From Dehalococcoidia bacterium (GTDB lineage Bacteria > Chloroflexota > Dehalococcoidia > Bin125), in NCBI GenBank assembly GCA_022825855.1, contig JAJDWB010000002.1, positions 1 to 64,000 on the forward strand: a stretch of 64,000 nucleotides of DNA, written 5' to 3'. The notes beneath the pieces were generated by a model that worked only from the letters and a program-made list of their open reading frames with translations, was not told the origin of the DNA and made no database searches. A program made the translations under genes and the position numbers. This document shows positions 1 to 64,000 of the stretch, one piece after another. The stretch's first letter is position 1. Each line of letters begins with the position of its first letter.

Positions 1-50
1 ACATCCCCGTGGCGCCGACCGTGTTGCCGCTCCTGGCGCGCGGCGCCTGA
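1..50 (+). CDS. C-terminal end of an unidentified protein (cut by window edge)
   Basis: The first 50 bases read in frame 3 as IPVAPTVLPLLARGA followed by TGA at 48-50. All 15 codons end in G or C, which matches the strong third-position bias of the verified genes here and supports coding on the plus strand. The fragment is too short to name. The next gene starts 50 bases later with its own ribosome binding site, so the two may be co-transcribed. Confidence 0.45.
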   Translation, partial: IPVAPTVLPLLARGA

Positions 51-99
51 GCATGACGATCATCTAGCAGTCCCCCGTACACACATCTCAGGAGTTGAC

Positions 100-2001
100 A
101 TGAGCTATCAGCAGTCCGCCGCTGAGTACGAAGTCGTGATCCAGCGCAACCGACGCGTCCCCATGCGCGACGGGATCGACCTGGCCACGGACATCTATCT
201 GCCCGCGCAAGACGGCGTCGCCGTGGCTGGTCCCTGGCCGACCGTGTTGACGCGCACACCGTACGACAAGCTCGGTTTCGCCGCTGACGCCGAATGGTGG
301 GCGCAGCGTGGCTACGCTCGCGTGATTCAGGACGTGCGCGGACGCTTTGCCTCCGAGGGCGACTTCTATCTGCTCAAGAACGAGGCCGAGGACGGCTACG
401 ACACGATCGAGTGGCTGGCTGACCAACCCTGGTCGGACGGACAGGTGGGCACGGTTGGGACGTCCTACATGGGCTGGGTGCAGTCAGCCGCGGCGGCGCT
501 CAATCCACCGCATCTGTCGGCGATGTGGGTCAATCAGGGGGCGTTTAACGGACTCACTTCGTCGCTGCGACAGGGCGGCGCGCTCGAGCTGCGTTGGCTC
601 GCCTGGGCCTTCTGGAACGCGCCGGTCAGTCCCGAGGCTGTCCGCAATCCGACGCTCTACGCTGCGCTCGATCAGGCCGCCGTCGACCTGCGCGGCTACC
701 TCAACCGGTTGCCGTGGCGCGAAGGCGATACGCCGCTCTCTCAGACCCAGGACTACGAACGCTGGGCCATCGATCTGTTCACCCAGGCGCGCGAGGACGA
801 CTGGCTCTGGCAGTTACCGTCGATGAACTTCGAACGGTTCATTGGTCAGACCGCCGATGTGCCCAGCGTCTACTCGGGCGGCTGGTACGACAGCTACACG
901 CGGGCGACCTGCGAGTCGTTCGTGGCCTTCTCCGAGGCGATGTCGTCGCCGCAGTACTTGCTCATGGGTCCCTGGACGCACGGCGAAGTGACGCTCGATC
1001 GGAGCTGGTCGGGCGATGTCGACTTTGGCCCGACCGCGCCCACGTCGGGCAACCTGGCGGCGAGCATCTCCGACCTGCGTCTGGAGTTCTTCGACCAGAC
1101 GCTCAAGGGTCTGGACAGCGGCTGGGAGCAGCGGCCCCCGGTGACGATGTTCCTGATGGGCGGCGGTTCCGGCGGCCAGTTGCCCTCGGGCCGGATGGAC
1201 CACGGCGGCGAATGGCGCGAAGCCTCGCAGTGGCCGCCGGCGGACGCGGCGGCGGCAGAGATGTTCCTGCAGCCGGGCGGCGGGCTGACGACGGAGCCGG
1301 CAGGCGAGGACGGCGGTTCCTCGACCTACCTGTTCGACCCGGCGAATCCGGTGCCCACGATCTCGGCGAACGTGTCGTCGCTGCGCGAGTTTGCGCCCGA
1401 AGACCCGACGCTCAGACAGCAGATCTGGCCGCCCACCCAGCGCTCGCGCGAGCTGATCATGCCGGGTGGCGCCGACCAGCGCACGCGGCCCGACGTGATG
1501 GGCGCCGAGCCGCCCTATCTGCGCACCGCGACCCGGCCGGATGTGCTCTCCTTCCGCACGGAGCTGTTGGCGGAAGATGTGCAGGTGACCGGACCGATCA
1601 CGGTGCGGCTGTTCGTCTCGAGCGACGCGCCCGACACCGACTTCACCGCGGCGCTGCTGGATTGCTACCCCGCCAACGCCGACTATCCCGAGGGCTACCA
1701 CCTGCGGATTTCGGACAGCATCAAGCGGCTGCGCTTCCGCAACGGCTTCGACCGCGAGGAGTTCGTCTCGCCGGGAGAGGTGGTCGAGGTGACGATCGAG
1801 CTGTACCCGACGGCCAACGTGTTCAAGGCCGGTCACCGTATCGGGGTCGAGATCAGCAGCAGCAACTACCCCAGGTTCGACGTCAACCCGAACACGGGCG
1901 AGCCGATCGGCCGCCAGACGCACACGCGCACGGCCCTCAACACGGTCCACCACAGCGCGGAGCGCGCCTCCCGCCTGGAACTGTCGGTGGTGGCCGGCTG
2001 A
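100..2001 (+). CDS. CocE/NonD family serine hydrolase (X-Pro dipeptidyl-peptidase S15-like)
   Basis: 633-residue alpha/beta hydrolase of the CocE/NonD type, a family that cleaves acyl esters, amides or N-terminal peptides; the substrate cannot be read from sequence. The nucleophile elbow GTSYMG puts the catalytic serine at about 122, GWYD supplies Asp at about 264, and GPWTHG supplies His at about 294: the complete triad in cocaine-esterase order. The last 200 residues fit the jelly-roll domain (S15 C-terminal domain). AGGAG lies 5 bases before the ATG. No signal peptide is visible, so it is probably cytoplasmic. It ends tail-to-tail with the YjbR gene, 7 bases apart. Confidence 0.88.
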   Translation: MSYQQSAAEYEVVIQRNRRVPMRDGIDLATDIYLPAQDGVAVAGPWPTVLTRTPYDKLGFAADAEWWAQRGYARVIQDVRGRFASEGDFYLLKNEAEDGYDTIEWLADQPWSDGQVGTVGTSYMGWVQSAAAALNPPHLSAMWVNQGAFNGLTSSLRQGGALELRWLAWAFWNAPVSPEAVRNPTLYAALDQAAVDLRGYLNRLPWREGDTPLSQTQDYERWAIDLFTQAREDDWLWQLPSMNFERFIGQTADVPSVYSGGWYDSYTRATCESFVAFSEAMSSPQYLLMGPWTHGEVTLDRSWSGDVDFGPTAPTSGNLAASISDLRLEFFDQTLKGLDSGWEQRPPVTMFLMGGGSGGQLPSGRMDHGGEWREASQWPPADAAAAEMFLQPGGGLTTEPAGEDGGSSTYLFDPANPVPTISANVSSLREFAPEDPTLRQQIWPPTQRSRELIMPGGADQRTRPDVMGAEPPYLRTATRPDVLSFRTELLAEDVQVTGPITVRLFVSSDAPDTDFTAALLDCYPANADYPEGYHLRISDSIKRLRFRNGFDREEFVSPGEVVEVTIELYPTANVFKAGHRIGVEISSSNYPRFDVNPNTGEPIGRQTHTRTALNTVHHSAERASRLELSVVAG

Positions 2002-2008
2002 GCGGGAG

Positions 2009-2401
2009 CTAGTCCTCGCCGCGGATCTGGCGCTGTTGGCGCTTGCTGAAGCCGGACAGGATTCGCTCGTAGGAGTCGACGATCAGCTCTTCTAGCTCGT
2101 CGTCGGGCAGATCCGACTCGAGCGTGATCGCGACCCAGTGGGACTTGTTCAGGTAGCTGGGGAGCCGGACGGCCTCGTACTGCTGATGCAGGGCGGGAAC
2201 GATGGCGGGGTCGCACTTGATTGAGATCGCGTGCGGTTTGCCCTCGGTGGTGCCGCCTCCGACGAAGCAGAAGATCTTGCCGCCCTTGCCGTCGGCGTTG
2301 CGATTGCCCAGCTTGTAGACCAGATCGTCTTCGCCCCAGGGCGAGTCGGGCCAGGCGCCGGGCAGCGATTCGCAGAGGTCGGCGACGTCGTTGCGGTCCA
2401 T
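2009..2401 (-). CDS. MmcQ/YjbR family protein
   Basis: 130 residues with the features of the MmcQ/YjbR (CyaY-like fold) family: an N-terminal helix ending in LPGAWPDSPWGEDD, a central beta sheet with KIFCFVGG and AISIKCDP, and a conserved LNKSHWVAITL segment. Members are annotated as DNA-binding but their biochemical role is poorly established. The ATG lies 2 bases after the rho stop codon, so it is almost certainly translated from the rho transcript. Confidence 0.8.
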   Translation of the reverse strand: MDRNDVADLCESLPGAWPDSPWGEDDLVYKLGNRNADGKGGKIFCFVGGGTTEGKPHAISIKCDPAIVPALHQQYEAVRLPSYLNKSHWVAITLESDLPDDELEELIVDSYERILSGFSKRQQRQIRGED

Positions 2402-2403
2402 GC

Positions 2404-3681
2404 CTAGGCCTCGGCGGCGGTCAGGTTTTCGAGGAATTCGGTGTTGGACTTGGTCTTGGCCAGGCGGTCGAGCAAACGCTCGGTCGGCTCGGTGGCGCCG
2501 CCGCCGGAGCCGGCGAGCACGGACATCATCCGGCGCAGCAGCCAGACGCGCTGCAGTTCCTCGCCCGAGAGCAGCAGTTCCTCGCGCCGGGTGGAAGAGG
2601 CGGCGATATCGATCGAGGGGTAGATGCGTCGCTCGGCCAGCTTGCGATCGAGGCGGACCTCCCAGTTGCCGGTGCCCTTGAACTCCTCAAAGACGACGTC
2701 GTCGAGGCGAGAGCCGGTGTCGACGAGGCAGGTCGAGATGATTGTCAGCGAGCCGCCCTCCTCGGCCTTGCGGGCCGAGCCGAAGAAGCGCTTGGGCGGG
2801 TAGAGGGCGACCGGGTCGATGCCGCCGGAGAGGGTGCGGCCGGTGGAAGGCATCTCGAGGTTGTAGGCGCGGGTCAGGCGGGTGATCGAGTCGAGCAAGA
2901 TGACCACGTCGCGGCCCATCTCCATGAGGCGCTTGGCGCGCTCGAGTCCGAGTTCGGCGACGCGGGTGTGTTCCTCGACCGGCTCGTCGAAGGTGGAGGC
3001 GATCACCTCGCCGCGCACGGAGCGCTTCATCTCGGTGACCTCTTCGGGCCGTTCGCCGATCAGCACGACCATGAGATGGACTTCGGGATGATTGACCGCG
3101 ATGCCGTTGGCGATCGACTGGAGCAGCATCGTCTTGCCGGCCTTGGGCGGGCTGACGATCAGACCGCGCTGACCGCGGCCCATGGGCGCGACCAGGTCGA
3201 TCACGCGGCCGGAGAGCTCGGCCGGATCCTCGGTCTCGAGGTCGAAACGCTGGTGGGGGAAGACGGCGGTGAGATTCTCGAAGTTGGGTCGCGCCGCGGC
3301 TTCGGCGGCGCTGAATCCGTTGACCAGGTCAACGCGCGAGAGGCCGTAGTACTTCTCGCCCTGCTTGGGCGGACGGACCGAGCCGATCACGTAGTCGCCG
3401 GTGCGCAGGCCGGAGCGACGGATCAGATTCTGCGAGACGTAGACGTCGGTGGGGGCGGGCAGCAGGGATTCGCCGCGCAGAAATCCGTAGGAGTCGTCGA
3501 CCACTTCGAGCACGCCGCCGGAGAGGATGTGGCCCTCGGCCTCGGACTGCGCCTGGAGCAGGCGCAGGACGATGTCCTGCTTCTTCAGGCCGGAGAGTCC
3601 GGCGACGTTCATCTCCTTGGCCTGGGCGAGAAGTTCCTCGCGGGTCAGGTGCTCAAGATCGGGAATACTCAGAGTCGTCAT
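2404..3681 (-). CDS. rho: Transcription termination factor Rho
   Basis: 425-residue hexameric RNA helicase that terminates transcription. Domains in order: Rho N-terminal helical domain (about 1-45), cold-shock-like RNA-binding domain (about 50-115, with YGFLRG), and RecA-like ATPase. Walker A is SPPKAGKT (177-184) and Walker B is [11 protein letters not shown] (258-268); the Q-loop/R-loop region [19 protein letters not shown] is intact. Length matches the short Rho type without a large N-terminal insertion. The start is preceded by GAGG with a 6-base spacing. It is followed at 2 bases by a YjbR gene and preceded by a 297-base leader region with a candidate promoter. Confidence 0.97.
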
Positions 3682-3885
3682 CGGCTACCTCGGGTGCGGA
3701 GCGTGCTGCGTGCTGGGGGCTGGATCGGGTCTCGGTCTACAAATCTGCAGTTGTGCGTGGCTGCGGGTGCGCGGACGGACGGGGTCTGTCGGCAGTCCAG
3801 GTCTGATCCGGGCTTCGCGCTCGACGGCGCCGTGTCTATTGCCTGGCGCGGTGCGCGGAAGCCGTGTTCAACGGGGACAGTTCCA

Positions 3886-3915
3886 ATCCTAGCCCTGCGC
3901 GGCGCGCAAAGGCAA
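3886..3915 (-). promoter_or_regulatory. Candidate sigma70-type promoter for rho
   Basis: On the minus strand, TTGCCT (3915-3910) and TAGGAT (3891-3886) are separated by 18 bases, about 205 bases upstream of the rho start. The 297-base gap between transaldolase and rho holds no convincing gene. A long rho leader would be consistent with the autogenous control known for rho in other bacteria, but no attenuator structure was identified. Confidence 0.35.
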
Positions 3916-3978
3916 TAGTCGCGTGAGACAGTTGACCAACCGCGCCCGCAACGAATCGGGCGCGGAAGCTCGCTTCGC

Positions 3979-4680
3979 TCAGGAAACCGGCTGCGCCTCG
4001 GCCTGCGCGCCGAGTCGAGCCTGGGCCTCGTGCCAGTCGTCGAGGAAGGCCTGGATGCCTTTGTCGGTGAGCGGATGCTGCTGCATCTGCTCGAGCACGG
4101 GGAAGGGGATCGTGGCGATGTGCGCGCCGACGCGCGCGGCTGCGGCCGTGTGGTCGGTGTGGCGCAACGAGGCAGCGATGACCTTGGCGGGCAGGTTGAA
4201 GCGGTCCAGCAGCTCGACGGTGTCGGCGACGAGCTGGATGCCGTCCTCGTCGATGTCGTCCAGCCGGCCGACGAAGGGCGAGACATAGGCCGCGCCGGCG
4301 CGGGCGGCGAGCAGGGCCTGGTTGAGCGAGAAAATCAGCGTCGTATTGATCCGGATGCCCTCCTGGGAGAGCGCCTTGATCGCGGCCAGCCCGGGACCGT
4401 CGATCGGAATCTTGACCACGACACTGGAGTGCCAGCTCGCCAGCTCGCGCGCTTCCTCGATCAATTCAGCCGTGGTGCGGGTGACGCACTCGGCCGAGAT
4501 CGGTCCGTCGACCATGTCGGCGATGCGCAGGATGCGCTCACGGTAGTCGAGGGCGCGGTCGCCCTCGTGCGCGACGGCGCGGGAATGGAGCGAGGGATTG
4601 GTCGTGATTCCGTCGCAGACGCCCCAGTCGACGGCCTGCTGGATTTCGTCGAGTCGGGCGGTGTCGAGGAAGATCTGCAT
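3979..4680 (-). CDS. tal: Transaldolase (short TalC/FSA-type family)
   Basis: 233-residue class I aldolase-fold enzyme of the short transaldolase / fructose-6-phosphate aldolase group, moving a dihydroxyacetone unit in the non-oxidative pentose phosphate pathway. Seen: the opening MQIFLDTARLDEI, GITTNPSL, the Schiff-base lysine in VVVKIP (about K90), INTTLIFS, YVSPFVGRLDDI and the C-terminal signature HPLTDKGIQAFL. AAGGAA sits 6 bases before the ATG. It follows the small membrane protein gene by 20 bases, suggesting one transcript. Whether it is a transaldolase or an F6P aldolase cannot be settled by sequence alone. Confidence 0.9.
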   Translation of the reverse strand: MQIFLDTARLDEIQQAVDWGVCDGITTNPSLHSRAVAHEGDRALDYRERILRIADMVDGPISAECVTRTTAELIEEARELASWHSSVVVKIPIDGPGLAAIKALSQEGIRINTTLIFSLNQALLAARAGAAYVSPFVGRLDDIDEDGIQLVADTVELLDRFNLPAKVIAASLRHTDHTAAAARVGAHIATIPFPVLEQMQQHPLTDKGIQAFLDDWHEAQARLGAQAEAQPVS

Positions 4681-4700
4681 GTCCGGTTCCTTTGCCTTGA

Positions 4701-5177
4701 CTATGGCTGCAAGGTAACGAGCGCCACCTGAACGGGCAGCATGACGGCCATGAGCACGGCGAAGACGAGCGGCCCGCGATCGTTCAGGGCGTCGGTCAGC
4801 TCGTCGGAAATCTCGCCGGTCTTGCGGGCCTGGAGCGAGAGCAGGCGGACGCGGCGGACGCCGGCGAACATACCGGGCACGAGCACGAAGAGCGAGACCA
4901 GGTAGAGAATCTCGACGGCCAGCAGCCAGCCGGTCTCTATCGGGTCGACGGCGTCGGCGCGGATGCCCCAGAGCGCGCCGAGGACGCCGGTGGCGATGAT
5001 CCCGGGCAACAGCATGCGCGTGTGGGCGCGGTCGGCGGAGCGGAAGAGGACATCGCGCTCGACCGCGTCCTCGGTCTGCCAGGCGCGGGTCAGAGCCAGC
5101 GTCAGAGCGGCGACGCCGCCGGCATATGCGAGCGCGGCCACGGCCGTAAGGAAGCGGAAGATGTCGTCTTCACTCAT
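4701..5177 (-). CDS. Four-helix integral membrane protein, unknown function
   Basis: 158 residues with four predicted membrane spans: about 8-30, 55-72 (LLPGIIATGVLGALW), 83-105 (ILYLVSLFVLVPGMFAGV) and 137-156. A charged stretch (RAWQTEDAVERDVLFRSADRAH) lies between spans 1 and 2. The arrangement resembles DUF2269-like small membrane proteins, but no hallmark motif was recognised and no function is proposed. There is no obvious Shine-Dalgarno before the ATG. It is upstream of and probably co-transcribed with transaldolase. Confidence 0.65.
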   Translation of the reverse strand: MSEDDIFRFLTAVAALAYAGGVAALTLALTRAWQTEDAVERDVLFRSADRAHTRMLLPGIIATGVLGALWGIRADAVDPIETGWLLAVEILYLVSLFVLVPGMFAGVRRVRLLSLQARKTGEISDELTDALNDRGPLVFAVLMAVMLPVQVALVTLQP

Positions 5178-5671
5178 GGGCGCGCCCGATCGATGCCGCG
5201 GCGAGAGCCGCGCGATGGGCGGGCTGAGACAAAAGACGGGGCACCTGTCGCGAGGGGGCGATGTTCCGCTGTTCGGCGAGAATTTTTTTCGGCAGGGGTT
5301 GAGCGGCGGATTTCCAGTGTTTTACGGGGGATCGCGCGATCCGGGGGTGCGAAAAAGAACAATTTTGACCGGCTGTTGCCAGGTTTTGGCGGGTCAATGC
5401 GGCGTTCGCGTTGTTCGATTTTGTTCGATTGTGTTCGATTGTGTGCGGAAACGGATGAGTTTTGTGCGGTTGGGAACGGGGAACAGCGGGGATGTGCGGT
5501 GGTGTCCGGGGTCGAAGTTGGCATTGGCGTTGGGTGTGTCTCGCTCGTCGGAGCGGCTGAGAGGCGATTGGCGGTTCGCTTCAGTTTAGCGTACTGATGT
5601 TCTGTGGCGGGAGCGAGAGTGTCGTGGTTTCCACTTCTGGCGCGGGGGGAGGCATTGGCGCGTTGCTGCGA
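5178..5671. other. Intergenic region, locally T-rich, with palindrome and tandem repeat
   Basis: About 500 bases without a credible gene; the short ORFs here lack the GC third-position bias seen elsewhere. Base composition is visibly less GC-rich than its surroundings around 5280-5520. It holds a T7 tract (about 5284-5290), a perfect 14-bp palindrome GGATCGCGCGATCC (5329-5342) containing two GATC sites, a 10-bp-period tandem repeat (5411-5440), and at its right edge the 45-bp dispersed repeat that overlaps the end of pyrG. On the minus strand it is the upstream region of the membrane protein-transaldolase pair. Confidence 0.7.
5411..5440. repeat. Tandem repeat, 10-bp unit, three copies
   Basis: Three consecutive 10-mers: TTGTTCGATT, TTGTTCGATT, GTGTTCGATT. 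The unit length places every copy on the same face of the DNA helix, as expected for a cooperative protein-binding array, though it could also be a chance microsatellite. It lies in the intergenic region upstream of the membrane protein-transaldolase genes. Confidence 0.8.
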
Positions 5672-5716
5672 GCGGGAGGGCCCTCACCCTAACCCTCTCC
5701 CTCGGGGAGAGGGGAT
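5672..5716. repeat. 45-bp dispersed palindromic repeat, copy 1
   Basis: Identical over 45 bp to 55361-55405. It contains a perfect hairpin: CCCTCTCCC (5693-5701), loop TCG, GGGAGAGGG (5705-5713). Read on the minus strand, its right part encodes the last residues of PyrG (SPLPEGEG) and supplies the TAG stop at 5691-5689. As an RNA hairpin at the end of pyrG it could act as a terminator or 3'-end stabiliser. Similar CCCTCACCC/CCCTCTCCC intergenic palindromes are widespread in bacterial genomes. Confidence 0.9.
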
Positions 5717-7392
5717 TTAAGGTTGGTGGCGCCGGCGGGGTGGCGGAGGGCGGTTTCGGACTCGGCGAGGACGGAGTCGATGAAGCCGAGGAAGAGCGGA
5801 TGGCCGCGCTCGGGGCGGGACTTGAGCTCGGGGTGGAACTGGGAGCCCATCATGAAGGGATGGTCGTGGACTTCGGCGATCTCCACCAGCGCGCCGTCGC
5901 GGGAGGTGCCGCTGGCGACGAGGCCGGCGCGCTCGAAGCGATCGCGGTAGGCGGGATTGAACTCCCAGCGGTGGCGGTGGCGCTCGTGGGCGAGTTCGGA
6001 CTCGTAGAGCTCGCGCGCGCGGGTTTCGGGATGGAGCTGGCAGGTGTACATGCCGAGCCGCATGGTGCCGCCCTTGTCGCTGACCTCTCGCTGTTCGTCA
6101 AGCAGGGCAATGACGGGCGCGCCGGTCTGCTCGTCAGCCTCGGTCGTGTTGGCGTCGGGCAGGTCGAGGCGCTCCCGTGCGAAGGCGATGACCATGTTCT
6201 GCATCCCGCGGCAGAGTCCGAGATAGGGAATCCGCTGCTCGAGCGCGAAGCGGGCGACGCCGACCTCGCCCTCGATCCCGCGTTCGCCGAAGCCGCCGGG
6301 GACGATCACGCCGTCGACATCGGCGAGCGCGGCGGCGATCTGCGGCTCGTCCGCCTCGTCCAGGTCGTCCGACTGGATCCAGGTGATGTCGACGCTGGCG
6401 CGGCGCTGGGCGGCGGCATGGATCAAGGCCTCCTTGACCGAGAGATAGGCGTCGCGCAGCTCGACGTACTTGCCCACGATGGCGACGCGGCAGACGCGCT
6501 CGGTGCGGTCGAGCCGGTCGGTCCAGTCGGTCCAGTCGCGAATCGAGCGGCCGGGCACGCATGGGCCGGGAGCCAGGCCGAGGCGTTCGAGCGTGAGATC
6601 GGTCAGTCCCGCCTGTTCGAGGATGGACGGCACCTGGTAGATCGAGCGCGCGGTCTCGAGGGTCATCACGGCTTCGGCGGGGACGTCGCAGAACAGGGCG
6701 AGCTTGTCGGTGATCGACTCGTCGGCGGGGATGTCGGTGCGCGAGATGATCACGTCGGGCTGGATGCCCATGCTGCGCAGGGTGCGGACCGAGTGCTGGG
6801 TCGGCTTGGTCTTGAGCTCGTTGGTCGCCTTGAGGTGGAAGAGGGGCGTGACGTGGATGGCCAGGGTGCCGTTGCGCGGCTCCTCGTAGCGCATCTGGCG
6901 GATCGCTTCGAGGAAGGCCTGGCCCTCGATGTCGCCGACCGTCCCGCCGACCTCGACGATCAGCACATCGACGCCCGACGCGCGGGCCAGGCCGCGGACG
7001 CGTTCCTTGACCAGGTCGGTGACGTGGGGGACGGTCTGGATCGTGCCGCCCAGGTAGTCACCGCGGCGCTCGCGCTCGATCACCGCGGCCGAGATCTGGC
7101 CCATCGTGACGGACGAGGCGGCGGTCAGGTTCTGGTCGAGGAAGCGCTCGTAGTGGCCGAGATCGAGATCGGTTTCGGCGCCGTCGTCGGTGACGTAGAC
7201 CTCGCCGTGCTGGTACGGCGACATCGTGCCCGGATCGACGTTGAGGTAGGGGTCGAGCTTCTGAACGGTGACGGAGAGTCCGCGGGATTGGAGCAATCGT
7301 CCCAACGAGGCGGTGGTGATGCCCTTGCCGACGGAGGAGATGACACCGCCGGTGATGAAGATGTACCTCGGTGACGGGTCGTCGCTGCTCAC
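5689..7392 (-). CDS. pyrG: CTP synthase
   Basis: 567-residue glutamine-dependent CTP synthase (UTP + ATP + Gln to CTP). Synthetase domain: YIFITGGVISSVGKG (P-loop about 15-24), LDPYLNVDPGTMSPY, and QKLDPYLN. Glutaminase domain: nucleophile Cys394 in LGLCRGMQ, with His520 and Glu522 in SQFHPE. The start is GTG at 7392, because the family consensus begins just after it and it overlaps the MoaD-like stop by 4 bases (GTGA); the reading frame stays open far upstream without homology. The interdomain linker carries a small duplication, DWTDWTDRLD (about 286-295). The C-terminal tail and stop come from a dispersed repeat. Confidence 0.97.
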   Translation of the reverse strand: MSSDDPSPRYIFITGGVISSVGKGITTASLGRLLQSRGLSVTVQKLDPYLNVDPGTMSPYQHGEVYVTDDGAETDLDLGHYERFLDQNLTAASSVTMGQISAAVIERERRGDYLGGTIQTVPHVTDLVKERVRGLARASGVDVLIVEVGGTVGDIEGQAFLEAIRQMRYEEPRNGTLAIHVTPLFHLKATNELKTKPTQHSVRTLRSMGIQPDVIISRTDIPADESITDKLALFCDVPAEAVMTLETARSIYQVPSILEQAGLTDLTLERLGLAPGPCVPGRSIRDWTDWTDRLDRTERVCRVAIVGKYVELRDAYLSVKEALIHAAAQRRASVDITWIQSDDLDEADEPQIAAALADVDGVIVPGGFGERGIEGEVGVARFALEQRIPYLGLCRGMQNMVIAFARERLDLPDANTTEADEQTGAPVIALLDEQREVSDKGGTMRLGMYTCQLHPETRARELYESELAHERHRHRWEFNPAYRDRFERAGLVASGTSRDGALVEIAEVHDHPFMMGSQFHPELKSRPERGHPLFLGFIDSVLAESETALRHPAGATNLKSPLPEGEG

Positions 7393-7640
7393 AGTCTCGC
7401 TGATCCACCTTGCAAGTTGACGAGCAGGTCGACCTCGTCGCCGTCGTTGAGCGGATCGTCGGCGTGGGCCTGAACGGAGTTGATCACGACCGCGATCGCT
7501 TCCTGGTCCTGCTGGGAGAACTCTTCGGCTTCGAGGATGTGCTGGGCGGTGATGCCGTCGAACCAGTCGACCGAGAGGCTGGATTGTTTGGATTTGGAGA
7601 GCGGCACAAGCGTCATGAAGAGTTTGACATTGATGGCCAT
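7389..7640 (-). CDS. MoaD/ThiS-like ubiquitin-fold protein
   Basis: 83 residues: an opening INVKLFMTL strand, ITAQHILE, then AIAVVINSVQAHADDPLNDGDEVDLLVNLQGG, the pattern of beta-grasp sulfur-carrier proteins such as MoaD and ThiS. The usual C-terminal Gly-Gly is present, but four more residues (SARL) follow, so it would need trimming before activation, or may not act as a sulfur carrier. ATG 7640 is preferred over GTG 7643 because GGAG lies 6 bases upstream. The stop overlaps the pyrG GTG start by 4 bases, implying translational coupling. Confidence 0.7.
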   Translation of the reverse strand: MAINVKLFMTLVPLSKSKQSSLSVDWFDGITAQHILEAEEFSQQDQEAIAVVINSVQAHADDPLNDGDEVDLLVNLQGGSARL

Positions 7641-7673
7641 CACGGTCTCCGTCGCTGGTTGGTTGGGAGTGTA

Positions 7674-8510
7674 TCAATGGGCGGCGTCGAGCAGGTCGGC
7701 CGCTTCGTGCAGCATGTGGACGGCCGTGTGGCGGACGCCGGGGTGGTTGGGCTGTCCGCCCATCGGGTAGGGGAACAGCGTGGCATAGCGGGAGAGCGTG
7801 ACGGCCATCTCCCGGCTGACGGCGCTGAAGCGGGGATGGGGATGCTCGCGCCAGAAGGCTGCGGCCTCGCCCCAGTTGGCGGCGAGGGCCTGGACCTCGT
7901 GGGCGTGGCGCTGCGGGTCGAGCGACTGGTCGCTGCCGTAGACCTCGACGCGGCGGCCCAGGCCGGCGCGCGCCAGCGGGGCGTGCTCGGCCAGCGCGGC
8001 TGCCGCAGCGCGACGCAGCACATCGGGATCGGGATCGGCGGCGCGACGGGCGCTGACAACGATCAGCGGATCGACGTTCTTGAACTCCGACTCGGACAGC
8101 CAGGGCGAGACCTGCTCGGTCATCGGTCCCTCGCGCCGCCACGCGCGGCGGGCGTCGTCCACACCGACGATCAGGCCGAAGGTGGGGCCGAACGCCGAGA
8201 CGCCGACGCCGTAGACCGTGGCGGGACGATCGGCGCGGAGCTCGTTGCGGATCCGCCGCCGGGTCAGGAAGCGCTGCACTCGATTCGGGCCGGCTACGTC
8301 GATGACTTGCGCGGCGACGCCCAACGCGGAGAGGCCGCCCCGGAGCGAGTCCGGCAGGCCGGCGTCCTCAGGCGGACGGTAGCTGATCCCGGTGGCGGCT
8401 CCGATCACGTAGCTCGGTTGAGCGGCGCCGATGCGGTTGAGATGACCGACCAGGCTGCCGAGCAGCGGCGTCCAGTGGTACTCGTAGCGCGCGTCGACGA
8501 ATGCCTGCAC
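7674..8510 (-). CDS. Conserved-looking protein of unknown function
   Basis: 278 residues, soluble, starting at GTG 8510 with AAGGG upstream. It opens with a helix (HWTPLLGSLVGHLNRIG) followed by YVIGAATGISYRPP, has a strand-rich middle (VYGVGVSAFGPTFGLIVGVDD) and a helical C-terminal half that is rich in His, Arg and Ala. The opening has a loose resemblance to BtrH N-terminal-like (papain-fold) proteins, not strong enough to assign. Third-position GC is typical of the genome. It heads the minus-strand run leading into the MoaD-like gene and pyrG, 33 bases away. Confidence 0.6.
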   Translation of the reverse strand: MQAFVDARYEYHWTPLLGSLVGHLNRIGAAQPSYVIGAATGISYRPPEDAGLPDSLRGGLSALGVAAQVIDVAGPNRVQRFLTRRRIRNELRADRPATVYGVGVSAFGPTFGLIVGVDDARRAWRREGPMTEQVSPWLSESEFKNVDPLIVVSARRAADPDPDVLRRAAAAALAEHAPLARAGLGRRVEVYGSDQSLDPQRHAHEVQALAANWGEAAAFWREHPHPRFSAVSREMAVTLSRYATLFPYPMGGQPNHPGVRHTAVHMLHEAADLLDAAH

Positions 8511-8531
8511 CGTGGGCCCTTACTCGCAAGG

Positions 8532-8559
8532 CTTGAGCATACGGAAGCGCGGGTATGCT
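8532..8559 (+). promoter_or_regulatory. Candidate promoter of the M16 peptidase gene
   Basis: CTTGAG (8532-8537), 16-base spacer, TATGCT (8554-8559). The -10 element contains the ATG at 8555, which argues that 8555 is not the translation start and that the ATG at 8570, 10 bases after the -10, is used on a leaderless or nearly leaderless mRNA. It lies in the divergent gap with the gene ending upstream at 8510. Confidence 0.4.
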
Positions 8560-8569
8560 GAGACAGCCC

Positions 8570-9892
8570 ATGCCGAACGCCTCTAGCAGTCAGCCCGCCG
8601 TCGAACCGACCATCGACGTGCTCGCCAACGGCCTGCGCGTCGTCGTGACGGCGATTCCGCACTCGCAGGCGGCGGTGCTGGCGGCGTACGTCGGCGTGGG
8701 ATCACGCGACGAGGCGCGCGAGACGCTGGGGCTGTCGCACTATCTCGAGCACATGTTGTTCAAGGGCACCGAGTCGCGGCCGGAGCCGACGGCGATCTCG
8801 GCCGCAATCGAGGGCGCGGGCGGATCCCTGAACGCGTTCACCTCGCGGGAGCTGACCTGCTACTGGAACCGCGTGCCGTTCGACCGGCTGCCGCTGGCGA
8901 TGGACGTGCTGGCCGACTCGGTGCGGCATTCCCTGCTGGCCGAGTCGGAGATTGAGCGCGAGCGGACCGTGATCTGCTCCGAGATTCGCCGCGCACACGA
9001 CCAGCCGGGACAGCGCGTGTCGCAACTGCTGACCCAGGCGACGTACGGCGAACAGCCGCTGGGCTGGGAGATCGCGGGCGACCTCGAGTCGGTCGGAGCG
9101 GTGACGCGCGAGCATCTGGCCGAGCACATCGAGACGTTCTACCGGCCGTCCAACATCGTGCTCTCGGTCGCCGGCAATGTCGAGCGGGAGCAGGTCGTCG
9201 AGCTGGCCGAGCGCCACTGGGGCGAGGGCTGGTCCGAACGCGCGGCGGAGGCTGCGCCCTCGCGGCCGTCGGCGCGGGATGCGATGTCAGAGGACCTGGC
9301 GCAGATCGAGGTTCGCGAACTTGAGCAGTGCAGTCTCGCGCTGGCGCTGCGCTCGATTCACCGGCTGGATCCTGATCGCTATGCGATGACGCTGATGAAC
9401 GAGGTGCTGGGCGGCGGGATGAGTTCCCGACTGTTTACCGAGATTCGTGAGAAGCGGGGATTGGCCTACTCGGTCGGCTCGCATCCGACGGCCTTCGCCG
9501 ACGCCGGCCATCTGTCGATCATGGCCGGCGTGACGGCGGAACACGTGCTGGAGACCGTCGACGTCGCCCTGGACGAGTTGCGCAAGCTGAGCGCGGAACC
9601 GGTCCAGGCCGAGGAGCTGGCGCGGGTGCGCGAGCACGCCGTGGGCTCGTTCCGGTTGGGACTGGACGCGGCGGCGAGCTGGTGCCACCGAGCCGGCGGG
9701 ATGCTGCTCTCGAACGGATTCATCGAGCCGGTCGAGGAGACGATCGCCGGATACGAGGCGGTCACGACCGCCGACATCCAGCGCGTCGCCCGGCGAGTGG
9801 TGCGCGAAGACAATCTCGCCGGCGCCGTCGTCGGTCCCTTCGAGCGCCAGGATGAACTGCTCGAGCGGATCGCCCGTTTCAGCCCCAACTGA
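8570..9892 (+). CDS. M16 family zinc metallopeptidase (processing-peptidase-like)
   Basis: 440 residues, one M16 unit of the mitochondrial processing peptidase/PqqL type. The inverted zinc motif HYLEH (His57, Glu60, His61) is followed 76 residues later by Glu138 in CSEIRR, the expected third ligand, so it should be catalytically active. The C-terminal half carries LGGGMSSRLFTEIREKRGLAYSVGS, the glycine-rich loop and RGLAY motif of the family. No signal peptide, so cytoplasmic. Other Chloroflexota and Gram-positive relatives act in processing or clearance of peptides; the substrate here is unknown. ATG 8570 is chosen because ATG 8555 sits inside the -10 element. Confidence 0.92.
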   Translation: MPNASSSQPAVEPTIDVLANGLRVVVTAIPHSQAAVLAAYVGVGSRDEARETLGLSHYLEHMLFKGTESRPEPTAISAAIEGAGGSLNAFTSRELTCYWNRVPFDRLPLAMDVLADSVRHSLLAESEIERERTVICSEIRRAHDQPGQRVSQLLTQATYGEQPLGWEIAGDLESVGAVTREHLAEHIETFYRPSNIVLSVAGNVEREQVVELAERHWGEGWSERAAEAAPSRPSARDAMSEDLAQIEVRELEQCSLALALRSIHRLDPDRYAMTLMNEVLGGGMSSRLFTEIREKRGLAYSVGSHPTAFADAGHLSIMAGVTAEHVLETVDVALDELRKLSAEPVQAEELARVREHAVGSFRLGLDAAASWCHRAGGMLLSNGFIEPVEETIAGYEAVTTADIQRVARRVVREDNLAGAVVGPFERQDELLERIARFSPN

Positions 9893-9915
9893 CGATTGCA
9901 GGATGGATCGCCGCC

Positions 9916-10617
9916 ATGGATGACGTCCGCGCGCTCCTCGCCGTGCTGCCCGACGCGCCGCTGCCGAGCGAGGCCGAGGTCGAGCAGGCCGACGCGCTGA
10001 TCGTCGTGTTCCCCCAGGACAAGAGCACATACGAGGCCGCCTCCGAGCGTGTCTCGGCCGCGATCCAGCTCGGTCCGCCGGTCTATGTCGTGATTCCGCC
10101 GATCGATTCCGGGCTGGCGCATACATACCTCCAGTCGGCACTGCAGCCCGGCGTGTACGGCGTCGCCGTGCAGACGGCGGCCAGCGTCGATCAGCTTCGC
10201 TACCTCGAGGGCGTGTTGGAGGAGCTGGAGATCCGCGCCGGCATCCGTCCCGGACTCACCGCGATGGCGGTGGGATTCCACGACCCGCGCTCGATCGACA
10301 TCATGTCCGACGCGCTCTCGGCGATGCGCGACTCCGCCGACCGGATGACCTGGATCGCCTTCGACCATGTCGAACTGGCCGCCTCGCTGGGCGTGCCGCC
10401 CGACAGTCCCACGGTCGCGGCCGCCGCCGCGCGAGTGGTGCTGACCGCGGCCGCATTCGATCTGCCCGTGGTCTACGGCTCGCCGCCCGACGCCGAGTAC
10501 GCGGCGTCGCTCGGCTTCCGCGGTTGCGCCACCGGCGATCCGGCGGACCTGGCCGGGCTCCAGGCAGTCTTCACGCGGCCGGAACCGGAGCAAGACGAGC
10601 AGGAGGAGGAATCGTAG
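9916..10617 (+). CDS. Degenerate HpcH/HpaI (CitE-like) TIM-barrel protein, probable pseudoenzyme
   Basis: 233 residues. Strand and helix pattern follows CitE-type lyases (PVYVVIPP, GVYGVAVQTAASVDQL, TWIAFDHVELAASLGV, then an AAAFDLPVVYG strand and LGFRGCATGDPADL). However, the hallmark acidic and basic residues are absent: there is no DLED segment, the usual PK is QT, and GG-E-D is replaced by AFDHVE. It is also shorter at the N-terminus. The stop codon overlaps the GTG start of the intact CitE-like gene, suggesting coupled translation and perhaps a heteromeric complex. The C-terminus is acidic (PEPEQDEQEEES). Confidence 0.6.
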   Translation: MDDVRALLAVLPDAPLPSEAEVEQADALIVVFPQDKSTYEAASERVSAAIQLGPPVYVVIPPIDSGLAHTYLQSALQPGVYGVAVQTAASVDQLRYLEGVLEELEIRAGIRPGLTAMAVGFHDPRSIDIMSDALSAMRDSADRMTWIAFDHVELAASLGVPPDSPTVAAAAARVVLTAAAFDLPVVYGSPPDAEYAASLGFRGCATGDPADLAGLQAVFTRPEPEQDEQEEES

Positions 10618-11507
10618 TGGCAGCCACCGTAATGCGATCGATGTTGTCGGTGCCGGGGATTCGCGAGCGCTTCATCGAGAAAGCGCGCGAGGCCGAGGCG
10701 GACGTGCTCTGCTTCGACCTCGAGGACTCCGTCGCCTGGGACGACAAGCCGGCGGCGCGGGCCCTGCTCTGCCGCGTCCTGCCCGACTTCCCCAAGCGCG
10801 GACGGCAGGTGTTCGTCCGCACCAACGGTTACGACACCGGATTGATCGAGCAGGAGCTGCACGCGATTACGCAGCCCTGGCTGGACGGCGTCAGCGTCTC
10901 CAAGATCGAGTGCGCCCGCGACATCCAGCGGATCGACGACTACCTCACCCTGCTCGAACGCGCGCGCGGCCTGCCCGACGGCCAGGTCAAGCTGGCCGCC
11001 TGGATCGAGAACGCGCACGCGGTCGCCAACGCCTATGAGATCTGCGCCGCCTCCCAGCGGCTGGTCGGCATCTGCGTCGGCGGCGAGGACTACGCGGTCA
11101 GCATCGGCGTCCGCCGGACCAAGGGCGGCGCCGAGCTGGAGCTGGCCCGCCGCGCCTCGGTCAATGCCGCGCATGCAGCCGGCATCGTCCCGCTCGACAC
11201 ACCCTGGACCGACATCCGCGATCCCGAGGGATACGAAGACGAACTGCGGCGGATGAAGGAGATCGGCTTCCAGGGCAAGTTCTGTATCCACCCCGATCAG
11301 CTCGGTCCGGCCAATCGCATGTTCACGCCGCCGGCCGAGGACGTCGACTGGGCCCGACGCGTCGTCGACGCCTACCAGGACGGCGTCGAGCACAACCTCG
11401 GCGCGGTCGCCCTCGACGGCCAGATGATCGACAAGCCCGTCCTCGAGCAGGCCGAGAATGTCCTCGCCTGGTCGGAGCAGATCGCCGCAATGGAGTCGGC
11501 TCGCTAG
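10617..11507 (+). CDS. HpcH/HpaI aldolase/citrate lyase family protein (CitE-like / malyl-CoA lyase-like)
   Basis: 296 residues of the CitE superfamily, which cleaves or forms beta-hydroxyacyl-CoA thioesters with Mg2+. Seen in order: RSMLSVPG, the metal-ligand region LCFDLEDSV, FVRTNGYDT, VSKIE, AAWIEN, CVGGEDYAVSIG and the C-terminal GKFCIHPDQL, all complete. Candidate reactions are malyl-CoA, methylmalyl-CoA or citramalyl-CoA cleavage. The start is GTG 10617, 6 bases after a strong AGGAGGAGGA, overlapping the stop of the degenerate paralogue (TAGTG). Its stop codon shares CTAG with the stop of the convergent oxygenase gene. Confidence 0.88.
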   Translation: MAATVMRSMLSVPGIRERFIEKAREAEADVLCFDLEDSVAWDDKPAARALLCRVLPDFPKRGRQVFVRTNGYDTGLIEQELHAITQPWLDGVSVSKIECARDIQRIDDYLTLLERARGLPDGQVKLAAWIENAHAVANAYEICAASQRLVGICVGGEDYAVSIGVRRTKGGAELELARRASVNAAHAAGIVPLDTPWTDIRDPEGYEDELRRMKEIGFQGKFCIHPDQLGPANRMFTPPAEDVDWARRVVDAYQDGVEHNLGAVALDGQMIDKPVLEQAENVLAWSEQIAAMESAR

Positions 11508-12697
11508 AGCGCGCCCTGGGGTTGGCGGCCGAGACGGAACGCGCCGGTTCGCTCATAGGCGCTGTCGGCGACGTAGATGTGCTGGCTGGCGACAATGATG
11601 TCGCGGAAGATTCGCTGCAGCGGGCTCTCGCGGAAGGCAGCCGCGCCGCCGCCGTGATGATGGCAGAAGCGCACCACGTCGACGCAGGCGTCGGTCACCC
11701 AGGCGACCATTGCCCGAATGCGAGCGTCGCGGGCGGGAGTGGTCGGCTCGCCGGCCTCGCGCCAGGCCATCGCCTCATCCAGCGTCGAGAGCGCATAGGC
11801 TCGCGCCGCCTCGTAGCGACTCGACATCTCGCCGAAGTCGCGCTGGAACGCGCCGCGATCGGCGACCGAGCCGCCCTGTCCGAAGCGGGTCCGATTGCCC
11901 AGCTCGCCGTTGAGTAGCTCCAGGGCGCGCCGCGCCGAACCCAGCGCGATGCCCGTGTGGCCGGGGCTGAGGAACGTGATCGTCGGGTTCTCGAACCACG
12001 GCCCGCCGCGCTCGGAGTGCGCGCCGCCGAACGGAGTCGTCCACTCCGGCTGGACGACGACGTCGTGCGCCTGGTAGTGGCAGCTACCGGTCCCTTCGAG
12101 GCCCATCACGTGCCAACTGTCCTCCACCACCAGCCGCGACTGCTCAACGACCGAGCCGACGATCGGCGGCAGCCCGTCTTCCGGGCCGGGTCGCGAGCCG
12201 TCCTCTTTGACCACGACCGAGTTGGCCAGCACCCAACCGCAATGGCGGATCCCGCTGGCAAAGGACCAGCGGCCGTTCAGCCGGAACGTCCCGTCGGGCA
12301 AGGCCGTCGCGATCCCTTCCGGATTGGCCGTGCCGGCGACGCGCGGAAAGCCGTTGCCGAAGACGGCGTCGAGACCGATCCCGTCGCGCAGGTGCGATCC
12401 GGCCAGGCCCGGCGTCTCCGCCTGGATCATCGCCACCCAGCCGCTGGAGACATCGACCGAGGCGAGCTGTTCGAACGCCTCGACCTGCGTGGCGGGGTGT
12501 ACATCGAATCCGCCGATCTCTCTGGGCGAGGCCATGGCGAAGAATCCGGCGCCCTCCAGCGCAGTCACCGACTCCGGGGCCAGCGTCCTCGCGGCGGCGG
12601 ACGCGTCGGCGTACTCGGCCAGCGTGGGACCCACGCCCTCCGCCCGCTCAATCCAGTCGGATCGTTCACGCTGCCGTTCAGGGCTGGTGCGGCTCAT
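11504..12697 (-). CDS. Acyl-CoA dehydrogenase-like flavin-dependent oxygenase (HsaA/DszC/HpaB-type), paralogue 1
   Basis: 397 residues with an acyl-CoA dehydrogenase fold, closer to group D flavin monooxygenases than to true dehydrogenases: it has SSGWVAMI, FRLNGRWSFASGI, DSWHVMGLEGTGSCHY and the C-terminal helical domain ending near DIIVASQHIYV, but no YEGT-type catalytic Glu segment. Such enzymes use reduced flavin from a partner reductase, which is not in this window. The ATG at 12697 is preferred because the longer form would overlap the retropepsin gene. It shares its fold and motif set with the genes at 13252 and 14472. Confidence 0.78.
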   Translation of the reverse strand: MSRTSPERQRERSDWIERAEGVGPTLAEYADASAAARTLAPESVTALEGAGFFAMASPREIGGFDVHPATQVEAFEQLASVDVSSGWVAMIQAETPGLAGSHLRDGIGLDAVFGNGFPRVAGTANPEGIATALPDGTFRLNGRWSFASGIRHCGWVLANSVVVKEDGSRPGPEDGLPPIVGSVVEQSRLVVEDSWHVMGLEGTGSCHYQAHDVVVQPEWTTPFGGAHSERGGPWFENPTITFLSPGHTGIALGSARRALELLNGELGNRTRFGQGGSVADRGAFQRDFGEMSSRYEAARAYALSTLDEAMAWREAGEPTTPARDARIRAMVAWVTDACVDVVRFCHHHGGGAAAFRESPLQRIFRDIIVASQHIYVADSAYERTGAFRLGRQPQGAL

Positions 12698-12743
12698 GAT
12701 CGTTCTCGGAGTCCTGTTCGCCGCTCGCTCAATGCGGCATTCG

Positions 12744-13208
12744 TCAGGCTTGACCGTCGCCAGATCCATTGGCTCCGTTGGCCTGATTGCGGATCACCGA
12801 GCGGCGGTGCAGTTGTTCGGCGAACGGATCGACGATCAGGCCCAGAGACTCCAGCAGCGTCAGCCCGATAATCGGGTCCTCCCCGTCCTCGCCGACGATG
12901 ACGCGACTGGGCGCAGAATCACCCATCAGCTCAAACTCTGCGCTGGCGACTAGTCGTCTCTGGCTCGATCCATCGAACAGATAGACCGTGGTGGCAGCGC
13001 GCGGCATGATGCCGATTGAGAGCAGCGCCGACTGCGGTACAACGCAACTCACCGCCCCGGTATCGACCAGGAATCTGGCCTCCCAGACCCGTTCGGGTTC
13101 GGCGGGATTGATGACCTTAGCCGGCACATAGGTTGCGCCCATCGGCGTGTCCTCCAGGAGTTGCGTCAATTGCGCCACGGTGTCGGGATTGGGAGCGATT
13201 CGCAGCAT
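12744..13208 (-). CDS. Retropepsin-like (clan AA) aspartyl protease-like protein
   Basis: 154 residues. The catalytic motif FLVDTGA (Asp49-Thr50-Gly51) is followed by SCVVPQSAL, then the flap region VYLFDGS and the C-terminal psi-loop signature PIIGLTLLESLGLIVDP, which is how single-domain bacterial clan AA proteases look; activity would require dimerisation. There is no signal peptide or membrane segment. GGAAGG precedes the ATG by about 8 bases. It sits between two oxygenase paralogues on the same strand, with no obvious functional link. Confidence 0.8.
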   Translation of the reverse strand: MLRIAPNPDTVAQLTQLLEDTPMGATYVPAKVINPAEPERVWEARFLVDTGAVSCVVPQSALLSIGIMPRAATTVYLFDGSSQRRLVASAEFELMGDSAPSRVIVGEDGEDPIIGLTLLESLGLIVDPFAEQLHRRSVIRNQANGANGSGDGQA

Positions 13209-13251
13209 GAGTGCATCCTTCCCATCGTCAACGGGAATTCCAGACTACCGA

Positions 13252-14427
13252 TTACAACCCGGGCCGCACCGGGATGCCGAGCTGGTGCTGACCGCGGCGG
13301 ATGTAGGCCGACTGCGTCTGGATCACGTGCTGGCTGACCGTTTGGATGTCGCGCAGCAGCCGCGCCAGCACGTTGTCGCTGTAGACCGCCGGTCCGCCGG
13401 CGTGCTCGTGGACCGTGCGCACCACGTCCTCGGCCGCCTGGTGCGCCCAGCGCAGCGCCGCGCGGGCGCGGTCGTCCATCCGCACGGCGGCGTCCAGCGA
13501 GTCGACCGGCGTGTTCAGCAGTTCGTCGAACAGATGGTGACCGTAGCCCTCCATCGCCTCCACCAGCGCGACGCAGCGTCCCAGATCGCCCTGGAAGTGC
13601 TGCTGCTCCGAGATCGAGGCTCGCTGCCCCGTGCGCGTGTGCGCCGTGGCCTGGGCCGTGATCTCCTCGACGGCGCGTTTGGCCACGCCGAGCGGGAATC
13701 CATAGCCGGCGGCGGTGAGAAACGTCACGGTCGGGCGGGCCAGCCAGCCGTCGCCGCGCAGGGGTGGACGCTCGAAGCCGGCCAGGCACATCTCGTCGGG
13801 CACGAAGACCTGCTCATAGCGGTAATGCGTCGAGCCCGTACCGCGCATCCCCATCGTGTGCCAGTTGTCCTCGACCAGGACATCCGTCTTCGGCGCCGCG
13901 GCGCACAGCAACGGCGGCGGTTTGCCCGGTTCCGGTTCCTGTCCGGTGATCCGCGACATCGAGAGCACGTAGTCCGAGTGGTGAATGCCCGAGGCCCAGC
14001 CCCAGCGTCCCGTCACCATCCAGCCGCCCTCGACCTGCTCGGCCTCGCCCTCCGGCGCGATCGAGCCGCTGGTCACCGGCCAGCGTTGGTCGGCGTCGGC
14101 GAAGATTCGCTCGACCGCGCTGTCGGGCAGGCGCGAGGCGAGCCAGGCCGACTCATGCGCGCCGATCAGGGCGCACCAGCCGGCGGAGGAATCGTGCGCG
14201 GTGATGTCGGCGATCACCTGCGTCTGCACTCGGGGATGCGCGTTGATCCCGCCCAGCTCCTCGGGCGAGCAGAGCTGGAAGGCGTCGACGCTGCGCAGCG
14301 CGGCCTCGGTCGCGGGCGAGAGTCGGCGCAACTCCTCGTTGGTCTGGGATTCCGCGCGCAGCGTGTCGCCGATCGCGGCAATCCGCTCGCGCCACTCGGC
14401 TCGCTGCTCCGCCAATGTGCTGGTCAT
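13252..14427 (-). CDS. Acyl-CoA dehydrogenase-like flavin-dependent oxygenase, paralogue 2
   Basis: 391 residues, same family as the gene at 14472 and more distantly the one at 11504. Key segments: SSAGWCALIGAHESAWLAS, GGWMVTGRWGWASGI, DNWHTMGMRGTGSTHYRYE and the tail DIQTVSQHVIQTQSAYIRRG. The start is ATG 14427 with GAGGGG five bases upstream; the open frame continues about 80 codons further but that part has no family similarity. As with its neighbours, function as a reduced-flavin-dependent hydroxylase is inferred, substrate unknown. Confidence 0.78.
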   Translation of the reverse strand: MTSTLAEQRAEWRERIAAIGDTLRAESQTNEELRRLSPATEAALRSVDAFQLCSPEELGGINAHPRVQTQVIADITAHDSSAGWCALIGAHESAWLASRLPDSAVERIFADADQRWPVTSGSIAPEGEAEQVEGGWMVTGRWGWASGIHHSDYVLSMSRITGQEPEPGKPPPLLCAAAPKTDVLVEDNWHTMGMRGTGSTHYRYEQVFVPDEMCLAGFERPPLRGDGWLARPTVTFLTAAGYGFPLGVAKRAVEEITAQATAHTRTGQRASISEQQHFQGDLGRCVALVEAMEGYGHHLFDELLNTPVDSLDAAVRMDDRARAALRWAHQAAEDVVRTVHEHAGGPAVYSDNVLARLLRDIQTVSQHVIQTQSAYIRRGQHQLGIPVRPGL

Positions 14428-14471
14428 CGATCCCCTCGCTCCGCTGGCTGCGTCTAGGGTACGCGCGGCGC

Positions 14472-15656
14472 TCAGATCCACGGCCCCACTTCCAGCCCCA
14501 GCCGGTGCCGGCCCAGACGGACGTAGGCGCTGTCTCCGGGCATGACGTGCTGCGACGAGGTCTGAATGTCGCGCAGCAGCCGCTGGATCAGGCTGGACTC
14601 GAACACGTCGGCGCCGCCCATGTGATCGTGGACGGTCCGCACGATCCGTTCGGTCGTCTGGTTGCACCAGCGATAGGCGGAGCGGGCTTGGTCGCCCAAG
14701 CGGACCGTCTGCGCCTCCGATTCAATCGGCGCGTCGTGGAGCAGTTCGCACAGGTGACGGCCATAGCCCTCGATCGCCTCGAGCATGGCCTGCGCCTCGC
14801 CGATGTCGTGCTGGACCCGCTCGCGATCGCCGATCGACCCTCGATAGGCGCGACGTTGACCCGCCGGCGCGTGGGCCGCAAACTCCTCCAGCGCCCGGCG
14901 GGCGATGCCCAGGCTGGTCGCGTACATCGCCGGGACGAGGAAGATTGGGTTGGGCCGCGTGACGAAGCCCTCGCCGCGCAGCGGCGGCAACTCAAGATTC
15001 TCCAGCTTCATCTCCTGCCGCACGAAGAGCTCGTCGAAGCGGTAGTGCGCCGAGCCCGTGCCGCGCATACCCAGCGTGTGCCAGGTGTCCTCGATCTCGA
15101 CATCCTCGCGTCGCGCGGCGACGGTCAGCGTCGGTCGCGGCTGGCCCGGCTCGGGCTCGTCGCCGGTCAGGAAACTCTGGATCAGGACGTAGTCGGCCGT
15201 ATGAATGCCGGACGCCCAGGCCGAGCGCGCATTGACGATCCAGCCGCCCTCAACCGGACGCGCCTCGCCGACGGGGGCCAGTCCGCCCGCAGCTACCGGA
15301 AGGCGCCAATCGCTCCGGTTCGGATTGAAGATCCGCCGGGCCGTGTCCTCCGGCAGCCGCGTGGCGAGCCAGGCCGACTCCTGGCAGCCGTTCATCAAGT
15401 TCCAGCCCGTCGAGGGATCGGCCGCCGAGACGGCCGCGACCGTCTCAAGCTGCGCCACCGGATGCAGGTCGGAGCCGCCCAGCTCGACCGGCGTGCAGAT
15501 CCCGAAGGCGTCGATCCCGTGCAGGGCCTCCATCGTCGCCGCCGACAGGTGCCGCAGTTGGTCGTTGCGGTCGGCTTCGGCGCGAACGATGGCGTCGATC
15601 GACTCGGCCCGCTCACGCCACTCGCGGCGTTGCTCCGACAATCCGCTCAGCGTCAT
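14472..15656 (-). CDS. Acyl-CoA dehydrogenase-like flavin-dependent oxygenase, paralogue 3
   Basis: 394 residues, the closest paralogue of the gene at 13252: STGWNLMNGCQESAWLATRLP, GGWIVNARSAWASGIHTADYV, DTWHTLGMRGTGSAHYRFDE, ending with QTSSQHVMPGDSAYVRLGRH. The start is ATG 15656 with GAGGGGAT just upstream, the same leader sequence type as paralogue 2. The three copies point to local duplication and divergence on a related set of substrates. It is the first gene of this minus-strand run; the 470-base region upstream separates it from the acyl-CoA dehydrogenase. Confidence 0.78.
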   Translation of the reverse strand: MTLSGLSEQRREWRERAESIDAIVRAEADRNDQLRHLSAATMEALHGIDAFGICTPVELGGSDLHPVAQLETVAAVSAADPSTGWNLMNGCQESAWLATRLPEDTARRIFNPNRSDWRLPVAAGGLAPVGEARPVEGGWIVNARSAWASGIHTADYVLIQSFLTGDEPEPGQPRPTLTVAARREDVEIEDTWHTLGMRGTGSAHYRFDELFVRQEMKLENLELPPLRGEGFVTRPNPIFLVPAMYATSLGIARRALEEFAAHAPAGQRRAYRGSIGDRERVQHDIGEAQAMLEAIEGYGRHLCELLHDAPIESEAQTVRLGDQARSAYRWCNQTTERIVRTVHDHMGGADVFESSLIQRLLRDIQTSSQHVMPGDSAYVRLGRHRLGLEVGPWI

Positions 15657-16080
15657 AATCCCCTCGCCCGGTTCGGAACGCACAGCCTACGGGGATTCGC
15701 TCGCTCAACTCACTGCCGGCGAGCCGGACCTGCCACCGTCGTCCCCGACACACGGCAACCGCGCCGACGAACATGGGTGCGAATACAATGGTGATGCCCG
15801 TCAACGACCGAAGCCCCGGGAGCGACTCATGAACCCCGCCAACCCTTCCAACACCAGCCGACCTCACTCAACCTGGCCCAACCCCTCTCACCCTGAGCTG
15901 ACCTCATCCCGACATAATCTGACCTGATCTGACCAAGTCTGACCAAATCTGACATCAACAATCATGAATCTCCAGCCCGCAACAGTAATCCCCCGCAATC
16001 CGCCCGCGGTGCCCCTCGAATTCCCCCCGCGCCGCCCGGATCGTCGACCGCGGCGGCGCCGGGCCGACAGTCTGGGAGGC
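15657..16080. other. Intergenic region between divergent acyl-CoA dehydrogenase-fold genes
   Basis: Roughly 420 bases between oxygenase paralogue 3 (minus) and the acyl-CoA dehydrogenase (plus). No gene with normal codon bias was found; a 32-codon ORF from ATG 15830 is Pro/Ser/Asn-rich and probably spurious. It contains a 10-bp-period tandem repeat (15911-15955), and beyond 16080 a candidate operator-promoter for the dehydrogenase. It must carry promoters in both directions. Confidence 0.6.
15911..15955. repeat. Tandem repeat, 10-bp unit, about four copies
   Basis: Successive 10-mers GACATAATCT, GACCTGATCT, GACCAAGTCT, GACCAAATCT and a partial GACAT. The core AATCTGACC recurs every 10 bases, that is once per helical turn, as in the unrelated repeat at 5411-5440. 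It is AT-richer than the surrounding DNA and sits in a divergent promoter region. Confidence 0.75.
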
Positions 16081-16095
16081 GGTCATAGACTGACC
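16081..16095 (+). promoter_or_regulatory. Candidate operator overlapping a -10 element
   Basis: GGTCATAGACTGACC is an inverted repeat, GGTCA-N5-TGACC. It contains TAGACT (16086-16091), a plausible -10 element that would start transcription about 27 bases before the acyl-CoA dehydrogenase ATG. A palindrome centred on the -10 is the classic position for a repressor site; the regulator is not identified. Confidence 0.4.
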
Positions 16096-16124
16096 GCAGC
16101 GAACGGTTCGGCAGGAGGTTGAGC

Positions 16125-17312
16125 ATGGCCGGTGTGTCCGATGTCCGGGAGATCATTGCCGGAGACGGCGAGACGGGCGTGGAGATCACGCGCAACGTGC
16201 GCCGCTGGGTCGACGAGCAGGTCATCCCCAACGCGACCGAGCTCGAGCACTCGGGCGAGTTCCCGGCCAAGATCCACGCCGACATGTGCGATATGGGCGT
16301 CTTCGGGATCACCTTCCCCGAGTCCCACGGCGGGCTGGGGCTCTCGTTCGAGACCTACTCCGCCGTGATCGAGGAGATCTCGCGCGGCTGGATGGGTCTG
16401 GCCGGGATCATCAACACCAACGTGATCGACGGCTGGATCATCGACGAACACGGCACGCAGGATCAGAAGGACCGCTTCCTGCCCGGCCTCGCCTCCGGCG
16501 AGAAGCAGGGTTGCTTCACGATCACCGAGCCCAACGCCGGCTCCGACGCTCAGGCGATCCGCACCACGGCCTCGCGCGACGGCGACGATTACATCCTCAA
16601 CGGCAACAAGCTGTTCGTGACCAACGGCGACCGCGGCGACGTGTACCTCGCCATGACCAAGACCGATCCGTCGGCGCAGCCCCGCCACCGAGGCATCTCC
16701 GCCTTCCTCGTCGAGCAGGACACGCCCGGATTCTCCGTGGCGCGGACAATCGACAAGCTGGGCTACAAGGGCCCCGAGACGGCGGAGCTGTTCCTGGAGG
16801 ATGCCCGCGTGCCGGCCGACAACCTGCTCGGCGGCTCGGAAGGCCGCGGCTTCCAGCAGATGATCTCGGGTCTGGAGATCGGGCGGATCAACGTCGCCTC
16901 GCGCGCGACCGGCGTGGCGCAGGCAGCCTTCGACGCGGCGATCGTGTACGCGCAGCAGCGCGAGACGATGGGTCAGCAGATTGCCCAGCACCAGGCGATC
17001 CAGCTCAAGCTGGCCGAGATGGCGACCAATATTCGCGCCGCCCGCCTGCTCACCCGCGACGCCGCGCGCAAGAAGGACTCGGGCCAGCGCTCTGACCTCG
17101 ACGTCGGCATGGCCAAGCTGTTCGCGACCGAGGTCGCGCTCGAATGCACGCTCGAGTCGATGCGCGTGCACGGCGGCGTCGGCTACACCAAGGAGTTGCC
17201 GGTCGAGCGCTACTACCGCGACGCGCCGCTGATGGCCGTCGCCGAGGGCACCAACGAGATCCAGCGCATCGTGATCGCGCGCCGCCTGCTCGAGCTGTAC
17301 GCGGTCGAGTAA
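16125..17312 (+). CDS. Acyl-CoA dehydrogenase
   Basis: 395-residue FAD enzyme oxidising acyl-CoA thioesters to 2-enoyl-CoA. Seen: FTITEPNAGSDA (FAD/substrate loop), ILNGNKLFVTNG, GYKGPETAELFLEDARVP, RMRVHGG-type VHGGVGYTKELPVERYYRDA, and the catalytic glutamate in AEGTNEIQR. Unlike the three oxygenase-like paralogues nearby it has all dehydrogenase hallmarks. AGGAGG at 16113-16118 is 6 bases from ATG 16125, so the TTG at 16119 is rejected as start. It is followed by a MaoC hydratase, which would hydrate its product. Confidence 0.94.
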   Translation: MAGVSDVREIIAGDGETGVEITRNVRRWVDEQVIPNATELEHSGEFPAKIHADMCDMGVFGITFPESHGGLGLSFETYSAVIEEISRGWMGLAGIINTNVIDGWIIDEHGTQDQKDRFLPGLASGEKQGCFTITEPNAGSDAQAIRTTASRDGDDYILNGNKLFVTNGDRGDVYLAMTKTDPSAQPRHRGISAFLVEQDTPGFSVARTIDKLGYKGPETAELFLEDARVPADNLLGGSEGRGFQQMISGLEIGRINVASRATGVAQAAFDAAIVYAQQRETMGQQIAQHQAIQLKLAEMATNIRAARLLTRDAARKKDSGQRSDLDVGMAKLFATEVALECTLESMRVHGGVGYTKELPVERYYRDAPLMAVAEGTNEIQRIVIARRLLELYAVE

Positions 17313-17325
17313 CAATGGTTCAGCT

Positions 17326-17347
17326 CTCCCCCGCTACGCAGGGGGAG
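17326..17347. repeat. Intergenic hairpin, CTCCCCC type
   Basis: CTCCCCC (17326-17332), 8-base loop GCTACGCA, GGGGGAG (17341-17347), followed by a related purine-rich stretch up to the MaoC ribosome binding site. Compositionally similar to the dispersed palindromes at 5672, 20698, 28341 and 55361. It lies between two genes probably in one operon, where it could moderate downstream expression. Confidence 0.7.
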
Positions 17348-17376
17348 ATATCCCGAAGGGGCAGAGGGGAGCGACT

Positions 17377-17841
17377 ATGCCGACCAAGGAACTGTACGGA
17401 CGCTACCTCGACGAGTTCGAGGTCGGCGAGGTGATCGAGCACTGGCCCGCCCGCACGGTGACCGAGGCCGATGACTTGATGTTCTGCATGCTGACGATGA
17501 ATCATCATCCGCTGCATACGAACAAGCAGTTCGCCGAAGACACGCAGTTCGGCCAGCGCGTCGTTTCGGGCCCCTTCGTCTACTCGCTCATCTTCGGGAT
17601 GACGGTGCCCACCGTCTCGGGCAAGGCGATCGCCAATCTCGCCACCTCGGACCTGCGTCACACCGCCCCCGTCTTCCACGGAGACACGCTCCAGGCCCGC
17701 ACCGAGGTGCTGGAAGTCCGCGAGAGCAAGAGCCAGCCCGACCGAGGCATCGTCACCGTCCACACCACCGCCGCCAATCAGGACGGCACCGAGGTGTTGT
17801 CGTTCCATCGAGCCGTGATGATCCCGAAGCGCCCGGAGTGA
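17377..17841 (+). CDS. MaoC-like (R)-specific enoyl-CoA hydratase/dehydratase
   Basis: 154-residue hotdog-fold protein. Typical MaoC features: the N-terminal GRYLDEFEVGEVIEH, then the active-site helix region DDLMFCMLTMNHHPLHTNKQFAE, and FGQRVVSGPFVYSLIFGMT. The usual G-D-x-N of the hydratase motif reads MNHH, but the histidine before PLHT is kept, as in mesaconyl-CoA-hydratase-like MaoC proteins. Cytoplasmic. GAGGGGAG precedes the ATG. Together with the acyl-CoA dehydrogenase 65 bases upstream it would make a two-step oxidation/hydration of an acyl-CoA. Confidence 0.85.
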   Translation: MPTKELYGRYLDEFEVGEVIEHWPARTVTEADDLMFCMLTMNHHPLHTNKQFAEDTQFGQRVVSGPFVYSLIFGMTVPTVSGKAIANLATSDLRHTAPVFHGDTLQARTEVLEVRESKSQPDRGIVTVHTTAANQDGTEVLSFHRAVMIPKRPE

Positions 17842-17842
17842 G

Positions 17843-18673
17843 TCAGTCGGAGGTGATCAGATACTCCCGCACGACGCCACGCTCCGTCGAGTTGGAGTTG
17901 ATGTTCCGGCGAGCCTGAACGTGAGTCAGGTCGAAACACTCGCCCTGGTAGATGGCCGCCACATTCGGGTGACCCGAGTTGGAAAGCACCACAGACGAAC
18001 CTCGTTGTACAAGGCGTGCGGCCGCCGCGGCAAGCCGCTCTTGATCTGCCATACCGAAGTCCTTGGCTGTGTATGAGGTGAAGTACGACGTTTCGCTGAC
18101 CGGCACGTAGGGCGGATCGAAGTAGACGAAGTCGCCTTCGGCAGCCGGCGCCGGTGCCGCGGCGAAGTCGGCCACCGAGAGTTCGACTCCCTTCAGCGCT
18201 TCCGAGACGGCGCGCAAATTGTCTTCGTCGCAGATGGTCGGGTTCTTGTAGCGACCGTGCGGGACATTGAATCGTCCCTTGCTGTTGACTCGATAGAGAC
18301 CGTTGTAGCAAGTCTTGTTGAGGAAGATCAGGTTGGCCGCGCCGCCCAGATCGCAGGTCAGCCGCTTCCCGCGGATCGTGTAGTAGTACTCGGCGCGATC
18401 GTCGGCCGCACGATACTTGCGCTGATGCACCTGAAGTGCCCGGACCAGGCCGTCGACGTTGTCTCGGACCTGTGTGTATGCGTTGATCAGTTCCCGGTTG
18501 CTGTCGGAGAGGACGGCCCGTGCGAAGCGGCCTTCTGCCTGCAGCGCGAAAAAGAGGGCGCCGCCGCCCAGGAACGGCTCGTAGTACGTGCCGATCCGCT
18601 CTGGCGCGGCATCGAGCAACTGCGGCAGCAACGCCGTCTTGCCTCCAGCCCACTTGAGAAACGGTTTGGCCAT
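17843..18673 (-). CDS. D12-class N6-adenine DNA methyltransferase (Dam-like)
   Basis: 276 residues. S-adenosylmethionine motif FLKWAGGKTALLPQL at the N-terminus, YYEPFLGGGALFFAL, the D12-family FLNKTCYNGLYRVN segment, and the catalytic DPPY in YFDPPYVPVS. This class usually methylates GATC. No restriction endonuclease gene is adjacent, so it looks like an orphan methylase used for regulation, repair or replication timing. Start ATG 18673 lies one base after the DUF402 stop (TGAGATG), so the two are co-translated; the longer upstream frame would overlap that gene. Confidence 0.93.
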   Translation of the reverse strand: MAKPFLKWAGGKTALLPQLLDAAPERIGTYYEPFLGGGALFFALQAEGRFARAVLSDSNRELINAYTQVRDNVDGLVRALQVHQRKYRAADDRAEYYYTIRGKRLTCDLGGAANLIFLNKTCYNGLYRVNSKGRFNVPHGRYKNPTICDEDNLRAVSEALKGVELSVADFAAAPAPAAEGDFVYFDPPYVPVSETSYFTSYTAKDFGMADQERLAAAAARLVQRGSSVVLSNSGHPNVAAIYQGECFDLTHVQARRNINSNSTERGVVREYLITSD

Positions 18674-18674
18674 C

Positions 18675-20692
<2,018 letters not shown>

Positions 20693-20697
20693 CGAGC

Positions 20698-20720
20698 CTC
20701 ACCCCTTCCCTCTGGGTGAG
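20698..20720. repeat. Intergenic hairpin CTCACCC/GGGTGAG
   Basis: CTCACCC (20698-20704), 9-base loop, GGGTGAG (20714-20720), starting 5 bases after the purA stop. It may terminate or attenuate purA transcription, though there is no T tract. Related in composition to the other dispersed palindromes. Confidence 0.6.
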
Positions 20721-20743
20721 GGAGCGGGGATCGGAGTTGAGTG

Positions 20744-21277
20744 ATGTCGGAAACGGTCATCTCGATTCTCGTCTGGCTGCACGTGATCGGCGTCGCAATC
20801 TGGCTGGGCGGACAGATCGTCACCGCGGCCTGCGTGATTCCCGCTCTGCGTGCCGTCGGCGATCGCACGGTCTGGCTCGACGCGCTTGAGGGCTTCACCA
20901 GGCGCTTCGGACGCGTGGGCATCGCGGCGATGGTGGTCATCGTGATCACCGGCGGCGCGATGATCGATCCGCGTCTCGACCAGGTGGAGAACTTCGGCTC
21001 CGACCTCTACGCAGCGCGCTGGGGATACATCTTCGTGATCAAGATGGCCCTCTGGGCGGTGATGATCGGCCTGATCGGACTGCACCAGTTCGTCTTCGGA
21101 CCGCGGCAGCTCGAACTCGCCCGGCAGACCGCCGACGCGGATGAGGACACGCCCGAGTTGCGCCGCGTGCGCACGATCACCATCGCCCTCTCGATCTCCG
21201 GGCTGCTGATGACCCTGCTCGTCGCCGGCGCAGGTGCGTTCCTCGGCAATCACAACTTCTCGATGCTGCCGTCCTGA
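20744..21277 (+). CDS. CopD-like four-helix membrane protein
   Basis: 177 residues, four membrane spans: about 4-26 (ILVWLHVIGVAIWLGGQIVTA), 57-75 (VGIAAMVVIVITGGAMI), 95-115 and 148-168. The HVIGVAIWLGG motif in span 1 and the histidine pattern resemble CopD/DUF2269-type membrane proteins linked to copper or haem, but no cofactor can be proven. ATG 20744 follows GGAG by 8 bases; the GTG at 20741 is less likely. Its stop overlaps the next start by one base (TGATG), so it probably works with the thioredoxin-fold protein. Confidence 0.7.
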   Translation: MSETVISILVWLHVIGVAIWLGGQIVTAACVIPALRAVGDRTVWLDALEGFTRRFGRVGIAAMVVIVITGGAMIDPRLDQVENFGSDLYAARWGYIFVIKMALWAVMIGLIGLHQFVFGPRQLELARQTADADEDTPELRRVRTITIALSISGLLMTLLVAGAGAFLGNHNFSMLPS

Positions 21278-22233
21278 TGCCGAAGACTCGAATTCGCGGC
21301 AGCGTCACGACGCTCGCAGTCCTGCTTGTCGCCATGACCGCGCTCGCCGGCGCACAGTTTCCTACGCCTCAGGCCTTGGCCCAGGAGACGGCGCTGCGGG
21401 TCAACGTGGCGATCTGGATCTCTGACCAGGGAACCGCCGAACTCTGCGTCGACCTTCGCGATCGGGCGATGCGCGAGACGCGGCAGTGTCCCGAGCGCCG
21501 CCAACTCACCATCGCCCGAGCCCCCGAGGGCCGCTGGCTACGCTCGGGCGACCTGCAGATCGGCCCCGAGGTCTCGATCTATGCCCGGGCCAACCTCAGC
21601 GAGGGACGATTGCGCTACGGGCTGGGCGTGCGGACCGAAGGCGTTGCCCGAGGACTGCGCGCCGCCGACTGGAGCATCGACCTGGACACGACGGCCGTCA
21701 ACCAGTGGATCACCAGCTCGATGGTCACGGTGCGCCTGCCCGCCGCGCCACATCCCGAACTCTGGCCGCCGGAGAGCGGCATCGTTCCCGGCGCCCACCG
21801 ACTCGAGGAGGGCAAACCCGCCCCCGACTTCCTGCTGCCAGCGCTGGGCGAGGACGAAGACACGTTGGTCTCGCTCTCGAGCGCTCGCAGCGGCGGCGAG
21901 CGGCTCACCCTGATTGTCTTCTGGTCCTCGTGGGCGCCGTTCGTCGATGAGACGCTGAGCGTGCTCGCGGAACTCGCCGCGCGCGAGGACGACGTCTTCG
22001 TCATCGGCGTCAACGTCTACGAGGTCGAGCAGGACACGGCCGAGGACTTCATCGAGCGTCACGGAACGCTCCTGCTGCACCTGGTCGATGAGAGCGGCTC
22101 GGTCGCGCGGCACTACCGCGTGGACGGCCTGCCCGAGATTTTCGTGATCGACGCCGAGGGCGTCTACCGCGGTGTGATCCGCGGCGCCGCGCCGCTGACC
22201 CGGATTCTCGGCGTGATCACTGGCGTCGAGTGA
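21277..22233 (+). CDS. Exported TlpA/ResA-like thioredoxin-fold protein lacking both redox cysteines
   Basis: 318 residues. N-terminal signal peptide (TTLAVLLVAMTALAGAQ) predicts export. Residues 40-175 form a separate beta-rich domain; from about 180 the TlpA/ResA fold follows: APDFLLPAL, LTLIVFWSSWAPFVDE, VFVIGVNVYE, and the cis-proline region YRVDGLPEIFVIDAEG. The active-site WCxxC has become W219-A-P-F-V223, so thiol-disulfide chemistry at the normal site is impossible. It is translationally coupled to the CopD-like membrane protein and could be a binding or chaperone version of the fold. Confidence 0.78.
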   Translation: MPKTRIRGSVTTLAVLLVAMTALAGAQFPTPQALAQETALRVNVAIWISDQGTAELCVDLRDRAMRETRQCPERRQLTIARAPEGRWLRSGDLQIGPEVSIYARANLSEGRLRYGLGVRTEGVARGLRAADWSIDLDTTAVNQWITSSMVTVRLPAAPHPELWPPESGIVPGAHRLEEGKPAPDFLLPALGEDEDTLVSLSSARSGGERLTLIVFWSSWAPFVDETLSVLAELAAREDDVFVIGVNVYEVEQDTAEDFIERHGTLLLHLVDESGSVARHYRVDGLPEIFVIDAEGVYRGVIRGAAPLTRILGVITGVE

Positions 22234-22314
22234 GATTCCCGCGGCATGCAGGCAGATCGGTCGGATAGCCTGCGCACTGACACACACGCCGCGGCGCCGA
22301 CCAGGAGAAGCACC

Positions 22315-23202
22315 ATGACCGAGTACGAAGACATCCTCTACGAAACCAAGGGCCGGCTGGGGATCGTCACGCTCAATCGTCCGGAAAAGATGAACGCCCT
22401 CAGCCACCGGCTGCGAGCGGAGCTGTTCGACGCGCTCAAGGTCGCCGAGGCCGACGAGGGCGTTCACGTGGTCATCATCCGCGGTGCGGGCCGCACGTTC
22501 TCCGCCGGCTACGACATCACGCCGGTGCCCAATCTCTCCGAGTCGGATTACCTCGACTATCGCTCTGGCCTGCCCTCGGTCGGACCGATCCATCCCGGCC
22601 AGGGACAGTGGCCGCAGCACCTGCTCTCCGGCTACTGGCAGATCTGGGAGTTGACCAAGCCCGTGATCGCGCAGGTCCACGGCTACGCGCTGGCCGGCGG
22701 TTCCGAGCTGGCCTCGATGTGCGACTTGATGTTCGTCGCCGAGGACGCGATTATCGGCTACCCGCCGGTCCGCGCGATGACCACCGTCGACATCCTCTAC
22801 CACCCCTGGCACATGGGCATGCGCAAGGCGCGCGAGCTGCTCTACACCGGCGACTCGGTGACCGGGCTCGAAGCGGTCGAGCTGGGCTGGGCCAACAAGG
22901 CCTTCCCCGTCGACCAGCTCGCCGAGGAGACCGAGAAGATGGGCGAGCGGATCGCCAACATCGCCCCCGACATGATCCAGATGTCCAAGCGCGGACTCAA
23001 TCGCGCCTACGAAGTGATGGGCTTCCGCACCGCGCTGCAGGTGGGGGCCGACATTCAGGCGTTGTCTACCTACCGCCCCTCGGCCGGCGATTTCGGCCGC
23101 ATCGCCCGGGAGAAGGGCCTCAAGGCCGCCCTCGACTGGCGCGACGGGCCGTTCCAGGATTACGGCGCCGCCAAGTCGCGACCGTCCGCTCCCGGCAGCT
23201 AG
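22315..23202 (+). CDS. Enoyl-CoA hydratase/isomerase family protein (crotonase fold)
   Basis: 295 residues. Crotonase features: IVTLNRPEKMNALS, the oxyanion-hole segments GRTFSAGYDI and HGYALAGGSELASMCDLMF, and the C-terminal helical trimerisation region. The second catalytic glutamate usually in the GGG-E-L helix is present in the GGSELASM context. A roughly 30-residue insertion after SAGYDI (SESDYLDYRSGL) lengthens the active-site loop relative to canonical hydratases. The start is ATG 22315, 7 bases after AGGAG. A TAGCCT -10-like element lies at 22266-22271. The substrate is unknown. Confidence 0.9.
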   Translation: MTEYEDILYETKGRLGIVTLNRPEKMNALSHRLRAELFDALKVAEADEGVHVVIIRGAGRTFSAGYDITPVPNLSESDYLDYRSGLPSVGPIHPGQGQWPQHLLSGYWQIWELTKPVIAQVHGYALAGGSELASMCDLMFVAEDAIIGYPPVRAMTTVDILYHPWHMGMRKARELLYTGDSVTGLEAVELGWANKAFPVDQLAEETEKMGERIANIAPDMIQMSKRGLNRAYEVMGFRTALQVGADIQALSTYRPSAGDFGRIAREKGLKAALDWRDGPFQDYGAAKSRPSAPGS

Positions 23203-23327
23203 GGTGAACGGCCATCTGCCGATTCCACCTAACCAGATGCTGCGGTAGGATGTCTCGGAGTCGTGCGCGCGCATCCGATTGGGCTCAGCGTGCGGCGAAG
23301 CGAAGCAGCGAGATGAAGTAGAGATCT

Positions 23328-23948
23328 ATGCCCAGTCGCACCGGGATTCCTCAGTCGTTCGGCATCATCATGGTGTTCGCCCTGCTGACCGCGGGCATCG
23401 TGGCGCTGGTCGGGTTCGCCATTCACAAGGGCGCCGACCGCAATGTCGTCGAGGCCAAGGCGATCTCCGAGTTGGCCGGCGTCGAAGGCTGGGAGACCGG
23501 ACTCTTCTGCATCGAGGAGGGCAAAGAAGACCACCCCTCGCTCTCGCTGACCGAACGACCGCCGGAGACTTGCGCCGAGGCCGAGCCGCTGCCGATTGAA
23601 AACCTGAGCGACGACGAGTGGGGCGGCGAAGACGCGGTCCGCGCGGGCGCCAACGCGCTGCGCGGCGCCGAGCTCTATGTTGCCAACGGCTGCCAGGTCT
23701 GCCACGGCGAAGTCGGCGAGGGTCTGGTCGGCCCCACGATTGCGCAAACCGGATTGGACATCCAGGGCGTGATCGCGCAGTACCGCCAGCCGCGCGGCAT
23801 CATGCAGGAGTTCCCGGCCGAAGATGTCTCGGTTGAGGACATCGCCGATATCTGGACCTGGCTGCAATCCTTGCCCGCCGTCGATCCGCTCGTCGACCCA
23901 AACAACGACGCGCTGGGTCACGAGAGCTACGGGCAGTGGGCGCAGTAA
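23328..23948 (+). CDS. Membrane-anchored c-type cytochrome
   Basis: 206 residues. An N-terminal span (about 11-33, IIMVFALLTAGIVALVGFAI) anchors a domain outside the membrane. The haem-binding motif CQVCH is at 122-126, and the axial methionine candidate is in the RGIMQEFP segment. The fold after residue 105 matches class I cytochrome c (GAELYVANGCQVCHG, then IADIWTWLQSL). The 60-residue stretch between anchor and haem domain has two extra Cys (about 61 and 82). No oxidase or reductase partner is in the window; it may shuttle electrons for the nearby oxidative pathways. Confidence 0.88.
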   Translation: MPSRTGIPQSFGIIMVFALLTAGIVALVGFAIHKGADRNVVEAKAISELAGVEGWETGLFCIEEGKEDHPSLSLTERPPETCAEAEPLPIENLSDDEWGGEDAVRAGANALRGAELYVANGCQVCHGEVGEGLVGPTIAQTGLDIQGVIAQYRQPRGIMQEFPAEDVSVEDIADIWTWLQSLPAVDPLVDPNNDALGHESYGQWAQ

Positions 23949-24001
23949 CCCGCTCCTGATCCTGACGACCCCTATCCTCGGTGGCGGACGGGAGGTCTGC
24001 C

Positions 24002-24793
24002 ATGGGAAGTCATGCGACGCCGACGGCGGCGTACTGGTCATTCTTCGAGCGCTTCAACGCGAAAGATCCGGACGGCTGGGCGGGCGCGATGTCGTATCCG
24101 CACGTCCGCGTCTCGGCCGCGCCGCCTCGCGCACAGCGCGCACAACCCGGCGCGCGGACGGCGTCCGGCGTCTATCCGACTCCCCGCGACTACGCCGCGA
24201 TGGCGGCCGACGCCGGCTGGCAGCGGTTCGAGGTCACCGGCTGGGTGCGGACGCAGGGCGTCACGCCGCGCGTGGTCCACACCTCCGAATCCAAGGTGCA
24301 TCTGGCCGGTGGCTGGACCCGCTACCGCGCCGACGACTCGGAGATTCTGACCAACCGCGTGCTCTACGTGATGACGCGGACCGACGAAGGCTGGGGCATC
24401 CAGGCGCGCTTCGGCGTCGACGGGTTCCGCAGCGGCGCGGACCGCAGCACGGAGTCCGAAGCCGCGCTCGACGCGCTGGCGCGGCTTATGCAGACGCTCG
24501 AACCGGGCGATGTCGAGCCCTGGCTTGACTGCTTCCACTATCCGCTCACCCTGATCGGCGGGCCGGGAGAGGTCAACACGATGGACGATGCCGCCGCGAT
24601 GCGCGCCGCCTACGGGGATTGGGCCGGACAGGCGCTGCCGATCCGCTACAGCGCCGAGGTGCTCGCCGCCGGGGACAGCGGTGTCACGCTGGCGCAGTCG
24701 ATCACGCGCGGCGACGAGTCATTCCAGCAGGCGTTCCTGGTCGCGCAGCGAGACGGCGAGTGGAAGATCCTCGCCGTTTCGGCGGTGAGATAA
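24002..24793 (+). CDS. Duplicated NTF2/SnoaL-like protein, tandem paralogue 1
   Basis: 263 residues made of two NTF2-like (SnoaL/DUF4440-type) repeats: AAYWSFFERFNAKDPDGWAG with SYPHVRVSA in the first half, and LMQTLEPGDVEPWLDCFHYP in the second. The first half also carries KVHLAGGWTRYRADDSEI and NRVLYVMTRTDEGWGIQARFG. This fold binds small hydrophobic molecules and includes isomerases, hydrolases and binding proteins; no catalytic set is certain. GGGAGG is 6 bases before ATG 24002, with a TATCCT -10-like element at 23973-23978. First of three adjacent paralogues. Confidence 0.75.
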   Translation: MGSHATPTAAYWSFFERFNAKDPDGWAGAMSYPHVRVSAAPPRAQRAQPGARTASGVYPTPRDYAAMAADAGWQRFEVTGWVRTQGVTPRVVHTSESKVHLAGGWTRYRADDSEILTNRVLYVMTRTDEGWGIQARFGVDGFRSGADRSTESEAALDALARLMQTLEPGDVEPWLDCFHYPLTLIGGPGEVNTMDDAAAMRAAYGDWAGQALPIRYSAEVLAAGDSGVTLAQSITRGDESFQQAFLVAQRDGEWKILAVSAVR

Positions 24794-24821
24794 CCGCCGC
24801 CGGCCGAGGAAGGGCACACTC

Positions 24822-25580
24822 ATGGGTGCGTATCGGTCAGCCGAGGCGGCCTACTGGGCCTTCTTCACCACCTACAACGATCGCTCCCCCTCAGGCCGCG
24901 CCGGGGCGATGAGCTATCCGCACGTCCGCGTCGCCGCCGGTCGCGACGAGCCCATCGTGACCAATACTGCCGCCGAGTACGAGCAGCTCGACAACTGGTC
25001 GGCCGTCGAGCAACAGGGCTGGGCCTGGACGCAGCCGATCACCCCGCGCGTAATGCATCGCTCGCCCGACAAGGTGCACTTCGCCGGGGGCTGGACCCGC
25101 TTCCGCGCCGACGGCTCGGAGATCAGCCGTAACCGTCTGCTCTACATCGCCACGGAGATGGACGACGGCTGGGGCACTCAGGGCGCGTTTGGCGTCGAAG
25201 GCTGCCTGACCGGCGAGGCTGCTCGCGAGTCCAACCAAGCCGCGCTGGCGCTCGTCGAGCGGATGATGACCACGCTGGCAGCCGGCGAGGTCGATGCCTG
25301 GCTGGATTGCTTCCACTACCCAAACGTCATCGTCTTCGCGCCGGGACAGATCGAGTACTACGAAACGCGTGAAGAAGTGGATCAGGCGTATCGACCGTTT
25401 GTCAGCACGCCGACGCCGATCTCGCACGACACACGGATCACGTCCACGGGTCCGAGGGCTGCGCTGGTTGAACAATCGATCACGCAGGGCGGCGTCTACT
25501 TCGAGCAGTGCTTCCTGGTTGTCGAGCGCGAAGGCGTCTGGGCTGCATCGGCCGTCTCGGCTGTACGGCCCTACGGTTAG
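24822..25580 (+). CDS. Duplicated NTF2/SnoaL-like protein, tandem paralogue 2
   Basis: 252 residues, same two-repeat architecture: AAYWAFFTTYNDRSPSGRAG, SYPHVRVAA, KVHFAGGWTRFRADGSEISRN, and in the second half MTTLAAGEVDAWLDCFHYP. It begins 28 bases after paralogue 1 ends, with a purine-rich GAGGAAGGG upstream. The second half is the more divergent one among the three copies. Most likely part of one operon with its neighbours. Confidence 0.75.
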   Translation: MGAYRSAEAAYWAFFTTYNDRSPSGRAGAMSYPHVRVAAGRDEPIVTNTAAEYEQLDNWSAVEQQGWAWTQPITPRVMHRSPDKVHFAGGWTRFRADGSEISRNRLLYIATEMDDGWGTQGAFGVEGCLTGEAARESNQAALALVERMMTTLAAGEVDAWLDCFHYPNVIVFAPGQIEYYETREEVDQAYRPFVSTPTPISHDTRITSTGPRAALVEQSITQGGVYFEQCFLVVEREGVWAASAVSAVRPYG

Positions 25581-25590
25581 GAAGCGGCCT

Positions 25591-26364
25591 GTGGGGCGCT
25601 ACGAGTCTCCCGAGGCGGCCTACTTCGCCTTTCTCGACACGTTCAATGCACGCGACGCCGCCGGCTGGGCGGGCGTCAACTCCTGGCCGCACGCTCGAGT
25701 CTCCGCGGCGGCGGCCGACAGTTCGGTCCACTGGCGGCCGCCGACTCGCGTGTTCGCCGACGCCGAGGAGTATCTCGCCGAACCGCTCTGGGCCGAGCTC
25801 GAAGCGACCGGCTGGGCGCGAAGCGCCTCGCTGCCGCCGACCGTCGTACAGGCGTCGGACGTCAAAGTGCACCTCGCCGGCGGCTGGACCCGCTTCGATG
25901 CCAGTGACGCGGCGATGGCCGCCAACCGCGTCGTCTATGTGATGACCAGGACCGACGAGGGCTGGGGCATCCAGGCCCAGCTCAAGACAGACAGCTTCGC
26001 CGACGGCGTCGACTTCTCCGCGCAGCAGCTAGCAGCCGTTGACGCGGTCGAGTCGGCGCTCGGGCTGCTCGACGCCGGGGAGATCGACGCCTACTGTGAG
26101 GCACTGATCTACCCGTTCACGCTCGTCGGTCCGCCGGGTGTGATCATCGTGATCGAGTCCGCCGCCGAGATGGCCGCGGCGATGCGCAGCGTGGGCGACG
26201 ACCGGCTCGACGCCGCGCCCGGCTCCTCGCAGATCGTCAACTGTGGAGCCAGCGGCGCAAACGTCAGCATCCGGGTCGAACGGGACGGCGCAGCGCAGAA
26301 CGCGCTGGCTCTGGTCGGCTTGCGCGAGAACCAGTGGCGGATGCTGGCGATGTCGGGGATCTGA
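25591..26364 (+). CDS. Duplicated NTF2/SnoaL-like protein, tandem paralogue 3
   Basis: 257 residues, again two repeats: AAYFAFLDTFNARDAAGWAG, SWPHARVSA, KVHLAGGWTRFDASDAAMAAN and NRVVYVMTRTDEGWGIQAQL, then LGLLDAGEIDAYCEALIYP. The start is GTG 25591: AGGAAG (25579-25584) is 6 bases upstream and overlaps the stop of paralogue 2, and GTG begins the aligned GRYESPEAAYF. In the second half the conserved Asp-Cys-Phe-His of the other copies is lost (EALIYP). Ends tail-to-tail with the ABC permease gene. Confidence 0.75.
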   Translation: MGRYESPEAAYFAFLDTFNARDAAGWAGVNSWPHARVSAAAADSSVHWRPPTRVFADAEEYLAEPLWAELEATGWARSASLPPTVVQASDVKVHLAGGWTRFDASDAAMAANRVVYVMTRTDEGWGIQAQLKTDSFADGVDFSAQQLAAVDAVESALGLLDAGEIDAYCEALIYPFTLVGPPGVIIVIESAAEMAAAMRSVGDDRLDAAPGSSQIVNCGASGANVSIRVERDGAAQNALALVGLRENQWRMLAMSGI

Positions 26365-26376
26365 CGACGGGCAGGG

Positions 26377-27318
26377 TCAATCGCCCTCGAGCGCGCCGCG
26401 CAGGCGTGGATCGAGCACGTCGCGCAGGCCGTCGCCGATGATGTTCAGGCTCCAGACCAACAGCGCGATGCAGGCCCCGGGGAAGACCCACAACCACCAG
26501 CCGCTGCCGGTGATGATCACCTGGCGGCCCTCCGAGACCATCCCGCCCCAGGTCGGTTCGGGCGGGCGGATGCCCAGACCGAGGAAAGACAACCCGGCCT
26601 CGGCGATGATCGCGAAACCCGCGCCCAGCGAGACCTGCACGATCACCGGCTGGAAGCTGTTGGGCAGCACGTAGCGCATCATGATCCGCAGGTTGCTGGC
26701 GCCGATCGTCTGACCGGCCAGGACATAATCCTGTTCGCGCACAGAGAGCGCCATTGCGCGCGCAATCCTCGCCACCCAGGGAATATTGGCGATCCCGACC
26801 GCGACGATGATATTGATAATGTCCCGGCCCAGCACCGAGACCAGCGCCAGCGCGAGGATCAGGCCGGGGAAGGCGAGCACGGCATCCATCAAGCGCATCA
26901 ACGCTTCGTCGACCACGCCGCGGGCATAGCCGGCGGCGATGCCGATCGGCAGACCGAAGATCGCGCCGAACAGTGAAGCGCCGAAGCCCACGGCCAGCGC
27001 CGCCCTGGTCGCGTGGAGCACGCGGGAGAACGTGTCGCGGCCAATCTTGTCGGTGCCGAAGGGATGATCGGCGTTGGGCGACTGCCAGGAGACGTAGAGA
27101 CCGTCCTCGTCGGTCGCCTGTTCCTCGAAGCCGGGCAGCGGGAAGACGTCAACGAAGATGGCGATGATCCCGAAGACGACCAGGATGAACAGCGCCGGAC
27201 GCACCAGTCGGACGCGCAGGAAGCGGCGCATGAAAATGCGCAACGGCTCGAGCCGGCTCGCCTCGTCCGGAACCGGGTAACCCCCCGCGGTGGTTTCCGC
27301 TGCCGCCTGCTCAGCCAT
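26377..27318 (-). CDS. Peptide/nickel-type ABC transporter permease (DppC family)
   Basis: 313 residues. An N-terminal cytoplasmic segment, a first membrane span at about 41-58 (PALFILVVFGIIAIFVDVF), an external loop with SPNADHPFGTDKIGRD typical of DppC/OppC, then five more spans. The ATPase-coupling (EAA) loop is EQDYVLAGQTIGASNLRIMMRYVLPN, and AEAGLSFLGLGIRPPEPTWG is the characteristic DppC motif. It overlaps the DppB-type gene by 8 bases. No ATP-binding subunits are in the window, so they are encoded elsewhere or shared. Confidence 0.93.
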   Translation of the reverse strand: MAEQAAAETTAGGYPVPDEASRLEPLRIFMRRFLRVRLVRPALFILVVFGIIAIFVDVFPLPGFEEQATDEDGLYVSWQSPNADHPFGTDKIGRDTFSRVLHATRAALAVGFGASLFGAIFGLPIGIAAGYARGVVDEALMRLMDAVLAFPGLILALALVSVLGRDIINIIVAVGIANIPWVARIARAMALSVREQDYVLAGQTIGASNLRIMMRYVLPNSFQPVIVQVSLGAGFAIIAEAGLSFLGLGIRPPEPTWGGMVSEGRQVIITGSGWWLWVFPGACIALLVWSLNIIGDGLRDVLDPRLRGALEGD

Positions 27319-28264
27319 AGCGGATCCTCGGATCCAGGATGCCGTAGGAGATGTCGGTCAGCAGGTTGGCAATCACGATCGCGATCGCGATCACCAGGAT
27401 CATCGCCTGAACGATCAGCAGGTCACGCTGCAGCGCCGCCTGCACCAGCCAGCGACCCATGCCGGGGATGTTGAAGATCTGCTCCACGATCACGGCTCCG
27501 GCGAAGACGCGGGCCAGGAGCAGACCGACGATCGTGACCACCGGCAACAGTCCGTTGCGCAGGGCGTGCAGGGCAATCACGCGCCGCTCGCGCAGACCTT
27601 TTGCCCGCGCGGTGCGCACATAATCCTGGCGCATCACTTCCAGCATCGAGGAACGCGTCTGCCTCGCCACGATCGCCGAGAGCACCCAGCCCACCACCAG
27701 CGTGGGCATGATCAACGATCTGACCGAGGCCGCCGGGTCGTCCCAGATGCGAGCAAAGCCGGCCGCCGGCAAGACGTCCCAGGTCACGACGAAGAGCAGG
27801 ATCAGGATCAAACCGGTCAGGTAGTCGGGAATCGCGACGCCACCGACTGACAACATCGTCACCAGACGGTCGGCAAGCGAATTCGGCTTAATCGCCGAAA
27901 GCACGCCGGCCGGGATCCCGATCAGCATCCCCACAATGATCGTCGCAAAGCCCACATGCAGCGTGTTTTGCAAGCGCTGAATGAGCTCCGAGCCGATCGA
28001 GCGGTTGGTCAGCACCGAGCTGCCGAAGTCGCCCGAACTGACGATGTCGCCGATCCACTTGCCGAATTGCTCCGGCACCGACTTGTTCAGTCCGAGCTGT
28101 TCCTCGACCTGGGCGCGGCGTTCCGGCGATATCGCCTCGCCCTCGCCCGAGAGCGCCGCTACTGGGTCCCCCGGCAGGATGCGGAAGATCGCGAACGACG
28201 CGATCGCGACCAGGATGACCACCACGATCGATTGCAGAACCCGGACCGTAATGTACGTCCACAT
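27311..28264 (-). CDS. Peptide/nickel-type ABC transporter permease (DppB family)
   Basis: 317 residues, six membrane spans, first at about 9-29. Family features: FRILPGDPVAALSG in the first external loop, the EAA coupling loop near RQDYVRTARAKGLRERRVIALHALRN, and the C-terminal VEQIFNIPGMGRWLVQAALQRD. Partner of the overlapping DppC-type subunit. It is separated from the upstream substrate-binding protein by a 142-base gap containing a stable hairpin, which may give the binding protein a higher expression level. Confidence 0.93.
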   Translation of the reverse strand: MWTYITVRVLQSIVVVILVAIASFAIFRILPGDPVAALSGEGEAISPERRAQVEEQLGLNKSVPEQFGKWIGDIVSSGDFGSSVLTNRSIGSELIQRLQNTLHVGFATIIVGMLIGIPAGVLSAIKPNSLADRLVTMLSVGGVAIPDYLTGLILILLFVVTWDVLPAAGFARIWDDPAASVRSLIMPTLVVGWVLSAIVARQTRSSMLEVMRQDYVRTARAKGLRERRVIALHALRNGLLPVVTIVGLLLARVFAGAVIVEQIFNIPGMGRWLVQAALQRDLLIVQAMILVIAIAIVIANLLTDISYGILDPRIRYG

Positions 28265-28340
28265 GGCGGCGTGTTAGATCGCTCCCTGCATCATCTGCGT
28301 GGATCCCGCTCTGCGCGGGAGAGGAAGGCGCTGGGTCCAA

Positions 28341-28381
28341 CCGCTCTCCCCTCCCCTCACAGCGAGGCGAAGGGAGAGCGG
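28341..28381. repeat. Palindromic element with 10-bp perfect arms
   Basis: CCGCTCTCCC (28341-28350) and GGGAGAGCGG (28372-28381) flank 21 bases. It lies between the substrate-binding protein gene and dppB-like gene in the same operon, the usual place for a 3'-stabilising or attenuating hairpin that lets the binding protein outnumber the permease. Belongs by composition to the dispersed palindrome group. Confidence 0.8.
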
Positions 28382-28406
28382 TCTGAGAGTGACGGCGTGC
28401 GGCCGG

Positions 28407-30233
28407 CTAGACCTCGTCGCTGTACAGCCAGCGGCTCTGCCACTTGCCTTCGCCGTTGAAGAGCGTCTCCTCGGCGTTCTTGATCGGGTTGCGCACGCCC
28501 GTGAAGTTGACCCCGTAGAGCATCGTGTAGAAGTGACCTTCGCCGACGATGATGTCGTTCACACGGCCGTAGATCTCACGCCGCTCTTCGACATCGAAGG
28601 TCGAGCGACCGTCGGAGACGAGCTGGTCGAGATCGGGGTGAATCGGGCTCTCCTGATCCTGCGGTCCGGTCGGGTTGTAGACGCCGCTCTTGGTGTAGGC
28701 CAGCGACGCGATCCAGTCGGGCTCCGGGTAGCGCGACCACCCGGTCAGCGTCATGTGGTACTCGCTGTTCTCGAAGAAGGCCGGGATGAACTCGACCAAC
28801 TCCAGCGGTTCGAAGTTGACGTCGATGCCCAGGACTTCCTTGATCTGGTTGGCGTAGACCTGGCTGGCGTCGATCTTGACCTGGTTGACGTAGGTCGTCA
28901 GCGAAATGCCGCCCTCGGCATTGATCGCGTCCACGTCGACGCCCGACTGCGCCAGCAGCTCTTGTGCCCGCTCGCGCCGGTCGGCGATCGCCGGGTAGGC
29001 GACCTGCGGGTTGCTGGGCACTTCGCTGTAGGCCAGGGTGCCGTTCGGCCACTGGCCGCCCAGCGCCTGGATCATCAGGTCGTTGTGCACCGCGTTGTTG
29101 ACCGCTTCGGGGTGAACGGCGTGCATGATCGCCAGCCGCAGGCTCATGTTGTCCAGCGGCGGCTTCTTCGAGTTGAAGACCAGGATCTCCGAGACGAACG
29201 CGCCCTCCATCGTCACCAGGCGCCAGTCGGGATGCTCCTCGACCTGGTCGTTGAACTGCGGCTCGGGGATGAACATCGTGTCCAGGTCCCCTGCGAGTCC
29301 GGTCGCGATCAGGGTCGAGTTTTCGGTGATGATGTTGTACTTCATCTCCTCGAAGTAGGGCAGCTGGCTGCCCGTCTGCGAGCCGGGCTCAGGCCCGCGC
29401 ATCCAGTGATTGGGGTTGCGTTTGCCCAGCACGTGCGACTGGTCGACCCACTCGACGAACGAGTACGGGCCCGTACCGACCGGATTGAGGCCGTACTCGT
29501 CGCCCAGTTCGTCCGCCGTCGGCACGTGGATCATGGCCCCGGCCCGGTCGCCGAGCAGGTGCATGACCGCCGCCGACGGTTCCGTGAGCAGGTACGTCGC
29601 CGTCCGCTCGTCTGGCGTCTCGACCGTGTGCACGACCTCGAAGTTCGCCTTCGGTGTCGAGGCCGGGTGCCCGGTCACGCGCTCCAGGTTGAGCCGCACG
29701 TCCTCCGACGAGAACGCGTCGCCGTTGTGGAAGGTCACACCATCGCGCAGCGAGAAGATGATCGTCGTGTTGTCGGGGAACTCCCAGGCCTCGGCCAGCG
29801 ATACATCGGTGCGCTGCACGTTCTGCGTGTCGTGCATCACCAGGTAGTCGTAGAACGGCTGGAAATAGTAGGCGTCGGTACCAGATGTACCGGTGTGCGG
29901 GTCGATGCCGGTCGTGTTCAAGTGCAAGCCGGCGTTCCAGACCGAGGCGATCGCCGGACCGGCCGACTGCGCCTGCGCGACGGCCGCCTGCTGCTGTTGC
30001 TGCTGAGCGTCCGCCTGTTGCTCCTGCTGCTCCGCCTGCTGCTCGGCCGCCTGTTGCTGCTGTTCGGCCTGTTGCTGAACCTGCGCGGCGCCCTGATCGT
30101 CGTCATCATCGTCGCCGCAGCCGACCAATGCCAGACCGGCCGCGCCCACGCCGGCGCGCGCCGAGGCTCGCAACAGCGAACGCCTCGACATCCTGCTCCG
30201 CTTCATCCGGGTCCAATAGTTACGGGTCGCCAT
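28407..30233 (-). CDS. ABC transporter substrate-binding lipoprotein (SBP_bac_5 family)
   Basis: 608 residues. The N-terminus has a twin-arginine-like motif SRRSLLRAS (16-24) and a lipobox LVGC with Cys39, so it is probably exported folded and lipid-anchored. A six-Asp run and a Gln-rich linker (about 47-90) tether the domain. The SBP_bac_5 core follows: LAEAWEFPDNTTIIFSLRDGVTFHNGDAFSSEDV, NPVGTGPYSFVEW, and FNSKKPPLDNMSLRLAIMHAV. Ligand is probably a peptide or similar small molecule, but family members vary widely. AAAGGA is 7 bases before the ATG. Confidence 0.92.
   Translation of the reverse strand: MATRNYWTRMKRSRMSRRSLLRASARAGVGAAGLALVGCGDDDDDDQGAAQVQQQAEQQQQAAEQQAEQQEQQADAQQQQQQAAVAQAQSAGPAIASVWNAGLHLNTTGIDPHTGTSGTDAYYFQPFYDYLVMHDTQNVQRTDVSLAEAWEFPDNTTIIFSLRDGVTFHNGDAFSSEDVRLNLERVTGHPASTPKANFEVVHTVETPDERTATYLLTEPSAAVMHLLGDRAGAMIHVPTADELGDEYGLNPVGTGPYSFVEWVDQSHVLGKRNPNHWMRGPEPGSQTGSQLPYFEEMKYNIITENSTLIATGLAGDLDTMFIPEPQFNDQVEEHPDWRLVTMEGAFVSEILVFNSKKPPLDNMSLRLAIMHAVHPEAVNNAVHNDLMIQALGGQWPNGTLAYSEVPSNPQVAYPAIADRRERAQELLAQSGVDVDAINAEGGISLTTYVNQVKIDASQVYANQIKEVLGIDVNFEPLELVEFIPAFFENSEYHMTLTGWSRYPEPDWIASLAYTKSGVYNPTGPQDQESPIHPDLDQLVSDGRSTFDVEERREIYGRVNDIIVGEGHFYTMLYGVNFTGVRNPIKNAEETLFNGEGKWQSRWLYSDEV
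29964..30095 (-). repeat. Gln-codon-rich low-complexity tract inside the binding-protein gene
   Basis: Codes for residues about 47-90 of the binding protein, mostly CAG/CAA glutamine codons mixed with Ala and Glu. The DNA is a near-continuous CAG/CTG-type trinucleotide array and could change length by slippage, altering linker length without a frameshift. Confidence 0.75.
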
Positions 30234-30381
30234 CCTGCAGTCCTTTCCGTCGGCGCTCGCTCACTCGCTGGTGTAGCTCCGTCGGCACTCGCCGGTCGGC
30301 GCTCCGCGAGGTACGCCACAGTTGGGGCAGGCTAACACCTCCCAGTCGGGTGCGAGGGATGCCGGGTGTCCGGTGTCCCAG

Positions 30382-32181
30382 TTAGTCGGCGGCCGAGGAG
30401 AATGCGATCGGACCGTTCGCGATCGACGACAGGCTGGCGACCAGCTCCACCCGCCCCGCGTTCGATTCGAACTCGGCCGTCGTCACCTGGCTCTCGATCC
30501 GCCCGTCGTCGCCGATGATCGTGATGATCGTCGAGAAGTGCTCGATCGAGTCGATCGTCACGCCCGCGGCCAGCAGCTCGGCCGTTTCCGCCAGCAGCAG
30601 ATCGGCAATCGCTTCGAAGTGGTCGTCGCCCGGCAGGCGCGGACCGCTCTCGATCACCAGCTCATAGACGGCGGGGCCGCCGCCTTCGATCGTCCGCGTC
30701 ACCCAGGAGAGGTCCAGCAGATCGGCGTACTCCTGCAGGTTGACCCGGTCGGGATTGGCCAGGAACTCATCCACCGTCAGGCTGGAAAAACCGAGCAGGG
30801 CCGGACTGGACGGTTCCCAGACCGGCGCACCGGCCGCATCGGCCGAGCTCGTCCAGATCCCGTCGCGACTCCAGAGCAGGCGGAAGACGCTGGAGCCGTC
30901 GATCACGACCTCGGTCTCGAACGCACCCTGCGACCGCGAGCTGCGCAGCACCGTGCTGGCCAGCCGCGACTCGCCGTCGATCACGGCCTGCGCCACGAAC
31001 TGCAGGTGCAGCTCGTCGACAACGGCCAGCCAGCTCTCCGCCCGGCCGATCAACTGTTCGGCGCTCAGCAACTCGCCCGAACCCGCCGCTCCCTCGCTGC
31101 CGGCGCTGCTGCCCGAGTCGGCCGCGGCGTCGCCATTGGTCGGCAGGCCCAGCTCCGTGGCGTCGACCAACGGCTCCGGCGTCGGAAACTCGACCGGCTC
31201 GTTCCAGCTTCGCAGCGTCGAGACCGAGTTGACGTAGGACGCGACCTCTTCCTCGTCGTCGCCGTCGGAGGCGGTCAGGCCCAGCGGATCCGTGATCGTC
31301 GCGTTCGTCTCGACCAACAGCGGCGCCCCGCTCGAGCGGCTGATCGCCATGCGCATGTGCAGGGTCTCGATCCCGGAGTCGGCCAGCTCGATGCCCTCCT
31401 CGCGCAGCATCTGCGCGACCGAGGCGCTCACCTGCTCCACGTCGATCTGACAGTCGACCAGCCAGACGTCCTCGCCGTTGTGCTGGCTGTAGGTCACGAC
31501 CCCGCCGACGGCTTCGACGCAGCCGATCGTCTGCCCGAATCCGGACGGGTCGGCAATCGCGGTCGCATCGCTGCCCAGCAGCGCGGTGATGCTCTCCAGC
31601 GCTTCATCGAAGTTCTCGCTCAAGTCGACCCAGCCGCCGAGACCGGGCATCGACAGGAACCCGCCCGAGTCGTCGATCAGCACCTGGAGCAACACCGGCG
31701 TCTCCGGCTGCTCCCCGTCCGGCTCCGCCAGCGCCTGCACCGCCCCGAACAGTCCCGACGCGTCCAGCGTCGTCAGCACGGTGAACGGCTCAGCCCGGTA
31801 GGTGCCCACCGCGTCAACCTGCGCCGCCAGACCGAGCAGGTCGAACTCGATCGCCACGTCCACCACCATCGTCTGCAGATCAGCCGTCCAGGCGTCCAGG
31901 GCGGCAATCGCCTCGGCCAGCAGCGGGTCGTCGGATTGCGGCTGCGCGTCGGCTGTCGCCTGTGCGTCATCCTGCTCGCCTTCGGCCGACTCTGCCGCCG
32001 ACGGCTGCGTCTGCTCCGACTGGCGCGCCACCGCGTCTCGCTCTGCCTGCCCCGCCTCCGCTGGCTCGGACTGGCTCTGCTGCGGTTCCGCCTGCGTGGC
32101 CTCCTCGTCGCCGTTGCAGCCAAGCAACACACCCGCCAACGCAATCAGCCCCGCGGCCGCCAACGCCAAGTACACGCGCAT
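30382..32181 (-). CDS. Large lipoprotein with two related beta-rich domains
   Basis: 599 residues. Signal peptide with lipobox LLGC (Cys22) and N-terminal disordered Glu/Gln/Ser linker (about 25-85). Two domains of similar layout follow: about 86-340 (AIAALDAWTADLQTMVVDVAIEFDL onward) and 375-599 (LIGRAESWLAVVDELHLQFVAQAVIDG onward). Both begin with a helix then long antiparallel strands, a pattern seen in LppX/LprG-like and DUF6612-like lipoproteins that carry lipids. I cannot confirm homology. Strong GGGAGG upstream of ATG and a TACAGT element about 20 bases before it. Confidence 0.6.
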   Translation of the reverse strand: MRVYLALAAAGLIALAGVLLGCNGDEEATQAEPQQSQSEPAEAGQAERDAVARQSEQTQPSAAESAEGEQDDAQATADAQPQSDDPLLAEAIAALDAWTADLQTMVVDVAIEFDLLGLAAQVDAVGTYRAEPFTVLTTLDASGLFGAVQALAEPDGEQPETPVLLQVLIDDSGGFLSMPGLGGWVDLSENFDEALESITALLGSDATAIADPSGFGQTIGCVEAVGGVVTYSQHNGEDVWLVDCQIDVEQVSASVAQMLREEGIELADSGIETLHMRMAISRSSGAPLLVETNATITDPLGLTASDGDDEEEVASYVNSVSTLRSWNEPVEFPTPEPLVDATELGLPTNGDAAADSGSSAGSEGAAGSGELLSAEQLIGRAESWLAVVDELHLQFVAQAVIDGESRLASTVLRSSRSQGAFETEVVIDGSSVFRLLWSRDGIWTSSADAAGAPVWEPSSPALLGFSSLTVDEFLANPDRVNLQEYADLLDLSWVTRTIEGGGPAVYELVIESGPRLPGDDHFEAIADLLLAETAELLAAGVTIDSIEHFSTIITIIGDDGRIESQVTTAEFESNAGRVELVASLSSIANGPIAFSSAAD

Positions 32182-32281
32182 CGCCGTACCTCCCGATTGC
32201 GATTCACTGTATCGCGGGAAAGCCGCTTGTCGATCCGCTTCCAGGCGGCAGATCCTGGGGTCGCCCGAGCTGAACTGAGGG

Positions 32282-33262
32282 CTAGCCGGGCGACAGCGCC
32301 AGGGCGCGCACTTCGCCGAATTCGCGCTCCAGCTTGCGCCAGGAAACGCCGCCGTCCTGGCTCAGGTAGATGTAGCCGTGCAGCGTCGCCGCCGCGATCG
32401 TGTCGGGCATATCGGGGTGGCTGGCCAGCCAGTAGAACATCGAGTTAGGCGGGTACGACAGCTCGCACGGCGTCCAGCTCGCGCCGCCGTCGGTGGAGCG
32501 CTGGATCACGCCGGTCTCGCCCGGGCTCGTGTCGCCGCCGGCCACGAAGATCGTGTTCGGGTCGTCGTGCTTAACCAGCATCCCGCGGCTGTAGACGCGC
32601 AGCGTTTCCTCGCGCAGCGCGGCAAACTCGTGCTGCTGCCACGACTCGCCCTCGTCGTCCGAGCGCGCCACGCCGAACGGGCTGGTCGCATACATCACGG
32701 CGCCCTCGGGCCCGACCGCACGCCCCATGTGATGCACGTCCTCCTGAAAGAACTCGGTGCCAATCGGGTTGCCGCGCGACCATGTGTCGCCGCCGTCCAG
32801 CGACTTGTGCACTCCATCGACCTCGACCCCGGCATAGACGCGACGCGAGTCGAGTGGATCGATCACCACTGACGTCGTGCGTGGTGTTCCGGCCCGGCCG
32901 TCATGCCGGATATCGATCGCCAGGTCTTCCCACGTCGCGCCGCCGTCGCGAGACCGCCGCAAGCCAGGATGTCCGCCGGCGAATATCGTGTCCGGATTCG
33001 ACGAGTCAATCGTGATCGACCAGATCTGCTCGCCGCCCTCGTAGCCTGGCACGACCTGCCAACTCTCGCCGCTGTCCTCGGAGGCGAGCAGTGCATGGTC
33101 TGCGCCGGCCAACAACCGCTCCGGGTTGTCAGGGAAGACGGCGATCGAGCGCACGGCGGCCTCAACCTGTCCGCGGCCCATCTGCCACGTCAGCCCGCCG
33201 TCGAGCGAGCGGAACGGCCCCTGCCCCATGGTCCCGACATGGATCGTGATCTGCTCCGGCAT
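32282..33262 (-). CDS. BNR/Asp-box beta-propeller protein
   Basis: 326 residues with seven Asp-box motifs of the form S-x-D-x-G-x-x-W: SLDGGLTW, SEDSGESW, SRDGGATW, SLDGGDTW, SDDEGESW, STDGGASW and SQDGGVSW. These mark a seven-bladed propeller as in VPS10/sialidase-like and photosystem II stability factor-like proteins. There is no signal peptide and no sialidase arginine triad, so a glycosidase role is unlikely; binding or scaffolding is more plausible. AAGGAGG lies just before the ATG. Confidence 0.85.
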   Translation of the reverse strand: MPEQITIHVGTMGQGPFRSLDGGLTWQMGRGQVEAAVRSIAVFPDNPERLLAGADHALLASEDSGESWQVVPGYEGGEQIWSITIDSSNPDTIFAGGHPGLRRSRDGGATWEDLAIDIRHDGRAGTPRTTSVVIDPLDSRRVYAGVEVDGVHKSLDGGDTWSRGNPIGTEFFQEDVHHMGRAVGPEGAVMYATSPFGVARSDDEGESWQQHEFAALREETLRVYSRGMLVKHDDPNTIFVAGGDTSPGETGVIQRSTDGGASWTPCELSYPPNSMFYWLASHPDMPDTIAAATLHGYIYLSQDGGVSWRKLEREFGEVRALALSPG

Positions 33263-33335
33263 GTCGCCCTCCTTAGCTTCAAGCGAAGTCAGGGTAGGCG
33301 GTCCGGGGGAGCTGCTCTGCGTGGTGCCTCTCGCG

Positions 33336-34898
33336 CTACGGCATGTACGGATAGGGCGACGGCCCGAGCTGGGTCTTCAGGATCGCCTGCGCGTCCTCGA
33401 CAAAGTCGCAGAGCAGCGGGCGCGTGTCGGCCGGATCGATGATGTCCTGACCGGTCGCCTCCGCCGTGCGGAAGGGTGAAGCCAGATCCTGCAGGCGCTG
33501 CTCGATCTCCGCCCGCTTCTCCTCGGGATCGTCCGACTCGTCGATCTCGCGCCGGTAGGCGGCCAGCGCGCCGCCTTCGATATGCATCGAACCCCAGCGG
33601 CCCGAGGGCCAGGCCCAGCGCTGGAACATCCCCGTCGGCCGGTGCTGGCACTGCCCCGCGACACCGAACAGGCGGCCCATCACGACCGTCGCCCAGGGCA
33701 TCCGCGACTGGCAGGTGGCGATCACCAGCCGCGCCCCGGCTCGCTCGATGCCCAGCTTCTCCGACTCGACGCCGACCATGAAGCCGGGTTCATCGGCGAA
33801 CGAGATCAGCGGCAGGTGGAATGTGTCGCAGAGTTGGATCAGCCGGATCACCTTGCTCCCGCCCTTAACGTCGGTCGAGCCGCCCTCGTGCATCGGGTTG
33901 TTCGCCATCACACCGACCGGGTAGCCGTTGATCCGCGCCAGGCCCGTGATCCGCGAGCGCCCGTAGAAGGGTGCAATCTCGAAGAACGAGCCCTTGTCCA
34001 CACACCAGTTGATCGCCCGGTGCCCGTCGTAGGCGCGCCGCCGGTCGCGCGGCACCAGACGCCGCAGTCGCTCCTCACGGCGGTTGGTGTCGTCGGTGGG
34101 CTCGGTGCGTTCGGGCATCTCGTAGACGCTTTGCGGCAGGTAGCTGAGGAACTGCCGGATCTGGCGGAAGGCGTCCTCCTCGTCCTCAGCCAGGTTGTCG
34201 ACCGATCCGGACTGGTAGACGTGGATCCGCTCGTCGCCGAGGTCCTCCTTGGTCACGTCGTAGCCCAACGCCGCCTTGACCACCGGCGGCCCGCCGGGGA
34301 AGAGCTGCGAGATGCCCTTGACCATGATCGTGAAGTGAGCCATGCAGGCATTGACCGCCGGCAAGCCTGCGACCGAACCCATCACCGCCGAGACGACCGG
34401 CACCTCGCGCAGCAGGTCGGTATCGACGGTCGACCACATGTTGCCGTCGGGCAGATAGGTGCGGCCCAACGTCTCGAAGCCGCGCACCGATCCGCCTGCC
34501 GCGTCGAGCAGCCGCACGTAGGGCACGCGCCACTCGAGCGCGCGCTGGTTCGATCGCTTCTCCGATCCCAGCCCGTCCGATCCGTCGCCGCCACCCGAGC
34601 CGCCGCGTACCGTGAAGTCGCCCGCCGAGACGATCAGCTTGCGCCCGTTGACCTTGCCGAAGCCCTCGATCGCGCCCTTCGGCGTGAAGGCGACCAACTC
34701 GCCCGCTTCGTCATACTCGGGCCGCCCGACCAGGGACATGAACTCCTGCAGCGTGCCGGGATCGAGCAAGCCGTCGACTCGCTCGTTGACCAGCAGCTTC
34801 CCCCGCCGCCGCTGCCGAGCCACGCCCTCCGGCCCGCCCCGAGCCTGGGCCAGTTCTTTCCGCCTCGAAATCTCCGCAATCTCGCGTTCCCACGTCAT
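33336..34898 (-). CDS. Acyl-CoA carboxylase carboxyltransferase (beta) subunit
   Basis: 520 residues, both crotonase-fold halves of an acetyl/propionyl/methylcrotonyl-CoA carboxyltransferase: N-half with KLLVNERVDGLLDPGT and GFGKVNGRKLIVSAGDFTVRGG, C-half with GLARINGYPVGVMANNP and FADEPGFMVGVESEKLGIERAG. The acyl-CoA specificity is not clear from sequence. No biotin carboxylase or biotin carrier gene is adjacent. ATG 34898 is chosen because GGAG lies about 8 bases upstream; the ATG six codons earlier lacks a ribosome binding site. Confidence 0.92.
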   Translation of the reverse strand: MTWEREIAEISRRKELAQARGGPEGVARQRRRGKLLVNERVDGLLDPGTLQEFMSLVGRPEYDEAGELVAFTPKGAIEGFGKVNGRKLIVSAGDFTVRGGSGGGDGSDGLGSEKRSNQRALEWRVPYVRLLDAAGGSVRGFETLGRTYLPDGNMWSTVDTDLLREVPVVSAVMGSVAGLPAVNACMAHFTIMVKGISQLFPGGPPVVKAALGYDVTKEDLGDERIHVYQSGSVDNLAEDEEDAFRQIRQFLSYLPQSVYEMPERTEPTDDTNRREERLRRLVPRDRRRAYDGHRAINWCVDKGSFFEIAPFYGRSRITGLARINGYPVGVMANNPMHEGGSTDVKGGSKVIRLIQLCDTFHLPLISFADEPGFMVGVESEKLGIERAGARLVIATCQSRMPWATVVMGRLFGVAGQCQHRPTGMFQRWAWPSGRWGSMHIEGGALAAYRREIDESDDPEEKRAEIEQRLQDLASPFRTAEATGQDIIDPADTRPLLCDFVEDAQAILKTQLGPSPYPYMP

Positions 34899-35054
34899 TC
34901 GGCCTGCTCCGTCCATTACTACGCTGAGCGCAGGCTACGTTGCCGCATGTGCGGCGCAGAAGCGAACTCGCGGTCGGGTGGAACGCAGAGACCTCATGAA
35001 GGTGTTGAACACCTGGAGCGAGTGACAGCACGCCTCCTGCATGCGGCTCTTGGT

Positions 35055-35549
35055 TCAGCGCGCCGCGGCGATCGCCAGTTGGGCGCGTTCCTGGAGGTCG
35101 AGTTGCGGTGACCACTCAGCGTCGATCCGGGTGCGGATCATCGTCGCCTTGACTGCCGACGCGAACTCCTGCAGTGCGAGCTGTTGCAACGACTCGCTCA
35201 GCGTCTGCTCCGGGTCCTGCGCCAGACGCCTGGCCCGCGTCCACCAGGCCTGTTGCATCGTCTCGTCCGACGCCTGCATCAGGATCTCCTCGGTCACCGC
35301 GCGGTGTCGCACCAGCGCGTAGAGCACCTGCACCGGCGTCTGCGGCGGATCGAGTTGGGCCGGCGGCAGGTCTTCGGGCCAGATCAGGCCGGCCTCGGCG
35401 CTGCAGGATTCGAGCGCGCAGTCGGCGAGCGAGCCGAGCGGCGTCGCCTGGTGCAACTGCGCCTCGGTCGCGCCCGCCAGCGCCGTCGTCAGCACGCGCC
35501 GCGTCAGCAGCAGCGCGTAGCCCCAGGCTTCAGCCGCGTCCGACTTCAT
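35055..35549 (-). CDS. Small helical protein of unknown function
   Basis: 164 residues, largely alpha-helical, no membrane span. Visible parts are AEAWGYALLLTRRVL, a Pro-rich centre and a C-terminal helical region (ESLQQLALQEFASAVKATMIRTRI). The four-helix pattern and YALVRHRAVTEEILMQ resemble DinB-like folds only loosely. It begins 7 bases after the dapA stop and is probably read from the same transcript. Confidence 0.55.
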   Translation of the reverse strand: MKSDAAEAWGYALLLTRRVLTTALAGATEAQLHQATPLGSLADCALESCSAEAGLIWPEDLPPAQLDPPQTPVQVLYALVRHRAVTEEILMQASDETMQQAWWTRARRLAQDPEQTLSESLQQLALQEFASAVKATMIRTRIDAEWSPQLDLQERAQLAIAAAR

Positions 35550-35556
35550 CCGAGAA

Positions 35557-36474
35557 TCAGATCAGGTCCTGGCCGCCCGCGACTTCGAGCGCCGAGCGGA
35601 TCGTGGCCTGGATCTCCTCGTCCGGCTCAACCAGCGGCGCGCGCAGCGGACCGGCGTTGAAGCCGATGTCGTTCAGCGCCCACTTGACCGGAGCCGGGTT
35701 GCCGATCAGGAACAGCGCCTTGACCAGCGGCGCCAGCTTGACCTGCAACCGCCCCGCCTCGGCCGTGTCGCCGCGCTCCCAGGCGTCGTACATCGCCTTG
35801 ATCTGTCCGCCGACCAGGTGCGACAGCACCGACACCGCGCCGTAGCCGCCCATCGCCAGGAGAGCGAGGTTGTCGCCGTCGTTGCCGCTCCAGATGCGGA
35901 ACGCTTTGGGAGCCGTGCGGATGATCTCGGCGATCTGCTCCAGGTCGCCCGACGCCTCCTTGACCCCAACGATGTTGGCGCAATCTTCGGCCAGCCGCAC
36001 CGTCGTCTGCGCGGACATGTTCAGTCCCGTCCGGCCGGGCACGTTGTAGAGCATGATTGGCGTTTCGGGCACGGCGTCGGCGACGGCCTTGAAGTGCTGG
36101 TACAGACCTTCCTGCGACGGCTTGTTGTAGTAGGGCACCACCTGCAGGAGCCCGTCGATGTCAAGCTCCGCCGCCTGCTCCGAGGCCTCGACCGCGGTTG
36201 CGGTGCTGTTCGATCCGGTCCCCGCGATCAACGTGCCGCCTGCATCGTGCACGACCGGCGCGAGCTCGCGGAACAGCACCCGCTCCTCTTCGTGGGTTAG
36301 GGTCGGCGACTCGCCGGTCGTGCCGGCCACGACGACGCCGTCGGAGCCCGACTTCAACAGAGCCGCCGCCAGGTGCTGTGCCTGCTCGATATCGATGCCG
36401 CCGGCCTCGGTCATCGGCGTCACCATCGCGGTGTAGAGGCGTCCCCAGTGCGGGGCGTCATTCGGCTCGGTCAT
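35557..36474 (-). CDS. dapA: 4-hydroxy-tetrahydrodipicolinate synthase
   Basis: 305 residues, pyruvate-dependent class I aldolase fold condensing pyruvate with aspartate semialdehyde on the way to lysine and meso-diaminopimelate. Seen: TAMVTPM, GTTGES (threonine pair about 52-53), YYNKPSQEGLYQHFKA, catalytic Tyr143 in LYNVPGRTG and the Schiff-base Lys172 in VGVKEASGD. Same strand and pathway order as asd and dapB upstream, so a lysine/DAP operon with rpsO-pnp ahead of it. Confidence 0.96.
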   Translation of the reverse strand: MTEPNDAPHWGRLYTAMVTPMTEAGGIDIEQAQHLAAALLKSGSDGVVVAGTTGESPTLTHEEERVLFRELAPVVHDAGGTLIAGTGSNSTATAVEASEQAAELDIDGLLQVVPYYNKPSQEGLYQHFKAVADAVPETPIMLYNVPGRTGLNMSAQTTVRLAEDCANIVGVKEASGDLEQIAEIIRTAPKAFRIWSGNDGDNLALLAMGGYGAVSVLSHLVGGQIKAMYDAWERGDTAEAGRLQVKLAPLVKALFLIGNPAPVKWALNDIGFNAGPLRAPLVEPDEEIQATIRSALEVAGGQDLI

Positions 36475-36573
36475 GATTCGGGCTTTCCGTCTGTCGCAGT
36501 CTGACCATCAAGGCTACTAGGTCGGAGAAGCCGATTCGCCGACATCGTGCGCTGTCTTCAGGCGTCGCAACCG

Positions 36574-37599
36574 CTACAGGCAACCGTCGTCGAGCATCCA
36601 CTCGACCATCTGGATGATGTTCAGCGCCGCGCCCTTGCGCAGGTTGTCGGCCACCACCCACCAGGCGAGCCCGTTGGGGTTGGTCACGTCGACGCGGGCC
36701 CGGCCGACCAAGGTGTCGTCGATCCCGTCCGCGTCGAGCGGCGTCGGCCACTCGCCTGCGGCCCGCCCGTCGATCACGCTCAGCCCTGGCTGAGCAGCCC
36801 AGCGGACATGCGCCTCATCCGGCGTGATCGGCCGGTCGAAATCGGCGTGGACCGCGATCGCGTGCGCGCGCTCGGTCGGTATGCGGACGCAGGTCGCGGA
36901 GAGCGGCAACTCGGGCTGATGCAGAATCTTGCGCGACTCGACCAGCATCTTCCACTCTTCCTTGGTGTAGCCATCCTCAAGGAATACGTCGACCTGCGGC
37001 AGCGCATTGTTGGCGATCTGCTTGGGATACTCGTTGAACTGGTCCGCGCCAATCTCGCTGCCGTCCACGATGGCCGCGTTCTGCTCGCGCAACTCAGTCA
37101 CCGCCGCACCGCCCGAACCGGAAGTCGCCTGGTAGGTATCGGCGATCACGCGGGTCACCAAGCGGTCCGTGATCAAGGGATGCAGCGACAGTACCAGCGG
37201 CACCGTGGTGCAGTTCGGAGTCGCGATGATCCCGTTGTGTTGGCGCAGATCTTCGGGATTGACCTCGGGTACGACCAGCGGTACGCCCTCTTGCTGACGG
37301 AAGGCGGAGGAGTCGTCGAACGCCACCGCGCCCTTCCCGGCCGCGACCGGGCAGAGTTCTTTCGACGCGGCCGTCGATGCGGAGATGAAGGCGACATCCG
37401 CGCCATCGAAGGCATCGTGCGTCGTTTCGTGGACGATGTGCGTCTGACCGCGGAAGCTGAGTTCGCGCCCCTCGGAGCGCTTCGTCGCGAGCAGGCGCAG
37501 TTCGCCCACTGGGAACTCCCGCTCCTCCATGCACCTGAGGAATTCCGCGCCGACCACGCCGGTCGCGCCGACGAGGGCAACGGTCAGTTCACGTCCCAC
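36574..37599 (-). CDS. asd: Aspartate-semialdehyde dehydrogenase
   Basis: 341 residues, reduces aspartyl phosphate to aspartate semialdehyde. NADPH-binding VALVGATGVVGAEFLRC, SASTAASKE, DDSSAFR, and active-site Cys130 in ATPNCTTVPL. The C-terminal half has the expected GSGGAAVTELREQ and RIPTERAHA. GTG start at 37599 with GGGAG 7 bases upstream. Supplies the substrate for dapA, its downstream neighbour. Confidence 0.96.
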   Translation of the reverse strand: MGRELTVALVGATGVVGAEFLRCMEEREFPVGELRLLATKRSEGRELSFRGQTHIVHETTHDAFDGADVAFISASTAASKELCPVAAGKGAVAFDDSSAFRQQEGVPLVVPEVNPEDLRQHNGIIATPNCTTVPLVLSLHPLITDRLVTRVIADTYQATSGSGGAAVTELREQNAAIVDGSEIGADQFNEYPKQIANNALPQVDVFLEDGYTKEEWKMLVESRKILHQPELPLSATCVRIPTERAHAIAVHADFDRPITPDEAHVRWAAQPGLSVIDGRAAGEWPTPLDADGIDDTLVGRARVDVTNPNGLAWWVVADNLRKGAALNIIQMVEWMLDDGCL

Positions 37600-37650
37600 G
37601 GTTTCACTCCCTGTTGCTGTCTGTATTCGTGGTCTGTCTGCGGGGTCGAG

Positions 37651-38445
37651 TCAGTCGGTTCGCAGACCGAGCAGGCGATCCAGCCCGATCACGAGCCGAT
37701 CCAGCTCCGGCGCGGCGCGCACGGCGCGCAGGATCTCGGGGATGAACGATGCGCGGCTCATCGAGTCGTGACGTATCGTCAGCGTTTCGTCGTTACCGCC
37801 GAAGACGATCACCTGGTGGGCGACCAGCCCGGGCAGGCGCACCGAATGCAGCGAGGCCCCGCCCAGTTCGGCGCCGCGTGAGTCGAAGCCCTCGACATTG
37901 TGGCGCTCCGCCTCGCGCCGAGTGAAGTCCTGTCCGCGCGCTGCGCGCATCGACTGCGCCGTCGCCACCGCGGTGCCGGAGGGCGCGTCGACCTTTCCGT
38001 CGTGGTGTTGCTCGATGATCTCGACCGAGTCGAAGAGCGGTGCGGCGACGTTGGCGAGATGCATCATCAGCACCGCGCCCAGCGCGAAGTTGGCCGCAAT
38101 CACGCCGCCCAGGCCAGCCTCGTTGACGCGCCGTTCGGCGTCCGCGATCACCTCATCCGAGAGACCGCTGGTCCCGATCACCGGTCGCACGCCGGCCTCG
38201 ACGGCGGCGGGAATCAGCCGCACCGTCCACTCGGCGTTGGAAAAGTCAATCACGACATCCGGCGACCACTCGCGCAGCGAATCGAGCGAGTTGCCGAGCG
38301 GGATCTGCCGGCCCGCAATCTCGACCGAGCCGGCGCCGGAGAGTCCGTCCAGCGCGCCGACCAGCTCCAGATCGTCGGCCGCTTCAACGGCGGCCATGAT
38401 CTGGCGGCCCATGTTGCCGGCGCCGCTCATCACGATGCGAGTCAC
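37651..38445 (-). CDS. dapB: 4-hydroxy-tetrahydrodipicolinate reductase
   Basis: 264 residues. NAD(P)-binding GAGNMGRQI at the N-terminus, substrate-side motif EQHHDGKVDAPSGTA with the catalytic histidine pair and lysine, and HSVRLPGLVAHQVIVFGG. Works after DapA in the lysine/DAP pathway. GTG start at 38445 with an AGGTGA ribosome binding site; 38 bases after pnp, so co-transcribed with it. Confidence 0.95.
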   Translation of the reverse strand: MTRIVMSGAGNMGRQIMAAVEAADDLELVGALDGLSGAGSVEIAGRQIPLGNSLDSLREWSPDVVIDFSNAEWTVRLIPAAVEAGVRPVIGTSGLSDEVIADAERRVNEAGLGGVIAANFALGAVLMMHLANVAAPLFDSVEIIEQHHDGKVDAPSGTAVATAQSMRAARGQDFTRREAERHNVEGFDSRGAELGGASLHSVRLPGLVAHQVIVFGGNDETLTIRHDSMSRASFIPEILRAVRAAPELDRLVIGLDRLLGLRTD

Positions 38446-38483
38446 GACTCACCTACTGCACTAGCCGCCAGTCCCCGGCTCGC

Positions 38484-41198
38484 TTAGCGGCTGGGCGCAC
38501 CGAAGTCGCTGCGCGGCGGAGGCGGGGGCGGAGGCGGGCCGTCCGACTCGGGCTGTCCGCGGCGAATGTTGACCCGCGAGAGGATGCCCCCGCGGCGGCG
38601 CGGCGCGATGTTGGAGTCGGGCTGCCGCTCCTCCTGCTCGCCGCCGCCGCTCGGAGCGTTGTCGGACCTCGGCGGCGAATCTTGCTGGTTGGATGGACCG
38701 GACTGGTTCGAACCGCCCGATCCCTGTTGTCCGGTGTTGCGGCGACGCCGTCGGCGCCTTCGGCGGGGCGCGCCGTCTCGCGGCGGCGCCACGGCGGCCG
38801 AACCGTCGTCACCGGCCTCGGCTGGAGGATCGGTCGGAGCCTCCGGCTGCGCGGCAACCGACTCGGCGGCCGCGTCCGGCTGCGCGTCTGCAGGCGGCGA
38901 CTCAAGCTCGGTAACCGGGGCAAGCTCTGCGGCCGGCTCTGCCTCGTCCATCTCCGGTTCTGGCTCTCGCGCCACTCGTGGACGCCGCTGACGCGGCTCG
39001 CGAGCCTCGCGAGGCTCCCTCGGTTCTCTGGGTTCTCGAGCCTCGCGGCGCGGCGGCCGATCCTCCCGGCTGCGCCGATCACGCGGCTCTCTCGGCTCGC
39101 GCGGACCGGAGTCCGCGTCGCCATTGAGCAGCGCCTTGCGCGACGCGTTGACGCGGCCGAGGTTGTCGACCTCGATCACGATGATCTGCATCTCGTCGCC
39201 GACGCTGACCACGTCTTCGACCTTGTCAACGCGGTAGTCAGCGAGCTCGGAGATATGCACCAACGCGTCCTTGCCCGGCACCATCTCGACGAATGCGCCG
39301 AAGGGCAGGATGCGGACGACCTTGCCGGTGTAGATCTGGCCCGGCTCGATATCACGAGTCATCGCCGAAATGCGCTCGAACGCCGCCTCTCCCGAGGCCT
39401 GGTCAACGGCGGTGATGAACACCGCGCCGTCGTCCTCGACCGAGATGTCGGCGCCTGTGTCGTCCTGCAGCGCGCGGATGTTGCGCCCGCCGGGTCCGAT
39501 CAGTTGACCAATCTTGTCCTGCGGCACATCGATTCGCAGGATGCGCGGCGCGTGCGGCGACATCTGCTCGCGCGGGGCGGCGATGCACTCGGTCATCACG
39601 TCCATGATTTCGAGCCTCGCGTCGCGCGCCTGCTCAAGCGCCCGGCTGAGGATCTCCAGGTCAATGCCCTTGACCTTCATGTCCATCTGCAGCGCCGTCA
39701 CCCCCTCGCGGGAGCCGGCGACCTTGAAGTCCATGTCGCCGAGGTGGTCTTCCATGCCAACGATGTCGGTCAGAATGGCGACCTCGTCCGCTTCCTTGAT
39801 CAGGCCCATCGCGATACCCGCGATCGGCGTCTTGATCGGCACGCCAGCGTCCATCATCGAGAGCACTCCGGCGCAGACCGAGGCCATCGAGGTCGAGCCG
39901 TTTGAGGCCAACACTTCGGAGACGATCCGGATCGTGTAGGGGAACTCTTCGAACGGCGGCAGGATCGCCGCCATCGCGCGCTCGCCCAGCATGCCGTGGC
40001 CGATGCTGCGCCGCGAGGGATTGCCGACCCGACCGGTCTCGCCGGTCGAGAAGGGCGGGAAGTTGTAGTGGTGCATGAAGCGCTTCGAGTCCTCGGGAGT
40101 GAGGTCGTCGAGCCGCTGGGCCATGCCCGAGCCAGCCAGCGTCGTAATGCTCAGCACCTGCGTCTCGCCGCGCTGGAACAGGCCGGAGCCGTGCGTGCGC
40201 GGGACCAGGTCCACCTCGGCCGACAGAGCCCGCACCTCAGTCAGGCCGCGGCCGTCGGGCCGCACGCCGTCGTCGAGGATGCCGCGCCGGACGATCTGCT
40301 TCTCCATCGCGTCGAAGGCGTCGCGGTACGCGTCCGCGTCGGCTTCCTCGTCGAGCGACTCAAGCAACGCCGCCTTGACCGCCGCCCGGCGCCGATCGCG
40401 GTCGGCCTTGTCCTCAGCCTCGCGCAGCGCCGATCGCAGGTCGTCGCCCCCGCGCGCCTCGACGTCGGCAAGAACCTCGGCGTCCACCGACTCCGACGTG
40501 TATTCGCGCTTGACACGCTGAACCTCTGAAGCCAGTGCCTCCTGCATCTCGCAGATTGCGGTGATCGCCTCCTGGCCCAGGGCCAGTGCCTCAACCAGCA
40601 GCGCCTCCGGCACTTCGCCGGCCTCGGCCTCGACCATCGTGATCGCGTCCTTGGTGCCGGCGACGACGAGGTTGAGGTCCGACTCCTCGAGCTGGGCGAA
40701 GGTCGGCTGCAGCACCAGCTCGTCCTCGACGTGGCCGATCCGCACCGATGCCACCGGCCCGTCGAAGGGAATGTCGGAGACGCAGAGCGCCGCCGAGGCG
40801 GCAATCGTGCCCAGCGTGTCCGGCGGGTTCTCCATGTCGACCGAGAGGATCGTGATGATCAACTGCGTGTCGTCGTTGTAGCCCTTGGGAAACAGGGGGC
40901 GGATCGGTCGGTCGGTCAGACGCGCCGAGAGCACGGCAGTCGTGGTCGGCCGGCCCTCGCGGCGGAAGAACGAGCCGGGAATCCGGCCGGCCGCGTAGAG
41001 TCGCTCCTCGAACTCCACCGAGAGCGGGAAGAAGTCGATCCCGGGCCGCGGCTTCGACGCCGTGGCGGTGCCCAGCATCATCGTGTCGCCGTAGCGCACG
41101 GTGACCGCGCCGCCAGCCTGACTGGCCAGCTTACCGGTCTCGATCGAAAGTGTGCGTCCGGCAATCTCGTGCTGGACGGTTCTGGTCGTGATTTCCAT
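38484..41198 (-). CDS. pnp: Polyribonucleotide nucleotidyltransferase with a 206-residue disordered C-terminal tail
   Basis: 904 residues. Two RNase PH domains ([16 protein letters not shown], then [11 protein letters not shown] with the [13 protein letters not shown] and [13 protein letters not shown] cores), a KH domain ([16 protein letters not shown]) and an S1 domain ([20 protein letters not shown]) form the usual exoribonuclease of about 700 residues. From about 699 an extra tail (coded by 38484-39104) has PREPREP repeats, an acidic Ala/Glu/Pro part, a nine-Arg run, Gln/Ser stretches and an eight-Pro run. Such tails bind RNA or RNase partners. rpsO upstream is the classical neighbour. 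Confidence 0.96.
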
Positions 41199-41231
41199 GT
41201 GTGGGTTGGTTCCTGTGCTTTCTTCTGGCGT

Positions 41232-41249
41232 CCGGCGTTTCGGCGCCGG
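41232..41249 (-). promoter_or_regulatory. Hairpin in the rpsO-pnp intergenic leader
   Basis: CCGGCG (41232-41237), six-base loop, CGCCGG (41244-41249), about 35 bases upstream of the pnp start on the transcript. In other bacteria the pnp leader folds into a stem that is processed by RNase III for autoregulation; a similar function here is a guess from position only. Confidence 0.35.
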
Positions 41250-41371
41250 CTCGGTTCACGCCTGCTTCAACATCGAGGGTCGGCGGTCGTCGCGGTACCT
41301 TCACCGCCGCGACGGGGCGCGGCCCCTAATGATCGTCGTCCGCCTGCGGCGTATCGGGCGGACTCGCGGTA

Positions 41372-41638
41372 CTAGCGGCGCAGTCCCAGCTCGTTGACGA
41401 GCGTCGAGTAGCGGTTGACGTCCTCGCGGTTGAGATAGCGAAGCTGGCGGCGGCGTTGCCCGACCAGCTTCATCAGCGCCCGACGCGTGTGGTAGTCGTG
41501 CCTGTGTTCGCGCAGATGATCGGTCAACCGCGAGATTCGCTGCGTCAGTTGCGCAATCTGCACTTCGGGGGACCCGGTGTCCTGCTCGTGCTGCCCGAAG
41601 CGGGCCACGATGGCTGACTTCTCTTCCTTGCTCAGCAT
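41372..41638 (-). CDS. rpsO: 30S ribosomal protein S15
   Basis: 88 residues, full length for S15, which binds the central domain of 16S r[55 protein letters not shown] and [12 protein letters not shown] are all conserved. The ATG at 41638 has GGAG 5 bases upstream; the open frame further upstream is not homologous. Start of the rpsO-pnp-dapB-asd-dapA run. Confidence 0.97.
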
Positions 41639-41843
41639 GTCTACTCCGCGCCATAGGGCGAGTTGGGCGCGACGGGATTGCCGGGGTACGTAATTCGGTG
41701 TGCCTGTGTTGGCGTCAAATCGGCGGCTCTCCAAGCCGTCCGTCCCCCGCCGCTGCGTTGCCGGTACCGTCTCGTTGCCTAGACGTTACCAGACGCACAG
41801 TCGCCGGCGTTCGAACCGGGTGGCGTATGCGACACTGCACGCC

Positions 41844-42188
41844 ATGACGGCCCTGATGCGACACCCAATCATGATCGTCCGCGCGCGGCTCGACCCCACC
41901 GTGCTGGACCAGTTCGAGGACTGGCATCGGCAAACCCACTTGCCTCACGTGCTGGAGATTCCCGGGATCGTGTCCGCCTTCCGCGTGCGCGCCGTCGACC
42001 CGATCGCCGGCGCTCACCTGATGGGCTACACGTTCGAGGACGAAACCGTCGTCCAGGCCGCTTTGTCCTCCGAGCAGGCCCAGGTCGCGCGCCGCGACTG
42101 GGACCACTGGGCCGACCAGGTCTACGAACTCTCCGTAGAGATCTACGCGCCCCTCGCCCCGCTGCCCATCTTCCAACACCAAAACTAG
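41844..42188 (+). CDS. Small dimeric alpha/beta-barrel-like protein (EthD/DUF4286-like)
   Basis: 114 residues. IMIVRARLDPTVLDQFEDWHRQTHLPHVLEIPGIVSAFRVRA fits the ferredoxin-like dimeric alpha/beta barrel of EthD/DUF4286 proteins, with the W-H-x-x-H-x-P-H pattern after the first helix. Start is uncertain: ATG 41844, 41856 and 41871 are all possible and none has a clear ribosome binding site. TATGCG at 41826 may be a -10 element. Function unknown. Confidence 0.6.
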   Translation: MTALMRHPIMIVRARLDPTVLDQFEDWHRQTHLPHVLEIPGIVSAFRVRAVDPIAGAHLMGYTFEDETVVQAALSSEQAQVARRDWDHWADQVYELSVEIYAPLAPLPIFQHQN

Positions 42189-42213
42189 CGCGGGCCTGAT
42201 CGATCAGGAACGC

Positions 42214-42555
42214 TTACAGGTCCAGCGCGACCTCGTCCTTGATCGCCGTCTTGCCCTCGGGCAGGGTGAAGAAGTTGCAGAAGCAGGTGCCTTCGAAGTC
42301 GACCAGCCCGTTGAGCACCGGCTCGCAGACACAGATCGTGTCGTCGTTGTTGGCCGGCTGGCAGGGGCAGTAGAACTTGCCGAAGCGCAGACGCATGCTG
42401 ACGAAGTCCTCGATCGTCTGGTCGGCGTTCATCAGGACGTAACCGCGCTCTTCGCAGAACTGATCGGCGAGCTCGGTCATCTCCGCGCGGTACTGGTCGC
42501 GCAGCGCACGTTCCTCTTCTTCGGGCAGGTCGGTCAGGCGTTCAAACTCTGCCAT
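42214..42555 (-). CDS. Ferredoxin-thioredoxin reductase catalytic-subunit-like iron-sulfur protein
   Basis: 113 residues. Three paired-cysteine motifs follow each other: CPC (63-65), CVC (75-77) and CFC (91-93), plus Cys34, the layout of FTR catalytic chains that hold a 4Fe-4S cluster beside a redox disulfide. Spacing (9 and 13 residues between pairs) and the CVC/CFC in place of CPC/CHC differ from the plant enzyme. No variable-subunit gene or thioredoxin is adjacent. It could reduce thioredoxin-like partners from ferredoxin; this is inferred from the motifs. Confidence 0.75.
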   Translation of the reverse strand: MAEFERLTDLPEEEERALRDQYRAEMTELADQFCEERGYVLMNADQTIEDFVSMRLRFGKFYCPCQPANNDDTICVCEPVLNGLVDFEGTCFCNFFTLPEGKTAIKDEVALDL

Positions 42556-42592
42556 CGTTCGGTCGCTTCCTTGCTGTGTCGCTGTCTTGAGT

Positions 42593-44089
42593 CTAGGCGG
42601 AGGCCTCGGCGCGGGCTGCCGCGAAGCGGACCAGCGATCGCACCGGCACGCCGCTCGCGCCCTTGACCTGAGTACCGCGCGTCTTCGCGGCGTCGTCGGT
42701 GCCGGCCATGTCCAGGTGAGCCCAGGGCGTGTCCCCGGCGAAGCGGGCCAGGAACTTGGCCGCCGTGATCGCGCCCGCCAGACGGCCGCCCGTGTTCTTC
42801 ACATCCGCGACCTGGCTGCGAATCTGCTCGTCGTACTCATCGAACATCGGCAACTGCCAGAACTTCTCCCCGGCGCGTTTGCCTGCCTCGATCACCTCGG
42901 CCGCCAGGCCGTCGTCGTTGGCCATCACGCCGGTGGCGACATCGCCCAGGGCGACCGCCACCGCGCCGGTCAGCGTCGCCACGTCGATCAGCGGCGAGAG
43001 GCCCAGGTGATTCGCATAGGAGAGCGCGTCGGCCAGCACGAGGCGACCTTCCGCGTCGGTGTTGATCACCTCAATGGTCGCGCCGTTCATCGCGGTCAGC
43101 AGGTCGCCCGGCTTGATCGCATTGCCGCCGGGCATGTTCTCCGTGCACGGCGCGAGCGCGGTCACGTTGATTGGCAGCTTGAGATCGGCGATCGCGCCCA
43201 TCGAGGCGACGACCGCTGCCGCGCCCGACATGTCCTGCTTCATCGCCTCCATGTTCGCCGCCGGCTTGATCGAGATGCCGCCCGTATCGAAGGTGATGCC
43301 TTTGCCGCAGTAGCCCAGTCCCGGTTCGTCGGCGCCGCCGCGGTGACGCAGGATCAGGAACTTGGCCGGTTGGTGCGAGCCCTTGGCCACGCCCAGGAAC
43401 GAGCCCATGCCCAGCTCGGCTGCCGCCGCCTCGTCCATAATCTCGATCTCGACGCCGTGCTCGCCGGCCCACGCCTCCGCGCGGCCGGCCAGTTCGGTCG
43501 GAGTCAGCAGGTTGGAGGGCTCGTTGGCCAGGTCGCGGGCGAAGTTGGCTGCGCCAGCGAGCGAGCGACCCTCGGCGATGCCGGCCTCGGCCGCCGCCAC
43601 GTCGTCGGAGTGCAGCGAGACCCGCGTGAGGTCGTTGGGCGTCTGCTTCGGCGTGCGGTGCCGGTCGAAGCGATACAGCCCCAGATCCAGGCCCTCGGCG
43701 ATCGCGCCGGCAATCTCCGCCATACCCAGATCGCACTGCTCGCCGTCCACCTCGATCGCGAGCGTGCCCGTGGAGAGCGAACGCGCCTTGCGCGCGCCGG
43801 TGGCGGCGGCGTTGCGATACTCGTCCAACCCCAGTTGTTCGGCAGGGCCGAGACCGGCGATCACGACGCGCGGTGCGGTCGTCTTGCCGAAGGTGTGAAT
43901 CACGACGGTTTGATTGACGGCACCGGTCAACTCGCCCGCTTCGACCAGCGGCGTCAAGCCGCCGTCGAGTGCGTCGTTCAGCCGCCGCAGCGCGCCGCGT
44001 TCCAGGAGGTCGTCGTCCTTGGTCGCGAAGATCAGCAGGTGATCGGCGTCGGCCTCGAGCGCGGGCTGACCGCTGACGTGGATGTCCAT
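42593..44089 (-). CDS. pepA: Leucyl aminopeptidase (M17 family)
   Basis: 498 residues. N-terminal macro-like domain, then the catalytic domain with the M17 metal-binding signatures GKGITFDTGGISIKPAANMEAMKQDMSGAA and NTDAEGRLVLADAL. Mn/Zn-dependent removal of N-terminal residues from peptides, forming a hexamer. Length is typical. The gene is divergent from the PAP2 gene, and GAGAGACGGAC lies before the ATG. Confidence 0.96.
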   Translation of the reverse strand: MDIHVSGQPALEADADHLLIFATKDDDLLERGALRRLNDALDGGLTPLVEAGELTGAVNQTVVIHTFGKTTAPRVVIAGLGPAEQLGLDEYRNAAATGARKARSLSTGTLAIEVDGEQCDLGMAEIAGAIAEGLDLGLYRFDRHRTPKQTPNDLTRVSLHSDDVAAAEAGIAEGRSLAGAANFARDLANEPSNLLTPTELAGRAEAWAGEHGVEIEIMDEAAAAELGMGSFLGVAKGSHQPAKFLILRHRGGADEPGLGYCGKGITFDTGGISIKPAANMEAMKQDMSGAAAVVASMGAIADLKLPINVTALAPCTENMPGGNAIKPGDLLTAMNGATIEVINTDAEGRLVLADALSYANHLGLSPLIDVATLTGAVAVALGDVATGVMANDDGLAAEVIEAGKRAGEKFWQLPMFDEYDEQIRSQVADVKNTGGRLAGAITAAKFLARFAGDTPWAHLDMAGTDDAAKTRGTQVKGASGVPVRSLVRFAAARAEASA

Positions 44090-44156
44090 GTCCGTCTCTC
44101 AAAACTAGGCGAGCAGGTCGCGTGGCAATCCCGATCATCCTAACGATCCGCCCCAA

Positions 44157-44162
44157 TACCGT
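44157..44162 (+). promoter_or_regulatory. Candidate leaderless -10 element before the PAP2 gene
   Basis: TACCGT ends exactly 6 bases before ATG 44169; the gene has no Shine-Dalgarno. No -35 match 17 bases upstream. Same spacing as at five other genes in the window. Confidence 0.4.
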
Positions 44163-44168
44163 GGCCGA

Positions 44169-44897
44169 ATGCGGGATTTCCTACGCGAACTGGCGGCCGT
44201 CGCCGTGGCTGCACTGGTCTACTACGTCGTCCGCGGCGCCGTCTCCGACCGCGCAGACGAGGCGTTTCAGCGCGCTCGCGACATCCTCGAGCTCGAGGTC
44301 CGGCTGCGGCTCGACTGGGAAACCGCGATCCACGAGGCCATCGTCGGCTCCGATCTGCTCATCGACATCGCCAACGGCGCCTACTTCTGGGGCCACATGC
44401 CGCTGTTGATCGTCTTCGCCGTCTGGCTCTGGCGTGCCGACCGGCGCGTCTGGCGGCTGTTCCGCAACGCCCTCCTGATCTCGGCTGCCGCCGGGATGGT
44501 CTCCTACTACCTGTTCCCCACCGCGCCGCCCCGGCTGATGCCCGAACTGGGCTACATCGACACGCTCGCCTTGCGCGCCGCGCCCGCCTACCAGGCGCAG
44601 GAAGTCGGCCTGTTCGTCAATCCCTACGCCGCCCTGCCCTCGCTGCATGTGGGCTGGGCGCTGCTGGCCGGGATCGCGCTCTGGTGCGTCGTGCCGCGCC
44701 GCAGCGTCAGGCTGCTGGCGATCGCGATCCCCCTCTCCCAGTGTTGGGCGGTGGTGGCGACGGCCAACCACTGGATGCTCGACGCCGTCGCGGGACTCGC
44801 CGTCTGCGCCGCGGCCTGGCTGATCGCCGTCTCGCTGACCAGGATGACTAAGCTGACCTCGACCCGACTGCCTCGATTCGGAAGGACCCCAAGATGA
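44169..44897 (+). CDS. PAP2-family membrane phosphatase/transferase (Aur1/Ipt1-like)
   Basis: 242 residues with about six membrane helices. The motif set matches inositolphosphotransferase-like PAP2 proteins: YYLFPTAPPRLMPELGYIDT, then NPYAALPSLHVGWAL and ATANHWMLDAVAG, whose histidines are the catalytic pair. Likely acts on lipid head groups or lipid-linked phosphates at the membrane. The stop overlaps the next start by 4 bases (ATGA), linking it to the YbjQ gene. Confidence 0.85.
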   Translation: MRDFLRELAAVAVAALVYYVVRGAVSDRADEAFQRARDILELEVRLRLDWETAIHEAIVGSDLLIDIANGAYFWGHMPLLIVFAVWLWRADRRVWRLFRNALLISAAAGMVSYYLFPTAPPRLMPELGYIDTLALRAAPAYQAQEVGLFVNPYAALPSLHVGWALLAGIALWCVVPRRSVRLLAIAIPLSQCWAVVATANHWMLDAVAGLAVCAAAWLIAVSLTRMTKLTSTRLPRFGRTPR

Positions 44898-45208
44898 TGA
44901 TCGTGACCACGCCCGAAGTCCCCAATCGCGAGATCCACGAGGTCCTGGGCATCGTCAGCGCCAACAGCGTCCGTTCGCGCAACGTGGGCCGGGACATCAT
45001 CGCCGGCGTCAAGGGCATGATCGGCGGCGAAGTCCACACCTACACCCGGCTGATGACCGAGACCCGCGAGCAGGTCCTGGAGAAGCTTGAAGCCGCCGCC
45101 CAGGCCAGAGGAGCCGACGCCGTCGTCGGCGCCCGCATGATGACCTCCGATATCGGCCAGAACATGGCCGAGGTCTACATGTACGGCACCGCGGTCAAGC
45201 TGAAGTAG
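44894..45208 (+). CDS. YbjQ/UPF0145 family protein
   Basis: 104 residues. Typical UPF0145: opens with MIVTTPEVPNREIHEVLGIVS, has the central VGRDIIAGVKGMIGGEVHTYTRL, a helix (ALEQVLEKLEAAAQARGADAVVGARM-type), and a C-terminal strand MYGTAVKLK. Members assemble into pentamers; function unresolved, sometimes linked to metal binding. Translationally coupled to the PAP2 gene. Confidence 0.9.
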   Translation: MMIVTTPEVPNREIHEVLGIVSANSVRSRNVGRDIIAGVKGMIGGEVHTYTRLMTETREQVLEKLEAAAQARGADAVVGARMMTSDIGQNMAEVYMYGTAVKLK

Positions 45209-45221
45209 GCGCAACCATCGA

Positions 45222-45235
45222 GCCCTCCAGGGCTG
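45222..45235. terminator. Short palindrome between convergent genes
   Basis: AGCCCT-CC-AGGGCT lies in the 35-base gap between the YbjQ stop and the coaBC stop. It could form a small hairpin for both directions, but the loop is only two bases and there is no T tract. Confidence 0.3.
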
Positions 45236-45243
45236 GGGAAGCG

Positions 45244-46491
45244 TTACCCCTGACGCGACGGCCAACGAGGATGCGACTTCAGGCGCACCAGTATCGCGAC
45301 ACCGACGTCGTACTTGTGTAGCAGCGGCAGACGCTCTGCCTCACCCAAGGCGTCGAGCAGCACGACGCGATTGGTGTCGACCTGGAAGCCGGCGTCGGGC
45401 TGGGTCACGTCGTTGGCGGCGATCAAGGCGAGGCCCTTCTTCTCAATCTTCGCCCGCGCGTTCTCGATCAGGTCGTCGGTCTCGGCAGCGAAACCCACCT
45501 TGAGCAGGTGCGGCGCATCGATCGACGCAATCACGTCAGGATTCTCGACCAGCTCCAGCGTCATCCCGGCTTGCTCGGCGTCTTGTTTCTTCAGCTTCGA
45601 CTCGGCCGCCTCGGCCGGGCGATAGTCGGCCACCGCGGCGGCCATCACCAGCGCGTCCGCGCCGCGCGCCGCATTCTGGATTGCTTCCTGCATCTCCAGC
45701 GCCGTGCCGACCGAGCGCACAACGATGCCGTAGCTGCCCGACGGCGGCGGTTGGGTCGTGATCAGCGTCACCGCCGCTCCCTGATCGCGGGCCGCCTCGG
45801 CCACGGCGACGCCCATCTTGCCACTCGAGTGGTTGCCCACGTAGCGCACCGGATCGATCGGCTCCCGCGTGCCGCCGGCGGTCACGATGATGTGCCGCCC
45901 GCGCAACTCGCCGACCGTGCGGCCGATCGCCGAACGCACCGCCGCAGCCAGTTCGACCGGCTCAATCAGCCGTCCCAAACCGGTGCCGCCCGAGGCCAGG
46001 CGGCCAATCGCGGGCCCGGCAATGAACGCCCCCCGGGCCTTGAGCAGCTCCAGGTTCGCCTGCACCGAGGGCTGGGCGTACATCACGGAGTCCATCGCCG
46101 GCGCGACGACCAGCGGCGCGCTCGTGGCCAGCGCGGTCAGGGTGACCGGATTGTCGCCGAGGCCCTGTGCGAGCTTGGCGATCGTCGTCGCCGAGGCCGG
46201 CGCGACCAGCATTGCGTCGGCCCGCCGCCCCATCGCCACGTGCTGCTCGGCCGGCGCGGCCGGATCCCAGAGGTCGGCTGCGACCTCGCCCTGCACCAGC
46301 GAGCGAAACGTGAGCGGCGGAATGAAGCGGGCCGCCGACGGCGTCAGCGCGACATCCACGATCGCCCCAGCATCCTCCAGCCGGCGCGCCGCCTCAACGC
46401 TCTTGTAGGCGGAGATCGAGCCCGTCACCCCCAACGTCACCCGGCGGCCGCGCAGCGGCAGGGGTATTGGAGCGGCCTGGGCCGCGCTCAC
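45244..46491 (-). CDS. coaBC: Bifunctional phosphopantothenoylcysteine decarboxylase/phosphopantothenate-cysteine ligase
   Basis: 415 residues. CoaC (about 10-175): VTLGVTGSISAYKS flavin loop, then APAMDSVMY where PxMNxxMW is usual (Asn to Asp), and ASGGTGLGRL where many homologues have ACG. CoaB (from 185): VTAGGTREPIDPVRYVGNHSSGKMG and AAVADYRP, LKK. GTG 46491 is used as start, overlapping the coaX stop by 4 bases (GTGA). Together with CoaX it covers three steps from pantothenate towards CoA. Confidence 0.93.
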   Translation of the reverse strand: MSAAQAAPIPLPLRGRRVTLGVTGSISAYKSVEAARRLEDAGAIVDVALTPSAARFIPPLTFRSLVQGEVAADLWDPAAPAEQHVAMGRRADAMLVAPASATTIAKLAQGLGDNPVTLTALATSAPLVVAPAMDSVMYAQPSVQANLELLKARGAFIAGPAIGRLASGGTGLGRLIEPVELAAAVRSAIGRTVGELRGRHIIVTAGGTREPIDPVRYVGNHSSGKMGVAVAEAARDQGAAVTLITTQPPPSGSYGIVVRSVGTALEMQEAIQNAARGADALVMAAAVADYRPAEAAESKLKKQDAEQAGMTLELVENPDVIASIDAPHLLKVGFAAETDDLIENARAKIEKKGLALIAANDVTQPDAGFQVDTNRVVLLDALGEAERLPLLHKYDVGVAILVRLKSHPRWPSRQG

Positions 46492-47264
46492 GGCGTGCCC
46501 TCGGCGTTGTAGTAGTACAGCTCGCGCAGGCCCCACAGAATCAAGTCCTCGTCGACCACGTCGAGAATCTGCGTCTCTTCCGCGATCCGCGGAGCCCAGC
46601 CGCCTGTCGCCACGACCCTGGCGTCGCCGAGCTCCTGCCGGAAGCGCGCGATGATCCCCTCCACCAGTCCCACGTAGCCGAACAGGATCCCGCTCTGCAG
46701 TGCCGTCTCCGTGCGCGTGCCGATCGCGGTCGGCGGCCGCTCCAGGTCGATCCGCGCCAGCCGGCTGGCGCGGTCGAACAGCGCGTCCGTGGAAATGCCG
46801 ATGCCCGGCGAGATCGCCCCGCCGACATAGATGCCGTGCTCGTTGATCGCGTCGAACACCGTGGCCGTGCCGAAGTCCACCACGATCAGGGGCGGCGGTC
46901 CGTAGCGCGAGACCGCCGCCACCGCGTCGACGATCCGGTCGGCGCCCAACTCCTCGGTGTGTTCGATCGCGACCCGCACCGGCTTGCGCATGTGCGGCGA
47001 GACCAGCAGCGGTTCCGTGCGCAGGAATCGGCGGCAGACCTCCTGAAAGACCGGCGCCAGCGCTGGCACCACCGAGGAGATGATCGCGCCGTCGATCTGT
47101 TCGATGCGGATGCCCTCGTAGCGCAGTAGCGAGGCGACGAAGATGCCGTACTCGTCGGACAATCGATCGTGGTGGGTCGCCAACCGCCAGGTATGGACAA
47201 TTTTACGATCGTTAAACACGCCGATCTGGAGCGTGGTGTTGCCAATGTCAATCGCGATCAGCAC
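46488..47264 (-). CDS. coaX: Type III pantothenate kinase
   Basis: 258 residues of the ASKHA fold. DIGNTTLQIGVF (phosphate loop with Asp6), TEELGADRIVDAVAA, IVVDFGTATVFDAI and GAISPGIGIS are the conserved motifs. Phosphorylates pantothenate as first step of CoA synthesis. GTG start at 47264, GAGGGCGG upstream. Divergent from dnaA with about 390 bases between. Confidence 0.94.
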   Translation of the reverse strand: MLIAIDIGNTTLQIGVFNDRKIVHTWRLATHHDRLSDEYGIFVASLLRYEGIRIEQIDGAIISSVVPALAPVFQEVCRRFLRTEPLLVSPHMRKPVRVAIEHTEELGADRIVDAVAAVSRYGPPPLIVVDFGTATVFDAINEHGIYVGGAISPGIGISTDALFDRASRLARIDLERPPTAIGTRTETALQSGILFGYVGLVEGIIARFRQELGDARVVATGGWAPRIAEETQILDVVDEDLILWGLRELYYYNAEGTP

Positions 47265-47656
47265 GTGTCGCCGCCCTCACCGACCGTTCGCGCGCCCCGG
47301 TGCGCCGCAGCGCGTGCGCAGCCGAGACGAATGTCAGCTCCGTAATCCCGTGCATTCTAGGCGTCCGCCTGCGCCGGGCCCCAACTCGTCGACCCGCTAC
47401 GGTCGGCGCCCTCGATCAGACGATCTCGGCAACAGTCAAGCGTTGCCGCTGGCCCGCGTGGACGGATTGGGGAACGTGTGGATTGTCTATCTGGTACGCG
47501 GTCGGTTCGCGGCGATTTCCTGGCGGGCTGTTGTCACTCAAGGCGGCGGTTAGTATGTTCCGTCAAGCGACCCTTCCGACAGCGGCGTTCCTGGTCGTTC
47601 CCCGCTAGAGCGCGCGTCCCGAGAGTGGCGCGTTGCCATAAGGAGACTCGAACGGC
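47265..47656. other. coaX-dnaA intergenic region, candidate origin or dnaA control region
   Basis: 392 bases without a credible gene. It holds the dnaA promoter (47531-47559) and one near-consensus DnaA-box candidate TGTGGATTG (47477-47485; seven of nine bases of the TTATCCACA consensus read on the other strand). Further weak boxes exist but no cluster typical of a complete oriC was found, nor an obvious AT-rich unwinding element. Confidence 0.5.
47531..47559 (+). promoter_or_regulatory. dnaA promoter
   Basis: TTGTCA (47531-47536), spacer of exactly 17 bases, TATGTT (47554-47559); ATG of dnaA is about 100 bases downstream with AAGGAG upstream of it. This is the best full -35/-10 match found in the window. 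Confidence 0.5.
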
Positions 47657-49060
47657 ATGGTCACCCGATCCGCTCGCTCCTTCAACGATCCCCACTCCGA
47701 TCCGCGCGCAATCTGGCAGCGAGCGCTGGAACTGCTTCGCAACTCCCTGGGTCGCGACACGTTCGAGACCTGGTTCTCGGAAACACATGCCATCGAGATC
47801 CGCGGCGGCGTCCTGCATGTCGGCGTCCCCACCGTGTTCAAGCTCGAGACCTTGCGCGGCAGCTACTACCCGCACCTCGCCTCCGCCGTCCGCGACGCCG
47901 CCGGACGCAGCATGGAGATTGAACTGCGCGTCGCTCCCCGCCCGGAGCCGGTCACACCGGCGCTGAATCTGCCCCCCGGCCCGGCCGAAGAGGCCGAACG
48001 CGGCCAGCCGATCCAGCCCGCCCGCAGCCGGCCCTCGGTCCTTGCCCAGGCGACCTTCGACCGCTTCGTCGAGGGCGCCTCCAACCAGATCGCCGTGACC
48101 GCCGCTCGGCGCGTCGCCTTTCACCCGGGCGAGGACACCAATCCCCTCTTCATCTACGCCAACTCCGGGCTGGGCAAGACCCACCTGCTGCACGCCATCG
48201 CCCATGTCACGATGCAGCGCCACTACACGGTCCTGGTCGACACCGAGTCCTACGTGCGCCAGTTCGTCAATAGCGTCGGCGCCGGCGAGCGCGCCGCTTT
48301 CCAGGAGAAGTACGAGTCGGCCGAAGTCCTGATCGTCGACGACGTGCAGAAGCTGGGCGGCAAGGTCCAGACCCAGGACGAGTTCTACAACGTCTTCAAC
48401 GCGCTACATCAGCGCGACCGGCAGATCGTGATCGCCTCGGACATGCCGCCGCGCCTGCTCACCGGCCTCGGCGAGCGCCTGGTCACTCGTTTCGAGGGCG
48501 GCCTCGTCGTCGAGATCAATCCGCCCGACCTCGAACTCCGCATCGCCATCCTGCAGCGCACGCTGGACAACTGGAAGATGCAGATCGACGACGGCACGCT
48601 GCTGATGATCGCCGAGCGCGGCGGCACCAACGTCCGCGCGCTGCTCGGCGCGCTCCAGCGCGTGCGCATGTACTCCGAGATGGACCGCTCCCCGCCCACA
48701 CCGGCGATCGTCATGAAAGCCCTCGCGGGACACGCCCCCGACGAGATGCGCAAGGCCAAGCCGACCGTCGCCGAACTGATCGCCGCCGCGGCCGACCTCA
48801 CCGGCGTCGCCCCCGAGCTCTTCACCTCACCGCGCAAGGATCGCCGAACCGCCCGCGCACGCCAGATCGTCATGTACCTCGCCTGCCGCCACACCGACCT
48901 CTCGCTGCACGCCATCGGCGAGGCGCTCGGCGGCCGCGACCACTCGACCGTGCTCCACGGGCGCGACAAGGTCGAGAGCATGCTCGCCCAGTCGGGCGAC
49001 GCCGAGTCCCAGTGGTGGCTCCAGCAGATCTCCGAGATCCGCTCCCGCTTGCACCTCTAA
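47657..49060 (+). CDS. dnaA: Chromosomal replication initiator DnaA with unusual P-loop
   Basis: 467 residues. Domain I about 1-90 (DTFETWFSETHAIEI), Pro-rich linker domain II, AAA+ domain III, domain IV from about 370 ending with the DNA-binding signature GGRDHSTVLHGRDKVE. Walker A is A168-N-S-G-L-G-K-T175, where nearly all DnaA proteins have GG before the TGLGKT, and Walker B is IVDDVQKLGGK. The RFEGGL arginine-finger region and GTNVRALLGALQRV (Glu of the usual RELEGAL is Leu) follow. ATP binding may still occur as the GLGKT core is intact. Confidence 0.95.
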   Translation: MVTRSARSFNDPHSDPRAIWQRALELLRNSLGRDTFETWFSETHAIEIRGGVLHVGVPTVFKLETLRGSYYPHLASAVRDAAGRSMEIELRVAPRPEPVTPALNLPPGPAEEAERGQPIQPARSRPSVLAQATFDRFVEGASNQIAVTAARRVAFHPGEDTNPLFIYANSGLGKTHLLHAIAHVTMQRHYTVLVDTESYVRQFVNSVGAGERAAFQEKYESAEVLIVDDVQKLGGKVQTQDEFYNVFNALHQRDRQIVIASDMPPRLLTGLGERLVTRFEGGLVVEINPPDLELRIAILQRTLDNWKMQIDDGTLLMIAERGGTNVRALLGALQRVRMYSEMDRSPPTPAIVMKALAGHAPDEMRKAKPTVAELIAAAADLTGVAPELFTSPRKDRRTARARQIVMYLACRHTDLSLHAIGEALGGRDHSTVLHGRDKVESMLAQSGDAESQWWLQQISEIRSRLHL

Positions 49061-50612
<1,552 letters not shown>

Positions 50613-50629
50613 CGGCCGTGGCGGGACGT

Positions 50630-51256
50630 ATGGAACTCCCGGACCTGCAGTTCGAGCCGCACGAGCGCGTCGGCGCACTGGGCGGCACCTTCGATCCGCT
50701 CCATCGCGCCCACCTGCATCTCGCCGACGCCGCCGCTCAGGCCCTCGAACTCGACCGGCTGATCCTGATTCCGGCCGGCGATCCCTGGCGCAAGCATGAC
50801 CGCAGCGTCACCCCGGCCGCGCACCGGCTGGCCATGACGATTGAGGCCGTCCGCGCCCGCCGCGGCGGACTCGAGGTCTCCGATATCGAAGTCCGGCGGG
50901 AGGGGCCGACCTACACGCTCGACACGGTGCGGGAACTCAGGGATCGCGGCGCGAAGCAACTCTGGTGGATCATGGGCGCCGACGCCGTGCTCGACCTCCC
51001 GCACTGGCACAAGCCGAACGAAATCCTCACCTCCGCACGGATCGCGGCTGCCGTCCGGCCCGGCGCGGAGCTTGAACGCCGCCAGCTCGACCGCATCGTG
51101 CCCGGGCTCGGCCGCTGGCTCGACTGGGTGCCGATGCAGCCGATCGACCTCTCCGCCTCCGACATCCGCGACCGCATCCGCCGCGGCGACGACGTGTCCG
51201 GCGACGTCCCCCTGGCCGTGCTCGAGTACGCCCGCGAACACGGGCTGTACGGGTAG
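50630..51256 (+). CDS. nadD: Nicotinate-nucleotide adenylyltransferase
   Basis: 208 residues from ATG 50630. Nucleotidyltransferase signature GGTFDPLHRAHL, then IPAGDPWRK, the central WIMGADAVLDLPHWHKPNEIL and the C-terminal LSASDIRDRIRRG (S/T-x-x-x-R). Joins nicotinate mononucleotide and ATP into NaAD. GTG 50618 is an alternative start four codons upstream with a better-placed GGGAGC; the family start fits either. 17 bases downstream of obg. Confidence 0.94.
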   Translation: MELPDLQFEPHERVGALGGTFDPLHRAHLHLADAAAQALELDRLILIPAGDPWRKHDRSVTPAAHRLAMTIEAVRARRGGLEVSDIEVRREGPTYTLDTVRELRDRGAKQLWWIMGADAVLDLPHWHKPNEILTSARIAAAVRPGAELERRQLDRIVPGLGRWLDWVPMQPIDLSASDIRDRIRRGDDVSGDVPLAVLEYAREHGLYG

Positions 51257-51263
51257 GTTCGGC

Positions 51264-51923
51264 CTATCCTCGACCGGTGTTCTCGGGCGTGTAGTGCTCC
51301 TTGCGCACCAGCACCGTCAACCTCGGACCGGGCGGGAACAGGAAGGGACGCAGGGGCAACGTCTGCACCCAGGCGAAGCCGGCGTCGTAGGCGAGCTGGC
51401 CAAGTTGCCCGAACGTGCGCAGCACCGGCTCGCGGCCGTTGCGGCGCAGGGCCAGCGACCAGCCCGCGTTGACCGCGTCCGATCTGGAGGCCGCAATCTC
51501 CCACATCACCGCCACCCCGTTGTGCGCCAGCACCCGCCAGATCTCCTCCAGCACGCGCAGGGCATAGGCGTCATCCCAGCCGCGCAGTTGATGCGGCAGG
51601 ACCGCGAAGTCGACGCTGCCCTCGTCCAACGGCAGGCGATGGGCCTCGGCCTGGACGGTGTCCACGCCGGGCGCCGGCGCCGGCGGCCGTGCGTCGGTCA
51701 GGACCGCAAGCGGGACCGGCTCCAGGTCGGCCGTATCGGCGATCAGCGCCGCCAGACCGGGCGCGTCGGGGCCCAGCACCAGCAAGCGCTCGACCGGCGC
51801 CATCGCCGTCAGCGCGACGAGCTGCGCCGCCGCCGAGTCCTCCAGCGCCAGGCGTGGCTGCCCGCGCCACCAGCGAGTCAGCGCCGGGGGCATCCGGACC
51901 AGGGGACGCGCGTCCCGGGGCAT
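51264..51923 (-). CDS. Class I SAM-dependent methyltransferase-like protein
   Basis: 219 residues from ATG 51923. Rossmann-type layout: LVVLG..-like ERLLVLGPDAPGLAALIAD, then LAVLTDARPPAPAP, LPLDEGSVDFAVLPHQLRGW (the usual D-hh-h-motif position), and a long helical C-terminal part. The glycine-rich SAM loop is weak (GPDAPG), so activity is not certain. The chosen ATG is 4 bases after the gyrB stop; a longer version overlaps gyrB by 29 bases. Confidence 0.6.
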   Translation of the reverse strand: MPRDARPLVRMPPALTRWWRGQPRLALEDSAAAQLVALTAMAPVERLLVLGPDAPGLAALIADTADLEPVPLAVLTDARPPAPAPGVDTVQAEAHRLPLDEGSVDFAVLPHQLRGWDDAYALRVLEEIWRVLAHNGVAVMWEIAASRSDAVNAGWSLALRRNGREPVLRTFGQLGQLAYDAGFAWVQTLPLRPFLFPPGPRLTVLVRKEHYTPENTGRG

Positions 51924-51927
51924 CGGC

Positions 51928-54063
<2,136 letters not shown>

Positions 54064-54192
54064 TCAACGCAAGGGCGCCGGGGCGGTAGGCTGACTATGT
54101 CCACATTACCACCGCTGCGGCGTAGGCGACACCAGGATTTACGCGATTTACGCGGTGAAACACAGGGGATACACGGGAAGCACGAGGCCGCA

Positions 54193-54702
54193 ATGACCAG
54201 TTGGCGAGAGCGGCTCCGGCTGGTCAATCCGTCCGTCGCCCGCGACGCCGCGCTGCACGGACTGCCCGACCGGATCGACGATCTCTCGCCCGTCGCCGTG
54301 GTCCGCAACGGGATCAACGACACCTCCGGTCGGGTCTGGGCCCAGGTCCGTTCCGAGCTCGTCTTCCGCTCCGAGTTCGAGCCTGCGCTGGACGGACTCT
54401 CCGGCTTCTCCCACCTCTTCGTGATCGGCTGGATGGGTGACGTAACGGACGAGGGCCGGGCGCTGCTCAAGCTGCATCCCTCGGGCGCCGGCGACACGCC
54501 CGAGGTCGGCGTCTTCGCGACCCGCACGGCGCACCGGCCCAACCCGATCTCGATCTCGATCTGCCCGCTCGAATCCGTCGACGGCCGGGTTGCCAAGGTG
54601 ATCGGCCTCGATCTCGTCAACGGCACCCCGATCCTGGACGTCAAGCCCTACGTCACTTTCTACGACTCCTTCGACGCCACCATCCCGGGATGGGCGGAGT
54701 AG
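54193..54702 (+). CDS. trmO: TrmO/TsaA family tRNA methyltransferase
   Basis: 169 residues. LSPVAVVRNGIND and the conserved beta-barrel signature GVFATRTAHRPNPISISICPLESVDG define the TsaA/TrmO family, which methylates N6-threonylcarbamoyl-adenosine 37 in tRNA. The usual C-terminal extension of TrmO is missing, as in many single-domain members. ATG 54193 is used; the much longer open frame on this strand upstream is antisense to gyrB and not coding. Confidence 0.88.
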   Translation: MTSWRERLRLVNPSVARDAALHGLPDRIDDLSPVAVVRNGINDTSGRVWAQVRSELVFRSEFEPALDGLSGFSHLFVIGWMGDVTDEGRALLKLHPSGAGDTPEVGVFATRTAHRPNPISISICPLESVDGRVAKVIGLDLVNGTPILDVKPYVTFYDSFDATIPGWAE

Positions 54703-54709
54703 CCCGCCC

Positions 54710-55210
54710 GTGCCCCGGATTCGCAGCAACATCGTCGCCGTCTACATCGTGCGGCCCGCCGACTCAGCCGACTCAGGCGTCGAGCTGTTGATGCTGCAGC
54801 GCCCCCGCGGACACCGGTTCGCCGACTCCTGGCAGACCGTCGGCGGACACATCGAGGAGCGGCGCGGCGAGACTGCCTGGCAGGCCGCCCTGCGCGAACT
54901 GGATGAGGAGACCGGGCTCGAGGTCGAGCAGTGGTACCGCATCGACCGGCCCGAGATCTTCTACAACCCCGAGAACGACAGCATCTACCTCGTGCCGGCC
55001 TTTGTGGCCGTTGCCGCGCCGGAGGCCGAACCGGTGCTCTCGGAAGAGCACCAGGCCTACCGCTGGCAAGCTCCGCAGGCCGCCGCCGCCAGTGTCGACT
55101 GGGCGGCCATGCGCGACTCGATCCTGCTGGTCGGCGAGGCATTGGCCGATCCCCGACACCCGGCACTCGGTTTGACGCCATTCGATCCAGAGGACCTTGG
55201 CCACGGCTGA
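54710..55210 (+). CDS. NUDIX hydrolase
   Basis: 166 residues. Nudix box around 45-70: GGHIEERRGETAWQAALREL then DEETGL, with a two-residue insertion (ERR) in the GX5E part compared with the consensus, RELDEE intact. Hydrolyses a nucleoside-diphosphate-linked compound; related proteins include dihydroneopterin triphosphate pyrophosphatases, but substrate is not clear. GTG start at 54710, 8 bases after trmO stop. Confidence 0.88.
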   Translation: MPRIRSNIVAVYIVRPADSADSGVELLMLQRPRGHRFADSWQTVGGHIEERRGETAWQAALRELDEETGLEVEQWYRIDRPEIFYNPENDSIYLVPAFVAVAAPEAEPVLSEEHQAYRWQAPQAAAASVDWAAMRDSILLVGEALADPRHPALGLTPFDPEDLGHG

Positions 55211-55230
55211 TTCCGCCCCCGTGTCCCCTG

Positions 55231-55294
55231 TTCAAGCCAGGGGCAGGCAAGCACGGGGCAGGCTCCGTGCCGCCTATTCAAGCCAGGGGCAGGC
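55231..55294. repeat. 18-bp direct repeat pair
   Basis: TTCAAGCCAGGGGCAGGC occurs at 55231-55248 and 55277-55294, 46 bp apart start to start, in the gap after the NUDIX gene. The intervening part has another GGGGCAGGC copy. Origin unclear; it is next to a strong hairpin and the 45-bp dispersed repeat. Confidence 0.85.
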
Positions 55295-55302
55295 TGCGCG
55301 GG

Positions 55303-55322
55303 GCCCCCGCCTTCGCGGGGGC
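55303..55322 (+). terminator. GC-rich hairpin downstream of the NUDIX gene
   Basis: GCCCCCGC-CTTC-GCGGGGGC is a perfect 8-bp stem with a CTTC loop, very stable. There is no T tract after it (GACTAGTTTGG), so it may be a Rho-dependent or 3'-end processing structure rather than a classical terminator. Confidence 0.5.
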
Positions 55323-55360
55323 GACTAGTTTGGGGCGCTTCCGAAGCGCTGAAAAAAACT

Positions 55361-55405
55361 GCGGGAGGGCCCTCACCCTAACCCTCTCCCTCGGGGAGAG
55401 GGGAT
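55361..55405. repeat. 45-bp dispersed palindromic repeat, copy 2
   Basis: Identical to 5672-5716 and in the same orientation. Hairpin CCCTCTCCC (55382-55390), TCG, GGGAGAGGG (55394-55402). Here it lies between the NUDIX gene and the 3' end of a minus-strand gene and encodes nothing. Confidence 0.9.
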
Positions 55406-55440
55406 CGGAAGGCTCTTGGCCCCGGTGAGGGGGACGGGGA

Positions 55441-55800
55441 TTAGGGAGGTTCGTCCTCGTCGGGGTTGGAGGATTCGTCGTCTTCTTCGTCCTGCTCGGC
55501 TTCCGCTTCGGCGTTTGCTTCGGCTTCGAGCCTGCGTTTGGCTTCGGCGCGTTCCATGGCCATCAGGCGGTCGATCTGTTCGTCGCTCATCAGGCAGACG
55601 AGGACATCGGGGTCGTCGAAGTCGGGCAGCGGCGGCTCCGGGATGCCGTTGGGCTGTTGGCCGCGGGGGAAGAGGTCGAGCATGCGGCAGAGGGAGTCGA
55701 GGGCGCGGACCTGGACGTAGCCGCGTTCCTCGGGATTGTTGGCGATCGCCCAGTAGCGGTCGTGGATCTGTTGGCGGGTGGCCTGTGCGTCGGTGCTCAT
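55441..55800 (-). CDS. Small protein with acidic coiled-coil tail, unknown function
   Basis: 119 residues. N-terminal helical part RQQIHDRYWAIANNPEERGYVQVRALDSLCRMLDLFP, central Pro-rich PNGIPEPPLPDF, and a C-terminal charged helix DRLMAMERAEAKRRLEAEAN ending in a Glu/Asp run. The N-terminal part has a faint resemblance to small phage terminase subunits, not convincing. AAAGGA precedes the ATG at 55800. Alone on its strand between convergent and divergent neighbours. Confidence 0.6.
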   Translation of the reverse strand: MSTDAQATRQQIHDRYWAIANNPEERGYVQVRALDSLCRMLDLFPRGQQPNGIPEPPLPDFDDPDVLVCLMSDEQIDRLMAMERAEAKRRLEAEANAEAEAEQDEEDDESSNPDEDEPP

Positions 55801-55938
55801 GGGTTGTCCTTTCAATGAACATGCGTTTGTGATTGATGGTATGTGAACGAGAGTTCTGATGTTGTGTCGTGGTTGGCGGATGCGGGGAATGGGCACTGCG
55901 AGACTGCCCATCTCCGGCAGCCGTGCGACGATACGGCC

Positions 55939-57024
55939 ATGACTTCGATTGGACTGATCGGCTTCGAGCGCTCGGGCAAGACGACGCTCTTCAACGCGAT
56001 CACCGGCGCCGCGCGCCCGACCGGCTTCGCCGTTCACCAGGAGCCGCACGAGGGCGTCGTGCCGGCGCCCGACGCGCGCCTCAACCGCCTCTCGCAGCTC
56101 TACCAGCCGAAGAAGACCACGCCCGCCGTGCTCGACGTGATCGACTTCCCCGGCGCCGGGTTCTCGGGAGCGCTCGGCGGCGGCAACGAGCCGCCCTCTT
56201 CCCGGCTGCTGGACCAGCTCGCCCAGCTCGACGCCCTCGTCCACGTCGTCCGCGCTTTCGACAACGACGCCGTCCCCCATCCGGCCGAACGGGTCGACCC
56301 CGAAGGCGACATCGAGGCGATGCAGCTCGAACTGACCTTCGCCGACCTTGCCCTGATCGAGAAACGGCTGCAACGCATCGCCCTGGAAACCAAGTCGATG
56401 AAGGCAGCCGAACGGGTCGCCGCCGACCGCGAGGTCGACCTGCTCCGCCGCCTGCAATCACACCTCGGCGACGGCGGCACGCTGCTCGACGCGCCGATCT
56501 CCGAGCTCGAGCGCGCCGACATCCGCCACTACCGCTTTCTCACCGAGCGGCCGATGCTGACGATCTGCAACGTCGACGAAGAGTCTGCGTCAGCGGGCGG
56601 CGCCGAAGGCATCGCGCTCTCCGCCCGGCTGGAGGAAGAACTGCGCGACTTCGAGGAGGACGAGGCCGCCGCCTACCGCGAGGAACTCGGCGTCGGCGCG
56701 GGCGCGGTCGAGACGGCGTTGCAGGAGACCTTCCGGCTGCTCGGCCTGCGCACGTTCTTCACCGTCGGCCCCGACGAGTGCCGGGCCTGGACGACCCGGG
56801 CCCACGACACCGCGCCGCAGGCGGCGGGACGGATCCACACCGATATGGAGCGCGGCTTCATCCGCGCCGAAGTCGTGCGCTGGGACGACCTGCTGGATTG
56901 CGGCGCCGCCGTCGGCGCGTCCGGCGCCGAAGCCGAGGCCAAGAAGCGAGCCCTCTCCCGCACCGAGGGCAAGGACTATCAGGTCAACGACGGAGACGTC
57001 CTGCACATCCTCTTCAACGTCTGA
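55939..57024 (+). CDS. ychF: YchF-type ribosome-binding ATPase (Obg family)
   Basis: 361 residues. P-loop GFERSGKTTLFNAITG (variant of the usual GLPNVGKST), DFPGAGFSGALGGGNE, NVDE as the altered G4 motif (N-x-x-E, favouring ATP over GTP), long coiled-coil insertion from about 120 to 190 and C-terminal TGS domain finishing in RTEGKDYQVNDGDVLHILFN. Start ATG 55939 fits the family; the frame upstream has no homology. No clear Shine-Dalgarno. Confidence 0.93.
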   Translation: MTSIGLIGFERSGKTTLFNAITGAARPTGFAVHQEPHEGVVPAPDARLNRLSQLYQPKKTTPAVLDVIDFPGAGFSGALGGGNEPPSSRLLDQLAQLDALVHVVRAFDNDAVPHPAERVDPEGDIEAMQLELTFADLALIEKRLQRIALETKSMKAAERVAADREVDLLRRLQSHLGDGGTLLDAPISELERADIRHYRFLTERPMLTICNVDEESASAGGAEGIALSARLEEELRDFEEDEAAAYREELGVGAGAVETALQETFRLLGLRTFFTVGPDECRAWTTRAHDTAPQAAGRIHTDMERGFIRAEVVRWDDLLDCGAAVGASGAEAEAKKRALSRTEGKDYQVNDGDVLHILFNV

Positions 57025-57041
57025 CCGGATCAATCGGGACG

Positions 57042-57047
57042 TATCCT
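57042..57047 (+). promoter_or_regulatory. Candidate leaderless -10 element before the XdhC gene
   Basis: TATCCT ends 6 bases before ATG 57054, which has no Shine-Dalgarno. One of six such starts in the window. Confidence 0.4.
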
Positions 57048-57053
57048 CTAGCC

Positions 57054-57899
57054 ATGGCAGATTCCGCCGACTCCGCCGAGATCGCCCGCGCGCTGCTGAC
57101 CGCCGCCCGTGAGGGGCCGGCCGTCGCCTCCTGCACGGTGATGGGCGCGACGGCCGGCGTCGAGGTCTCGCTGGGCGCGAAGATGCTGGTCTACGAGGAT
57201 CGGACTCTGGGCGGGATCGGCGGCGGCCCACTTGAGGCGGGCGTTGCCGAATTCGGGCGCGGGGCGCTGCCCAAACACCTCGTCCAGACCTGCGCCTTTT
57301 CTCCGGACGGCAACCTGATCGAGGGCCGCCGAGCGATTGAGGCCGCCGACGCCATCGTCGAGATCCTCGTCGAGGTCGTCGAGCCCGCCTCGACCTTGCT
57401 CGTCGTTGGCGGCGGGCACGTGGGCCTCGCCGTCGGTCAACTCGGCGCGATGCTGGGCATGGAGGTCGCGATCATCGACGACCGCGAGGAGTATGCCAGT
57501 CCCGAGCGCTTCCCCTATGAGGCCCAGGTCATCTGCGGCGACTTCGCCGAGGAACTCGAACGCTTCCCAATCACGGCGAACACCTACATCGTGCTCGTCT
57601 CGCGCGGCCACAAGGTCGACGAGCTCGCCCTGCGCACGGTGGCCGAGCGAGGGGCCGGCTACGTGGGCATGATCGGCTCCAAGCGGCGCACCAGAACCGT
57701 GCTCCAGCACCTGGCCGAAGCGGGCGTCGATCGCGACGAACTCGACCGGGTCTTCACGCCGATCGGCCTCGATATCGGCGCGGAAACGCCGGAAGAGATC
57801 GCCGTGTCGGTGCTCGGAGAGATCATCCTCGTGCGTCGCGGCGGCGGCGCGCAGCCGATGTCCGAGCACGGCCGATTTCTGGCCTCCCAGCGCCGCTAG
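57054..57899 (+). CDS. XdhC/CoxI family protein, full length, lacking the GGC cysteine
   Basis: 281 residues with an N-terminal XdhC_CoxI domain (VSLGAKMLVYEDRTLGGIGGGPLEAG) and a C-terminal Rossmann domain (TLLVVGGGHVGLAVGQLG, YIVLVSRGHKVDELAL, GYVGMIGSKRRTRTVLQ, FTPIGLDIGAETPEEIAVSVLGEI). These proteins insert or protect molybdenum cofactor in xanthine or CO dehydrogenases. The usual GGC is GGG-P (Pro59), so the N-domain lacks the conserved Cys found in the next gene. The matching enzyme is not in the window. Confidence 0.85.
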   Translation: MADSADSAEIARALLTAAREGPAVASCTVMGATAGVEVSLGAKMLVYEDRTLGGIGGGPLEAGVAEFGRGALPKHLVQTCAFSPDGNLIEGRRAIEAADAIVEILVEVVEPASTLLVVGGGHVGLAVGQLGAMLGMEVAIIDDREEYASPERFPYEAQVICGDFAEELERFPITANTYIVLVSRGHKVDELALRTVAERGAGYVGMIGSKRRTRTVLQHLAEAGVDRDELDRVFTPIGLDIGAETPEEIAVSVLGEIILVRRGGGAQPMSEHGRFLASQRR

Positions 57900-57930
57900 A
57901 CTGACATGTGAAGCGAAGCAGAGGAACGAT

Positions 57931-58248
57931 ATGCCGCACGACGAGGTCTATGAAGCAATGTCCGACGCATTCGACGGCGGCGCGCCCGTCGCGCTGGCCA
58001 CCGTGGCGCAGACTCTGGGTTCGACCCCGCGCAAGACCGGCGCGAAGATGCTCGTCCGCGAAGACGGCAGCTTCGTCGGCACGATCGGCGGCGGCTGCGG
58101 CGAGGCCGAGGTCTGGCAGGAAGCGATGGATGCGCTCGACGACGGCGAGGCGCGCATGGTCACCGTCGACCTGACCGAGCCGGTCGACGGAGAAGACAAG
58201 ATCTGCGGCGGCATCATGCGCATCTTCGTTGAACGGCTTGAGTCCTGA
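57931..58248 (+). CDS. Stand-alone XdhC_CoxI domain protein
   Basis: 105 residues: VALATVAQTLGSTPRKTGAKMLVREDGSFVGTIGGGCGEAEV, the whole XdhC_CoxI domain with the conserved GGC (Cys56), but no Rossmann half. Directly follows the full-length paralogue that lacks this cysteine, 31 bases apart, so the two may act as a complementary pair in Mo-cofactor handling. Confidence 0.85.
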   Translation: MPHDEVYEAMSDAFDGGAPVALATVAQTLGSTPRKTGAKMLVREDGSFVGTIGGGCGEAEVWQEAMDALDDGEARMVTVDLTEPVDGEDKICGGIMRIFVERLES

Positions 58249-58270
58249 GCCGGCAAGGCTGGAGACCTCC

Positions 58271-58645
58271 GTGCCTGACACCGCTGTCAATCCAACGCAT
58301 GGGGTCGAGTTCACACTGCCCGACGATCCGCGGGTCACACCGCTGGTTCGCCGGTTGTCGACCGAATACTGGGAAATCGTTCGCAGCCGCGCCATACGCA
58401 GCGGCGTGCCGATCGTCGCTGCGTGGATGGACATCTACGTCGATCGGGAAGGCGCCACCCTCTTTTTCGTTGCGGTGCACTGCGATCTGACACAGCAGGA
58501 GTCGCGGAAGTTCAAGCATGGCCTGGGCTCGGCGACTCAAGCGTGGTTCGAGGGCTTGACTTCTGCCGAACGTGAAGTCGCGGCGTTGATTCCGTTCACT
58601 GTTGTCGGGTTGAAACGCGACGTCGCGCAGGTCAATGGCACTTGA
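58271..58645 (+). CDS. Unknown protein overlapping the HEPN gene
   Basis: 124 residues. Mixed alpha/beta: PLVRRLSTEYWEIVRSRAIRSGVPIVAAWMDIYVDREGATLFFVAVHCDL then a helical RKFKHGLGSATQAWFEGL and a C-terminal strand. No domain recognised. GTG 58271 with GGAG 6 bases upstream is preferred to a TTG at 58229 that would overlap the previous gene. Its end overlaps the HEPN protein start by 11 bases, the common arrangement of an antitoxin-like gene ahead of its toxin. Confidence 0.6.
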   Translation: MPDTAVNPTHGVEFTLPDDPRVTPLVRRLSTEYWEIVRSRAIRSGVPIVAAWMDIYVDREGATLFFVAVHCDLTQQESRKFKHGLGSATQAWFEGLTSAEREVAALIPFTVVGLKRDVAQVNGT

Positions 58646-59060
58646 TCCCGCTGATCTGGTCAGCCTGGCTGATCGGCTGCTCGCTGAGTCCGGGGGTGAC
58701 GAGGCCGCTTGTCGCACCGCCATTAGTCGGATGTACTACGCCTGTCACCTGTCCGCTCGAGACCAGCGCTTTGGCCTTGATGCCGGCGCCGCTCCCGGGC
58801 AGCGTCCCTCGCATCGCGCCGTCATCCGTGAAGTCCAGGCGCAGACTGGCGTCGACGCCGCGCGTGACCTGGAAGACCTGAAGCGCATGCGCGAGGTTGC
58901 CGACTATGTGCGCGACCTGGAGCACCCCGAGGTCCGCGCCGTGTTTGCTCGGCAAGGGGTCTCGGACTGGTCAGCGTTGGCCGATGTGGCGGCTGCTCTG
59001 ACGCGCGACCTGCTGCCCCTGTTGCAGGCCATCCCCGCTGCGACCGCGGGGGACGCATAA
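58635..59060 (+). CDS. HEPN-domain protein, candidate RNase
   Basis: 141 residues, all-helical. AACRTAISRMYYACHLSARDQ contains the HEPN motif R-x5-H (Arg32, His38) with the typical S-R-x-Y-Y-A-C-H, followed by helices up to RDLEDLKRMREVADY. HEPN proteins are often RNases in toxin, abortive-infection or CRISPR systems; the arrangement with a small overlapping partner supports such a role. The partner is not an MNT nucleotidyltransferase, so the pairing would be non-standard. Confidence 0.75.
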   Translation: MALDPADLVSLADRLLAESGGDEAACRTAISRMYYACHLSARDQRFGLDAGAAPGQRPSHRAVIREVQAQTGVDAARDLEDLKRMREVADYVRDLEHPEVRAVFARQGVSDWSALADVAAALTRDLLPLLQAIPAATAGDA

Positions 59061-59219
59061 CCGGTCGACCTCCCAGTCAGCCAAAGGCTGGTAAGCTAAC
59101 TCGCAGCCGCCCGTACCGGGCCTTGCTGGTGTTGCTCCGCCGGCGAGGAAGACCGAGGCGACGCACCGCAGCCAGCGAGCGGCGCGCGTTGAGCGCCGGC
59201 GGCACAGCAGGAGTTCGGT

Positions 59220-59453
59220 ATGGCACTGATCGGATTTGGCCCTGTCGAAGCAATCGTGGTCGTCATCGTCGTCCTCGTCGTCTTCGGCGCCGGACGCCTC
59301 GCCGGCGTCGGCAAGGCGCTCGGCACCGGCCTGCGCGAGTTCCGCGAGGAAGCCCGCACTCCCGGCGGGGATGAAGGCGACGACGAGGCCTCGGACGAAG
59401 TTACCATCAGCTCCGATTCGTCCGACGACGACAAGCCGTCGTCATCCTCCTGA
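59220..59453 (+). CDS. tatA: Twin-arginine translocase TatA/E-type subunit
   Basis: 77 residues. N-terminal membrane helix (about 8-24) with GPVEAIVVVIVVLVVFGAGRLAGVGKALGTGLREFREE: the FG-x-GRL/LP motif and amphipathic helix of TatA, ending in an acidic Ser/Asp-rich tail. Builds the pore for folded-protein export, relevant to the twin-arginine binding protein at 28407. No tatC in the window. CAGGAG upstream of ATG. Confidence 0.9.
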   Translation: MALIGFGPVEAIVVVIVVLVVFGAGRLAGVGKALGTGLREFREEARTPGGDEGDDEASDEVTISSDSSDDDKPSSSS

Positions 59454-59477
59454 CGCCGAGACGCTGACGCCCAACCA

Positions 59478-60245
59478 TTGCCCCGACCCCGCAAGATTCA
59501 CGCCGTTGCCCTGGACCTGTGGGGCACGTTGATCGTTGACGCGCCCGGCGGCGGGCGACGCCGTATGCGGCGGCGCGAGCGACTGCTGCGCGAGGCCTAC
59601 GAGCGCGCCGGCGCCGGCCCCAACGCCGCCGAGGCCGTGCCTCTGGCGATCCGTGACGCCATCGATCAACTGGTCGTCGCACACCAGTCCAACATCGACC
59701 TCTCCGGCGAGGACCGGCTGAACGCTGTGCGGGGCTCGATGCTGCGGCAATGCCCAGACACCGTCGAGAGCGAAGAACTGCTCGCCGTGCTCGAAGAGGC
59801 GGTGTTCGAGAGTGCTCGCTGGGAACCGCCCGACGTCATCCCCGGCGTCGAGACCGAGCTCGACTGCCTCAAGCAGCGCGGGCTCGAGCTCGCCGTCGTC
59901 TCGAACACCGGTCTGGCGCCCGGCCGCCGCGTCGAGCGCGCCCTGGTCGAGCGCGGTTTCGACCGCTGGATCGACCATTGGATCTGGTCCGACGATGTGC
60001 TGAGCTGGAAACCGGGCCGCGCCATCTTCGAGGCCGCGCTCCGCGAGCTCGGTTGTGACGCCGACCAGTCCGCGTTCGTCGGCGACACGCCTGAGGCCGA
60101 CATCCTCGGTTCCCGCCACGCCGGATTCGCCGCCTCCGTCCAGGTGGGAGACAAGACGGATTCCGCCATCCAGCCCGATATCCAGCTTTCCACGCTCGCC
60201 GGTCTCACCGACGCCCTGGAAGCCGGCGGATTCCTTTCCGCATAA
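59478..60245 (+). CDS. HAD-superfamily hydrolase
   Basis: 255 residues. Motif I LDLWGTL (Asp13 nucleophile), AVVSNTG (motif II), SWKPGRAIFEAAL with the motif III lysine, FVGDTPEADILGSRHAG (motif IV). Large cap insertion from about 25 to 110. Phosphatase/dehalogenase, substrate unknown. TTG start at 59478 is the only in-frame candidate at the right place; there is no strong ribosome binding site. Confidence 0.85.
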   Translation: MPRPRKIHAVALDLWGTLIVDAPGGGRRRMRRRERLLREAYERAGAGPNAAEAVPLAIRDAIDQLVVAHQSNIDLSGEDRLNAVRGSMLRQCPDTVESEELLAVLEEAVFESARWEPPDVIPGVETELDCLKQRGLELAVVSNTGLAPGRRVERALVERGFDRWIDHWIWSDDVLSWKPGRAIFEAALRELGCDADQSAFVGDTPEADILGSRHAGFAASVQVGDKTDSAIQPDIQLSTLAGLTDALEAGGFLSA

Positions 60246-60307
60246 CCCTCCCGCGTCGCCGGCAACGCACGAGCGGCCGCGATGCGACCGCCGCGCTTCC
60301 AGGTACA

Positions 60308-60313
60308 TATGCT
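60308..60313 (+). promoter_or_regulatory. Candidate leaderless -10 element before the M50 protease
   Basis: TATGCT ends 6 bases before ATG 60320. A GGAG follows directly but is only 2 bases from the ATG, too close for a normal Shine-Dalgarno. Confidence 0.4.
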
Positions 60314-60319
60314 GGAGAC

Positions 60320-61495
60320 ATGCGATTCGGATTTTTCGGCGGCAACGGCATCAAGGTCGGCCAGGTGCTCGGCATCCCGATCCGGCTCGATCTGTCATTT
60401 TTTCTCGTCTTCGCGCTGCTCGTGTTCGTCATCGCCACCCAGATCCTGCCCGAAGACCTGGACGGACTCGGCGGCGCCGAGCGCTGGCTCTACGGTCTCG
60501 CGGGCGGCGTCGTCTACTTCCTCTCACTGCTCATCCACGAGCTCGCCCACTCGCTCATGGCGCGCCGCTACGGCATGGAAGTCTCCTCGATCACGCTGTT
60601 TTTCTTCGGCGGCGTATCGTTGATCCGCGAGGATTCACAGCGGCCGGGCCAGGAGTTCTGGATCGCCATCGTGGGACCGCTCGCCTCGGTCGCGCTCGGC
60701 GTCCTGTTCCTGTTGATCGCGGCCGTGGCGCTGACCCCCGACACCACGATCCACCACATGATCCTCGTGCTCGGTATCGTCAACTGCTTCCTCGCCGGAT
60801 TCAACATGCTGCCCGGCTTCCCGCTCGACGGCGGCCGGGTGCTGCGCTCGCTGGTCTGGCGGATCACCGGCTCGCGTCACCGCGCCACGCGATCCTCGGC
60901 CAGGGTCGGACAAATCCTGGGCGCGATCATGATCATCTACGGCATCGGAGGGATCGTCACCGACGTCGCCTTCTTCGACGCCGGACTCAACTCGCTCTGG
61001 GTCGCCTTGATCGGATTCCTGCTGATGACCCAGGCCGCCCAGGGCGTCAAGGCGGCGGAGCTGGAGCAGGACCTGGCCGGATTGCGCGTCGGCGAACTCA
61101 TGCTGCAACCGCCCGTCGCCCGGACCGCGGAGGCCGAACTGCCCATCAACATCCTCGTTCCCTCCCGCGCGCAACTCAACCAGCAGGACGTCTTCATCAT
61201 CACCGAGGGCGGCGTCGCGATCGGCATCGCCTCGGCCGTGCAGATCATCCTGCTCGACGACGAGCGCTACCAGAGCGACCGCCTGCGCGACATCATGCTC
61301 GACGCCAACCAGGTGCAGCCGCTGGGCCCGGACGCCCGCGCCGACGAGGCCCTGCGCCGTCTGCAGCGCGAGCGCACTTTCGTGCTGCCCGTCGTCGAGC
61401 GCGGCCGGCTCCTTGGGGTCGTCGGACTCGAGCAGATTCTCAAAGCCCTCGGCCAGGGGCCTTCCCCGCGCCTTGACCCCAGCTCGGGCGCCTGA
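60320..61495 (+). CDS. Site-2-type intramembrane zinc metalloprotease with CBS-like C-terminal domain
   Basis: 391 residues. Membrane helices in the first 250 residues carry HELAH (73-77) in the second helix and FNMLPGFPLDGGRV (Asp170 as third zinc ligand). C-terminal soluble part (about 250-385) fits a pair of CBS motifs (DVFIITEGGVAIGIAS, RTFVLPVVERGRLLGVVGL). M50/RIP family, likely cleaving an anti-sigma or other membrane protein; related CBS-containing members respond to nucleotides. Confidence 0.92.
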   Translation: MRFGFFGGNGIKVGQVLGIPIRLDLSFFLVFALLVFVIATQILPEDLDGLGGAERWLYGLAGGVVYFLSLLIHELAHSLMARRYGMEVSSITLFFFGGVSLIREDSQRPGQEFWIAIVGPLASVALGVLFLLIAAVALTPDTTIHHMILVLGIVNCFLAGFNMLPGFPLDGGRVLRSLVWRITGSRHRATRSSARVGQILGAIMIIYGIGGIVTDVAFFDAGLNSLWVALIGFLLMTQAAQGVKAAELEQDLAGLRVGELMLQPPVARTAEAELPINILVPSRAQLNQQDVFIITEGGVAIGIASAVQIILLDDERYQSDRLRDIMLDANQVQPLGPDARADEALRRLQRERTFVLPVVERGRLLGVVGLEQILKALGQGPSPRLDPSSGA

Positions 61496-61525
61496 ACCGA
61501 GCAGCGCTGCAGGCGACGCAAGCGA

Positions 61526-61531
61526 TACAGT
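61526..61531 (+). promoter_or_regulatory. Candidate leaderless -10 element before murT
   Basis: TACAGT ends 7 bases before GTG 61539, with no Shine-Dalgarno. Would drive the murT-gatD pair. Confidence 0.35.
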
Positions 61532-61538
61532 CGATCTT

Positions 61539-62921
61539 GTGACCGCGCTGCGACTCTCCGCCGCCATCCTTGCCGGCAAGTCGACCCGGCTCGCCATGCG
61601 ATCGCTGGGCTCCGGCGGCACGGCCCTGCCCGGACTCGTCACGGAGCGAGTCGATCCCGGCGCCGTCTCCGCGCTGGCTGGCCGGCTCTCCGCCACCGCC
61701 CTGATCACCGGCACCAACGGCAAGACCACGACCGCCGCGATGCTCGCCCGCATCCTCCGTGCCGACGGCCGCCAGGTGATTCATAACCGCTCGGGTTCCA
61801 ACCTCATGCGCGGCGTCACCGCCGCGCTCGTCGAGGCCGCCAATCCGCTCGGCTCGCTGCCTCGTGAGGCGACCGCCGTTCTTGAGGCCGACGAGGCCGC
61901 GGTCCCCCGGATCGCAGCCGCCGCGCCGCCATCCGTCGCCGTCTTCACCAACCTGATGCGCGACCAGCTCGACCGCTACGGCGAGATCGAGTCCATCGCC
62001 CTGCGCTGGGCCGACGCGCTTCGGGACTTTCCGGCGGACGCCACCCTGGCGCTCAACGTCGACGATCCGCTGATTGCGTCGCTCGAGGCGCGTTGGTCCG
62101 GCGACTGTCTGCGCTTCGGCATCGAGGACGCCGATATCCCGCCCGCGCCCGAAGGCGAGATCATGGACGCGGTCTGGGACCCCGAGACCCAGGACGACTT
62201 CCGCTACAGCCGGCGCTACTTCGCCCAGCTCGGCCGCTGGCATACCGACGCCGGCGCCCAACGGCCAACCCCGCAGGTCGCCGCCGACCGAATCCTCCCG
62301 GGCGAGGACGGGATCGAATTCAGCCTGCGTCTGCCCCAGGGCGAGCGCGCGCTGAGCTTGCCCGCCGAGGGTCTCTACAGCGTCTACAACGCTCTCGCCG
62401 CGGCCGCGGCCGCCTCCGCCCTCGATGTCCCGCCCGAGACCATCTGCCGCGCCCTCGAGTCGCACGAGGCCGCCTTTGGGCGGCAGGAGGACCTGCTTGT
62501 GGGCGGCCGCCGGGTCCGCGTCCTGCTGGGCAAGAATCCCTCCGGTCTGAATCAGGCTCTGCGCACTCTGCAACGACCGGGCGAACGCCACCACCTGCTT
62601 GTCCTGCTCAACGACGGCATCGCCGACGGCGAAGACATCTCCTGGATCTGGGACGTGGACTGGGAGTCCCAGGCGCCGCACTGCCGGACGTTGTGCGTCG
62701 GCGGCCATCGCGCCGCGGACATGGCCCTGCGACTGGAGTACGCCGGCTTTCCGCCGCCCGAGGCCGAACCGGCCAGAGACATCGGCAACGCCCTGGCCGA
62801 CGCGCTGCGCAGCCTGCCCGAGCAAGAGCGGCTGGTCGTCCTGCCCACCTACACGGCGATGCTCGATGTGCGCCGCCGGCTCGGCGGCATGGGCGCCTCG
62901 CGACTCTGGGATGTGGCCTGA
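61539..62921 (+). CDS. murT: Lipid II isoglutaminyl synthase, MurT subunit, zinc-ribbon lost
   Basis: 460 residues of the Mur ligase fold: GTNGKTTTAAML (58-69) P-loop, NRSGSNLMRG, NLMRDQLDRYGE and the C-terminal DUF1727 domain with KNPSGLNQALRTL and DGIADGEDISWIWDVDWE. With GatD it amidates D-Glu of lipid II. In Gram-positive MurT a four-cysteine zinc ribbon sits in the central domain; here the matching positions are Asp214, Thr217, His235 and Ala238 while the flanking Tyr-Gly-Gln-Arg-Pro framework is kept. GTG 61539 is chosen from family alignment. Confidence 0.92.
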   Translation: MTALRLSAAILAGKSTRLAMRSLGSGGTALPGLVTERVDPGAVSALAGRLSATALITGTNGKTTTAAMLARILRADGRQVIHNRSGSNLMRGVTAALVEAANPLGSLPREATAVLEADEAAVPRIAAAAPPSVAVFTNLMRDQLDRYGEIESIALRWADALRDFPADATLALNVDDPLIASLEARWSGDCLRFGIEDADIPPAPEGEIMDAVWDPETQDDFRYSRRYFAQLGRWHTDAGAQRPTPQVAADRILPGEDGIEFSLRLPQGERALSLPAEGLYSVYNALAAAAAASALDVPPETICRALESHEAAFGRQEDLLVGGRRVRVLLGKNPSGLNQALRTLQRPGERHHLLVLLNDGIADGEDISWIWDVDWESQAPHCRTLCVGGHRAADMALRLEYAGFPPPEAEPARDIGNALADALRSLPEQERLVVLPTYTAMLDVRRRLGGMGASRLWDVA

Positions 62922-63709
62922 TGTCCTCCGACACGACTGCCGACCGCCAACTCAACATCGCCGTGCTCTATCCGGAGCTGCTCAACCTCTACGGCGACCG
63001 AGGCAACGCCCGCGCCCTCGAGCGCCGCTGCCAGGCTCGCGGTATCGACGCCTCCGTCACGCCGGTCGACATCGGCGACGACTGGTCGCCCGGCGACACC
63101 GACATCGTCCTTGTCGGCGGCGGACAGGATCGCGAGCAACGCCGCGTCCAGGCCGACCTCCAACAGCGCGGCGCGGAGCTGCGGGAGTACGTCGACGACG
63201 ACGGCGTCGTGCTTGCCGTCTGCGGCGGCTTCCAGTTGTTCGGACACCAGTACCGAGGCTGGGACGGCGAGATCATGGAGGGCATCGGCGTCTTCGACGC
63301 CGTCGCCGCGCATCCGGGCCCGGCGATCCAGCGCTGCGTCGGCAATGTCGTCGCGATCTGGGAGGGCGAGACCGTGGTCGGCTTCGAAAACCACGGCGGG
63401 CGCACCTATCTCAACGAGGGGCAGGAGGCGTTTGCCGACGTCGTCAGCGGTTTCGGCAACAACGGCGGCGACGGGCTCGAAGGGGCGCGGGCCGGCAACG
63501 CCTTCGGCACCTACCTGCATGGCGCGGTCCTGCCCAAGAACCCGCGCCTCGCCGATCGGCTGATCGCCCTCGCCCTCGAGCGGCGCTACGGATCCGACGC
63601 CCCCGAACTCAGCCGGCTCGACGACCGCGCCGCGCTCCGCGCCCACGCCGAAGCGTTGCACGCCGCATTCTCGCCCGGCGAGTCCGCCCTGGGCCGCCGC
63701 TTCGCATAA
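62921..63709 (+). CDS. gatD: Lipid II isoglutaminyl synthase, glutaminase subunit GatD
   Basis: 262 residues. CobB/CobQ-type class I glutamine amidotransferase: LYPELLNLYGDRGNA at the N-terminus, nucleophile Cys101 in LAVCGGFQLFG, His200 in GTYLHGAVLPKNP. Feeds ammonia to MurT. The stop of murT and the ATG share one base (TGATG), a fully coupled pair. Confidence 0.94.
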   Translation: MSSDTTADRQLNIAVLYPELLNLYGDRGNARALERRCQARGIDASVTPVDIGDDWSPGDTDIVLVGGGQDREQRRVQADLQQRGAELREYVDDDGVVLAVCGGFQLFGHQYRGWDGEIMEGIGVFDAVAAHPGPAIQRCVGNVVAIWEGETVVGFENHGGRTYLNEGQEAFADVVSGFGNNGGDGLEGARAGNAFGTYLHGAVLPKNPRLADRLIALALERRYGSDAPELSRLDDRAALRAHAEALHAAFSPGESALGRRFA

Positions 63710-63750
63710 CCTAGAGTTCCAACACAGGCACCTGGATTCAAGGAACCGAT

Positions 63751-63969
63751 ATGGCCGCGACCAGCACGTTGACCCGCACCGCACCCGACATCTCCTGCGA
63801 ACACTGCGTCAACGCGATCACCGGCGCGCTCACCGCCATCAACGGCGTATCCAGCGTTTCCGTGGACGTCGAGGGCAAGCGAGTGGACGTCAGCTACGAC
63901 GCCGACTCCGCTTCGGCCGACCAGATCGATGCCGCGTTGGAGGAGGAAGGCTATCCCCCGCTCCGATAG
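63751..63969 (+). CDS. Heavy-metal-associated (HMA) domain protein
   Basis: 72 residues, one HMA domain, TAPDISCEHCVNAITGAL with Cys16 and Cys19, then INGVSSVSVDVEGKRVDVSYD. Copper-chaperone-like, although the usual Met before the first Cys is Ile-Ser here. AAGGAA lies 7 bases before the ATG; TAACCT at 63707-63712 may be its -10 element. The remaining bases to the window end hold nothing recognisable. Confidence 0.9.
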   Translation: MAATSTLTRTAPDISCEHCVNAITGALTAINGVSSVSVDVEGKRVDVSYDADSASADQIDAALEEEGYPPLR

Positions 63970-64000
63970 CCCCTGGACGCCGCAGGGCGCCGGCAATGGA

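Follow-up and report, generated by a model that had tools for sequence, protein, structure and literature searches.

The 64,000-nucleotide stretch of DNA analysed here (the window) harbors a tandem array of three genes, copies A, B and C, each encoding a protein with two consecutive NTF2-like domains. In our overall reading, which we consider about evenly poised between right and wrong, the array represents a single two-domain family in which the N-terminal half (N-half) holds a pocket, the C-terminal half (C-half) serves as its partner, and the array itself recombines. The fold and the family of the N-half (DUF6841) were already known; Pfam, NCBIfam and the literature searched yielded no instance of the two-domain architecture, of three such genes in tandem or of the putative exchange of C-halves. 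Through the trio, a so far unnamed Chloroflexota family of two-domain NTF2-like proteins is defined, and the probable source of its second domain is indicated. Its host is a marine Chloroflexota bacterium, and the combination of a near-frozen N-half with a fast-changing, apparently swapped C-half suggests that the family, so far unstudied, consists of enzymes acting on small molecules or of proteins binding them. Moreover, the three types, the apparently swapped C-halves and the single-domain relatives form a natural series for testing how a duplicated domain becomes a partner. SAR202 and related marine lineages have been proposed to degrade resistant organic matter and contain many expanded, unassigned enzyme families (PMC6946804); this tie comes from the literature on relatives and not from data on the trio genes, and no mention of SnoaL or NTF2 was found in that study of SAR202 paralogues.

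The array and its flanking genes are composed as follows:

22246–23202, plus strand: enoyl-CoA hydratase/isomerase family gene (PF00378, E 5e-40), upstream neighbor
23328–23948, plus strand: membrane-anchored cytochrome c (PF13442, E 2e-9), directly upstream of copy A
24002–24793, plus strand: copy A, open reading frame with ATG start, 263 residues, two-domain NTF2-like protein
24002–24430, plus strand: N-half of copy A (residues 1–143), DUF6841-type NTF2 domain by profile score (PF20795, 29.4 bits against a cut-off of 27)
24434–24790, plus strand: C-half of copy A (residues 145–263), putative diverged DUF6841-type NTF2 domain (Z 14.9 to 3b7c)
24822–25580, plus strand: copy B, open reading frame with ATG start, 252 residues, two-domain NTF2-like protein
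25591–26364, plus strand: copy C, open reading frame with GTG start, 257 residues, two-domain NTF2-like protein, C-half of a distinct type without DCFH
26377–30233, minus strand: dipeptide/oligopeptide-type ABC transporter genes (DppC-like, DppB-like, solute-binding protein), convergent and downstream; Pfam matches PF00528 for 26377–27318 and PF00496 for 28407–30233

The host genome comprises 2.8 Mb on 22 contigs, with the window located on contig C5. The original prediction of three adjacent, co-directional genes for proteins of 252–263 residues was confirmed by the open reading frames listed above, which are spaced by 28 (A–B) and 10 bases (B–C) and are each preceded by a purine-rich, Shine-Dalgarno-like stretch. 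An alternative GTG start of copy A lies at position 23981, and the ATG at 24002 is the start kept in 13 orthologues. A promoter and terminator scan found nothing, and neither a signal peptide nor a membrane segment was evident from direct reading of the N-terminus. A chance or frame artefact was ruled out and A, B and C are regarded as real genes because their third-codon-position GC is 0.82–0.88, orthologues of copy A within the genus share 53–89% identity, and dN/dS between orthologues (Nei-Gojobori) is 0.05–0.33 in every half tested. The postulated tandem triplication was borne out as well: A shares 45% identity with B and 40% with C (within-genome search), and within the genome the three match meaningfully only one another, the next match appearing at E 1.7.

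Regarding the fold, an AlphaFold2 model of copy A (input of 37 family sequences; pLDDT 92.9, pTM 0.90) features two consecutive alpha-beta domains, residues 1–143 and 145–263. In this model, the C-half matches 3b7c with Z 14.9 (111 residues, rmsd 1.8 Å) and the N-half matches 3gwr with Z 13.5. Modelled alone, the N-half (pLDDT 90.4) reached Z 14.1 to 3gwr (122 residues, rmsd 2.5) as well as Z 13.9 to SgcJ, 13.0 to scytalone dehydratase (1idp) and 12.3 to LinA (3a76), values that reflect fold similarity only. Two NTF2-like folds per protein, as proposed earlier, hold for copy A at the level of the predicted models, in which both halves fit NTF2 folds (Z 13–15), and are likely for B and C from the alignment of their halves to A. 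A sequence search of the PDB gave no convincing match; the best hit (E 0.046) was a triosephosphate isomerase, and the NTF2-type CaMKII hub appeared only at E 0.81.

Profile searches place the N-half in or near DUF6841 (PF20795), with 29.4 bits for A, 21.4 for B and 18.6 for C against a gathering cut-off of 27, so that the N-half of copy A alone passes a Pfam cut-off and those of B and C match weakly. The PF20795 model describes one domain of 129 positions, whereas all 42 members analysed here are two-domain proteins, whose second domain lies beyond the reach of the model; in the Pfam scan, the C-halves of the three window copies gave no PF20795 match. SnoaL_2, SnoaL_3 and DUF4440 share the fold and match C-halves weakly; the C-halves of the window showed sub-threshold matches to SnoaL_2, SnoaL_3 and Lumazine_bd_2 (none for copy C), and no window protein exceeded the curated gathering cut-offs of these families, the best score outside DUF6841 being 22.6 bits for SnoaL_2 against a cut-off of 27 (C-half of copy B). 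In agreement with the earlier failure to recognize a named two-repeat family, no model in Pfam or NCBIfam fits, which rules out membership in such a family, and the only family reached above its cut-off, DUF6841, is one to which no function is attached. Our literature search on DUF6841 found no paper naming it.

A class-wide profile search further revealed separate single-domain genes of about 125–150 residues in Dehalococcoidia that match the N-half and are themselves weak PF20795 matches; PF20795 was too insensitive as a phylum-wide probe, with matches in 6 of 400 genomes. Against the profile of these single-domain DUF6841-like proteins, the N-half reached E 5e-28 and the C-half E 6e-15 to 4e-17 over the full length (hhalign), whereas the control, a comparison of the C-half with SnoaL_2/SnoaL_3-type profiles of the same and related genomes, gave E 9e-7 to 0.2; the SnoaL-type proteins encoded in these genomes lie at a much greater distance from the halves than do the DUF6841-like ones. 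An origin of the C-half from a different NTF2/SnoaL family by gene fusion, in which case the halves would not be duplicates, appears highly improbable in light of these values, even though in Pfam scans SnoaL_2 is the family closest to the C-halves (10 of 29, best E 2e-5) and DUF6841 is absent among the families listed, and a direct comparison of C-half and N-half reached only E 7e-5. Because the C-half matches the single-domain DUF6841-like profile so much better than the control NTF2 profiles (E 6e-15 versus 9e-7 or worse), the most plausible reading is that of a second DUF6841-type domain that has diverged strongly, and the two-domain protein probably arose by internal duplication, which supports the common origin of the halves claimed in the original prediction. 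The profile comparisons are single pairwise tests of small alignments (13–29 rows), and the direct comparison of N-half and C-half profiles (E 6e-4 to 1e-5) is by itself too weak for claiming a duplication. As a separate observation, the single-domain DUF6841-like genes (L079–L094) feature an RSS motif near their end in 13 of 13 cases (WGVQFRSSF type), which was lost from the two-domain N-halves (QARFG) and perhaps marks an ancestral active-site strand.

The two halves also differ strongly in their conservation. The motifs GWAG, PH-x-RV, KVH-x-AGGWTR and DEGWGIQ are all present in the first halves of the three copies (MAFFT alignment), with the variants GRAG and DDGWGTQ in copy B. Earlier, these motifs had been described as shared by the two halves of each protein; the alignment showed them to be shared between copies, with no recurrence in the C-halves. 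Across the 42 two-domain proteins, 15 N-half positions are invariant (P33, H34, R36, W73, G80, W81, G103, G104, W105, T106, R107, N118, R119, Y122 and W131), and H100 is found in 97% of them, with a Leu in the protein of the distant genome G430; full invariance in the C-half is restricted to P181 and W254. When single-domain relatives are added (41 sequences), P33, R36, W81, H100, R107 and W131 stay invariant. Identity within types amounts to 73–78% for the N-half versus 56–64% for the C-half.

Within the C-halves, WLDCFHYP is common to A and B, and copy C has YCEALIYP instead. The reported loss of Asp-Cys-Phe-His from the second half of copy C is real, the CEALIYP type occurring in 13 of 14 C orthologues, and DCFH is also missing in four A orthologues. 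The divergence of function deduced from this loss was sustained in part: the C-half of copy C is the fastest evolving half, with the highest dN/dS (about 0.3 in several pairs), but it is conserved as a type of its own, and a similar change together with probable C-half swapping also affected copy A in other species. All halves are under purifying selection, and since dN/dS is about 0.3, the second half of copy C is a relaxed but maintained type and not a decaying one.

The best-supported origin is a tandem duplication, within one gene, of an ancestral single NTF2-like domain of the DUF6841 type; the two-domain gene was triplicated in this genus and occurs patchily elsewhere in Chloroflexota. 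Each protein may be a soluble intramolecular pseudo-dimer, in which a polar N-half pocket would bind a small organic metabolite. The predicted pocket draws on three strands, the first contributing H34 and R36, the next long one H100, and the one after that N118 and Y122, and it also includes Q134; as judged from strand alternation in the model, these residues could face one cavity. The C-half, in which the fixed polar pocket would have been lost, could act as a partner shaping or closing the N-half site, or as an oligomer interface. Furthermore, the ligands of A, B and C are probably related but not identical, or else the copies assemble into mixed oligomers, because residues fixed in a type-specific manner near the presumed pocket differ between them (e.g., positions 30, 32, 101, 109, 136 and 138). 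That the trio proteins are enzymes acting on small molecules, or binders of them, with the site in the N-half and the C-half as partner domain, has about equal chances of being correct or not, catalysis being somewhat likelier than pure binding. The chemistry of the N-half would probably be of the acid-base kind, carried out by His, Arg and Tyr as in a dehydratase, isomerase or hydrolase. This is likelier than the Asp-based chemistry featured by many NTF2 enzymes, because no Asp-based site is evident and D140, where the last N-half strand ends, is the one position that is acidic throughout.

NTF2-like domains comprise both enzymes and non-catalytic binders, and several bacterial NTF2-like DUFs have been proposed to act as non-catalytic ligand binders (PMC3924330). 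As a tentative alternative, the trio could likewise consist of carriers, each copy holding a hydrophobic metabolite (e.g., an acyl or aromatic intermediate) and handing it to enzymes or to neighboring transport or electron-transfer proteins, with the C-half as oligomerisation domain. Consistent with such a role, there is no invariant acidic residue apart from D140, and the structural matches are spread widely, with designed binders and the CaMKII hub among them, and show no bias toward one enzyme; the density of invariant His, Arg, Asn and Tyr residues in the N-half, however, exceeds the needs of a greasy binding cup.

The best Foldseek matches of the whole model are Lsd19 (3rga, 4rzm) and MonBI-MonBII, 3rga being the nearest two-domain chain (E 2e-10). 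Lsd19, the lasalocid epoxide hydrolase, comprises two catalytic domains in one chain (PMC8827043), and the two NTF2 halves of the trio proteins could by analogy both be catalytic and act in succession. Such a two-site enzyme is very unlikely: the C-halves keep almost no polar residue across the 42-protein family, both-domain coverage by Lsd19 is poor (TM 0.43, rmsd 7.8), and no polyether, polyketide or epoxidase genes were found among the annotated neighbors, which do not include every neighbor. Lsd19 and MonB, both actinobacterial natural-product enzymes, further differ by their low identity (13%), the poor superposition of the whole chains, their polyketide context, and an Asp-based site that is not clear here; at the sequence level, the candidates for their Tyr acid and Asp base would be the invariant Y122 and the always-acidic D140. 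The proposal of a single N-half site with an inactive C-half partner finds a model in MonBI, which is inactive alone and boosts MonBII (PMC8827043).

Iota-carbonic anhydrases (SgcJ/EcaC-like, COG4337) share the NTF2 fold and are among the structural matches (7c5y, 3h51). They feature one to several repeated domains per chain and an (H)HHSS motif (PMC8425729), which was found in none of the 42 two-domain proteins and none of 13 single-domain relatives; in the control, HHxS or HHSS was present in 9 of 10 SnoaL_3-like proteins of these genomes. The trio proteins thus lack the motif that defines iota-carbonic anhydrases, in which it is located in the C-terminal strand. Apart from the trio, SnoaL_3-type proteins, namely L137 (G000:C17:117787–118158, outside the window), L131–L136, L138 and L139, contain HHHGS, HHHAS or HHSS near their end. 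Motifs of the L137 type are close to (H)HHSS, and the organism of the window may carry such a carbonic anhydrase.

Conservation of the trio was assessed in related genomes, the close relatives being metagenome-assembled. Among 14 other genomes of the genus, 13 carry the array; A and C occur in every one of these 13, and B in 7, being missing from G001, G004, G005, G010, G012 and G014. Placement in the N-half tree and synteny suggest at least two losses of B. The remaining genome, G002, has no copy, and its matching site was not located, which leaves loss or an assembly gap. Most genomes keep the order enoyl-CoA hydratase, cytochrome c, A, (B), C and convergent ABC transporter, and copy C of G007 and G008 is located past a gene that matches the window ORF 17843–18715. 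Outside the genus, single two-domain genes were found in G017 of the same family, in four genomes of another Dehalococcoidia family (G358, G254, G246 and G278), and in G430 of another class of the phylum, whose protein is 51% identical to A and which is the sole carrier among 41 genomes searched there. This patchy occurrence in Chloroflexota suggests horizontal transfer. Among plasmids, one distant single-domain-like match was obtained on a Pseudomonas veronii plasmid (29% over residues 7–145, E 8e-3).

The matching site of G017 contains the hydratase and cytochrome c genes and an inverted transporter block, with no NTF2 gene between them; its own two-domain gene sits elsewhere. Formation of the array at this site, or its arrival there, therefore took place within the genus, and triplication of the two-domain gene in this genus is shown by trees and synteny. 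The inverted orientation of the G017 transporter block (L150, 1580–5455) relative to cytochrome c, as compared with 26377–30233 of the window, also places the array at the edge of a rearranged transporter block. Additionally, two tandem, same-strand Abhydrolase_3 alpha/beta hydrolases follow the two-domain gene of G017 (L051, 7798–9928).

Trees of the separate halves (IQ-TREE) are in conflict with each other. In the N-half tree, each of the three types is a single group (support 92/89 for A, 100/100 for B and 100/100 for C), whereas in the C-half tree the A copies of G006, G007, G008 and G013 fall outside A, and the C copy of G009 leaves C and joins the A/B side (99/97). Constraining the A copies to one group in the C-half tree lowers the log-likelihood by 21.2 units (AU p 0.0024), and the same constraint on the C copies lowers it by 15.1 units (AU p 0.0285). 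The groups for these tests were named from gene position and N-halves after the conflict had already been seen by eye; for this reason, and because of long branches, the C-group conflict is a moderate result. The trees suggest that C-halves were exchanged between paralogues, and, combined with losses of B that left a clean junction (29 bases remain between A and C in G004), they point to recombination within the array, which would both swap C-halves and delete B. A rather unlikely extension would be a modular system in which A, B and C form hetero-oligomers of a near-frozen catalytic half and interchangeable non-catalytic halves setting specificity, the array serving as a cassette for reshuffling between species.

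Annotated neighbors of the array comprise acyl-CoA enzymes, cytochrome c and ABC transporter genes, with other unrelated genes in relatives, and no neighbor gene is common to all lineages with a two-domain protein. The enoyl-CoA hydratase is found near the two-domain gene in the genus of the window, in G017 and in the G254/G246 group, and none was seen in G358 and G430; it was rejected as functional partner, since each genome contains 22–44 such genes, with an occurrence within 3 kb expected in about 5–10%, and the link is weak. Cytochrome c lies upstream of the array in 12 of 12 sister genomes whose contig shows this region, and was dismissed as partner because it is found there only in this genus.

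Further genes around the array deserve mention in their own right. In the solute-binding protein at 28407–30233, the signal sequence is followed by a long stretch rich in glutamine and alanine (QQQAEQQQQAAEQQ...), which forms an unusual linker. This protein is adjoined by a 599-residue protein (30382–32181) with no Pfam match and about 50% identity between species, the neighboring genes being mostly far more alike, which makes it a candidate fast-evolving exported protein or lipoprotein. Upstream, at 21277–22233, a thioredoxin-fold protein (AhpC/TSA) shows 55–68% identity between species compared with 85–98% for the adjoining genes, and part of it evolves fast.
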